From positions 1 to 27,441 of the IMG/VR virus record IMGVR_UViG_3300021962_006617: a stretch of DNA of 27,441 nt, one strand, 5' to 3'. Shown here one piece after another: positions 1 to 27,441 of the stretch (position 1 is the stretch's first letter; the number at the start of each line of letters is the position of its first letter). Source of the stretch: a virus. The notes under the pieces were generated by a model. The model did no database searches and was not told where the DNA came from. It worked only from the letters and a program-made list of their open reading frames with translations. Made by a program: the position numbers and the translations under genes.

Positions 1-301
1 AAGCAGCTTCCCAGATGGGGTAAAAGTGCAGTCCAATAGCATTGGACGAAGGAATCACAGCACCAGAGATGATGTTGTTTCCGTACATGAGTGAACCAGC
101 AACGGGTTCACGGATACCATCGATGTCTACAGGAGGAGCAGCGATGAATGCAACGATAAAGCAGATTGTTGCAGCAAGCAGGCAAGGAATCATCAGAACG
201 CCGAACCAACCCACATACAGGCGGTTGTCGGTGCTGGTGACCCAGTTGCAGAATTGATCCCAAGTATTCAGTTGTCGTTGTTGTGCAATTGAAGCAGACA
301 T
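1..301 (-). CDS. psbA: Photosystem II reaction-centre protein D1, N-terminal part (cut by window edge)
   Basis: D1 core subunit of photosystem II in the thylakoid membrane; phage copies replace host D1 that turns over quickly in light. The first 100 codons are present and the rest lies beyond position 1. Starting at the ATG at 301 the protein opens [10 protein letters not shown], has the [21 protein letters not shown] stretch typical of D1, a first membrane helix around residues 35-55 and the lumenal [17 protein letters not shown] region. No Shine-Dalgarno is evident. The leader (302-479) is rich in inverted repeats, and overlapping early-type and late-type promoters lie at 480-513. Identification is certain; whether the gene is intact or carries an intron further on cannot be seen. 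Confidence 0.97.
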
Positions 302-479
302 TTGTTTAAAAAGGGTAAGTAAAAGTTCGGGGGACGAACTGAAACAATTATACTCCACAGCACCCTCCACTGTGGATATGAGAGACATATTTTACATGGA
401 TAGTCTCGGTAAGGAGGTTAGTCCCTTTTCTCCATGTTCAATGTTTCGAAACATTAAGGTCTCGTAACATTTGTTTACC
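302..479 (-). promoter_or_regulatory. Structured leader of psbA with several inverted repeats
   Basis: Non-coding stretch between psbA and its promoter. Dyads seen: a 6-bp stem 324-329/335-340 with 5-nt loop; a 7-bp stem 354-360/370-376; a 6-bp stem 395-400/431-436 enclosing about 30 nt; and a perfect 16-nt palindrome at 440-455 (AATGTTTCGAAACATT). If transcription starts near 475 these would all be in a leader RNA of about 175 nt, long for a phage. A role in mRNA stability or translation is inference. Confidence 0.5.
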
Positions 480-513
480 TATTTATCATACTACGATCTG
501 GTTCTTCTGTCAA
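480..513 (-). promoter_or_regulatory. psbA promoter: sigma70-type box overlapping a T4-type late box
   Basis: On the minus strand TTGACA (513-508), 17-nt spacer, TATGAT (490-485) gives a near-consensus sigma70 promoter. The late motif GATAAATA (487-480) overlaps its -10 box. The TGA stop of the upstream gene is part of the TTGACA box. Suggests that psbA can be transcribed both early and late in infection. Confidence 0.65.
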
Positions 514-674
514 GCCCTATATTCTTCGATCTTATCCAGGACTCTATTGAGATACTGATGTGCTAACCATTTTGGATCGTGACCAGACTTATCCATCCAC
601 TCTTTGTCTAGGTCTCTTTTTATTTTAAGAATCTCACATTTGATGATCTCTTTCGTCAGTTGTCCGCGTGGCAT
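510..674 (-). CDS. Small conserved-type cyanophage protein, unknown function
   Basis: 54-residue charged protein beginning MPRGQLTKEIIKCEIL, mostly helical in character, with a C-terminal HQYLNRVLDKIEEYRA segment. No membrane segment or signal peptide. A longer reading to an ATG at 698 is possible but would start inside the terminator hairpin 688-713, so the ATG at 674 is preferred. Small proteins of this look, next to psbA or hli genes, are usual in cyanomyoviruses; function is not known to me. Its stop overlaps the psbA -35 box. Confidence 0.7.
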   Translation of the reverse strand: MPRGQLTKEIIKCEILKIKRDLDKEWMDKSGHDPKWLAHQYLNRVLDKIEEYRA

Positions 675-679
675 GGCAT

Positions 680-713
680 AAAAAAAAACTCTGCTCAATA
701 TTTAGAGCAGAGT
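680..713 (-). terminator. Rho-independent terminator of the petE/petF operon
   Basis: 9-bp perfect stem (ACTCTGCTC, 688-696, with GAGCAGAGT, 705-713), 8-nt loop, followed on the minus strand by eight T. Lies 22 nt after the peroxiredoxin stop. On the plus strand there is no T run, so it works in one direction. Confidence 0.9.
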
Positions 714-734
714 TGAGCATTATTTCTTATTGTT

Positions 735-1484
735 TCAAGCAGTCACTTCATCTTTAGCAGATGCTTTGGCATATTCAAGAACAATTTCTGGTGTGGTCTC
801 TTGGTAAGGATCGGTCTCTGCATTATCACGCATACCGTTTTCGACAAAAAGTTTCTCAACTTGTCCATCATAGACGACCATGGCATAACGCCAGGAACGA
901 CTACCAAATCCAAGATTAGTTTTCTTCACAAGCATTCCCATTTGGCGGGTAAAATACCCATTGCCATCAGGGAGCATTTTAACTTTTTCAATGCCTTGAT
1001 CTTTTGCCCAGGCATTCATAACAAAAGCATCGTTTACGGAAACGCAATAAATTTCATCAATACCAAGTGATTTAAACTCATCATACTTTTCCTCAAACCC
1101 AGGAAGTTGGTAATGAGAACAAGTAGGAGTGAATGCACCTGGAAGTGAAAAAACAATCACACGTTTATCGTAAAAAAGATCTTCAGTTGTACGAGTTACA
1201 AACTGACTGTTCTCACGAAAAATAAATTCTTCTTGAGGAATATCATATCCCTCTGGAACTAGATACGTCATTTTTTTAACACTTCCTTTAATTAGATCTA
1301 CAATTTCTTGCCAATCATGTCCTTCTCTTTTGCACCAATCCTTTGCAAGTTGCTCTTCTTCTGGAGTGAGATCAAAAAATGCGTCTCTAATAATTTGTTG
1401 GGCAAGGGGAAGATCTCTCCATTTCCAAGCTCTTGCAAAATCATTTTCGTCAAATGGTCTTGTATAATGTTTTGATTTTGACAT
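735..1484 (-). CDS. Type II (Prx5-like) peroxiredoxin with extra N-terminal region
   Basis: Thiol peroxidase that would reduce hydrogen peroxide and organic peroxides. Residues about 74-245 form a type II peroxiredoxin: the PxxxTPxC active site is PGAFTPTC with peroxidatic Cys122, and Cys147 in IYCVSVND sits 25 residues later, the same spacing as the resolving cysteine of plant PrxII. Arg199 fits the conserved active-site arginine. Residues 1-70 are an acidic, Trp-rich extension (RAWKWRDLPLAQQ, EEEQLAKDWCKREGHDW) not belonging to the Prx fold and not recognised. Last gene of the operon from 2737, ending at a terminator; a TATAAT box directly behind the upstream hli stop (1510-1515) might give extra transcription. 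Fits protection during light-driven infection. Confidence 0.9.
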   Translation of the reverse strand: MSKSKHYTRPFDENDFARAWKWRDLPLAQQIIRDAFFDLTPEEEQLAKDWCKREGHDWQEIVDLIKGSVKKMTYLVPEGYDIPQEEFIFRENSQFVTRTTEDLFYDKRVIVFSLPGAFTPTCSHYQLPGFEEKYDEFKSLGIDEIYCVSVNDAFVMNAWAKDQGIEKVKMLPDGNGYFTRQMGMLVKKTNLGFGSRSWRYAMVVYDGQVEKLFVENGMRDNAETDPYQETTPEIVLEYAKASAKDEVTA

Positions 1485-1515
1485 TATGAATCTGGTGTTT
1501 ACTACTTATATTATA

Positions 1516-1635
1516 TCAGAAAATTCCAGGAATGATCTGACCAGTAGTAACGTATGTACCAACGGCTACGACAAAACCAAGCATTGCCAGACGTGCGTTG
1601 AGGATTTCTGCCTCAGGGGTAAATCCGAATTTCAT
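1516..1635 (-). CDS. hli: High-light-inducible protein (HLIP), short form
   Basis: 39-residue single-helix chlorophyll-binding stress protein of the thylakoid membrane. It shows the diagnostic EILNARLAMLGF motif (Glu10, Asn13, Arg15 correspond to the chlorophyll ligand and salt-bridge residues) and one membrane helix of about 20 residues, ending GQIIPGIF. Good ribosome site: AAGGAG seven bases before the ATG, overlapping the stop of the upstream small gene. HLIPs are thought to protect photosystem assembly and scavenge free chlorophyll; phage copies are common. Its stop codon directly abuts a TATAAT box. Confidence 0.92.
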   Translation of the reverse strand: MKFGFTPEAEILNARLAMLGFVVAVGTYVTTGQIIPGIF

Positions 1636-1646
1636 TTTGTTTCTCC

Positions 1647-1787
1647 TTAGGGGTTGTGATCTTTATTTTCTTTAATTTTTTTGTAACCCCAGACTGCCAG
1701 GGTTCCAATTCCAATACCAACAATACAACAGATAAGCATATGAATAGTGTGCTCCCAGCAGTGAAAGATATTATGAAACGTGGGCAT
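1647..1787 (-). CDS. Small single-pass membrane protein between petE and hli
   Basis: 46 residues from an ATG inside the 3' end of petE (17-nt overlap, different frame). His-rich N-terminus ([15 protein letters not shown]), then one membrane helix (MLICCIVGIGIGTLAVWGY) and a short basic tail (KKIKENKDHNP). A shorter reading from the ATG at 1739 (30 residues) begins at the helix and has GGGAG upstream, so the start is unsettled. Coding is supported by the clean helix-plus-basic-tail pattern and by the stop overlapping the hli ribosome site. Not recognised as a known cytochrome b6f or photosystem subunit. Confidence 0.6.
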   Translation of the reverse strand: MPTFHNIFHCWEHTIHMLICCIVGIGIGTLAVWGYKKIKENKDHNP

Positions 1788-2097
1788 GACCGATCATTCC
1801 AGCACCTTTATGGGGGGCACACCAGAAAGTATACTCACCAGCATCAGTAAAAGTAACATCAAAACTCTCGCCAGGAGCAAACAGAAGTCCATCATGTGAG
1901 AGTTCTGGGTGGTCTTCCACAATCACATTATGAGGTGGAAGCATACCATTCACAAAATGAATAGTATCTCCAGCAGAAAGTGTAACATCGGCAGGTTCAA
2001 AGATAAGATTACCATTAGAACCCATGGTTACATCCACTGCCCATGCAGGAAGGGCAAGAAAGAATACTGCCAGAAAAGCAAAGAATGCTTTCATCAT
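1771..2097 (-). CDS. petE: Plastocyanin
   Basis: Soluble blue-copper protein carrying electrons from cytochrome b6f to photosystem I in the thylakoid lumen. 108 residues: signal peptide 1-20 ending ALPAWA, then the mature domain. The type I copper ligands are visible: His56 (LPPHNV), Cys93 (FWCAPH), His96 and Met101. The mature length (about 88) is slightly below the usual 95-100. Start at 2097 by an ATGA overlap with the petF stop and AGAGGAAAA upstream; the next ATG (2094) would also do. A phage plastocyanin would keep linear electron flow going while host proteins decay. Confidence 0.95.
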
Positions 2098-2387
2098 AGA
2101 TTTTCCTCTTGTTCGGTCAGAATCACACAATCACTAGTAGGATAAGCAACGCAAGTCAGAATAAATCCATCATCAATTTGCTCATCATCAAGGAAGGATT
2201 GATCGCTAATATCTACCTGGCCACTGACAAGTTTACCAGCACAGGTAGAGCAAGCACCAGCACGGCAAGAATAAGGCAGATCAATATCTGCTTCTTCAGC
2301 GGCTTCAAGGATATACATGTCATCGGGGCACTCAATCGTGGTAGAAGTGCCGTCAGGGGATTGAAGTGTAACGCTATAGGTTGCCAT
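2094..2387 (-). CDS. petF: Plant-type [2Fe-2S] ferredoxin
   Basis: 97-residue soluble ferredoxin accepting electrons from photosystem I and passing them to FNR, reductases and other acceptors. The cluster ligands are Cys41, Cys46, Cys49 (CRAGACSTC) and Cys79 (ILTCVAYP), with the usual acidic surface. Full length, no signal peptide (stromal side). Start ATG overlaps the stop of the preceding small ORF as TAATG; its stop overlaps petE. A possible internal promoter lies at 2451-2479. Confidence 0.96.
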
Positions 2388-2473
2388 TAGTAAGTTTCGG
2401 AAAGTTTTTCTACAGATGCTGCCAACAAAACGAAGAAGGCAACACTAGTAATTGTAAAGATAATTTGCGCCAT
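2387..2473 (-). CDS. Putative 28-residue membrane peptide
   Basis: Opens [20 protein letters not shown], a single membrane helix, then a short polar tail VEKLSETY. The TAATG overlap with petF argues for translation. Against it: no Shine-Dalgarno, and a good promoter-like sequence (TTGACA-17-TACAAT, 2451-2479) runs across its 5' half. It resembles in size the tiny subunits of photosystems and cytochrome b6f but I cannot match it to one. Confidence 0.5.
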
Positions 2474-2479
2474 TGTCAA
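2451..2479 (-). promoter_or_regulatory. Possible internal promoter for petF-petE
   Basis: Minus strand TTGACA (2479-2474), 17-nt spacer, TACAAT (2456-2451). Five of six -10 bases match and the spacing equals that of the other promoters here. It would start RNA about 55 nt before petF. It overlaps the 28-residue ORF, so one of the two may be chance. Confidence 0.45.
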
Positions 2480-2486
2480 TCAATTG

Positions 2487-2681
2487 TCAGAAGATCCCGA
2501 AGAAGAGTTTCCCAGTGCTGATATAAGAAATAAGACCAGCAACAATGCCGACCATTGCCCAGCGCCCATTGTACTTCTCCTTCACTTGGTTGGGGGTATC
2601 CATACCATAGTTCTCGTAGTACATGGTAGGTTCTTTGGCAAACATATTCTGTTGACCAAACTCATTAGTTGTTACAGTCAT
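2487..2681 (-). CDS. hli: High-light-inducible protein (HLIP), long form
   Basis: 64 residues from the ATG at 2681 (MTVTTNEFGQQNMF). The hydrophilic N-terminus of about 33 residues is followed by the chlorophyll-binding helix with EKYNGRWAMVGIVAG, ending GKLFFGIF. First gene of the operon, about 21 nt behind the predicted RNA start. An earlier in-frame ATG at 2720 is not used because it overlaps the -10 box. It differs from the short hli at 1516-1635 in having the N-terminal extension, so the phage carries two HLIP types. Confidence 0.92.
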   Translation of the reverse strand: MTVTTNEFGQQNMFAKEPTMYYENYGMDTPNQVKEKYNGRWAMVGIVAGLISYISTGKLFFGIF

Positions 2682-2708
2682 TGCACATTCGTTAAGAATT
2701 GTTACACA

Positions 2709-2737
2709 ATTATATAGCAAAAAGAAAGGGGCGTCAA
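2709..2737 (-). promoter_or_regulatory. Strong sigma70-type promoter of the hli-petF-petE operon
   Basis: TTGACG (2737-2732), 17-nt spacer, TATAAT (2714-2709) on the minus strand; RNA start expected near 2702. The -35 box lies inside the loop of the terminator 2725-2746 that ends the upstream operon, so stop and restart signals are nested. Confidence 0.85.
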
Positions 2738-2746
2738 TCCCCCTTT
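2717..2746 (-). terminator. Terminator of the glycan operon
   Basis: Stem AAAGGGG (2725-2731) with CCCCTTT (2740-2746), 8-nt loop, then CTTTTTG on the minus strand. It follows the last carbamoyltransferase stop by about 20 nt. The loop holds the -35 box of the next promoter. Confidence 0.85.
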
Positions 2747-2764
2747 TGTTCGGATATCAGAATA

Positions 2765-4549
2765 TTATTTAAGAAACAAATAATCTTCAAGGATCAGAAA
2801 ATCTAATTCAGTATTTTCCAATACATAAAAAGCATCTTCAACAGTTGTGAGAATCGGATTACCTTTGATATTAAAAGATGTGTTTAGAATCACAGCATCG
2901 TGCCCACGATTATCAAGTTCTGTCAGAATGTCATAGAACAATTTGTGTTGATCTCTGGTTACAGTTTGAAGTCTTGCAGTACCATCAACATGAGTAATTG
3001 CAGGTAGTTTTTCCCGATACTCTTCCTTTACCATCGGAGCAAAAGACATATATGGAGAAGCGAAAGCATTATCAAAATAGATATCCCTATCCTCTTCTCT
3101 GCAGACAGGACCAAAAGGTCTAAACCATTCTCTAAACTTAACTTTGGCATTTAAAGTATCCTTCATTTCAGGAATACTTGGATCACATATGATGCTACGA
3201 TTTCCCAGAGCACGAGGTCCAACTTCAGAATACCCAATCATCGTGGCACCAATCTTTCCTTCCTTGATTAAATCTACAATTTTAGAAACATTCATATCTA
3301 CTACTTTACCAATTTTATTATACTTATTATAATACTCTGGAATTTTTTCTCTGTCAAGAATATCAAACCCACAATAAACAGAAAACTTATCTTTCATAGT
3401 TTTATCTATGGAACAAAAATGTCCATAAGATAATCCATCATCACCAGGATCTGGTGAGACAAAAAGTTTTCGATTTGTCTTGTTCAAATATTCAACAACC
3501 TTCTGATTAAAGATTACATTCAAAGCACATCCGCCTGAGAATACTACGTTAAGATCATACTTATCAAGATAAGGTTTAATTAATTTCCAACAAAGTTCTT
3601 CAAATACATGTTGATTAGTTGCTGCTAAATCATAACTATGTTGACCAGATAAACAATTTATTGTTGACTTTAGAAGAGTAGTAATGTCGTCTAAAGAATT
3701 TTGATTATCGGATAAAAATACACTTATCACATCCTCATTTTCTTCTCGATTAGATAACAAAGTACTTATCATTTGTTGTCCAACCATTATAGAAACCATG
3801 GGATTTTGAGCATCTGCTGGAGTCATCATATAATTTTGTTTAATGACATCAATCCATTCTTTTCTGACTTTACCATATCCAACTAAACCCATCAACTTTC
3901 CAGCATTTGAGTTTAAATAATCTGCAGAAACATACTTTTGATTTGAATCAAACATTTTTTCAAGATGATCCGTCTTATTTTTATCCTCGATTTCAGATAT
4001 TAATTGAAGCGGAGATGCATATTGACCTGGGGTAAATACAAGTGCATTCTCTGAATTTAAAGTCAATAAAACATCAACTTTCTTATCAGATATTTTGAGG
4101 ATGCTATATCCAATAAGAGGACATTGTTGTGGATCTTTCACAATACCATAATGATTATTTTCCAACCCACCACCATCTAATGATATAACCAGTGCATCTT
4201 TAAATCCACTTTGGTGATAAGCACCAATACAATGAGAAGTATGATGACCCATTGAAATGAATTTTGATTTTGGAAATAATCTTTTCATCAAAGAAAAATC
4301 TTCATCAATAACCACACTGTAGAGAATATAACTTGGTTCTTCTTTCAGTTGTGATTTAATATATTCTAAAAATTTAATTCTATCTTCAAACTTAGAATCT
4401 TGCTCATTTTCTTTTCTGAATTTTTTAAATGAGCAATGTTTTATCTTAGTAAATCTTTCAAGTTGAAAGATTCTTAGTTGATTATTTTTGTCTACACAAG
4501 TTACAGAACAATCGTGTCCACCATGAATAGCAAGTATTTTAGAATTCAT
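2765..4549 (-). CDS. Full-length O-carbamoyltransferase (NodU/CmcH/TobZ family)
   Basis: Would transfer a carbamoyl group from carbamoyl phosphate and ATP to a sugar hydroxyl. 594 residues, the normal family length. N-terminal Kae1-like (ASKHA) domain, about 1-418: IHGGHDCS at 8-15, the His-rich GHHTSHCIGAYHQSGF block, DGGG, and VVFSGGCALN. C-terminal YrdC-like domain, about 419-594: GYSEVGPRALGNRSI and LNTSFNIKGNPI. In TobZ the C-terminal domain makes carbamoyl-adenylate and the Kae1-like domain passes the group to the acceptor. Third of three tandem copies and the only one with both domains; its ATG overlaps the stop of copy 2 (ATGA). Last gene of the operon. Confidence 0.92.
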   Translation of the reverse strand: MNSKILAIHGGHDCSVTCVDKNNQLRIFQLERFTKIKHCSFKKFRKENEQDSKFEDRIKFLEYIKSQLKEEPSYILYSVVIDEDFSLMKRLFPKSKFISMGHHTSHCIGAYHQSGFKDALVISLDGGGLENNHYGIVKDPQQCPLIGYSILKISDKKVDVLLTLNSENALVFTPGQYASPLQLISEIEDKNKTDHLEKMFDSNQKYVSADYLNSNAGKLMGLVGYGKVRKEWIDVIKQNYMMTPADAQNPMVSIMVGQQMISTLLSNREENEDVISVFLSDNQNSLDDITTLLKSTINCLSGQHSYDLAATNQHVFEELCWKLIKPYLDKYDLNVVFSGGCALNVIFNQKVVEYLNKTNRKLFVSPDPGDDGLSYGHFCSIDKTMKDKFSVYCGFDILDREKIPEYYNKYNKIGKVVDMNVSKIVDLIKEGKIGATMIGYSEVGPRALGNRSIICDPSIPEMKDTLNAKVKFREWFRPFGPVCREEDRDIYFDNAFASPYMSFAPMVKEEYREKLPAITHVDGTARLQTVTRDQHKLFYDILTELDNRGHDAVILNTSFNIKGNPILTTVEDAFYVLENTELDFLILEDYLFLK

Positions 4550-5757
4550 AATTCAATCACCTTACCATTCTTTTTATATTTTTCATAATACTCTGGAATC
4601 TTTTCTCTGTCAAGAATATCGAGACCACAATAGACTGAGAATTTATCATCAAAATTTTTGTCTATAGAGCAAACATGTCCATAAGATAATCCATCGTCGC
4701 CAGGGTTAGGAGATACGAAAAGTTTTCGATTTGTTTTATCCAAATATTCCATAATCTTTTGATTGGACAATACATTTAATGCACACCCACCAGAAAAGAC
4801 AACATCCAAATCACATTCATCAATATAAGGTTGAATCAACTCCCAACAAAGTTCCTCAAAGACATGTTGGTTTGTCGCAGCCAAATCATAACTTTCCTGT
4901 CCAGAAAACCAATTCTGATCTGGACGCACTCCAATAATGCTGGCAAAACTAACCAATAAAGATTTTATATGTTTTGGTGTGTGAACCTCATCAGGTCCTG
5001 CAAGATAAACTAATTTAACAGAATTAATCCATTCTTTTCTGACTTTACCATAGGCAGCAAGACCCATCAATTTACCAGCACAAACCTTAGCCATGTTTCT
5101 CAGTTTCCAGAAAGGAGAATCATTGAGTTTTATATTTGCATCAGATTGCTCAAGAAGAGACTTTATAAATTCTGTAATTCTTTTATCTCCCTTATAAGGA
5201 TCAATTTCAGATATGGCAGGAACTAAAGCAGTATAACTTCCTGGAGTAAAATTCATGGCACCAGGAAAATTAGTTGCTAATAAAACATCAACCTTTTTAT
5301 CAAGTATCTTGACAATACTATAACTTATTTCCACCCCTTTAGGGTTTTTAGTTATACCATAATGATTATTATCGAAACCTCCACCATCTAATGAAATAAC
5401 TAATGCATCTTTAAATCCACTTTGATGATAGGCACCGATGCAATGAGACGTGTGATGCCCCATCTCAATAAATTTAGATTCTTTAAATTTACTTTTTAAA
5501 ATATCAAGATAATATCGGTTCCCAAAATAACTATAGAGAACATATTTTGGTTCTTCTTTGAGTTGTGATTTAATATGATCTAAAAAACTTTTCTTTTGTT
5601 CTATTCTAATATCTGTCGTATAACTATCACACTCAAAATTATCATGTTTTATCTTTGTAAATCTTTCAAGTTGAAAAATTCTTACTTGATTATTTTTATC
5701 CACAAAGGTAGCAGAACAGTCATGTCCACCATGAATAGCCAAGATCTTTGAATTCAT
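4546..5757 (-). CDS. Carbamoyltransferase paralogue, Kae1-like domain only (copy 2)
   Basis: 403 residues, clearly homologous to the N-terminal domain of the full-length copy: MNSKILAIHGGHDCSATFVD at the start, the same GHHTSHCIGAYHQSGF block and SGGCALNV. It ends GKVIEL exactly where the C-terminal domain begins in copy 3, and that stop overlaps the copy 3 start. The ending is clean, with no remnant of the missing domain, so it is a shortened gene rather than a frameshift. Motif residues are intact, suggesting function, perhaps using carbamoyl-adenylate made by copy 3 (inference). 122 nt are identical to copy 1. Confidence 0.88.
   Translation of the reverse strand: MNSKILAIHGGHDCSATFVDKNNQVRIFQLERFTKIKHDNFECDSYTTDIRIEQKKSFLDHIKSQLKEEPKYVLYSYFGNRYYLDILKSKFKESKFIEMGHHTSHCIGAYHQSGFKDALVISLDGGGFDNNHYGITKNPKGVEISYSIVKILDKKVDVLLATNFPGAMNFTPGSYTALVPAISEIDPYKGDKRITEFIKSLLEQSDANIKLNDSPFWKLRNMAKVCAGKLMGLAAYGKVRKEWINSVKLVYLAGPDEVHTPKHIKSLLVSFASIIGVRPDQNWFSGQESYDLAATNQHVFEELCWELIQPYIDECDLDVVFSGGCALNVLSNQKIMEYLDKTNRKLFVSPNPGDDGLSYGHVCSIDKNFDDKFSVYCGLDILDREKIPEYYEKYKKNGKVIEL
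4772..4893. repeat. 122-nt tract identical to 5980-6101
   Basis: Base-for-base identical to the corresponding stretch of copy 1, while sequences on either side and the matching part of copy 3 are diverged. Covers the segment from NQHVFEELCW to SGGCALNV. Looks like recent gene conversion or recombination. Confidence 0.9.
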
Positions 5758-6956
5758 AATCTAGTAACCTTACCCAACTTGTCGTATTTATTATAATACT
5801 CTGATATGTTATCTCTATCTAAAATATCAAGTCCACAATAAACCGAAAACTTATCACTTAATGTTTTATCTACAGAACATACATGACCATAAGATAATCC
5901 TTCATCACTTGGAGTAGGAGATATAAAAAGTTTTCGATTTGTTTTACTTAAATATTGACTGACTTTTTGATTGAAAACAACATTTAATGCACACCCACCA
6001 GAAAAGACAACATCCAAATCACATTCATCAATATAAGGTTGAATCAACTCCCAACAAAGTTCCTCAAAGACATGTTGGTTTGTCGCAGCCAAATCATAAC
6101 TATCTCGACCAGATAAACAATTTTGTGTTAATGGTTTACCAATAGATTTAGATAGTCCAACAATAGATGATTTTAGATTGGATGGTAAATGAATTTCTTT
6201 CGGAAGAAGTAGATAAATGTTTCTTATAGAATCAATCCATTCATTTCTTATCTTCCCATAAGAAGACAATCCCATCAATTTACCAGCACATATTCTTGCC
6301 TTACTTCTCAATCTCCAAAAAGGAGAATCTTCTTGACTAATATATTGAATTGAACTATCTTCCTTTTGTGCCTCTTCCATACACTCTGCAATTTCAACAT
6401 CAGACTTGTATGGATCAATTTCAGATATTAAAGGCACAACAGCAGTATAAGTTCCAGGAGTAAACTTAGGTGAATTTAAAGAATCTGAAGTCAAAAGAAC
6501 ATCTACTTTCCCATTGTCAATTCTAAGAATACTATATGTTATTTCCGTTCCATCTAATTCTTTAGATATTCCATAATGACCATACTCTATACCACCACCA
6601 TCTAAAGATATGACAAGGGCATCTTTAAATCCACTTTGATGGTAAGCACCAATACAATGAGAGGTATGATGTCCCATTTTTATAAACTTTGCAGTTTTAA
6701 AATAAGTCTTTACTATTCCCAGATACTCTTCAGAAATATAACTGTATAAAACATATTGAGGTTCTTCTTTCAATTCAGATTTGGCATGTTGTAAGAACTG
6801 ATGTCTAGTCTTATCTGTCAAATCTGTATGTTCAAGAGTATCATTCTTGATCTTTGTATATCTTTCCAATTCAAAAATCCTTAATTGATTATTTTTATCA
6901 ACTAAGGTTATCGAACAATTATGTCCTCCATGTATGGAAAGAATTTTTGAATTCAT
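5754..6956 (-). CDS. Carbamoyltransferase paralogue, Kae1-like domain only (copy 1)
   Basis: 400 residues from the ATG at 6956, preceded by AAGGATAAT as ribosome site; an upstream reading to 7037 would run into the GT25 gene and is rejected. Same domain and motifs as copies 2 and 3 (IHGGHNCS, GHHTSHCIGAYHQSGF, VVFSGGCALNV), ending GKVTRL at the same domain boundary as copy 2. First of the three in transcription order. The variable middle part (about 150-260) differs from copies 2 and 3, as expected if acceptor specificity has diverged. No C-terminal domain. Confidence 0.88.
   Translation of the reverse strand: MNSKILSIHGGHNCSITLVDKNNQLRIFELERYTKIKNDTLEHTDLTDKTRHQFLQHAKSELKEEPQYVLYSYISEEYLGIVKTYFKTAKFIKMGHHTSHCIGAYHQSGFKDALVISLDGGGIEYGHYGISKELDGTEITYSILRIDNGKVDVLLTSDSLNSPKFTPGTYTAVVPLISEIDPYKSDVEIAECMEEAQKEDSSIQYISQEDSPFWRLRSKARICAGKLMGLSSYGKIRNEWIDSIRNIYLLLPKEIHLPSNLKSSIVGLSKSIGKPLTQNCLSGRDSYDLAATNQHVFEELCWELIQPYIDECDLDVVFSGGCALNVVFNQKVSQYLSKTNRKLFISPTPSDEGLSYGHVCSVDKTLSDKFSVYCGLDILDRDNISEYYNKYDKLGKVTRL
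5980..6101. repeat. 122-nt tract identical to 4772-4893
   Basis: Partner of the tract in copy 2; spaced 1208 nt apart, the distance between equivalent positions of the two genes. Direct repeat that could allow deletion or further copy-number change. Confidence 0.9.
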
Positions 6957-6957
6957 A

Positions 6958-7743
6958 TTATCCTTGACGATCTTCTGTGACTCTCCCCAAATAAGGATCA
7001 TAATCCATGAGTTCTGATATTCCAACATCAGAACCACTTTGTTCCCAAAAATTTCTCAATCCATCATGACTTGATCGATGAATAAAATCAATATGCTCTG
7101 GATGAATAGAAGATCCCAGTTCAATCTTATAAAGAAATAGTGGTATAGAAAAAGTATTACCAGAGTTGTAAATTAGATCATCAGCAACTGGTCTAGGTTT
7201 TACACCATTATCAAGTTTATACTTATCACCACGAACATGATGCTTCAGGAGTTTTTCGGCATGGTGTCTCGTAATCATATATGCTGCTGTAGAAAAGTCA
7301 TTTACAAATCTCTTATGTAGTTTGACGTGTAAAGGACCTGTGCAGATAATAGCAAGTTGAATAACATCCCAATCATATGGAACCTTTGATGCAAAATCAG
7401 TCCAGGTAAAATTCCAAAATCTAACAGGATCTAGATCAACATCATCTTCCATAATGATTGCATATGGACTATCAGATGTTTCCATCCAGTGTTTAATTGC
7501 TTTCAGATGACTAGTAATACATCCAATCTCACCAGAGGTCATCATCTCTGGATAACGTCCTTTAATAATATCACTGAGATCATCTTCTCTACCATCATAT
7601 GCAGATATACGAGTATAGTTTGTTATCTCCCAATACTTCATTTGATCTTCCATATATTCCATTCGTTCTGGTTGATCATCCAGATTGAGATAATAAATTG
7701 GAGCAATATTTTTCAGTTTGAAAGCAGATTTATTTTTATCCAT
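6958..7743 (-). CDS. Glycosyltransferase family 25 (LPS-type)
   Basis: 261 residues. GT25 motifs in order: YYLNLDDQPERMEYM (17-31), GEIGCITSHLKAI (71-83), the acidic EDDVDLD (99-105), STAAYMITRHHAEKLL, and PVADDLIY near 185-192. Such enzymes add galactose or related sugars to LPS cores or to collagen-like proteins. No membrane segment; acts in the cytoplasm on nucleotide-sugar donors. Eight bases overlap with the gene before; the stop lies one base before the carbamoyltransferase copy 1 start, so they are translated together. Confidence 0.88.
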   Translation of the reverse strand: MDKNKSAFKLKNIAPIYYLNLDDQPERMEYMEDQMKYWEITNYTRISAYDGREDDLSDIIKGRYPEMMTSGEIGCITSHLKAIKHWMETSDSPYAIIMEDDVDLDPVRFWNFTWTDFASKVPYDWDVIQLAIICTGPLHVKLHKRFVNDFSTAAYMITRHHAEKLLKHHVRGDKYKLDNGVKPRPVADDLIYNSGNTFSIPLFLYKIELGSSIHPEHIDFIHRSSHDGLRNFWEQSGSDVGISELMDYDPYLGRVTEDRQG

Positions 7744-8596
7744 CTTGGTACGATTTTTTTAATAAAATAGCAGTCTGTAAAAATGAACTGTTCGATGTCT
7801 TCATCATATCAGATTTTGAAAGAATATACAAGTCAACAATTGCTTGCCGTACACTCTCATCAGATCTCTCAACATTAAATGGATATTCAACTCCAGTATC
7901 ATCAACGATTACAGATCTCCATTCACCTTCATCAGTTAGTTTTTCAACGTAACTAGTTTTTGGATATACAGAAACATTTTCCAATTGGTTGAATTTATTT
8001 TCTAGTTCTTCATCATCTGAACAAACAAAATATTTGGTATTTGTATTGTCAGATACTTGATTAAAAATTTGGTCAAAGTTTGGTTTATGAGGATCGTAGA
8101 AATCAGTGTTTCTTAAATGGACTCCAACGAAAGACTCTCCCAAATTTGTATCAATAAAATTATTTGCATTATCTACCAAGTCAGAATTAAATCTAATACC
8201 TCTTATCACATCCATAATCTGATCTTCACTAAGATAAGAAAGAAGTGTATCATTATTATAAACTATCTTTTGTTTTTCAGTATTTGTACAAAACTCCGAA
8301 ATAGTTTCAAGAGACCCAAAACTTTCTGGGTGATAAACATTTGTATTGAAATTCAAAAAATTACCATGCATTAAAAATTCATAATCCTGAACGTTCGTCT
8401 CAAAGTAATTAAGATTCTCTTCTAAGACATTAAAATCAGTATTAAACAAAGTGCTAAACTTTGATCTACACCAATTAGTAAGTGGCCAAACAATAATTGG
8501 TTCAAGTCCAGTTTTCTTACAAATGGAAAGTCCACAAACTAAAGAATTGAATCTGTTACCAAATCCACCATCACAATAAATGTAAATTCTTTTCAT
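7736..8596 (-). CDS. Fucosyltransferase-like protein (NodZ/O-FucT-type fold)
   Basis: 286 residues. The N-terminus has GGFGNRFNSLVCGLS (10-24), the glycine/Asn-Arg loop of GT-B fucosyltransferases, then VGVHLRNTDF (157-166), whose HLR resembles the donor-binding HxR motif of alpha-1,6- and GT11 fucosyltransferases, and KYFVCSDD and a C-terminal SNSSFLQTAILL. Suggests use of GDP-L-fucose or a similar GDP-sugar. Overlaps its neighbours by 4 and 8 nt. Exact family number not certain. Confidence 0.7.
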   Translation of the reverse strand: MKRIYIYCDGGFGNRFNSLVCGLSICKKTGLEPIIVWPLTNWCRSKFSTLFNTDFNVLEENLNYFETNVQDYEFLMHGNFLNFNTNVYHPESFGSLETISEFCTNTEKQKIVYNNDTLLSYLSEDQIMDVIRGIRFNSDLVDNANNFIDTNLGESFVGVHLRNTDFYDPHKPNFDQIFNQVSDNTNTKYFVCSDDEELENKFNQLENVSVYPKTSYVEKLTDEGEWRSVIVDDTGVEYPFNVERSDESVRQAIVDLYILSKSDMMKTSNSSFLQTAILLKKSYQDG

Positions 8597-9180
8597 ACTA
8601 CTACAACTAATCTATCATCAGATTTTTTTCTTAAATCAAGTTCAACAATATAAACTTCTTTTGATGGATAAAGATTGAGAATAAAAGACTTAAGATCTTC
8701 TGCCTCTTCTTTAGTCTGAACATCTTCACAAATATAGATTCCACCATCATTAATATATGGATAGTAGTTTTCAAAATTTTTCATCTGCTGAGTCAATTTA
8801 TGATTAGCATCATCCAAAATAATATCAAAACTCAAGTCTTGAAGATTTTCTTTAATGGAGGTAGGACTTTCACAATCAAAATTAAAAAGAGTAATTCTTT
8901 CGTGACTGTTGATTTCCTCCATTACAGCGTCACCATCAACTGGTTCATACTGATAATGCCACTGACCATCTTTCTGAGAAAAATCTTCGATACCATAAAT
9001 CTGGGAATTCTCAAAATACTTTTCCCACATTTTTAGAGATCCACCAAAAAGAACTCCAATTTCAAGTACATTCAATTGTTCAGTTCTACGTTCACAAAAC
9101 GTGTCCTCATACCACTCAATGTAATTATGTGCAGTACCCTTATCAGTCTTAAATTGTGTATGAATATCAGTTAGTTTCAT
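8593..9180 (-). CDS. SAM-dependent methyltransferase-like (CmcI/sugar O-methyltransferase type)
   Basis: 195 residues from the ATG at 9180, chosen for the GGAG placed nine bases upstream; an ATG at 9213 lacks this. Opens with TDIHTQFKTDKGTAHNYIEWYE, a pattern known from sugar O-methyltransferases related to MycE/cephalosporin hydroxylase; then VLEIGVLFGGSLKMW (SAM-binding loop) and DIILDDANHKLTQQ (metal/active-site Asp-His). Probably methylates a sugar hydroxyl. Starts within the end of the preceding GT gene (14-nt overlap). Confidence 0.78.
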   Translation of the reverse strand: MKLTDIHTQFKTDKGTAHNYIEWYEDTFCERRTEQLNVLEIGVLFGGSLKMWEKYFENSQIYGIEDFSQKDGQWHYQYEPVDGDAVMEEINSHERITLFNFDCESPTSIKENLQDLSFDIILDDANHKLTQQMKNFENYYPYINDGGIYICEDVQTKEEAEDLKSFILNLYPSKEVYIVELDLRKKSDDRLVVVV

Positions 9181-9970
9181 ACTCTTTTCTCCAATCATCG
9201 TAGACTTGCTCATTTAAATAACCATCCAGATCTAAATCATTTTGTGTTTTATTTTGTACGGACATTATTCTTTTTTCAAAATTAACTACTGGGTTATCTT
9301 TTGTCGATCCATTACTCTTAAAATGAACAGAATATGTACCATCTACTAATTCTAAATCGGCACAAACTTTCAACTCATCCAAGTAACCAATTTTTAAATC
9401 ATCTAAGTTGTTTCTAAGAGTAAGATTTAATGCTGGCGTTTCATGTGGAAAAGGAGTTTTATTTTCAACAAACTCTTCCATTCGATTAATCCACCTTTGA
9501 ACAAATCTTTTACACTTTGGAATATTATTAAAGATAACAAAACTTGCAATTTCACTGATGTGAATTCCATCACCTCTTGTATGACCACCAGTACTCATTG
9601 TGGTAACTTGAATATCATAATATGGCGCAATGATAGGTTCAAGATCTCTCAAGACACAAACATCACTATCAATCATAATGACGGGATGATCAAAATCAAT
9701 TACATGAAAAAGTTTATTAAGAGATTTGGTTTTCATCTGAGTAGCTTTTACCCATCCCTCAGAATGAACACCACTATACTCATCAACACAATCAGTATCT
9801 AAGATACTTACTTTATCTTTATCCTTGATTGATTTTTGGTACTGATCAAGTCCACTATCTGCAACATAAATTCTATCTAAATTTTTACAATTTTGTATTG
9901 CTGAACTTGTAAAAATATCCAAAAAAGGATAGTAAGATTTATTAGCAGTTGTAAAAATACTATAGTTCAT
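9167..9970 (-). CDS. GT-A type glycosyltransferase
   Basis: 267 residues. Rossmann-like start MNYSIFTTANKSYYPFL, then VIMIDSDVCVL with the metal-binding DSD (101-103) typical of GT-A enzymes, and HTRGDGIHISEIASFVIFNN further on, resembling GT8-like nucleotide-diphosphosugar transferases. No membrane helix. Sixth from the end of the operon's transferase block. Donor and acceptor unknown. Confidence 0.72.
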   Translation of the reverse strand: MNYSIFTTANKSYYPFLDIFTSSAIQNCKNLDRIYVADSGLDQYQKSIKDKDKVSILDTDCVDEYSGVHSEGWVKATQMKTKSLNKLFHVIDFDHPVIMIDSDVCVLRDLEPIIAPYYDIQVTTMSTGGHTRGDGIHISEIASFVIFNNIPKCKRFVQRWINRMEEFVENKTPFPHETPALNLTLRNNLDDLKIGYLDELKVCADLELVDGTYSVHFKSNGSTKDNPVVNFEKRIMSVQNKTQNDLDLDGYLNEQVYDDWRKEYETN

Positions 9971-9976
9971 TTGTTA

Positions 9977-10513
9977 TCAAAGTTGAGCTACAATAATGTC
10001 GTCAGGAATACAACCATCCTCAAAAGAAATTTTATAGTCTGGGTTGATATCAGTTATTGCTTCAATCAAAAGTTCTTCATCAAGATCTTCACCCCAATTA
10101 CTTCCAACCATTCCAAAGATTCTGCGATCATCAACCAACAAAGTATGGGTCTTAATTGGATGCTCAAGAAGAGCTTCCAGTTCAAATGGAAGTGGGCACT
10201 TGTATTCACCTAATACATCCCCATCCCAATGAGCGTCTAACCAAAAAGTAGCAGGAGCATCTACCTTTGAAATAATATCTTTAAAGACTTTAAATGTATC
10301 CCCTTCGATAATTTCGACTACACCTTCTTCAATTTCTTTTTGAAATTTTTCGGTGTTATACTTTACTTTTTCTGGATCAATTTCAATCGAATAGATTTTT
10401 TTGAATCCACATTCTAAAGCAACTTCGACTGCTTCTCCCCATAGAGTTCCAGTCTCTACAAAAATATCGTTCTTATATTTTTGCAATACTTCTTTTTTTA
10501 ATGTTGTAGACAT
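9977..10513 (-). CDS. Methyltransferase-like Rossmann protein
   Basis: 178 residues: IFVETGTLWGEAVEVALECG (SAM-loop-like), IYSIEIDPEKVKYN, EGDTFKVF, FWLDAHWDGDVLGEY and LLVDDRRIFG. This matches a group of small proteins in surface-polysaccharide clusters annotated as methyltransferases. The WLDAHWDG segment replaces the usual catalytic motif, so the reaction is uncertain. Spaced 3 nt from the amidotransferase gene and 6 nt from the GT gene. Confidence 0.68.
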   Translation of the reverse strand: MSTTLKKEVLQKYKNDIFVETGTLWGEAVEVALECGFKKIYSIEIDPEKVKYNTEKFQKEIEEGVVEIIEGDTFKVFKDIISKVDAPATFWLDAHWDGDVLGEYKCPLPFELEALLEHPIKTHTLLVDDRRIFGMVGSNWGEDLDEELLIEAITDINPDYKISFEDGCIPDDIIVAQL

Positions 10514-10516
10514 ACT

Positions 10517-11839
10517 TTAAAATCCTCTTTTAATGTTAACTTCAAACGGATAGTTTGATTTAGTCAGATATTCGTCCAAAACAGATTTATATTTTGAATT
10601 TTTTAATTCGTGATCCAACCAAAGAAATTCTTGTACAACGTATTTATCCAGATATGGATAGCGGGTTTCAATACCATATGACCCCGCAACATACTCCTCT
10701 TTTGCTAGATAAGAAACCATTGTACTTCCATAAAAAGATGCCCAAGGGAAAATAGTGGTAAGATCTTCTGGAAATAATCCTCCAAAATTACTGTGAAGAA
10801 ACTTCTTTTCACCATTGAATCCATAATCTGAAAAAATTTCATCAGATCCAGATCCAGAAAGATAAACTTTTTTACCTTCCTTTTTAGCATTATCACAAAT
10901 CATAGATAGACCACAAGAACCATTATCATCCTGAAGTCGTCTATCAAATTCATTATAATCACTGCTAGAAGAATAAATTCGATATTTAAATTCTTCTACA
11001 TTTCTATTGATGTAATCTCTATATTGCCAACGATTATCTGAAAGATATTGTCCAGAAGAATTGCTATTAAACATAGAAAATCTTTTATCTAAGATCTCCT
11101 GGTTTTCACTTCCAACAACAGCATAAGCTTTATAGGAAACGTTTTGTTTGTTCAATTCACATGCAATTGCACCACTATCATATCCACTGGATAAACCAAT
11201 AAAAATATTTTCTCTAAGATTAGTTGTGCGTTTCCGAATAGAATTTTCAAAAGCAAAAATCCAGTCAGAAAAGTCTGTCTTATATTGTTTTAGATCAAAG
11301 TCATAAACAGAAAACTGATCAAGTAATTTTCTGGTTTGCAAGTCAAAGACTTGTGCAGTATTTGCATGTAACTTGGTTGCCGTTCTAAATCCAAGTGCCT
11401 TAACTGCAGACTCATAAGTTGCAACGGCAAGACTTTCACCAATTGAAAACCACAATGGTTTTGTGGCAAATACGTCTGTGGAAATAATAAATCGATCATT
11501 CTTAAAATCAACTAGAACAATCGCAAATTCACCATCAAGTTTTTTTACAAATTTATTTCCATACTTTTTATACAAAGAAATTAAACACTCACCATCAGAC
11601 GTATACTCACCAAACTCTTGATAATTATATATTTCGCCATTGTATACACAGACGATTTGATCATCATGATCTACAAAAGGTTGTTCAGTAAATTGCCCAG
11701 TAATGGACAAAATATTATGGGTGAATGTATATTCATTAACTTCAATGGTCTTAGTTGCATCTGGACCACGAAATTTCATGAAATGATTCACATGATCAAA
11801 ATCATCAATATCTTTATCAGTAAAAAGAAAACTACACAT
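10517..11839 (-). CDS. asnB: Asparagine-synthase-like glutamine amidotransferase
   Basis: 440 residues, shorter than bacterial AsnB (about 550). N-terminal class II glutaminase: Cys2 after Met removal, RGPD (24-27), YNGEIYN (66-72), LDGEFA (101-106). C-terminal ATP pyrophosphatase: GLSSGYDSG (215-223; the usual SGGxDS with Ser for the first Gly) and LSGSGSDEIF (327-336). The shortening is mainly in the synthetase domain. In glycan clusters such proteins amidate sugar carboxylates, for example uronic acids, rather than aspartate; the dehydrogenase-like neighbour (12537-13313) could supply a carboxylate (inference). Confidence 0.88.
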   Translation of the reverse strand: MCSFLFTDKDIDDFDHVNHFMKFRGPDATKTIEVNEYTFTHNILSITGQFTEQPFVDHDDQIVCVYNGEIYNYQEFGEYTSDGECLISLYKKYGNKFVKKLDGEFAIVLVDFKNDRFIISTDVFATKPLWFSIGESLAVATYESAVKALGFRTATKLHANTAQVFDLQTRKLLDQFSVYDFDLKQYKTDFSDWIFAFENSIRKRTTNLRENIFIGLSSGYDSGAIACELNKQNVSYKAYAVVGSENQEILDKRFSMFNSNSSGQYLSDNRWQYRDYINRNVEEFKYRIYSSSSDYNEFDRRLQDDNGSCGLSMICDNAKKEGKKVYLSGSGSDEIFSDYGFNGEKKFLHSNFGGLFPEDLTTIFPWASFYGSTMVSYLAKEEYVAGSYGIETRYPYLDKYVVQEFLWLDHELKNSKYKSVLDEYLTKSNYPFEVNIKRGF

Positions 11840-12540
11840 CAGAATGTTCTACTATGATTTGATATGATTACTTGAGGCATAAGTGTATTACCTCTAATGG
11901 TATTAGCAACTCCAGGGAGAATAGATAGGTTGACACCAAGTTGATGACATACGAAAGGAAAACTTAGTTGATCCCTAGATGAAAACATACAGATTTGCTC
12001 CCACCACATTAATCCCATTTTTTGAGTTAACGTATTATTACGTTGAAATCTTACAGGAATCTCATACAATCCATTACCTTCAGGATAGCACATATCCTTA
12101 TAAAAAGCAAGTTGATCATCAATTAAATTTGGATAATCAAATTTTATTTGTTTAATAAATTCACCCTCTTCATAAATGCACTGACGTTGTGGATGTTTAA
12201 AGACTGCAACATCAGCATCCTTTAAATAAGTTTCAATCAGTTCATTTGGATCTTTTTCTAGGGTGTGAGTGGAATCAATCCAAAAATAGTAATCATAGTC
12301 TGGAAGAAATGCAAACGGGATTATTTTATAAATCTTTGCATTTCTTCTATTTGCATAAACTGGATCTGCTGAAAACTGGATAGCAGAGTGTTGGTTCCAG
12401 TATTGAAGATCTGGATGTTCAATCCAATCTTTACTATCGGTCTCATTATCTACAAAAGCATGATAATCAACATTATCAAATTTCTTTTGTGGTAAAAGAC
12501 TGTTTGTTCCTATTGAAGCAGTTATAACAGCAATCTTCAT
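11839..12540 (-). CDS. TOD1/MUCI70-like (DUF616) glycosyltransferase
   Basis: 233 residues. Carries DYYFWIDSTHTL (84-93, a WIDS in place of the usual DxD) and the signature KHPQRQCIYEE (115-125), both characteristic of the DUF616/TOD1-MUCI70 family, a GT-A-like group known from plant pectin-related enzymes and bacterial capsule clusters. C-terminal LPQVIISNHSRTF. Overlaps the amidotransferase start by one base and the dehydrogenase gene by four. Sugar unknown. Confidence 0.75.
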   Translation of the reverse strand: MKIAVITASIGTNSLLPQKKFDNVDYHAFVDNETDSKDWIEHPDLQYWNQHSAIQFSADPVYANRRNAKIYKIIPFAFLPDYDYYFWIDSTHTLEKDPNELIETYLKDADVAVFKHPQRQCIYEEGEFIKQIKFDYPNLIDDQLAFYKDMCYPEGNGLYEIPVRFQRNNTLTQKMGLMWWEQICMFSSRDQLSFPFVCHQLGVNLSILPGVANTIRGNTLMPQVIISNHSRTF

Positions 12541-13313
12541 GGTTCAACACTTCTATGCTTATCATTCAATTCTCTCATAAACTTAATCAATGGACTCTGA
12601 CTAAACTTTTCAAGTTCATAATTATCTTTTGTTAAGCAATGACTTTCCCAACCAAACTTACCATCACTACCAGGAACTTGAGAATGAGAATGTCCAATCC
12701 TTTCATCAAGTCCAACCATCTCAGCAAAGTCTGTATAAGTTGACTCACAACCTTGTTGCTGGTGTGCTAGATACATCTCATTAAAGAAAGTAACTCTGAG
12801 TGCCAAAAAGGCATTTTCAGCATACTTAACTAGTGCTGCTGTTTTGATATCAGTGATTCTAATATCTTTAACATGAGTCAGTCTAGTTTTAAAAATATCT
12901 GCAACTTTCATAGCAGCATCTTCATTGCCACCAATAATAAAGAATTTTTGCCCCTGGAACATTTTAATAGGATTAGTCTTATTCAAATACTCTGGACTGT
13001 GTAAAATTCGAATATTAGTATATCGATTAACAACATCATAGTAAAACTCTGGAGTTGCAGTTGACTTACAACAAACCGGCGTTCCCTCTAGCATATTTTC
13101 ATTCAATTCCGAAAGAATTGAATCTAATAATTTAAATCCTTCTGCCTTTGGGGTATCAACAGAAACAAAGACAGCATCAAATTCTTGATTTTTAAAATCA
13201 CTAATTTTATTATCATTGAATTTTGGATCAACAATAACTTTTTCTCCTTCAGAAAAAATTGATGCAACAGCGGATCCAACAAATCCAAACCCAACAATCA
13301 AAACTTTGTACAT
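12537..13313 (-). CDS. Nucleotide-sugar dehydrogenase-like protein, short form
   Basis: 258 residues; UDP-glucose/GDP-mannose dehydrogenases are normally 390-440. The NAD-binding domain is present (VGFGFVGSA, 7-15; VSVDTPKAEG, 50-59; CKSTATPEF; HSPEYL), as is the central helical domain with Lys163 and Asn167 (KYAENAFLALRVTFFNE) and the motif GWESHCLTKD with candidate catalytic Cys226 and Lys229. The C-terminal UDP-binding domain is missing. Such short forms occur in phage genomes, so the truncation is probably old. Either an oxidising enzyme with altered substrate or a reductase-like relative. Confidence 0.78.
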   Translation of the reverse strand: MYKVLIVGFGFVGSAVASIFSEGEKVIVDPKFNDNKISDFKNQEFDAVFVSVDTPKAEGFKLLDSILSELNENMLEGTPVCCKSTATPEFYYDVVNRYTNIRILHSPEYLNKTNPIKMFQGQKFFIIGGNEDAAMKVADIFKTRLTHVKDIRITDIKTAALVKYAENAFLALRVTFFNEMYLAHQQQGCESTYTDFAEMVGLDERIGHSHSQVPGSDGKFGWESHCLTKDNYELEKFSQSPLIKFMRELNDKHRSVEP

Positions 13314-14024
13314 TTACTTAACTCCATGCTTTTCTTTACAATATGCAAGTTCACTATTAAATTTTTTCTGATAATCTTCTTTGAGATACATTGAAGATAT
13401 TTGATCTTCGTGAACTCTATTAGATACTAATACATCATGATAATATACAGGATCTCCATAAACTGCTTTAGCATGATAATAAAATTCACAATCCATCATC
13501 ATTACTAAACTTGGATCAAATTTCACATTTTCAAAAACTTCTCGTCTTGCTGCCAAGACGGATGGAGAACTGATTGTATTTACACCATTAATTATATCAT
13601 CATTCCATGTTGGATATAAATCACCATAAAAAGAATTTCCGTCATTTTGAGTATGATTACAAGCACATAACAACCACTTTGTATCTTCCTCAAAAGCATT
13701 ATAAATTTTTTCTAACGCCTCATCATCATAGAAAAAATCATCTTGGAACATCACCTTAATAATTTCCCCTGAACAATTATCAATTGCATTATTAGTGTTT
13801 GCTGGTCCATTCCCTCGTCGATCTTCATTCTTAACATAAACGATTTTGAACTTACCTCTATATTGATAGATAACTTTCAATAATTCATTATCAATACTAT
13901 GATCTGAAATAACAACTTCAAAGTCTTTAAACGTTTGAATTTCAATAGTCCTGAACAAATCTTCCAGGAATTCATTTCCCCTCCCCTTAGATTCGTAAGT
14001 GGGAATAGCAATAGACATCTTCAT
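13314..14024 (-). CDS. Family 2 glycosyltransferase
   Basis: 236 residues from the ATG at 14024, which overlaps the stop of the GT11 gene as ATGA; the GTG at 14036 is less likely. GT2 features: SIAIPTYESKGRGNEFL at the start, DFEVVISDHSID, RGNGPANTNNAID, FQDDFFYDDEAL with the DD of the metal-binding site, and SSPSVLAARREVF. No membrane segment, so a soluble transferase adding one sugar. Donor not predictable. Confidence 0.88.
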   Translation of the reverse strand: MKMSIAIPTYESKGRGNEFLEDLFRTIEIQTFKDFEVVISDHSIDNELLKVIYQYRGKFKIVYVKNEDRRGNGPANTNNAIDNCSGEIIKVMFQDDFFYDDEALEKIYNAFEEDTKWLLCACNHTQNDGNSFYGDLYPTWNDDIINGVNTISSPSVLAARREVFENVKFDPSLVMMMDCEFYYHAKAVYGDPVYYHDVLVSNRVHEDQISSMYLKEDYQKKFNSELAYCKEKHGVK

Positions 14025-14824
14025 AAAATTATCCACCCATCACAATAAAGATCTTTAGTATTTTTATCAGAATTATTAGGACCAAACCACAGAGATGGTG
14101 CAACAACTTTTCCAGTATTTGCTAACCATGCTCCCCACCAACTAAAGGTACTGTTGGCAATAATAAAATCGGAACACCTAGACATTAAATAAAGATCATG
14201 ATAGGGTCCATTTCCTTCAGAAACAAGAAACCTATCATCGGAAAAAATTGATTGTTCTTTACACCAAGATGGATCATCAGAGAAGATTACTACTTGACGA
14301 TCACCATCAAACTGCTGAAGTGCTTCCTCATAGTATTCAATAGGGAGATTGGCATGATTGGCAGAGTTAATTAAAAAGTCTCCTCTACGAATATGTAAAG
14401 CAATAGGATTATCAAACTGATCTACAATATCAGCACATTCAGTAACATACTTATCTTGAAAAGTAAAGTCTTGACGAATTTGATCTTCAATATGCTTGAA
14501 ATATTTTTCAGTTTGAAAATATCCAAAAAGAGAAACATCTTTAGATGAATCTAATTGAAAAAATTCTGGACTGAATTCAAAACTACTTTCTTGTACATAT
14601 CCTTCTGAAGGAAGATTTAATGTCATACAAGAAGTTAATTTTAAAGAAAAAACATCAAACAATTCAATTCTTAAACGATTACCCAACCCATCAATAACTA
14701 TTTCTCTATGATTTGGGATTGTAAAATCGGTTTCAATTTTTTTCGCAATACCTTTAGTTGCGGCATATTGAAACATCTGGTTTCCCAGTTGCCCCAACTT
14801 ACCCAAATGGTTAAACCCAATCAT
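14021..14824 (-). CDS. GT11 fucosyltransferase (alpha-1,2 type)
   Basis: 267 residues from the ATG at 14824 (ATGA overlap with the epimerase stop). Diagnostic GT11 motifs: GQLGNQMFQYAATKGIA (11-27), HIRRGDF (144-150), and NSTFSWWGAWLA near residue 230. These enzymes transfer L-fucose from GDP-L-fucose. The gene directly upstream encodes a GDP-mannose 3,5-epimerase-like enzyme, whose product GDP-L-galactose differs from GDP-L-fucose only by a 6-OH, so this enzyme may use L-galactose (inference). Confidence 0.9.
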   Translation of the reverse strand: MIGFNHLGKLGQLGNQMFQYAATKGIAKKIETDFTIPNHREIVIDGLGNRLRIELFDVFSLKLTSCMTLNLPSEGYVQESSFEFSPEFFQLDSSKDVSLFGYFQTEKYFKHIEDQIRQDFTFQDKYVTECADIVDQFDNPIALHIRRGDFLINSANHANLPIEYYEEALQQFDGDRQVVIFSDDPSWCKEQSIFSDDRFLVSEGNGPYHDLYLMSRCSDFIIANSTFSWWGAWLANTGKVVAPSLWFGPNNSDKNTKDLYCDGWIIL

Positions 14825-15864
14825 TTTTGTATTTGTTCGGAAATCCAATTGTAAGTCTTGCGAATTCCTTCCTCAAGAGTTTGTGAGTAGTCCCAACCAA
14901 GTTCTTTGCGGATCAGATCATTATTTGAATTACGACCACGAACACCTAAAGGACCAGGAACATGATTTTTCTCAACCTTTTTACCAGCAACTTTAGCAGC
15001 AGTATCAACCAGTTGATCAATTGTTACCATCTCTTCCGATCCAATATTGACTGGCCCGATGAAGTTAGAATCCATCAGACGACGAGTTGCTTCAATACAT
15101 TCATCAATGTAAAGGAATGAACGAGTTTGTTTTCCATCACCCCAAACATCAATACTACCACCCTCTTCTGGAAGGTATGCTACTTTACGGCAGATTGCTG
15201 CTGGTGCCTTTTCACGTCCACCATCCCAGGTTCCTTCAGGACCAAAGATGTTGTGATAACGAGCAACCCGTACAGGAATCCCGTAATTACGATGATAAGC
15301 GAAAAAGAGTCGCTCTGAGAACAGTTTCTCCCAACCATATTCAGAATCTGGGTTAGCAGGGTAAGCTGATTCTTCACGGCAGTCGGGGTTATCAGGATCG
15401 AGTTGGTTGTGTTCTGGATACATACAAGCAGATCCAGAATAAAAAATCTTAGTAGTATTTTTACCAACCCTTTCATTCATCTGATGTTGCATTTCAAGAA
15501 CATTCAGATTAATTGTTGCTGAGTTGTGCATGATATCAGCATCATTATCACCAGTGAATACAAAACCAGCACCACCCATATCAGCAGCAAACTGATAAAT
15601 TTCATCAAATACCTGAATATAACGATAAGGAACTGAGTGATAGAAGTTACCAGCATCCCCCTTATATTCAAGCACACGACGAACAAAATCTACATCACGT
15701 AGATCTCCAAGTACAAATTCATTTGCTTCGTGCTTTGAATACTCTGGATACTTAAGGTCTACACCACGAACCCAGTATCCTTCGGAACGCAGTCTGCGAA
15801 CCATATGACTTCCAATGAAACCACCAGCACCAAGAACAAGTGCCTTTTTGATATATTGACTCAT
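14821..15864 (-). CDS. GDP-mannose 3,5-epimerase-like SDR enzyme
   Basis: 347 residues, extended SDR fold. NAD loop GAGGFIGSH (12-20), Cys147 in SGSACMYPE, Tyr176/Lys180 of YGWEK, and GGREKAPAAICRK (215-227, Lys219). The stretches GDGKQTRSFLYIDEC, PVNIGSEEMVTIDQL and GPLGVRGRNSNNDLI follow the plant GDP-mannose 3,5-epimerase (GME) closely, including the Cys and Lys used as acid/base in the plant enzyme. It would convert GDP-D-mannose to GDP-L-galactose (or GDP-L-gulose). First gene of the operon, about 13 nt behind the predicted RNA start; no clear Shine-Dalgarno. Higher GC than the downstream genes, suggesting a separate origin. Confidence 0.88.
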   Translation of the reverse strand: MSQYIKKALVLGAGGFIGSHMVRRLRSEGYWVRGVDLKYPEYSKHEANEFVLGDLRDVDFVRRVLEYKGDAGNFYHSVPYRYIQVFDEIYQFAADMGGAGFVFTGDNDADIMHNSATINLNVLEMQHQMNERVGKNTTKIFYSGSACMYPEHNQLDPDNPDCREESAYPANPDSEYGWEKLFSERLFFAYHRNYGIPVRVARYHNIFGPEGTWDGGREKAPAAICRKVAYLPEEGGSIDVWGDGKQTRSFLYIDECIEATRRLMDSNFIGPVNIGSEEMVTIDQLVDTAAKVAGKKVEKNHVPGPLGVRGRNSNNDLIRKELGWDYSQTLEEGIRKTYNWISEQIQK

Positions 15865-15888
15865 AAAATCATAAACTCTATAATATGT

Positions 15889-15917
15889 ATTATACTAAAA
15901 AAGGTGGGTTTGTGCAA
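15889..15917 (-). promoter_or_regulatory. Promoter of the glycan operon
   Basis: TTGCAC (15917-15912), 17-nt spacer, TATAAT (15894-15889) on the minus strand. The -35 box lies in the loop and adjoining arm of the terminator hairpin. The only recognisable promoter for the 13-kb operon down to 2765. Confidence 0.7.
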
Positions 15918-15926
15918 CCCACCTTT
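15894..15926 (-). terminator. Terminator before the glycan operon, nested with its promoter
   Basis: 11-bp perfect stem (15900-15910 with 15916-15926), 5-nt loop, followed on the minus strand by further T to give TTTTTT in all. On the plus strand only three T follow, so it acts on minus-strand RNA, ending the transcript of 16055-16792. Confidence 0.85.
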
Positions 15927-15942
15927 ATGTGCTCAGGCTCGC

Positions 15943-16073
15943 CACTTGCCCTTTGACTGGAGGCAAGAAACCAGGCGGGAGAGAGTCCCATCCGCACCAC
16001 TTGCTTTTTTATGGAAAAGCAAGAAACCAGAAGGGGTCAGATTGACTCCACCACTTAGTTTTGTGAAACTAAG
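15943..16073 (-). ncRNA. Array of three similar hairpins with different but paired stems
   Basis: Three hairpins in one layout: 15945-15950/15962-15967 (CTTGCC/GGCAAG), 16000-16008/16015-16023 (9 bp), 16054-16061/16066-16073 (CTTAGTTT/AAACTAAG). The first two are preceded by CCA and followed by AAACCAG, and each linker holds another weaker hairpin (15977-15989; 16033-16049). The stems differ in sequence yet remain fully paired, which points to selected RNA structure. It overlaps the 3' end of the 16055 gene and stands before the terminator and the epimerase gene. The place next to a wcaG-like epimerase recalls the wcaG RNA motif reported from cyanophages, but I cannot confirm a match. Confidence 0.5.
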
Positions 16074-16288
16074 AAAAGTTGGGTTAACTTTGATATCTCG
16101 GTAATACCAAAGAATGCTATCAGAAATAGCACATCCCATAATTTAAGTTTGATAGCAAAAGGAATACCGAAGAGTCCTCCGACAAACTTGATTGCTAGAC
16201 CAAACTTAAAGTTTCCCCATAACATAACTTGATAACCAAGCATTAAGAGGAAGTTCCCAAGATACCTTAGGATACTCGATTTAGACAT
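16055..16288 (-). CDS. Small membrane protein, cyanophage-type
   Basis: 77 residues with two or three hydrophobic segments (about 8-24, 30-47, 50-66), opening MSKSSILRYLGNFLLMLGYQ and ending GITEISKLTQLFLVSQN. Positive residues lie between helices (KFGLAIKF, KLKLWD). No signal peptide or known motif. I have the impression that similar proteins occur in many cyanomyoviruses, but no function is known to me. Its last codons and stop form part of the third hairpin of the array. Confidence 0.75.
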   Translation of the reverse strand: MSKSSILRYLGNFLLMLGYQVMLWGNFKFGLAIKFVGGLFGIPFAIKLKLWDVLFLIAFFGITEISKLTQLFLVSQN

Positions 16289-16331
16289 AAGGGGTTTGCT
16301 CCCGACCAGTGCTGTTATAGTCCATCCGTGA

Positions 16332-16583
16332 CTATTGATCCCAAAATTCTTCAGTGCCTCTCACATAACAAGGAACACGATCTGGATCTAACCATTTCGC
16401 ATACTCAATATCTTCCATTGCAGTAGAACATTGTAACACATTATCAAAAAGATAAATGTCATTCCAGCGTTTGGTATAGTAGTTTTGTTTTTGCAGACGA
16501 TAATCAGGTTTACCGTTTATCTCAAGGATACCTGCTTCAACAAATCGATAACCTTCACGCTCTAGAAGAACCTTGGGTTTCAT
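16332..16583 (-). CDS. Hypothetical phage protein
   Basis: 83 residues, soluble, Tyr/Trp-rich: opens MKPKVLLEREGYRFVEAGIL, then KPDYRLQKQNYYTKRWNDIY and EYAKWLDPDRVPCYVRGTEEFW. No recognised motif. ATGA overlap with the gene upstream, so translationally coupled within the two-gene unit read from the promoter at 16844. Confidence 0.75.
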   Translation of the reverse strand: MKPKVLLEREGYRFVEAGILEINGKPDYRLQKQNYYTKRWNDIYLFDNVLQCSTAMEDIEYAKWLDPDRVPCYVRGTEEFWDQ

Positions 16584-16792
16584 GCTTCAACTGCTTCAAG
16601 ATCAAGAGCGACATACTCCATCAACATTTCATAGTCATCAAGAGGGTCACCAGAAAATACCACCCCTACATTTTCATAATAGCGGCGAACCTTTTTATAA
16701 AGTTTCGGATTCTTTACATCAAGGTAGATTTCTCCGTTAGCAGCAAGACGAAGAGTGCTAACATCTTTCTTGAATTTTTGGATCAGAGACAT
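16580..16792 (-). CDS. Hypothetical phage protein
   Basis: 70 residues, opening MSLIQKFKKDVSTLRLAANG, with NPKLYKKVRRYYENVGVVF and an acidic C-terminus (DDYEMLMEYVALDLEAVEA). No membrane segment or known domain. First gene behind a perfect consensus promoter, consistent with early expression. Confidence 0.78.
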   Translation of the reverse strand: MSLIQKFKKDVSTLRLAANGEIYLDVKNPKLYKKVRRYYENVGVVFSGDPLDDYEMLMEYVALDLEAVEA

Positions 16793-16815
16793 TGTTTTGA
16801 ATTGTTTGCTCTAGT

Positions 16816-16844
16816 ATTATAAGTGCTTGAGTGTTTTGTGTCAA
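16816..16844 (-). promoter_or_regulatory. Perfect-consensus sigma70 promoter
   Basis: TTGACA (16844-16839), 17-nt spacer, TATAAT (16821-16816) on the minus strand, about 25-30 nt before the start at 16792. Every position of both boxes matches. Confidence 0.88.
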
Positions 16845-16847
16845 GTG

Positions 16848-16867
16848 TGCCAGTGAAGTAACTGGCA
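16848..16867 (-). terminator. Hairpin just behind tRNA-Pro
   Basis: 7-bp perfect stem TGCCAGT/ACTGGCA with 6-nt loop, three bases after the tRNA 3' end. No T run follows, so it may guide 3' processing or mark the transcript end rather than be a classical terminator. Confidence 0.45.
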
Positions 16868-16869
16868 AT

Positions 16870-16942
16870 CGGAATGACAGGATTCGAACCTGCGGCGTCT
16901 CGCTCCCAAAGCGAGTGCTCTACCAAGCTGAGCTACATTCCG
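16870..16942 (-). tRNA. tRNA-Pro (anticodon TGG)
   Basis: Complete 73-nt cloverleaf on the minus strand: acceptor CGGAATG/CATTCCG, anticodon stem CTCGC/GCGAG with loop TTTGGGA, T arm GCAGG-TTCGAAT-CCTGT. Reads CCA and, by wobble, other Pro codons. Driven by the promoter at 16977-17005. Confidence 0.95.
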
Positions 16943-16976
16943 TTGCGTTGAGTGGTCTTGCCTCCCAACAGAAGTA

Positions 16977-17005
16977 ATTATACTACTTCTTGTGCCCCTT
17001 GTCAA
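16977..17005 (-). promoter_or_regulatory. Promoter for tRNA-Pro
   Basis: TTGACA (17005-17000), 17-nt spacer, TATAAT (16982-16977), minus strand. Both boxes perfect. The -35 lies inside the last codons of the 50-residue gene upstream and the -10 directly follows its TAG stop. Confidence 0.85.
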
Positions 17006-17135
17006 ATGGAGCCCAGTGCTGCCATCCGTATTTATGAATTGCCCAGATGCCCATAATAGGCAGAACAATTAAAATATAACTAAGCATTCCAAGAGTATAA
17101 GGATTTTCTAATACCCATCGTGCAAAGTGTCCCAT
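16983..17135 (-). CDS. 50-residue single-pass membrane protein
   Basis: Opens MGHFARWVLENPYTLGMLSY, one membrane helix (about 17-34, LGMLSYILIVLPIMGIWAI), then a basic, aromatic tail HKYGWQHWAPFDKGHKK. GGAG ten bases before the ATG. The start lies two bases after the stop of the hydroxylase gene, so it belongs to that operon. Its 3' end carries the tRNA-Pro promoter. Function unknown. Confidence 0.75.
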   Translation of the reverse strand: MGHFARWVLENPYTLGMLSYILIVLPIMGIWAIHKYGWQHWAPFDKGHKK

Positions 17136-17137
17136 TG

Positions 17138-17740
17138 TTAATAAATCTCCGATCTAGCAAAAGACATAATCAACGCTCCTCTTCTTTTTGTACTTTTGTT
17201 TATAACAGAATGTTCGCTCGTTTCATCAAAAGGATTAAGATCACCATTCTTTAATGTTCTAGTTTCTCCAGCAACTGTAAGTGAACACTCACCATCATCT
17301 GGTATATCAATACTCAAATGATATTTAATAATCGTTTCTTTGCTAGTCTTAGTATAACCAAATCCAACTAATAAATCATCATCATGATCTCTGTGAGGTT
17401 TAACTACTCCACCAGGTTCAATCATTGAAAATATTGCAAGTATTGGTTTAACTTTAAATGACGCAATCATTTTTGTAGTAAAGCATTCTTCAACTTCTCC
17501 ATGCCAAAATATAGAAGGTATTGGATGTTTACCATAAATTAAAGGACATACCTGCCAAAAATACCCAGTATTTTTGGGAAGAGATGTGGTCCCAAATCCA
17601 AATTTTAAATCCCAACTATGTTGATAATCAAAAAAATATTTTTTGTTATCACTAACAAAAGTTAAATAATCGTTTTTTATTTTTTCAAAATTATCAAAAA
17701 AGAGTTGGTTGTCAACTCTTTCGGAAAGAGGTAAAAACAT
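17138..17740 (-). CDS. Aspartyl/asparaginyl beta-hydroxylase-like 2OG-Fe(II) oxygenase
   Basis: 200 residues. Would hydroxylate a protein or small substrate using 2-oxoglutarate and O2. The iron-site HxD is His116-Arg-Asp118 in VKPHRDHDD, the distal histidine His177 in SEHSVI, and Arg187 (KRRGAL) suits 2OG binding; HLSID near 141 fits the family. Cyanophages carry many 2OG oxygenases, but the substrate here is not predictable. Lower GC than its neighbours and a 29-nt gap upstream may indicate a later insertion. Confidence 0.85.
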   Translation of the reverse strand: MFLPLSERVDNQLFFDNFEKIKNDYLTFVSDNKKYFFDYQHSWDLKFGFGTTSLPKNTGYFWQVCPLIYGKHPIPSIFWHGEVEECFTTKMIASFKVKPILAIFSMIEPGGVVKPHRDHDDDLLVGFGYTKTSKETIIKYHLSIDIPDDGECSLTVAGETRTLKNGDLNPFDETSEHSVINKSTKRRGALIMSFARSEIY

Positions 17741-17769
17741 TAATCACTTAATCTATCTTGAGTATGTAG

Positions 17770-17988
17770 TTAATATCCTCTCCAAGTCTTAAATTCGTAA
17801 TAAAAATACTGGTCTACATCCCCACTCAACGGAGCGTTTTCTTCTCTATGTGCCCATTCTACACAAAAATCTATAATGCGGTAGTCGTTTAATGAATTGT
17901 GCCCCCACATTCTCACAAATGCCGATGCGGCAAAGTGATATCTCTGTTTAATGTGCGGTTCCGTTTCCCTTATAATCTTTGGAGTCAT
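17770..17988 (-). CDS. Hypothetical phage protein
   Basis: 72 residues from the ATG at 17988, which has a very strong AGAGGAGG ribosome site; longer readings are rejected for that reason. Opens MTPKIIRETEPHIKQRYHFA, Trp/His-rich, ending YFYYEFKTWRGY. Soluble, no known motif. Starts inside the end of the next small gene (17948-18067), in another frame. Confidence 0.75.
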   Translation of the reverse strand: MTPKIIRETEPHIKQRYHFAASAFVRMWGHNSLNDYRIIDFCVEWAHREENAPLSGDVDQYFYYEFKTWRGY

Positions 17989-18067
17989 AATACCCTCCTC
18001 TTGTTCCGAAATAGAGTGTTGATAAAACGAAAGGGATAGCGACGAAAGAGAGTGCGATACCAAGCAT
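17948..18067 (-). CDS. 39-residue membrane peptide
   Basis: One N-terminal helix (MLGIALSFVAIPFVLSTLYF), then a Gly/Tyr-rich polar tail (GTRGGYYDSKDYKGNGTAH). GAGAAG lies 8-10 bases before the ATG. This helix-plus-GGYYD tail looks like a small protein common in cyanomyoviruses. Overlaps the next gene by 41 nt. Confidence 0.75.
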   Translation of the reverse strand: MLGIALSFVAIPFVLSTLYFGTRGGYYDSKDYKGNGTAH

Positions 18068-18134
18068 AATAGTTCTTCTCAAATGTTTGTTCTGATAGTG
18101 CTATGAGTGTAATAAGTTTTTGAGTATCATTCAT
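17985..18134 (-). CDS. Possible 49-residue basic protein overlapping its neighbours
   Basis: Starts by an ATGA overlap with the PTOX stop, which favours translation (MNDTQKLITLIALSEQTFEK), and continues in a basic, aromatic reading (NYYAWYRTLFRRYPFRF). More than half of it runs over the 39-residue gene in another frame, so either the overlap is real or this ORF is incidental beyond its first part. Confidence 0.4.
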   Translation of the reverse strand: MNDTQKLITLIALSEQTFEKNYYAWYRTLFRRYPFRFINTLFRNKRRVL

Positions 18135-18631
18135 ACCATAGTCATTGCTCGTGTGAGCTCAATATAATGATTCATTTCATCCACAGCAATCTCTGCAACT
18201 TTTTTGTCATAATCATGGTCCCAAAGGTAATTCAAATAAGTCTCTGTGGCATGAAACTCAATACCTGCGTTCAGGTGATAAGCAGAAACGGGAGCAATAA
18301 AATAATAACCCACCAGAATCCAATAATAGATGAGAACCAAATGATAAGCGAAAAAGCGATCAACCCAGCGATCTGCTCCGCCACGATGCTCCATTTCAAT
18401 AAGGTGTTCCGTTTCATTGAGTGTTTGTGCAAAGTGTTCTTTCATCAAATAATAATGAGATAAGTCTCTGAGTCCTAGTGATTCCTTGAGATGAAGCACA
18501 CTTACAAAGGCAAAGTAAGGTGCTCTAGCAATAGTTTCTAGAACCCAGAACCTTTGAATAGGTAAGTCACGATACAAGAAGTCAATGATTGATATCGTGA
18601 CTGTTAATATTGTATCGTTAAACTTTTTCAT
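18131..18631 (-). CDS. ptox: Plastid-type terminal oxidase (PTOX, alternative oxidase family)
   Basis: Membrane-bound diiron plastoquinol:oxygen oxidoreductase. 166 residues. The iron ligands are visible: Glu32 (LETIARAPYF), Glu73 and His76 (NETEHL), Glu125 (GIEFHATETY), Glu152 and His155 (DEMNHY). Two hydrophobic stretches (about 36-48 and 96-116) fit monotopic binding to the thylakoid. PTOX lets electrons from photosystem II go to oxygen, keeping proton pumping while carbon fixation is off; it fits with the psbA, petE and petF genes here. Overlaps both neighbours by ATGA. Confidence 0.93.
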   Translation of the reverse strand: MKKFNDTILTVTISIIDFLYRDLPIQRFWVLETIARAPYFAFVSVLHLKESLGLRDLSHYYLMKEHFAQTLNETEHLIEMEHRGGADRWVDRFFAYHLVLIYYWILVGYYFIAPVSAYHLNAGIEFHATETYLNYLWDHDYDKKVAEIAVDEMNHYIELTRAMTMV

Positions 18632-18795
18632 GCAAATATTCCTGGAACATAATTGATTCTTTCACGAATCTCATCTAAAAGTACTCCATACTCTCTAAAT
18701 CTTCTATCACCTGCAATGAAACGCCTTTGTCTCATCCAAATAGCATCTGCTAAAAGTTGCAGTTCATAGTCTGAAAAATCTTTATACTTGTCCAT
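18628..18795 (-). CDS. Small charged phage protein upstream of PTOX
   Basis: 55 residues from the ATG at 18795 with AGGAG seven bases upstream; the longer reading to 18849 has no ribosome site. Opens MDKYKDFSDYELQLLADAIW, continuing MRQRRFIAGDRRFREYGVLL. Helical and Arg-rich, no membrane part. ATGA overlap with PTOX suggests coupled expression. Confidence 0.75.
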   Translation of the reverse strand: MDKYKDFSDYELQLLADAIWMRQRRFIAGDRRFREYGVLLDEIRERINYVPGIFA

Positions 18796-18803
18796 ATAAT
18801 CTC

Positions 18804-18896
18804 CTAATGAGGTGGATATGCATGATTGAGTCCCCATATAATAAAGCACCCAATCGAACCAAATATAGTCATAGCAGAATAAAGTGTTTTATTCAT
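18804..18896 (-). CDS. 30-residue membrane peptide
   Basis: MNKTLYSAMTIFGSIGCFII, one helix followed by WGLNHAYPPH. Strong AGGAGG before the ATG; TAATG overlap with the gene upstream. Too short for family assignment. Confidence 0.68.
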   Translation of the reverse strand: MNKTLYSAMTIFGSIGCFIIWGLNHAYPPH

Positions 18897-19012
18897 TAAA
18901 GTCCTCCTCCGTCTCTATGTCCGTACATATAACCTATAATTAAACCACACATAAAAACAACAAAAATTAAAAGTTGTTTAGTAACAAAATCAGTTAGTTC
19001 ACCCCATTCCAT
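18896..19012 (-). CDS. 38-residue membrane peptide
   Basis: MEWGELTDFVTKQLLIFVVF begins it; one helix (about 14-30), then the polar tail YMYGHRDGGGL. Overlaps the next gene by one base and the previous by 14. Its 3' end supplies the AGGAGG site of the next gene. Confidence 0.7.
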   Translation of the reverse strand: MEWGELTDFVTKQLLIFVVFMCGLIIGYMYGHRDGGGL

Positions 19013-19124
19013 AACCACGATCTTCATCCTCGTAACTAGAAGGTTCCTCAAATAATTCTTCCATTTTTTTCTGAAGGACTCTTTCTTGCAATTCTTTTAA
19101 ATCTTCTTCCGTGATGGTTATCAT
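18999..19124 (-). CDS. 41-residue acidic coiled-coil-like peptide
   Basis: MITITEEDLKELQERVLQKK, then MEELFEEPSSYEDEDRGYGM. Strongly acidic, helical first half with heptad-like spacing, no membrane part. ATGA overlap with the upstream gene. Confidence 0.65.
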   Translation of the reverse strand: MITITEEDLKELQERVLQKKMEELFEEPSSYEDEDRGYGMG

Positions 19125-19300
19125 TTGTCCTTGAGTAGTTCTTCTATTCTTTGACGCATATTTGTGCTCTCCTGTTTCATATAGTCTCGCAGGGAATATC
19201 CTCTCTGACCTCTCATGATACAGGTGCCTTGATAAAACATCGTGGCGGCAAATACTAACAGGAAAACGATACCGATTATTTCAGGGTAATGTTGAGCCAT
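19121..19300 (-). CDS. 59-residue membrane protein with basic helical tail
   Basis: One N-terminal helix (about 8-28: IIGIVFLLVFAATMFYQGTC) then a basic cytoplasmic-type tail with RGQRGYSLRDYMKQ and MRQRIEELLKDK. Overlaps the upstream gene by 25 nt. Internal ATGs would give shorter forms. Function unknown. Confidence 0.7.
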   Translation of the reverse strand: MAQHYPEIIGIVFLLVFAATMFYQGTCIMRGQRGYSLRDYMKQESTNMRQRIEELLKDK

Positions 19301-19476
19301 GGTAGTACTGGTGGAATAACTCCAACTAACCTTAGAAGTCCCTCAGCAAATAAAGCAAGAACCACCCAACCAACGCACATACTAATAATTGAAGCATTAC
19401 GATTGTGTCTGCGGATTGCTGCATCAATCATCTCCTGAACTTCGGCACGACTTACCAATTCGTCTTGAGGTTCCAT
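19276..19476 (-). CDS. 66-residue membrane protein with charged N-terminus
   Basis: Starts MEPQDELVSRAEVQEMIDAA (amphipathic helix), then IRRHNRNASI and a membrane segment of about 25 residues (ISMCVGWVVLALFAEGLLRL) followed by VGVIPPVLPWL. A TGATG overlap ties it to the upstream gene. The preceding GTG was rejected as start. N-terminal soluble helix plus C-terminal anchor suggests an adaptor to a membrane partner, not identified. Confidence 0.7.
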   Translation of the reverse strand: MEPQDELVSRAEVQEMIDAAIRRHNRNASIISMCVGWVVLALFAEGLLRLVGVIPPVLPWLNITLK

Positions 19477-19625
19477 CACTTCTCATCTCCAAGAAATTTT
19501 GCCAGAGGATCTTTTCTGGTCTTCACAATTTCGACAGATCTTTTGTAAAACATGTTGTCCGTATTACCAGACTTTTCGAAGGTCTCCTTGATCTTCACCC
19601 AATTATCGTAGGTGTGTTGATCCAT
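19476..19625 (-). CDS. 49-residue basic soluble protein
   Basis: Opens MDQHTYDNWVKIKETFEKSG, then NMFYKRSVEIVKTRKDPLAK. First gene of the mini-gene chain, about 25 nt behind a promoter. No Shine-Dalgarno visible. Function unknown. Confidence 0.72.
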   Translation of the reverse strand: MDQHTYDNWVKIKETFEKSGNTDNMFYKRSVEIVKTRKDPLAKFLGDEK

Positions 19626-19651
19626 AGGGTTTAAGTTGAATACTACTAGTT

Positions 19652-19679
19652 ATGCTAGTGAGTACTTCTACTATGTCAA
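19652..19679 (-). promoter_or_regulatory. Probable promoter of the mini-gene/PTOX chain
   Basis: TTGACA (19679-19674), 16-nt spacer, TAGCAT (19657-19652), minus strand. The -35 is perfect, the -10 weaker (four of six). It is the only candidate ahead of the chain 19625-17138. Confidence 0.5.
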
Positions 19680-19737
19680 GTTTGTGTTGATACAAAAATA
19701 TAGATTAAGACAATCTAAAATTTGTAATAATTTGAAA

Positions 19738-19822
19738 GGAAGATCAGGGATTCGAACCCTGGAACGCTATTAACGTTAATAGTTTTCAAGACTATCGCCA
19801 TCAACCACTCGGCCAATCTTCC
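19738..19822 (-). tRNA. tRNA-Ser (anticodon TGA)
   Basis: 85-nt class II tRNA on the minus strand: acceptor GGAAGAT/ATCTTCC, anticodon stem ATAGT/ACTAT with loop CTTGAAA, long variable arm (TAACGTTA palindrome), T arm CAGGG-TTCGAAT-CCCTG. Promoter immediately upstream. Confidence 0.95.
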
Positions 19823-19835
19823 AGATAGTGTTATA

Positions 19836-19864
19836 ATTATAAGTATAAATTCAAAATAAGTCAA
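19836..19864 (-). promoter_or_regulatory. Promoter of tRNA-Ser, with palindromic -10 region
   Basis: TTGACT (19864-19859), 17-nt spacer, TATAAT (19841-19836), minus strand. The -10 lies in the palindrome TTATAATTATAA (19831-19842), so the plus strand also has TATAAT (19832-19837), which could serve the plus-strand gene at 19865 although no plus -35 is seen. A late-like TATAAATT also occurs on the plus strand at 19844-19851. Confidence 0.75.
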
Positions 19865-20455
19865 GTGCAAATATTAGAATTTGAAGTCTTACTTATAGAC
19901 CTTGGGTATAAGGATAAATCAAAAATAGAAATTGATCATCCAAAGTTTACAAACCAAATGAACTTTACTTGTGATAGTGGTTCCATGGCTTTTTATTCTT
20001 GGTTAAAACCATATTACAATAAAAAAAGTTACTTGTATGTTGAATTTTTAGAATACTACAATGAATCAGATGTCAAAGAAAGAATAAGAAGACTTGCTAA
20101 AAAAATTGATTTTGATACTAAAACAAGAATTGGAGATATTGGTTGGGATGTAAAGTATACCAAATCTCCAGATTTATTTACAACGCAAGAAAGAACTAAG
20201 ATGTATTTAGAATTTCTTTCTAAGGGAAGCAAATTTTTAGATGGAAATTTTTACGGTTTAAACCCAGAACCAGGAGATATGTTAGCGGCAAGACCACAGG
20301 GTCCTAAAATTGATCAGGGTTTTACAGAACACTCTCTCAAATTAGGGGCAAGACAAAGAGCACTTATTGCACAAAGATATGGATTTGGTCCGCTATTTGA
20401 AGATGGTCTACAATATGCTAGATATAATAGTGATCTAATTCTTGAACCCGTATGA
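19865..20455 (+). CDS. Unknown protein, paralogue of the next gene
   Basis: 196 residues from a GTG (MQILEFEVLLIDLGYKD); the ATG at 19958 is an alternative and no ribosome site decides. The second half shares with the following gene the pattern RIGDIGWDVKYT, a helical TTQERTKMYLEFL, and a C-terminal RYGFGPLFEDGLQYARYNSD ending LILEPV. No signal peptide, membrane helix or catalytic motif is evident; charged and aromatic. Family not recognised. One of two plus-strand genes inside a minus-strand region, flanked by tRNA genes, hence possibly an acquired pair. Confidence 0.8.
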   Translation: MQILEFEVLLIDLGYKDKSKIEIDHPKFTNQMNFTCDSGSMAFYSWLKPYYNKKSYLYVEFLEYYNESDVKERIRRLAKKIDFDTKTRIGDIGWDVKYTKSPDLFTTQERTKMYLEFLSKGSKFLDGNFYGLNPEPGDMLAARPQGPKIDQGFTEHSLKLGARQRALIAQRYGFGPLFEDGLQYARYNSDLILEPV

Positions 20456-20973
20456 AACGTTTTACATCGATACTTTTTAATGTGCATGGTATAGATGTAT
20501 ATGGATATATTGATCTTTTTGATGATAAAGATCACTTCTTATCCATCACATGTAAAGATGCAGAACCAGAAAAACTAGATTATTTTAAAAAAAGAATTCG
20601 ATATAACTCTGGTGGAAGAATAGGGGAAGTTGGATGGGGTCTTTCATTGACACCCAATTCAGTAACAAGAAAGTTACGCCAACTCACTTTACAACAACGT
20701 ACAGACGTTGTTTCTACAGCATTAAAGCACAACGTAATAAAAAAATATTTTTATACTGATTTTATTGATGGGCATGACTTATTCAGAATCAAAGGAGATA
20801 TTCTATTCAGTCATCCATGTGGATTTGCAGAAACTAAAATAGCAGAACTTGGTAATAAAGATCTAGCTTCAAGAATTGGTAAACTATGCACAAGATATGG
20901 TTTCAGTGAATTAGATGAATATGGATATCAATTTGCAATATACAATGACCAGTTGAAATTAGAACCTATCTAA
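20452..20973 (+). CDS. Unknown protein, paralogue of the previous gene
   Basis: 173 residues (MKRFTSILFNVHGIDVYGYI). Parallels the upstream gene: RIGEVGWGLSLT, TLQQRTDVVSTAL, GDILFSHPCG against GDMLAARPQG, and TRYGFSELDEYGYQFAIYND ending LKLEPI. Shorter by about 25 residues at the N-terminus. ATGA overlap with the upstream gene, so a translationally coupled pair from tandem duplication. Its 3' end overlaps the convergent zinc-ribbon gene by 8 nt. Function unknown. Confidence 0.82.
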   Translation: MKRFTSILFNVHGIDVYGYIDLFDDKDHFLSITCKDAEPEKLDYFKKRIRYNSGGRIGEVGWGLSLTPNSVTRKLRQLTLQQRTDVVSTALKHNVIKKYFYTDFIDGHDLFRIKGDILFSHPCGFAETKIAELGNKDLASRIGKLCTRYGFSELDEYGYQFAIYNDQLKLEPI

Positions 20974-21217
20974 CTTCAAAATCTAACTTTCTTACTTTAC
21001 GATTTCTACGTGCTTCCTGATAAGCAAGGTCTTCATTAGAAAAGACACTTGCTTTTTTATTTTGTTTATCAGAACCAATCATAACCACATCTGCCAAATC
21101 TACAGCAGTGATTAAATCTCCTTTTACTGTGGTCATATTTGTACAACCACAAGACTTTGTTTTAACTGGGTGACTGATTAATTCAGTCCCACAGACTTTG
21201 CATCTTACGCTTACCAT
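20966..21217 (-). CDS. Small zinc-ribbon-like protein
   Basis: 83 residues. CKVCGTEL near the start and KTKSCGCTN at about 20-28 supply four cysteines (CxxC and CxC) fitting a zinc ribbon; then a hydrophobic core (GDLITAVDLADVVMIG) and a basic C-terminus (ARRNRKVRKLDFEVR). Possibly nucleic-acid binding (inference). Tail-to-tail overlap with the plus-strand gene. Confidence 0.75.
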   Translation of the reverse strand: MVSVRCKVCGTELISHPVKTKSCGCTNMTTVKGDLITAVDLADVVMIGSDKQNKKASVFSNEDLAYQEARRNRKVRKLDFEVR

Positions 21218-21232
21218 AACTCAATACCACTA

Positions 21233-21667
21233 TCATTCAGTAAAAGATCTTAGCATCCAAATAAATTTTCCGTGTGCCTCATTTAAATCATCAAGAAGAT
21301 TGATTGTACCTCTTGACTTCTGTTCTTCTGCTTCAACAGCGGCAGAATCAAACATAGAAACAATTTTCTTATGATCTTCCAAAAGATCACGAATCATTTC
21401 CATTGAGGAAATATTTGTCTTTGCTTCGGAAACTCCAGAAACTTCCAACACTCTTGACAGAGAACTTATAGGTTTAATACCCAAAAATCTCATATGCTCA
21501 GACAATCTATCAATCTCTTCTTGAATGACAAGATACTGATCACCAAAAAGATCATGAATTTGCTTAAAGTCTTCACCGACAACATGCCAGTGATAGACCC
21601 AAGTTTTTTGAAAGAGTAAAAAGAGTGATGCTTGCGTATCACTCAGAAGTTTATAAAGAGATTCCAT
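21233..21667 (-). CDS. Dps-like ferritin family protein
   Basis: 144 residues from the ATG at 21667; a longer reading would cross the late promoter. Four-helix Dps pattern: WVYHWHVVGEDFKQIHDLFG then EEIDRLSEHMRFLGIKP. His26, His38, Asp53 and Glu57 line up with the intersubunit ferroxidase residues of Dps. Such proteins oxidise Fe(II) with H2O2, store iron and limit hydroxyl radicals. A late promoter 18-25 nt upstream indicates late expression. The lysine-rich DNA-binding tail of E. coli Dps is lacking, so iron or peroxide control is more likely than DNA packing. Confidence 0.8.
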   Translation of the reverse strand: MESLYKLLSDTQASLFLLFQKTWVYHWHVVGEDFKQIHDLFGDQYLVIQEEIDRLSEHMRFLGIKPISSLSRVLEVSGVSEAKTNISSMEMIRDLLEDHKKIVSMFDSAAVEAEEQKSRGTINLLDDLNEAHGKFIWMLRSFTE

Positions 21668-21684
21668 TATACTTCTTTTTGAAG

Positions 21685-21692
21685 TATTTATA
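21685..21692 (-). promoter_or_regulatory. T4-type late promoter for the Dps-like gene
   Basis: Perfect TATAAATA on the minus strand, 18 nt before the ATG and four bases behind the tRNA-Val 3' end. Confidence 0.8.
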
Positions 21693-21695
21693 AGT

Positions 21696-21766
21696 GGGCA
21701 ATATCGGATTCGAACCAATGACCAACTGCGTGTAAAGCAGCTGCGCTACCGCTGCGCTAATCGCCC
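21696..21766 (-). tRNA. tRNA-Val (anticodon TAC)
   Basis: 71-nt cloverleaf: acceptor GGGCGAT/ATTGCCC, D stem GCGC/GCGC, anticodon loop TTTACAC, T arm ATTGG-TTCGAAT-CCGAT. Lies behind two small genes from the promoter at 22107-22135. Confidence 0.95.
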
Positions 21767-21772
21767 AAAAAA

Positions 21773-21937
21773 TTAGAACTTATCTAACATGTATTCTACA
21801 GTATTTGCTACATCATTCATAGCATCACGAAGATTGGGTCTTTGACCTGATTCTTGTTTAACTACTGGACGGTGATCGTCAGTTAGGGTCCAACGCCATT
21901 GATTCATATCCTTACAGAACCAGAGATTAATTTTCAT
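21773..21937 (-). CDS. Small hypothetical phage protein
   Basis: 54 residues from the ATG at 21937 with GGAG 10-13 bases upstream. Opens MKINLWFCKDMNQWRWTLTD; C-terminus LRDAMNDVANTVEYMLDKF is helical. No known motif. Overlaps the end of the upstream gene by 11 nt. Confidence 0.72.
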   Translation of the reverse strand: MKINLWFCKDMNQWRWTLTDDHRPVVKQESGQRPNLRDAMNDVANTVEYMLDKF

Positions 21938-22085
21938 TCTTGAAATACTCCAGTTCAATCCATTTGAGAAGAGTATTGTATGAATAGATTGCTGCATCAT
22001 TGCAGTTATTCTTTTTCATATCTTGAATATAAAATTCAAGAGCATCAATAACCATCTCACGATCTTTTTGGGAAATAAGAGACAT
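21927..22085 (-). CDS. Small hypothetical phage protein
   Basis: 52 residues: MSLISQKDREMVIDALEFYI, then KKNNCNDAAIYSYNTLLKWI. All-helical look, no membrane part. Excellent TAGGAGG site six bases before the ATG and promoter about 20 nt further. Resembles small proteins common in cyanomyoviruses. Confidence 0.78.
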   Translation of the reverse strand: MSLISQKDREMVIDALEFYIQDMKKNNCNDAAIYSYNTLLKWIELEYFKNEN

Positions 22086-22106
22086 AGACCTCCTAACTCG
22101 TTATCT

Positions 22107-22135
22107 ATAATACATTAAAAAGGGGGTCTTGTCAA
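22107..22135 (-). promoter_or_regulatory. Promoter nested in a terminator
   Basis: TTGACA (22135-22130), 17-nt spacer, TATTAT (22112-22107), minus strand. The -35 lies in the loop of the terminator 22117-22140. Drives 22085-21773 and tRNA-Val. Confidence 0.8.
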
Positions 22136-22140
22136 CCCCC
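22117..22140 (-). terminator. Terminator of the exported-protein gene
   Basis: 6-bp stem GGGGGT/ACCCCC (22122-22127, 22135-22140), 7-nt loop, TTTTT on the minus strand; 25 nt behind the stop of 22165-22542. Confidence 0.85.
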
Positions 22141-22164
22141 CATTCTGTATTATGTAGTTAGGTA

Positions 22165-22542
22165 TCAGAAGGAATAACGGACCTTCAGTTCACCACCAAG
22201 AGCAAACACTTCGCTATCAAAACCATACTCACCAGCAACTTTTGCTTTGCCAGTCAGGTTTCCAGCGATAGGGAAGTTAACACCAACTTCACCAACACCA
22301 ACAGCTTCATTGGTGCCACCATTGTTCCACTCATAACCAGGACCGATTTCACCGAAAACGGTTACACCATTGGAAGCTTTCTGCTCGTAACCAACACGAA
22401 GTTCGGTTTGAGCGCCAGTGAAATCACCACCATCAGTAATGACACCAGCAGCAGTGGTCTTGCTCTCAACATAAGGACCTGCGAACGCAGCCGAAGCAAG
22501 GAAAGGAGCAGCAGCAACAGCTGCGATTGCGGATTTAAACAT
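22165..22542 (-). CDS. Exported, beta-rich small protein (outer-membrane-like)
   Basis: 125 residues from the ATG at 22542 with AGAGGT upstream. Signal peptide MFKSAIAAVAAAPFLASAAFA (1-21), then about 100 residues of alternating Gly-rich strands (TELRVGYEQKASNGVTVFGE, GVGEVGVNFPIAGNL, GGELKVRYSF) ending in an aromatic residue, as in outer-membrane beta-barrel proteins. It could have six or so strands. Separate single-gene unit with its own early/late double promoter, a 105-nt leader with three hairpins and its own terminator, which suggests tight control. A role at the host envelope is inference. Confidence 0.75.
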   Translation of the reverse strand: MFKSAIAAVAAAPFLASAAFAGPYVESKTTAAGVITDGGDFTGAQTELRVGYEQKASNGVTVFGEIGPGYEWNNGGTNEAVGVGEVGVNFPIAGNLTGKAKVAGEYGFDSEVFALGGELKVRYSF

Positions 22543-22563
22543 AATAGTACCTCTATATTTTCT

Positions 22564-22630
22564 CGCAGAATAATACCTGCGGATGTAAGGAGTTTCGACT
22601 AACTCCGTTTGATTCAGTGACTCAACGAGT
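22564..22630 (-). promoter_or_regulatory. Leader with three hairpins before the exported-protein gene
   Basis: Stems CGCAG/CTGCG (22564-22568/22577-22581), GGAGTT/AACTCC (22589-22594/22601-22606), ACTC/GAGT (22620-22623/22627-22630). All lie between the promoter and the ribosome site. Confidence 0.5.
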
Positions 22631-22654
22631 ATTTGAGGTCTTATCACCTGAACG

Positions 22655-22688
22655 TATTTATTTTAACATTCTCTTTGGGATCAGTCAA
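22655..22688 (-). promoter_or_regulatory. Overlapping early and late promoters of the exported-protein gene
   Basis: TTGACT (22688-22683), 17-nt spacer, TAAAAT (22665-22660) overlaps the late box AATAAATA (22662-22655). Same arrangement as at psbA. Confidence 0.65.
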
Positions 22689-22717
22689 GAGGGTGGTTAA
22701 CCGAACTTTTTTAAGAA

Positions 22718-22788
22718 GCGGAGTATCGGATTCGAACCGACGACATCTAACTTGGAAGGATAGCGTTCTACCACTGAACTAACTCCGC
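22718..22788 (-). tRNA. tRNA-Gly (anticodon TCC)
   Basis: 71-nt cloverleaf: GCGGAGT/ACTCCGC, anticodon loop CTTCCAA, T arm GTCGG-TTCGAAT-CCGAT. One T-T mismatch in the anticodon stem. Confidence 0.92.
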
Positions 22789-22793
22789 AAATG

Positions 22794-22843
22794 GTGGGGA
22801 TTTACCCAGCCTCAGGTTTCCCTTCACAGGCACGGAACCCCAC
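22794..22843 (-). ncRNA. 50-nt structured element with a kink-turn, upstream of tRNA-Gly
   Basis: Outer stem GTGGGG/CCCCAC closes a loop that contains, in minus-strand order, GCC, a 3-nt bulge TGT, GA, AGG, tetraloop GAAA, CCT, GA, GGC. This is the textbook kink-turn plan (C-stem, 3-nt bulge, tandem G-A/A-G pairs, short stem) with a GNRA cap. Lies five bases before tRNA-Gly and about 20 nt behind a promoter, hence at the 5' end of that tRNA transcript. Not a cloverleaf. Function unknown; kink-turns often bind L7Ae/YlxQ-type proteins. Confidence 0.5.
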
Positions 22844-22869
22844 GCACTTCACTTCACACGGACTTTTGA

Positions 22870-22898
22870 AGTATATGACATAATGAGTATTATGTCAA
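22870..22898 (-). promoter_or_regulatory. Promoter inside the tRNA array
   Basis: TTGACA (22898-22893), 17-nt spacer, TATACT (22875-22870), minus strand. A perfect 9-bp inverted repeat (22876-22884/22889-22897) lies between and over the -35 box. Confidence 0.7.
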
Positions 22899-22900
22899 GA

Positions 22901-22971
22901 GCCGAAGACAGGGATCAAACCTGCGACCTGAAATTTACAAAATTCCTGCTCTATCACTGAGCTACTTCGGC
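22901..22971 (-). tRNA. tRNA-Thr (anticodon TGT)
   Basis: 71-nt cloverleaf: GCCGAAG/CTTCGGC, D stem GCTC/GAGC, anticodon loop TTTGTAA, T arm GCAGG-TTTGATC-CCTGT. Confidence 0.94.
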
Positions 22972-22976
22972 GTGGC

Positions 22977-23048
22977 TCCCATCGTAGGTACTGCCCCTAC
23001 CAATCTCCGATTAACAGTCGGGCCCGTTCGCTTGCTCGGTCGATGGGA
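22977..23048 (-). tRNA. tRNA-Asn-like cloverleaf (GTT) with non-canonical D and T loops
   Basis: Acceptor TCCCATC/GATGGGA (7 perfect pairs), a 3-bp D stem CCG/CGG, anticodon loop CTGTTAA, T stem GTAGG/CCTAC, then G (the Asn discriminator) and an encoded CCA. The T loop is GGCAGTA instead of TTCGAAT and the D loop AGCAAGCGAA lacks GG, so the usual elbow contacts cannot form. Either a degenerate tRNA, an unusual active one, or a tRNA mimic. Confidence 0.65.
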
Positions 23049-23073
23049 ATGATTTGGAGAATAATACTCCAAC

Positions 23074-23145
23074 AGGCACGGAGAGGGTCGAACTCCCAAT
23101 CGACATCTTAGAAGGATGCTGCATTATCCATTATGCTACGTGCCC
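23074..23145 (-). tRNA. tRNA-Arg (anticodon TCT)
   Basis: 72-nt cloverleaf: GGGCACG/CGTGCCT with one G-T pair, anticodon stem GCATC/GATGT, loop CTTCTAA, T arm GGGAG-TTCGACC-CTCTC. First tRNA of the array behind its promoter. Confidence 0.94.
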
Positions 23146-23159
23146 TTGTTGACCTAGTT

Positions 23160-23188
23160 ATTATATCAGTCCTTGGGGCAGTCGTCAA
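23160..23188 (-). promoter_or_regulatory. Promoter of the tRNA array
   Basis: TTGACG (23188-23183), 17-nt spacer, TATAAT (23165-23160), minus strand. The -35 lies within the loop of a 7-bp hairpin (23171-23177/23189-23195), all inside the last codons of the upstream gene; the -10 directly follows its TGA stop. Confidence 0.82.
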
Positions 23189-23558
23189 CCCAAGGAGCAC
23201 AGATTCTCATTTCTCCACCAAGCAGTCTCTGTGCCTCACTGCCGTCTGGTGCTTTCTCAACATACTTAGGTTTCTTTATGGACTCGTTAATAATACGGTC
23301 ATACTCTGGTGTGACCTCATCAATCGCTCTATCAACATCACGCTTGATTCTGCGTTCTAACTTCGCAGGATCTTTAATAACAAACTCATTAAGAATAGTT
23401 TGTGGGAAATATTTTCTTTGAATCTCATCCAATAAGTCCCAAAGTCCATCTTCAGATACTCCAGTGCATTGTGAGAGTGCTGCTATAAGAGAAGATAATA
23501 CGATTCCTATTATAGCATATTGTTTTATATTTGGTTTTTGTTTGCCAAATTTAAACAT
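23166..23558 (-). CDS. Membrane-anchored protein next to the lysozyme gene
   Basis: 130 residues from the ATG at 23558 (a longer reading would start in a hairpin). Basic N-terminus MFKFGKQKPNIKQ, one hydrophobic helix (AIIGIVLSSLIAALSQC) and then a long charged segment (LERRIKRDVDRAIDEVTPEY) with a C-terminal CAPWVDDC. Topology fits an N-terminal anchor with an outer soluble domain. Position behind a peptidoglycan hydrolase suggests a lysis or entry partner such as a spanin-like protein, but there is no proof. The 3' end carries the tRNA-array promoter. Confidence 0.7.
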   Translation of the reverse strand: MFKFGKQKPNIKQYAIIGIVLSSLIAALSQCTGVSEDGLWDLLDEIQRKYFPQTILNEFVIKDPAKLERRIKRDVDRAIDEVTPEYDRIINESIKKPKYVEKAPDGSEAQRLLGGEMRICAPWVDDCPKD

Positions 23559-23562
23559 AAGA

Positions 23563-23588
23563 AAGGGGAGTTCTGCAGCACTCCCCTT
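23563..23588 (-). terminator. Hairpin between the lysozyme gene and the next gene
   Basis: 9-bp perfect stem (23563-23571/23580-23588) with 8-nt loop, then TCTT on the minus strand. Weak T run: partial terminator or a structured leader of the 23558 start. Confidence 0.55.
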
Positions 23589-23593
23589 ATATA

Positions 23594-24211
23594 TCAAACT
23601 TCTACCGTGATCAGTTTGGAAGCATACTCATGAGCATACGAAGTGCGGGCGCCATGATGCCCCCAACCAATCCAACTATACGCATAGTCCATGTAACGAT
23701 TGATAGACTTACCAGGCATTTTCATCCTGTCTTCAATTCGTTGCCATTGAACTTCATTCGTTAGATAACGAAGTTGCGTTTGAAGTGATGATGGAGAACC
23801 ACCATACTTCTTAGCAAAATCACCCAATCCATAATATCGGTTGGCAGATGTCCATTGAATCAGTCCGTAACCGCGACCGCAGTTACCCCAACTGGTTCTG
23901 CTACCACCTTCACAAATGTTAGGAATAAAAGTTGATTCCTGACGAATATTACCCATGATGGTAGCAAGGGCGTTTCTGTCTTTAATACCACGTTCCTGGA
24001 AATATGCCAGGGTAGCATTCTCATTTTCATTACACCCTTTACAAATTAACCTTTTCTCTTTTGGCTTTTCGGGAGCAACCTCTTTGGTCGCTGTCTCTTC
24101 AACTACAGGAGGAGGAGGTCCCTGCATCTTGTAGTTTACGAATGGCAGTGTTGCCGCATTGGTTGTAACCGTTGCCAGAAGAGGCAGGGCTACTGTAAAG
24201 AAATTTTGCAT
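23594..24211 (-). CDS. Phage tail lysozyme-like peptidoglycan hydrolase
   Basis: 205 residues from the ATG at 24211. Hydrophobic N-terminus (MQNFFTVALPLLATVTTNAA) acting as signal or anchor, a Pro/Glu/Lys linker (31-55), CKGC, then a lysozyme-like domain (about 65-205): IMGNIRQESTF with likely catalytic Glu92, CGRGYGLIQWTSANRYYGL and LQTQLRYLTNEVQW. This matches the phage tail lysozyme (Phage_lysozyme2) pattern. Would cut peptidoglycan, either as endolysin exported by its N-terminus or in the virion. Paired with the membrane-anchored gene downstream. Confidence 0.82.
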   Translation of the reverse strand: MQNFFTVALPLLATVTTNAATLPFVNYKMQGPPPPVVEETATKEVAPEKPKEKRLICKGCNENENATLAYFQERGIKDRNALATIMGNIRQESTFIPNICEGGSRTSWGNCGRGYGLIQWTSANRYYGLGDFAKKYGGSPSSLQTQLRYLTNEVQWQRIEDRMKMPGKSINRYMDYAYSWIGWGHHGARTSYAHEYASKLITVEV

Positions 24212-24316
24212 TAACTCCGATTGAACTCTACATCCGAATAGAAGGGGGGTATACCACAACCATCTCTGGGGGCACCTTCCTCGGCTCTAAATGTCACTTC
24301 AATGACTCATAACAGA

Positions 24317-24340
24317 AAACCCACTCTTTGAAGTGGGTTT
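24317..24340 (-). promoter_or_regulatory. Hairpin at the RNA start of the lysozyme transcript
   Basis: 9-bp perfect stem AAACCCACT/AGTGGGTTT with 6-nt loop, starting at the predicted transcription start and followed by TCTGTT. Could protect the 5' end or act as an early attenuator. Confidence 0.5.
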
Positions 24341-24344
24341 GTTC

Positions 24345-24373
24345 ATAATAAGTTAATATTTAGGATTTGTCAA
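24345..24373 (-). promoter_or_regulatory. Promoter of the lysozyme unit
   Basis: TTGACA (24373-24368), 17-nt spacer, TATTAT (24350-24345), minus strand; about 125 nt before the start at 24211. The stretch between holds the hairpin 24317-24340 and nothing else I recognise. Confidence 0.75.
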
Positions 24374-24396
24374 GGTGCTAGTTTAAGAGGTGTCTT

Positions 24397-24404
24397 GCTA
24401 AATA
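24397..24404 (+). promoter_or_regulatory. Possible late promoter of the plus-strand cluster
   Basis: GCTAAATA, one base off NATAAATA, 27 nt before the ATG at 24432. The only promoter-like sequence ahead of the four plus-strand genes. Confidence 0.45.
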
Positions 24405-24431
24405 CAAATATAGTTTACCACCACTAGAACA

Positions 24432-24893
24432 ATGAAAAGATTAGCTCTGATCTTTTCGTTATTCCTTACTACTCCTGCTTTTGCTGGTGAAATTACAAAC
24501 AAAATAGTTGACTCCGTACAATTAAGCGTTCAGGGTGCTGCGGTACAATCGAATAGAGTTGGTGCTCAGTACACCGTTTCAGGAACAAATATCAACGTAA
24601 CAACTCTTGGGGGAGTTGGTACTGCTGGTTCTTATGCAATCAACACCAATGGTGGATCATTTAGTTTCTCTGAAACATCAATCACTGCAGATACTGTGGT
24701 CACCTCTCAGTCGGCAGCTTCTGGAACAATTGCTGCTCCCAACCTTTATAGCGACTCTACTACTCAGTTAGGTGGAGATAAAGGTTCTCTTGCAGGTACT
24801 CTGAGTCCAACTGGAGTTCCTACCATCACTGCAGGTGGTCCTGGAAGCACTGGTACAGCACAAAGAACTGTTGAGTTAAGCGTATTCAAGTGA
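24432..24893 (+). CDS. Exported protein, possibly virion-associated
   Basis: 153 residues. Signal peptide MKRLALIFSLFLTTPAFA, then a Ser/Thr/Gly-rich beta-type chain with YTVSGTNINVTTL and YAINTNGGSFSFSETSI. The next gene has the same two elements (YTVTGTNINIP, YTIQTQGAPFQFSETYL), so the two are paralogues. Low charge, many small residues, as in fibre- or surface-type proteins. Function unknown. Confidence 0.75.
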   Translation: MKRLALIFSLFLTTPAFAGEITNKIVDSVQLSVQGAAVQSNRVGAQYTVSGTNINVTTLGGVGTAGSYAINTNGGSFSFSETSITADTVVTSQSAASGTIAAPNLYSDSTTQLGGDKGSLAGTLSPTGVPTITAGGPGSTGTAQRTVELSVFK

Positions 24894-25252
24894 GACACAT
24901 AACTCCCGTTTTGCTAGCAGCAGCGGGACTTATCTCTCCCTGCTATGCTGGACCCGTTACGCCCAACTTTACAAGCGGAACGATTACTTCTGAGACCAAA
25001 ACTCGTACTGAGGTGGTTGAAGTTATCAAACAAATAGAATATACCACTGGGACATCTTATACTGTCACTGGTACTAATATCAATATCCCTGCTCGACCAG
25101 AGCCAGGAGCGAACTATACAATTCAAACGCAAGGTGCTCCGTTCCAGTTTAGTGAGACTTATCTGACTCCTGGAATTGCGAAAGAAACATGGATAGATCG
25201 CAAAACGGTAGAAGAGTCTACCACCAACTCACTATCGGTCTTTACACAATAA
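24890..25252 (+). CDS. Exported protein, paralogue of the previous gene
   Basis: 120 residues from a GTG that overlaps the upstream TGA (GTGA). Signal peptide MRHITPVLLAAAGLISPCYA (1-20). Shares YTVTGTNINIP and FQFSETYL with the gene before, but has a short EVVEVIKQIE helix in place of the first strands. Its 3' end overlaps the next gene by 64 nt. Unknown function. Confidence 0.72.
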   Translation: MRHITPVLLAAAGLISPCYAGPVTPNFTSGTITSETKTRTEVVEVIKQIEYTTGTSYTVTGTNINIPARPEPGANYTIQTQGAPFQFSETYLTPGIAKETWIDRKTVEESTTNSLSVFTQ

Positions 25253-25785
25253 TCGGTTTAGCGTCTCCTGTATTTGCAGAAGCACCATCTAATACGAATA
25301 TTGCAGGACCCTCAGCATCTGCGACTGGTAATGTCACCAACCAGGCAGTCCAGGTGCTACAGGGTCCTTTTTCTGTGAATACTTATGGTTCTGGTGTTTC
25401 TTGTCAAGGTCCAACTTTGAACTTACAAACCTTTGGATATAATAGTCTATCCAACAATAGTGACCCAACATCATATCAACAAAACTCTCTTAATACAGGA
25501 CTCTCTGCTGGGTTCTCCATACCTCTTGACGGGTCGTTCCAGGAACTCTGCAAGGCACGAGTCAGAACTGAAATAACAAGGCAGCAGGCGGAGGCAGATA
25601 AGGCACGACTTGATTTTGAGTTAGTTCGCCTACTCAAATGTGGTGAAGCAATCAAGTCAGGCATCTCATTTCACCCAAATAGTCCTTACGCAAAAATATG
25701 TGCTGATGTAGTCGTTAAGTATCCCAATGTACAGGATGTAGTCAATGGAAATAAAAATAATCAACCCATCGTCCGTAAGAATTGA
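25189..25785 (+). CDS. Exported conserved-type cyanophage protein
   Basis: 198 residues. Basic start MDRSQNGRRVYHQ, hydrophobic stretch and cleavage-like ASPVFA/EAP; no later start codon would keep the signal peptide, so the long overlap is accepted. Middle: NQAVQVLQGPFSVNTYGSGV, SCQGPTLNL, FSIPLDGSFQELCKARVRTE; then a helix with QQAEADKARLDFELVRLLKC and SFHPNSPYAKICADVVV. Four cysteines could pair outside the cell membrane. I recall similar proteins among cyanophage structural regions, but that is not verified. Confidence 0.78.
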   Translation: MDRSQNGRRVYHQLTIGLYTIIGLASPVFAEAPSNTNIAGPSASATGNVTNQAVQVLQGPFSVNTYGSGVSCQGPTLNLQTFGYNSLSNNSDPTSYQQNSLNTGLSAGFSIPLDGSFQELCKARVRTEITRQQAEADKARLDFELVRLLKCGEAIKSGISFHPNSPYAKICADVVVKYPNVQDVVNGNKNNQPIVRKN

Positions 25786-26419
25786 CGGACCACCAATTAT
25801 TCCCACCATAGAACCTCCTGTCACAAGAAGAACGGAACGCTCTGTATCACACGGACTTGCATTACCAATTATTAATATTCCCGACCCAACTTTAAACTAT
25901 CCAGTTATTGATGTTCCAACTCAAGAAGAGTTTGATGCTGCGGTAAGAGCAGAACAAAAGAAACAAGAAGATGAAAAGGAAGAAAAAACTAGAGGTCTTC
26001 CAGATAGTCAACCAATAGTTCCACAAGTTCAGATTCCCCAAGAATCCATACAAGACAAAATCATCAAAGAAACCAATACAGAAAACACTAACTTAGGAGT
26101 ACCTGTCATTGAAGTACCAATCGTCGGGGAAATTCCAGTCCCACCTAAAGAACAAGTTATTCTTGCTGGCACCACTGCTACTGCTTCTGTTGCTGCGGCT
26201 CTTGTTGGCAAATCTCTGGTGGAATGGATGGTAGGTAAAATGAAACCTATTGTCCAAAGAATCTTTGCTCAGGCAAAGAAAGCACTGAGCAAAGATTTAA
26301 CTGACTATGAACTACAACTCTTCTTTGCTTATGAGCACCAAAAGAAACTCAATAAGACATTAAAGAAAGAGTTTAAGAAACAGAAGTTAGAACAACACAA
26401 GAAATATTATGGTAAGTGA
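25745..26419 (+). CDS. Proline-rich protein with a membrane segment, cyanophage-type
   Basis: 224 residues. Pro/Ile-rich first half (PPIIPTIEPPVTRR, INIPDPTLNYPVIDVPTQEE), charged linker, QIPQESIQDKIIKE, a repeat-like PVIEVPIVGEIPVPPKE, one hydrophobic helix (about 142-166, VILAGTTATASVAAALVGKS), and a very basic C-terminus (KKLNKTLKKEFKKQKLEQHK). Overlaps the upstream gene by 41 nt. No signal peptide, so the C-terminal tail probably stays in the cytoplasm. Stops one base from the convergent nuclease gene. Confidence 0.78.
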   Translation: MEIKIINPSSVRIDGPPIIPTIEPPVTRRTERSVSHGLALPIINIPDPTLNYPVIDVPTQEEFDAAVRAEQKKQEDEKEEKTRGLPDSQPIVPQVQIPQESIQDKIIKETNTENTNLGVPVIEVPIVGEIPVPPKEQVILAGTTATASVAAALVGKSLVEWMVGKMKPIVQRIFAQAKKALSKDLTDYELQLFFAYEHQKKLNKTLKKEFKKQKLEQHKKYYGK

Positions 26420-26833
26420 TTATTTCTTACGCTTTGCATCCAGTTCAGCAAAGTTCTTTTGTTTAGTTCCACCATCATAAGACCAAGCATAACCTTCAAC
26501 AATCATCTGGTCATTGAGTGATGTATCTTGGTCGTTGATAAACAGATGCCCGATGATTCTACCATACTTCTCTGTAGAATCTGGAAGTTCTGTTTTAATC
26601 AGAATGTTTTTCGCACCCTCTACTTTTTTCTTCAACCATTCTTTTGATTCAAGTCCGTATTTCTTTTCGTTTGCGTCTGCAGTGCGCGATTCAGGCGTAT
26701 CAACACCCGCAAGACGAATTCGCTTAGTAAGGGAAATATCAAAACCCAGATCAATATCAGCGTCAATAGTGTCCCCATCGACTACCTTATGAATTGAGCG
26801 AATACGATATATGTATGGGTCTTTATTATCCAT
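26420..26833 (-). CDS. Staphylococcal-nuclease-like (thermonuclease) protein
   Basis: 137 residues, one SNase domain. Catalytic and calcium residues of S. aureus nuclease are all matched: Asp21 (VDGDTI), Arg40, Asp45, Thr46 and Glu48 (RLAGVDTPE), Arg92 (KYGRIIG). No signal peptide, so it would act inside the cell, perhaps degrading host DNA or RNA; a Ca2+-dependent phosphodiesterase by family. Overlaps the upstream gene by one base. Confidence 0.9.
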   Translation of the reverse strand: MDNKDPYIYRIRSIHKVVDGDTIDADIDLGFDISLTKRIRLAGVDTPESRTADANEKKYGLESKEWLKKKVEGAKNILIKTELPDSTEKYGRIIGHLFINDQDTSLNDQMIVEGYAWSYDGGTKQKNFAELDAKRKK

Positions 26834-27045
26834 TAGAAAGGAAACTTAATACTCCCAGTATTTAGTTTGGGGATAGGAAGTTTCTCAAATGCTTTGTTGA
26901 CCTGCTTCTCTACAACAGCACCAACAAACGCTTCTGGGTTGTCTAAAATCTTCTGTGCTTTTTGATAGGTGATGTATGCTCCTACGCCAATCGCAGCACT
27001 AATGCCCAGACTCGTCAGGGACAGTATCAGACTGAGGTGTTTCAT
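26833..27045 (-). CDS. Small membrane-anchored protein
   Basis: 70 residues. N-terminal hydrophobic helix (MKHLSLILSLTSLGISAAIG with more after it), then a soluble helical part (QKAQKILDNPEAFVGAVVEK) ending KLNTGSIKFPF. GGAG eight bases before the ATG. Begins inside the upstream gene. Could be anchor or uncleaved signal. Unknown function. Confidence 0.72.
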   Translation of the reverse strand: MKHLSLILSLTSLGISAAIGVGAYITYQKAQKILDNPEAFVGAVVEKQVNKAFEKLPIPKLNTGSIKFPF

Positions 27046-27151
27046 CTCTCATCTCCAAATGGGCTAACCTAAGTATATAGAAAACACAATATCCTGTGAA
27101 CGCAAGTCCACAGGATAAAATGATGAATACACCCCAATTAAATTCGCTCAC
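26999..27151 (-). CDS. 50-residue single-pass membrane protein
   Basis: GTG start in a TAGTG overlap with the upstream stop. One helix (FNWGVFIILSCGLAFTGYCV, continuing to FYILRL), then an acidic tail (EMRDETPQSDTVPDESGH). 47 nt overlap with the next gene in another frame. Unknown function; the nested arrangement resembles spanin pairs but no lipobox is seen. Confidence 0.62.
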   Translation of the reverse strand: MSEFNWGVFIILSCGLAFTGYCVFYILRLAHLEMRDETPQSDTVPDESGH

Positions 27152-27273
27152 TACTTTTTCTTACCACCGTTCTTTGCTTTTTTAGCATTAGCGTTACCAG
27201 AGTTCTGCTTTTTATTATTAGCAGATCCTGCACCACCAGAACCTTTTTTACCTTTGTTTGGTGACTTGGACAT
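27151..27273 (-). CDS. 40-residue Lys/Gly/Asn-rich peptide
   Basis: Low-complexity, very basic: MSKSPNKGKKGSGGAGSANN, then KKQNSGNANAKKAKNGGKKK. AGGAG six bases before the ATG; TAATG overlap upstream, TAGTG downstream. Might bind nucleic acid through charge (inference). Similar peptides seem usual in cyanophages. Confidence 0.68.
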   Translation of the reverse strand: MSKSPNKGKKGSGGAGSANNKKQNSGNANAKKAKNGGKKK

Positions 27274-27441
27274 TATGCTCCTGTGCGGGGTGTGACGAAC
27301 CCCTCACCTTCCTCTACCTTTGTTTCCAGTGCTTCAACTCTCTCAACAAGAGTTACTGGTGCTTCAGGAGCAGGTGGTTCTGGTGGTGCCTCTACGACAG
27401 TTTCCTCTCTTTTTGCTTCTTCTTTATGTTCATCATCACCC
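27273..27441 (-). CDS. C-terminal part of an acidic, Pro/Glu-rich protein (cut by window edge)
   Basis: The visible 55 residues include EEAKREETVVEAPPEPPAPE, APVTLVERVEALETKVEEGE and the end GFVTPRTGA. The VERVEALETKVEE part has coiled-coil spacing. Its TAA overlaps the next ATG. The N-terminus lies beyond 27441, so no function can be given. Confidence 0.7.
   Translation of the reverse strand, partial: GDDEHKEEAKREETVVEAPPEPPAPEAPVTLVERVEALETKVEEGEGFVTPRTGA

Follow-up and report, generated by a model that had tools for sequence, protein, structure and literature searches.

Terminator hairpins with a promoter -35 box in the loop: a putative nested stop-and-start element in cyanophages and some unrelated large phages

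Three sites in a fragment of a T4-like Synechococcus phage carry an intrinsic terminator and a sigma-70-type promoter on shared DNA, with the -35 box at the loop of the terminator hairpin and the T run inside the spacer that leads to the -10 box. We consider it highly probable that these are nested terminator-promoters, at which the same bases would end one transcript and start the next. The arrangement exceeds chance expectation, is confined almost entirely to two registers and, where it could be followed across relatives, is conserved around an invariant promoter.

The window (the whole stretch of DNA analysed) is a 27.4-kb virus record whose nearest annotated relatives include DSL-LC03, S-SRM01 and S-CREM1. 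Its long genes lie mostly on the minus strand, and it contains six tRNA genes, one wcaG RNA and one PhotoRC-II RNA (340-439, minus strand), the last adjoining a psbA fragment at the window start. For comparison we used 160 viral loci surrounding genes for DNA polymerase or psbA, 1.65 Mb in total, together with whole reference phage genomes; the host control was confined to psbA-flanking cyanobacterial loci (1.5 Mb), most of them belonging to filamentous species.

The initial annotation had described four places where a -35 box lies at the loop of a hairpin, and re-reading of the sequence found all four, on the minus strand. At sites 1 to 3 (2709-2746, 15889-15926 and 22107-22141) the T run falls within the 16-17-nt spacer before TATAAT or TATTAT, and each combines a GC stem-loop, a T run and a position at the end of a gene block, as expected of an intrinsic terminator; site 4 is not counted here. 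Site 1 has the layout AAAGGGG[GATTGACG]CCCCTTT ctttttgcta TATAAT, with the hairpin at 2725-2746, the T run at approximately 2719-2724 and the promoter TTGACG-17-TATAAT at 2709-2737, its -35 in the loop. It precedes a gene (2487-2681) assigned by PHROG as hli (high-light-inducible protein); orthologues of the hairpin occur at hli promoters, and stretches similar to the site 1 promoter were found in 156 phage records. Site 3, GGGGGGTTGACAAGACCCCCT ttttaatg TATTAT, lies between a beta-barrel gene (22165-22545) and a 52-aa ORF (21927-22085), with the hairpin and T run at 22121-22141, the promoter TTGACA-17-TATTAT at 22107-22135 and a counterpart in S-SRM01. Predicted RNA hairpin energies for sites 1, 2, 3 and 4 are -10.7, -17.0, -14.8 and -12.0 kcal/mol, and with a spacer of 17 the hexamers match the sigma-70-type consensus at 11/12 positions at sites 1, 3 and 4.

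The promoter of site 2 has a weak -35. Its layout is AAAGGTGGGTT[GCACA]AACCCACCTTT tttag TATAAT (hairpin 15900-15926, promoter 15889-15917), ahead of a nucleotide-sugar epimerase gene (14821-15864). The -35 proposed for it, TTGCAC at 17 nt, is indeed present, but it matches only 3/6 consensus positions; TGCACA at 16 nt, an alternative -35, matches 4/6. The orthologue in DSL-LC03 reads TTGACA-17-TATAAT, a 12/12 match.

Site 4 (23160-23196) has the layout TCCTTGGG[TTGACGACTGC]CCCAAGGA ctga TATAAT and, as the initial annotation had stated, its hairpin (23170-23196) is followed by no T run. Its inclusion as a fourth member of the module did not hold, because the T run is absent and the hairpin is not conserved: the stem is lost in DSL-LC03 (CCATGGGTTGACAGTTGCCCTAAAG) and S-PM2 (CCATGGGTTGACACCTGCTCCATCAAG), while the promoter hexamers are kept. 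The same DNA encodes a conserved APWVD peptide ahead of a stop codon, which persists in both relatives. We therefore excluded site 4 and judged its hairpin incidental, retaining a conserved promoter, TTGACG-17-TATAAT (23160-23188), which lies shortly ahead of tRNA-Arg and overlaps the end of a coding sequence. Strong sigma-70-like promoters adjoin most tRNA genes of the window (16816-17005, 19836-19864, 22870-22898 and 23160-23188).

The layout suggests how sites 1 to 3 could work. RNA from the upstream genes would fold into the GC-rich stem-loop with its U run, ending the transcript, while in the DNA the loop would present the -35 and the 3' arm and T run would form a 16-18-bp spacer, from which the host polymerase with its main sigma factor would start the next block, presumably early, a few bases past the previous end. 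Two signals can share bases in this manner because one acts in the RNA of a passing polymerase and the other in sigma-bound double-stranded DNA. Composites sit between co-directional genes, their stem beginning a median of 23 nt past the stop codon and the next reading frame a median of 47 nt past the expected start. Their hairpins are no weaker than those of other cyanophage terminators, with a median energy of -12.8 kcal/mol against -11.6 kcal/mol, in segments cut slightly differently. The most likely benefit would be compact insulation of neighbouring co-directional gene blocks.

It is also possible that the released polymerase is handed to the next promoter. In such a relay, which would extend the nested explanation rather than oppose it, the polymerase that has just terminated would stay on the promoter DNA and re-initiate, so that upstream transcription feeds the downstream unit. 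Escherichia coli polymerase often remains on DNA in vitro after intrinsic termination and re-initiates nearby, in 37 percent of terminations and in 55 percent with added sigma (PMC6978380); a composite places the release point on the promoter itself, and the architecture recurs in unrelated phages. Against this, a polymerase in the act of terminating also occupies the promoter, which it could obstruct, and compaction alone predicts an identical layout. We regard a relay as rather unlikely, and are equally doubtful of its wider form, in which large lytic phages would repeatedly have evolved a dedicated relay with two precise geometries, chaining early units without read-through.

The nested terminator-promoter reading draws on the relative placement of the two signals across many loci. 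When 231 promoters (match of at least 11/12, spacer 17) were used as anchors, hairpin loop centres concentrated on the -35, with 42 of them within 10 nt, whereas most 5-nt bins elsewhere held 0-3; smaller peaks corresponded to a group at DNA polymerase loci with the -35 in the 3' arm and to a second register. Anchoring on 729 cyanophage terminators gave 57 cases in which the stem starts at -40 to -31 relative to the end of the -10, placing the loop on the -35, and 24 in which it starts at 0 to +9 after the -10, 22 of these at 0 to +4 and 23 at 0-5 nt. Outside these two registers each 5-nt bin held 0-3 promoters, typically about 1, and the zone in which the stem would cover the -10 was nearly empty. 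Neither peak was seen for 325 terminators in the cyanobacterial loci, where the same places held 0 and 1. Since the 3' arm and T run fill the 16-18-nt spacer, a terminator that spares the -10 places its loop on the -35.

In the second register the start of a transcript from the element's own promoter would fall within the 5' arm, so that this transcript could probably not rebuild the stem, while a transcript arriving from upstream could still form the terminator. The window holds a possible element of this kind (24317-24373, minus strand), in which the promoter TTGACA-17-TATTAT (24345-24373) is followed by a terminator hairpin (24317-24340) whose stem core starts 7 nt past the -10, a borderline position for the class. 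Eight further loci show this geometry, with the hairpin mostly 0-3 nt past the -10 and the start expected in the 5' arm (L092, L139, L154, L102, L150, L115, L163 and L411), and in such elements an ATG often stands immediately behind the T run. A related layout is found upstream of DNA polymerase, with a longer hairpin, for example GGGGCAACTGG[CAAAAT]CCAGTTGACGCCCC and then a T run, and with the -35 in the 3' arm (L019, L020, L024, L034, L062, L078 and others).

Loop content pointed in the same direction as the registers. In the loops of cyanophage terminators no 4-mers are more over-represented than TTGA and TGAC (48 against 12.2 and 41 against 8.5 expected), and a -10 stands at 16-18 nt in 32/37 terminators with a TTGAC loop, compared with 3/42 with a TTCG loop; 28 of the matches behind TTGAC loops are at exactly 17 nt. 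Searched in IMG/VR as fixed patterns, AGGGGNTTGACNCCCCT occurred in at least 120 stretches and a control of the same composition, AGGGGNTCAGTNCCCCT, in 13, and among the matches listed a -10 stood at exactly 17 nt in 34/80 loci. A late-promoter analogue, TAAATA in the loop of a terminator at 687-714, was also considered and rejected, as TAAA is not enriched in loops (22 against 18.3).

A UUGAC loop might instead be favoured as an RNA feature, for stability or for a protein or RNA partner, with the adjacent -10 incidental; some hairpins behind wcaG RNAs do have a (U/C)UGACC loop with neither T run nor -10. We find this very improbable given the TTCG comparison, the rarity here of TTGAC-loop terminators that lack a -10, and the behaviour of the hli hairpins described below, which shift register and change their loop bases while the DNA word TTGAC stays.

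In order to follow the element at one gene, hli relatives were fetched by protein alone, which yielded 45 different upstream regions whose spacer is 17 nt long; TTGAC and TATANT occur unchanged in all 45. A stem of at least 6 bp surrounds the -35 in 30/45, in seven pairing registers and with loops that include CTTGA, TTGAC, GACA, GACAA and TGAC, and 15/45 have the promoter without the stem; the sequences are related, so these counts are not independent events. Letter-shuffled flanks gave 4.3 +/- 2.0 stems and flanks swapped between orthologues 17.4 +/- 2.2 (maximum 24 in 200 trials), against the 30 observed. Spacer T content was 7.1 at promoters with the hairpin and 4.8 at those without (p = 4.5e-5). 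We read the hli region as a fixed promoter, with terminators apparently built, lost or re-registered around it, and as a third of the orthologues lack the hairpin, the terminator part is not essential there. An arm-swap test on composites preselected for the hairpin was circular and was set aside in favour of this gene-anchored test; carbamoyltransferase, tried as another anchor gene, gave only two near-identical loci. The promoters of sites 2 to 4 are also conserved in relatives, and a composite of S-PM2, at 124309, stands immediately before the annotated hli03 gene.

The same data bear on the suggestion in the initial annotation that the -35 might be hidden or uncovered by a hairpin extruded from supercoiled DNA. 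The arms of a hairpin are necessarily inverted repeats, as a cruciform would need. Stems of 6-12 bp are, however, short for cruciform extrusion, and most stems here are in that range. The T run, needless for a cruciform, sits on the transcribed 3' side only and its T content tracks the hairpin, and the register is variable, all of which fits an RNA terminator. We found no support for a cruciform switch and hold it to be exceedingly improbable.

Site 2 combines the nested terminator-promoter layout with a structured RNA. A wcaG RNA (RF01761; 15931-16031, minus strand; 99.3 bits, with the gathering score at 42) lies directly upstream, and the order wcaG then composite is common to the window, DSL-LC03 and S-SRM01. 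Across the window, DSL-LC03, S-SRM01 and locus L114, the hairpin is built from four different self-complementary stems, each directly behind the wcaG RNA or its 3' part. wcaG has been described as a 5' UTR element and a candidate riboswitch in cyanophages (PMC2864571). At site 2 it immediately precedes a terminator hairpin, as would be expected if the RNA could control termination; the difference is that a promoter start lies between wcaG and the gene, and that no such RNA accompanies site 1 or site 3. At six other loci (L282, L339, L353, L355, L372 and L402) wcaG is followed by the GC hairpin with a (U/C)UGACC loop, lacking T run and -10, mentioned above. The last hairpin of wcaG has a conserved GUCAA in its loop (CCAGUCAAAG), with which the (U/C)UGACC loop could pair, possibly as a kissing interaction.

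Within the window itself, composites with a T run (at least 5 T of 9) number 3, against a mean of 0.01 in dinucleotide shuffles, of which 0/150 reached 3. When the T run was not required, 5 hairpins over a -35 were observed against a mean of 0.06, and 0/150 window shuffles reached 5; the fifth, at 17005, is weak and contains mismatches. We relied on the whole-window shuffle, as a shuffle of intergenic blocks left just 15 blocks, from which two of the sites were absent. The claim that the stop-and-start arrangement recurs beyond chance was upheld by this shuffled-control scan, the register peaks and the orthologous sites. Chance overlap of common terminators and common promoters in crowded intergenic DNA, of which site 4 and the 17005 hairpin have the look, is the least credible explanation of all, as the window shuffles, exclusive registers, loop-content control and orthologue swap control stand against it and it is contradicted already for sites 1 to 3 taken as a class.

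The design is not confined to cyanophages. With one detector, composites numbered 6 in phage K, 6 in Twort, 3 in KVP40, 2 in S-TIM5, 1 each in A511 and T4 and 1-4 in each cyanomyovirus; single hits (T4, A511, Syn9) mean little, because 0 or 1 also turned up when each set was shuffled once. In some complete cyanophage genomes the count is only one, and none in Syn9 is convincing. The same detector found 0 composites in EF24C, SPO1, FelixO1, HTVC008M, Ma-LMM01 and two T7-like cyanophages, and 2 in the 1.5 Mb of host cyanobacterial loci. The Staphylococcus phages K and Twort share the nested design, and four composites of phage K coincide with terminators annotated by the depositors, at 129226, 132831 and 136385 on the plus strand, which come from the one detector or its looser version, and at 32921 on the minus strand. 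KVP40, a T4-like phage of Vibrio, carries three near-identical copies of AAAGGGTT[GAC..GTC]A(A/G)CCCTTT-cttg-TATTAT (L621:5859, L622:194 and L623:1377), which suggests that a composite has been repeated.

Among known systems, Kayvirus 515A1 is the closest in its parts. According to the accessible text of an RNA-seq study, its early promoters (TTGACW-17-TATANT) and its terminators (GC stem-loop with poly-T) are both active, a terminator ends one unit where a sigma-70-type promoter starts the next, and one early promoter lies immediately behind a terminator; that text, however, treats the two as separate adjacent elements and does not describe a -35 in the loop (PMC7698491). Polymerase recycling shares with our proposal a terminated polymerase able to start anew from a neighbouring promoter of that template, but it was observed in vitro, on constructed templates in which terminator and promoter are separate, and is a process rather than a sequence element (PMC6978380). 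Synthetic bifunctional terminator-promoter elements likewise end and start transcription in one part, and are presented as an engineered fusion in yeast (PMC10298055). In the literature searched we found no prior description of a nested terminator-promoter, although this does not prove novelty.

These observations indicate that a terminator and a promoter can stack on the same bases, with hardly any registers used beyond two. Phages whose hosts are unrelated use this stacked design; it is not used in the cyanobacterial loci examined. The overlap can be missed where terminators and promoters are annotated separately. In three phages and one metagenomic contig, wcaG immediately precedes a terminator and a new start, which bears on how it could act. 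The composites offer a natural 45-bp insulator part, as well as natural templates with which to ask whether the recycling of terminated polymerase is important in vivo. In large cyanobacterial viruses and some unrelated phages, an element of roughly 45 letters appears both to stop and to restart transcription.

Follow-up and report, generated by a model that had tools for sequence, protein, structure and literature searches.

Three adjacent carbamoyltransferase genes (c1, c2 and c3) lie at the end of a glycan gene series in the window, a 27,441-base IMG/VR virus record (IMGVR_UViG_3300021962_006617) with DNA similarity to Synechococcus phages. Two of them, c1 and c2, encode isolated Kae1-like transfer domains, and c3 encodes a full-length enzyme with the only YrdC-like activating domain of the window. 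We hold with moderate confidence that the best explanation for the three genes as a whole is a module in which one activator is shared by several transferases. The features are as follows.

5754..6956, minus strand: c1, stand-alone Kae1-like carbamoyltransferase domain, 400 aa; PF02543 55 bits, without PF16861
4546..5757, minus strand: c2, stand-alone Kae1-like carbamoyltransferase domain, 403 aa; PF02543 63 bits, without PF16861
2765..4549, minus strand: c3, full-length, Kae1-like plus YrdC-like, 594 aa; PF02543 67 bits, PF16861 198 bits
2771..3274, minus strand: YrdC-like (PF16861) part of c3, residues 426-593
5754..5757, minus strand: ATGA stop-start overlap of c1 and c2, 4 nt; AAGG about 10 nt 5' of the c2 start
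4546..4549, minus strand: ATGA stop-start overlap of c2 and c3, 4 nt; AAGG about 10 nt 5' of the c3 start
3293..3295, minus strand: Met419 codon of c3 at the Kae1/YrdC linker, linker ATGAATGTTTCTAAA
2725..2746, minus strand: terminator-like hairpin directly 3' of c3 (consensus match only)
6958..15864, minus strand: upstream co-directional glycan genes (GT25-type glycosyltransferase, O-FucT-like, methyltransferase-like, nucleotide-diphospho-sugar transferase, AsnB-like amidotransferase, TOD1/MUCI70-like transferase, UDPG/GDP-mannose dehydrogenase, GT2, GT11 and epimerase)

The window has cyanophage features: a psbA fragment, ferredoxin, alternative oxidase, a phage lysozyme and six tRNA genes. 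The minus-strand glycan genes run from position 15864 downward and are followed by c1, c2 and c3; the hairpin closes the series and is presumed to mark the end of the operon. The start of c1 lies 1 nt past the stop of the upstream glycosyltransferase gene, which together with the two ATGA overlaps agrees with the sequence-only reading that every start codon overlaps the preceding stop or follows it at once. Identity is 65% between c1 and c2 and 60-64% between either of these and c3. A 21-bit match of c2 to FSH1 was dismissed as noise. Within the glycan operon, positions 10517-11839 encode an AsnB-like glutamine amidotransferase/asparagine synthase, which possibly forms amides on a sugar acid; this region is also found in S-SCSM1, at 73% DNA identity.

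Pfam placed PF02543 in all three proteins and PF16861 in c3 alone, and the earlier assignment of both domains to the third copy thus stands. The short copies had been described as cut exactly at the boundary between the domains. They could be aligned to c3 through about residue 418 and their ends do fall between the two Pfam domains, but they extend about 15-25 residues (one helix) beyond the domain boundary of GdmN, in whose crystal structure the YrdC-like domain is reported to begin at G368 (PMC9633730). Downstream of the stand-alone Kae1 ORFs no YrdC remnant was found. The AF2 model of c1 (pLDDT 87, pTM 0.84) best matched NovN, GdmN, VtdB and TobZ, with Z scores of 23-25 for the best matches over about 320 residues, with the alignment to GdmN, NovN and TobZ extending to about residue 389. 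The next-best matches were TsaD/Kae1 proteins (Z 15-18). The AF2 model of c3 matched TobZ over both domains, and its PDB matches were VtdB, TobZ, NovN and GdmN.

The same arrangement occurs in a second genotype. The contigs behind loci L005 and L006, from two other metagenomes, are about 90% identical to the window at the DNA level and identical to each other across the 13.2 kb compared; their ORFs likewise measure 400, 403 and 594 aa and are joined in the same way. The majority of the differences between the window and this genotype are at third codon positions. The dN/dS values were 0.095 for c1, 0.035 for c2 and 0.031 for c3, with 0.038-0.076 for neighbouring genes; constraint on c1 is thus somewhat weaker than on the other two copies. 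Purifying selection was also seen in the split and stand-alone relatives that were divergent enough to judge. Since the same three ORFs are maintained under purifying selection in a second genotype they are neither artefacts nor pseudogenes, which rules out assembly artefact and recent decay for c1, c2 and c3. The observation of three tandem copies, two of them transfer-only, was thereby confirmed by ORFs, Pfam and the second genotype; stop codons, which the sequence-only reading had considered possible in relatives, were not seen.

Residues H96, H100, D119 and D351 of c1 align to H133, H137, D156 and D333, the iron ligands of GdmN (PMC9633730), and H12 of c1 aligns to the catalytic H14 of TobZ. 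The iron ligands and the catalytic His are present in c1, c2 and c3, and the loss of catalytic residues from the short copies that had been weighed against the proposal was thus not observed. These five residues are invariant in the stand-alone Kae1 sequences (63/63) and in the full-length sequences (214/214). The YrdC-like part of c3 retains the KxR (K471, R473) and SxN (S558, N560) motifs, both of which are invariant in 221 complete YrdC sequences (214 full-length enzymes and 7 stand-alone YrdC ORFs). It has been considered for cyanophage LPS clusters that some of their content is filler DNA, and c1 and c2 could likewise be filler or functionless leftovers of a tandem duplication. This explanation is largely refuted and very improbable given the dN/dS values of 0.035-0.095, the equal ORF lengths at about 90% DNA identity, the intact active sites and the recurrence of such copies in several lineages.

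Another explanation gives c1 and c2 a structural role: they would join c3 in a hetero-oligomer as non-catalytic subunits, binding acceptor or regulating c3 without transferring carbamoyl groups themselves. GdmN works as a homodimer, the acceptor pocket of one subunit being lined by a loop from the other (PMC9633730), and overlapping genes favour co-assembly. We nevertheless consider a purely non-catalytic role rather unlikely, as the iron ligands and catalytic His are retained in every stand-alone sequence and the stand-alone Kae1 ORF of phage S-RIM44 is the sole transferase domain of this type found in that genome.

Enzymes of this kind form carbamoyl-AMP in the YrdC-like domain and use the Kae1-like domain to transfer the carbamoyl group; the labile intermediate passes through a channel between the fused domains in TobZ and HypF, whereas TsaC and TsaD are separate proteins (PMC9654439, PMC6022934). 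We propose that c1, c2 and c3 would act as one O-carbamoylation module ending the phage glycan operon. In this module c3 would use its YrdC-like domain to convert carbamoyl phosphate and ATP to carbamoyl-AMP and so feed three transferase domains, namely c1, c2 and the Kae1-like half of c3. These would place the carbamoyl group on different hydroxyls. Given the glycan genes nearby, sugars that the upstream gene products make or attach are the most likely acceptors. Carbamoyl-AMP might pass between chains through docking, through exchange with c3's own Kae1-like half or through short-range diffusion. That half should occupy the docking face of the YrdC-like domain, so supply of c1 and c2 would need exchange, diffusion or a free YrdC product. 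Met419 of c3 is encoded by an in-frame ATG with AAAG (window) or AAGG (L005) 8 nt upstream, and an internal start at this position, if used, would give a free YrdC domain like gp035 of S-RIM44.

The transfer-only layout is not unique to the window but recurs in phage isolates and viral contigs. The search of other cyanophages for stand-alone Kae1-like domains that had been suggested found them well beyond expectation, including a natural split of YrdC and Kae1 into separate genes. Tblastn and annotated regions revealed stand-alone Kae1 ORFs of 369 aa in S-SSM7 and 385 aa in Sf-FS3, each near a full-length gene; both genomes hold additional full-length enzymes, so the partner of the stand-alone domain is not certain there. 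Scans of IMG/VR added dozens more viral contigs with stand-alone Kae1 ORFs. S-RIM44 and Sf-FP1 possess a YrdC-only gene of about 180 aa overlapping a Kae1-only gene of 362-365 aa, with a single match for each domain in each genome, and IMG/VR relatives likewise have an individual gene for each domain, the two genes overlapping. The split genes of S-RIM44 (L024:4465-6086) and Sf-FP1 (L025:4983-6610) have a reversed, HypF-like order and adjoin a thymidylate synthase gene. The S-RIM44 Kae1 ORF starts at 4998, and the annotated start at 5073 looks too late.

Counted as distinct loci, 19 had a full-length gene followed by a stand-alone one, 8 a second full-length gene, 3 a full-length gene with two stand-alone ones, 1 a full-length gene with three (L148), 5 the split YrdC-Kae1 pair and 2 the order of two Kae1-only genes before the full-length one (window, L005); the remainder were cut or fragmentary. 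In L148 (2748-8981) the full-length carbamoyltransferase gene precedes the three stand-alone ORFs, the first of which groups on the tree within the full-length partner sequences and has a separate origin. Phage SynMITS9220M01 (L013:4723-7242) encodes an 839-aa ORF, annotated as hypothetical, in which about 315 residues that look like a glycosyltransferase precede a complete carbamoyltransferase. A Flavobacteriales TMED113 MAG (L263) includes a frame-broken full-length carbamoyltransferase and a stand-alone Kae1-like ORF of marine-phage type; the sequence is possibly a phage contig binned with this bacterial MAG.

For 52 of the 58 distinct complete stand-alone Kae1 proteins a YrdC-bearing ORF was present in the fetched locus, 0-5.7 kb away and always on the same strand, although these 52 cases are not independent because linkage is inherited within a lineage. 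The remaining six comprise five on short contigs and L189, where two PF16861 matches occur elsewhere on the contig, making it an exception at about 7 kb. Seven loci without PF16861 (L112, L114, L138, L139, L144, L149 and L190) were rejected as loners, as they are contig fragments of 4.9-15 kb. The recurrence of transfer-only domains nearly always with an activating domain nearby suggests an arrangement of several transfer enzymes served by a single activating domain.

Stand-alone Kae1-like proteins could instead be transferases that use another donor, such as threonylcarbamoyl-AMP from host TsaC or carbamoyl-AMP from the host, with no need for the phage YrdC domain. Kae1-like folds accept different acyl-adenylates, as TsaD versus TobZ and HypF illustrate (PMC9654439), and the c1 model also matches the TsaD/Kae1 structures, if more weakly. 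This explanation leaves the nearby YrdC-bearing gene and the paired YrdC and Kae1 genes unaccounted for, and most small-genome members of a set of 146 Cyanobacteriota genomes showed no full-length enzyme able to supply the donor; we judge it quite unlikely. The same 146 genomes gave 26 strong matches, all in frames of 576-752 aa and none of the stand-alone form. Weak cyanobacterial PF02543 matches of about 340-370 aa, which cover only the C-terminal part of the profile at about 20-28 bits, were set aside as probably TsaD-like. A close-alignment profile search of genome contigs found no relative, and a wide-alignment search found distant bacterial enzymes, nearly all full-length.

Intact transfer sites lacking an activation domain, linkage to a YrdC-bearing gene and two-gene splits taken together make one shared activator the most economical reading. 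The earlier proposal that a single activating domain feeds transfer domains with different sugar acceptors is in this way partly supported. The recurrence of stand-alone Kae1 domains and the natural split of the two domains support well the design of one YrdC for several Kae1; we infer the activity, the passage of carbamoyl-AMP between chains and the distinct acceptors.

On a tree with 108 rows the gene form changes five times and well-supported branches force at least four of these changes; since the tree was built by a quick method and has some long branches, we count the forced four rather than the five drawn, as changes in either direction, gain versus loss not being certain. The three window copies form one group nested among full-length relatives. 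The short copies may have originated by tandem duplication of the Kae1-like half. The gene starts, ATGAATTCTAAA in c3 and ATGAATTCAAA in c1 and c2, resemble the c3 linker, and the junctions between the Kae1 genes differ from that linker by about one base just before the ATG. The linker sequence is absent from the nearest relatives. The resemblance to the gene starts makes the linker at Met419 a possible duplication breakpoint, and if a tandem duplication joined start and linker, the position of the cut at the domain boundary in the short copies would be explained.

The copies also appear to exchange sequence. An identical tract shared by c1 and c2 measures 122 nt in the window and 25 nt in L005, while one shared by c1 and c3 measures 87 nt in L005 and 20 nt in the window; such genotype-specific tracts point to ongoing conversion. 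These tracts would be expected if the extra copies were mainly recombination partners that alter the acceptor-binding half of c3, their own activity being secondary. That role is distinctly improbable in our estimation: each copy has its own start, coupling and strong purifying selection, and in other lineages the stand-alone copies have diverged far from their full-length partner. Despite conversion, the segment matching acceptor-side helix 1 of GdmN and other loops remain divergent, and it is from this sequence divergence between copies that different acceptors are proposed.

Compared with characterized systems, c3 is a member of the CmcH/NodU (TobZ-type) class and c1 and c2 are isolated transfer domains, as judged from sequence. 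The Kae1-like fold, iron site and catalytic His of TobZ, GdmN, NovN and VtdB recur in all three copies, which have the H-x3-H, D, D ligand pattern and the N-terminal catalytic His; a YrdC-like domain with KxR...SxN in the same chain is present in c3, in the domain order of TobZ, and absent from c1 and c2. The window thus has three transferase domains per activating domain. Activation and transfer on separate polypeptides recall TsaC/TsaD (Sua5/Kae1) of t6A synthesis: c1 and c2 lack YrdC, and in the S-RIM44 type, where the likeness is greatest, both domains have their own genes. The transfer domains differ from TsaD in belonging to PF02543, with no match to PF00814 (the TsaD family) in c1, c2 or c3 at E<=0.001, and in their expected donor, carbamoyl-AMP, and acceptor, probably a sugar and not tRNA. 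HypF has the YrdC-like domain ahead of the Kae1-like domain, an order shared with the split S-RIM44 genes, but is a single chain that carbamoylates HypE and includes acylphosphatase and zinc-finger domains. Pfam found neither of these domains in c1, c2 or c3, and the hypF model scored 18-22 bits against a cut-off of 466.

A phage 5-hydroxymethylcytosine carbamoyltransferase recovered by MetaGPA is a full-length 63 kDa enzyme encoded with thymidylate synthase and deaminase genes, and a glycosyltransferase neighbourhood of such enzymes was reported for unmodified contigs (PMC8670742). It belongs to the same PF02543/PF16861 family and to metagenomic phage-type contigs, whereas the window copies sit among glycosyltransferases. 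No thymidylate synthase/dCMP hydroxymethylase or deaminase domains were detected among the window ORFs scanned, the neighbours being glycan genes, and DNA carbamoylation by the window copies is disfavoured by this neighbourhood. Proteins of this kind are already included in cyanophage families annotated as Nol-like carbamoyltransferase (PHROG 1601 and 20469); the YrdC-only protein of S-RIM44 matches the 181-position family phrog_20469 end to end. Neither a distinction between transfer-only, activation-only and full-length forms nor their linkage appears in these annotations. Our literature search, which lay outside most subscription journals, found no paper on stand-alone domains of this class.

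In those structurally characterized enzymes of this class that the analysis came across, both domains reside in one chain, with a channel for the labile intermediate in TobZ; transfer-only copies and two-gene forms make the hand-over of carbamoyl-AMP between chains directly testable. We consider it an evenly balanced question whether marine phages have repeatedly taken apart a fused carbamoyltransferase, combining one activator with many transferases (up to four Kae1-like domains in L148) and adding new acceptor specificities by copying the transfer domain alone. If true, fused and TsaC/TsaD-like split forms would coexist today and provide a natural model of how YrdC and Kae1 were partnered in ancient times. 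The same genomes bear on the evolution of the YrdC-Kae1 pairing in t6A synthesis and on the functionality of cyanophage glycan clusters, and transfer-only domains would be convenient modules for carbamoylating new sugars.
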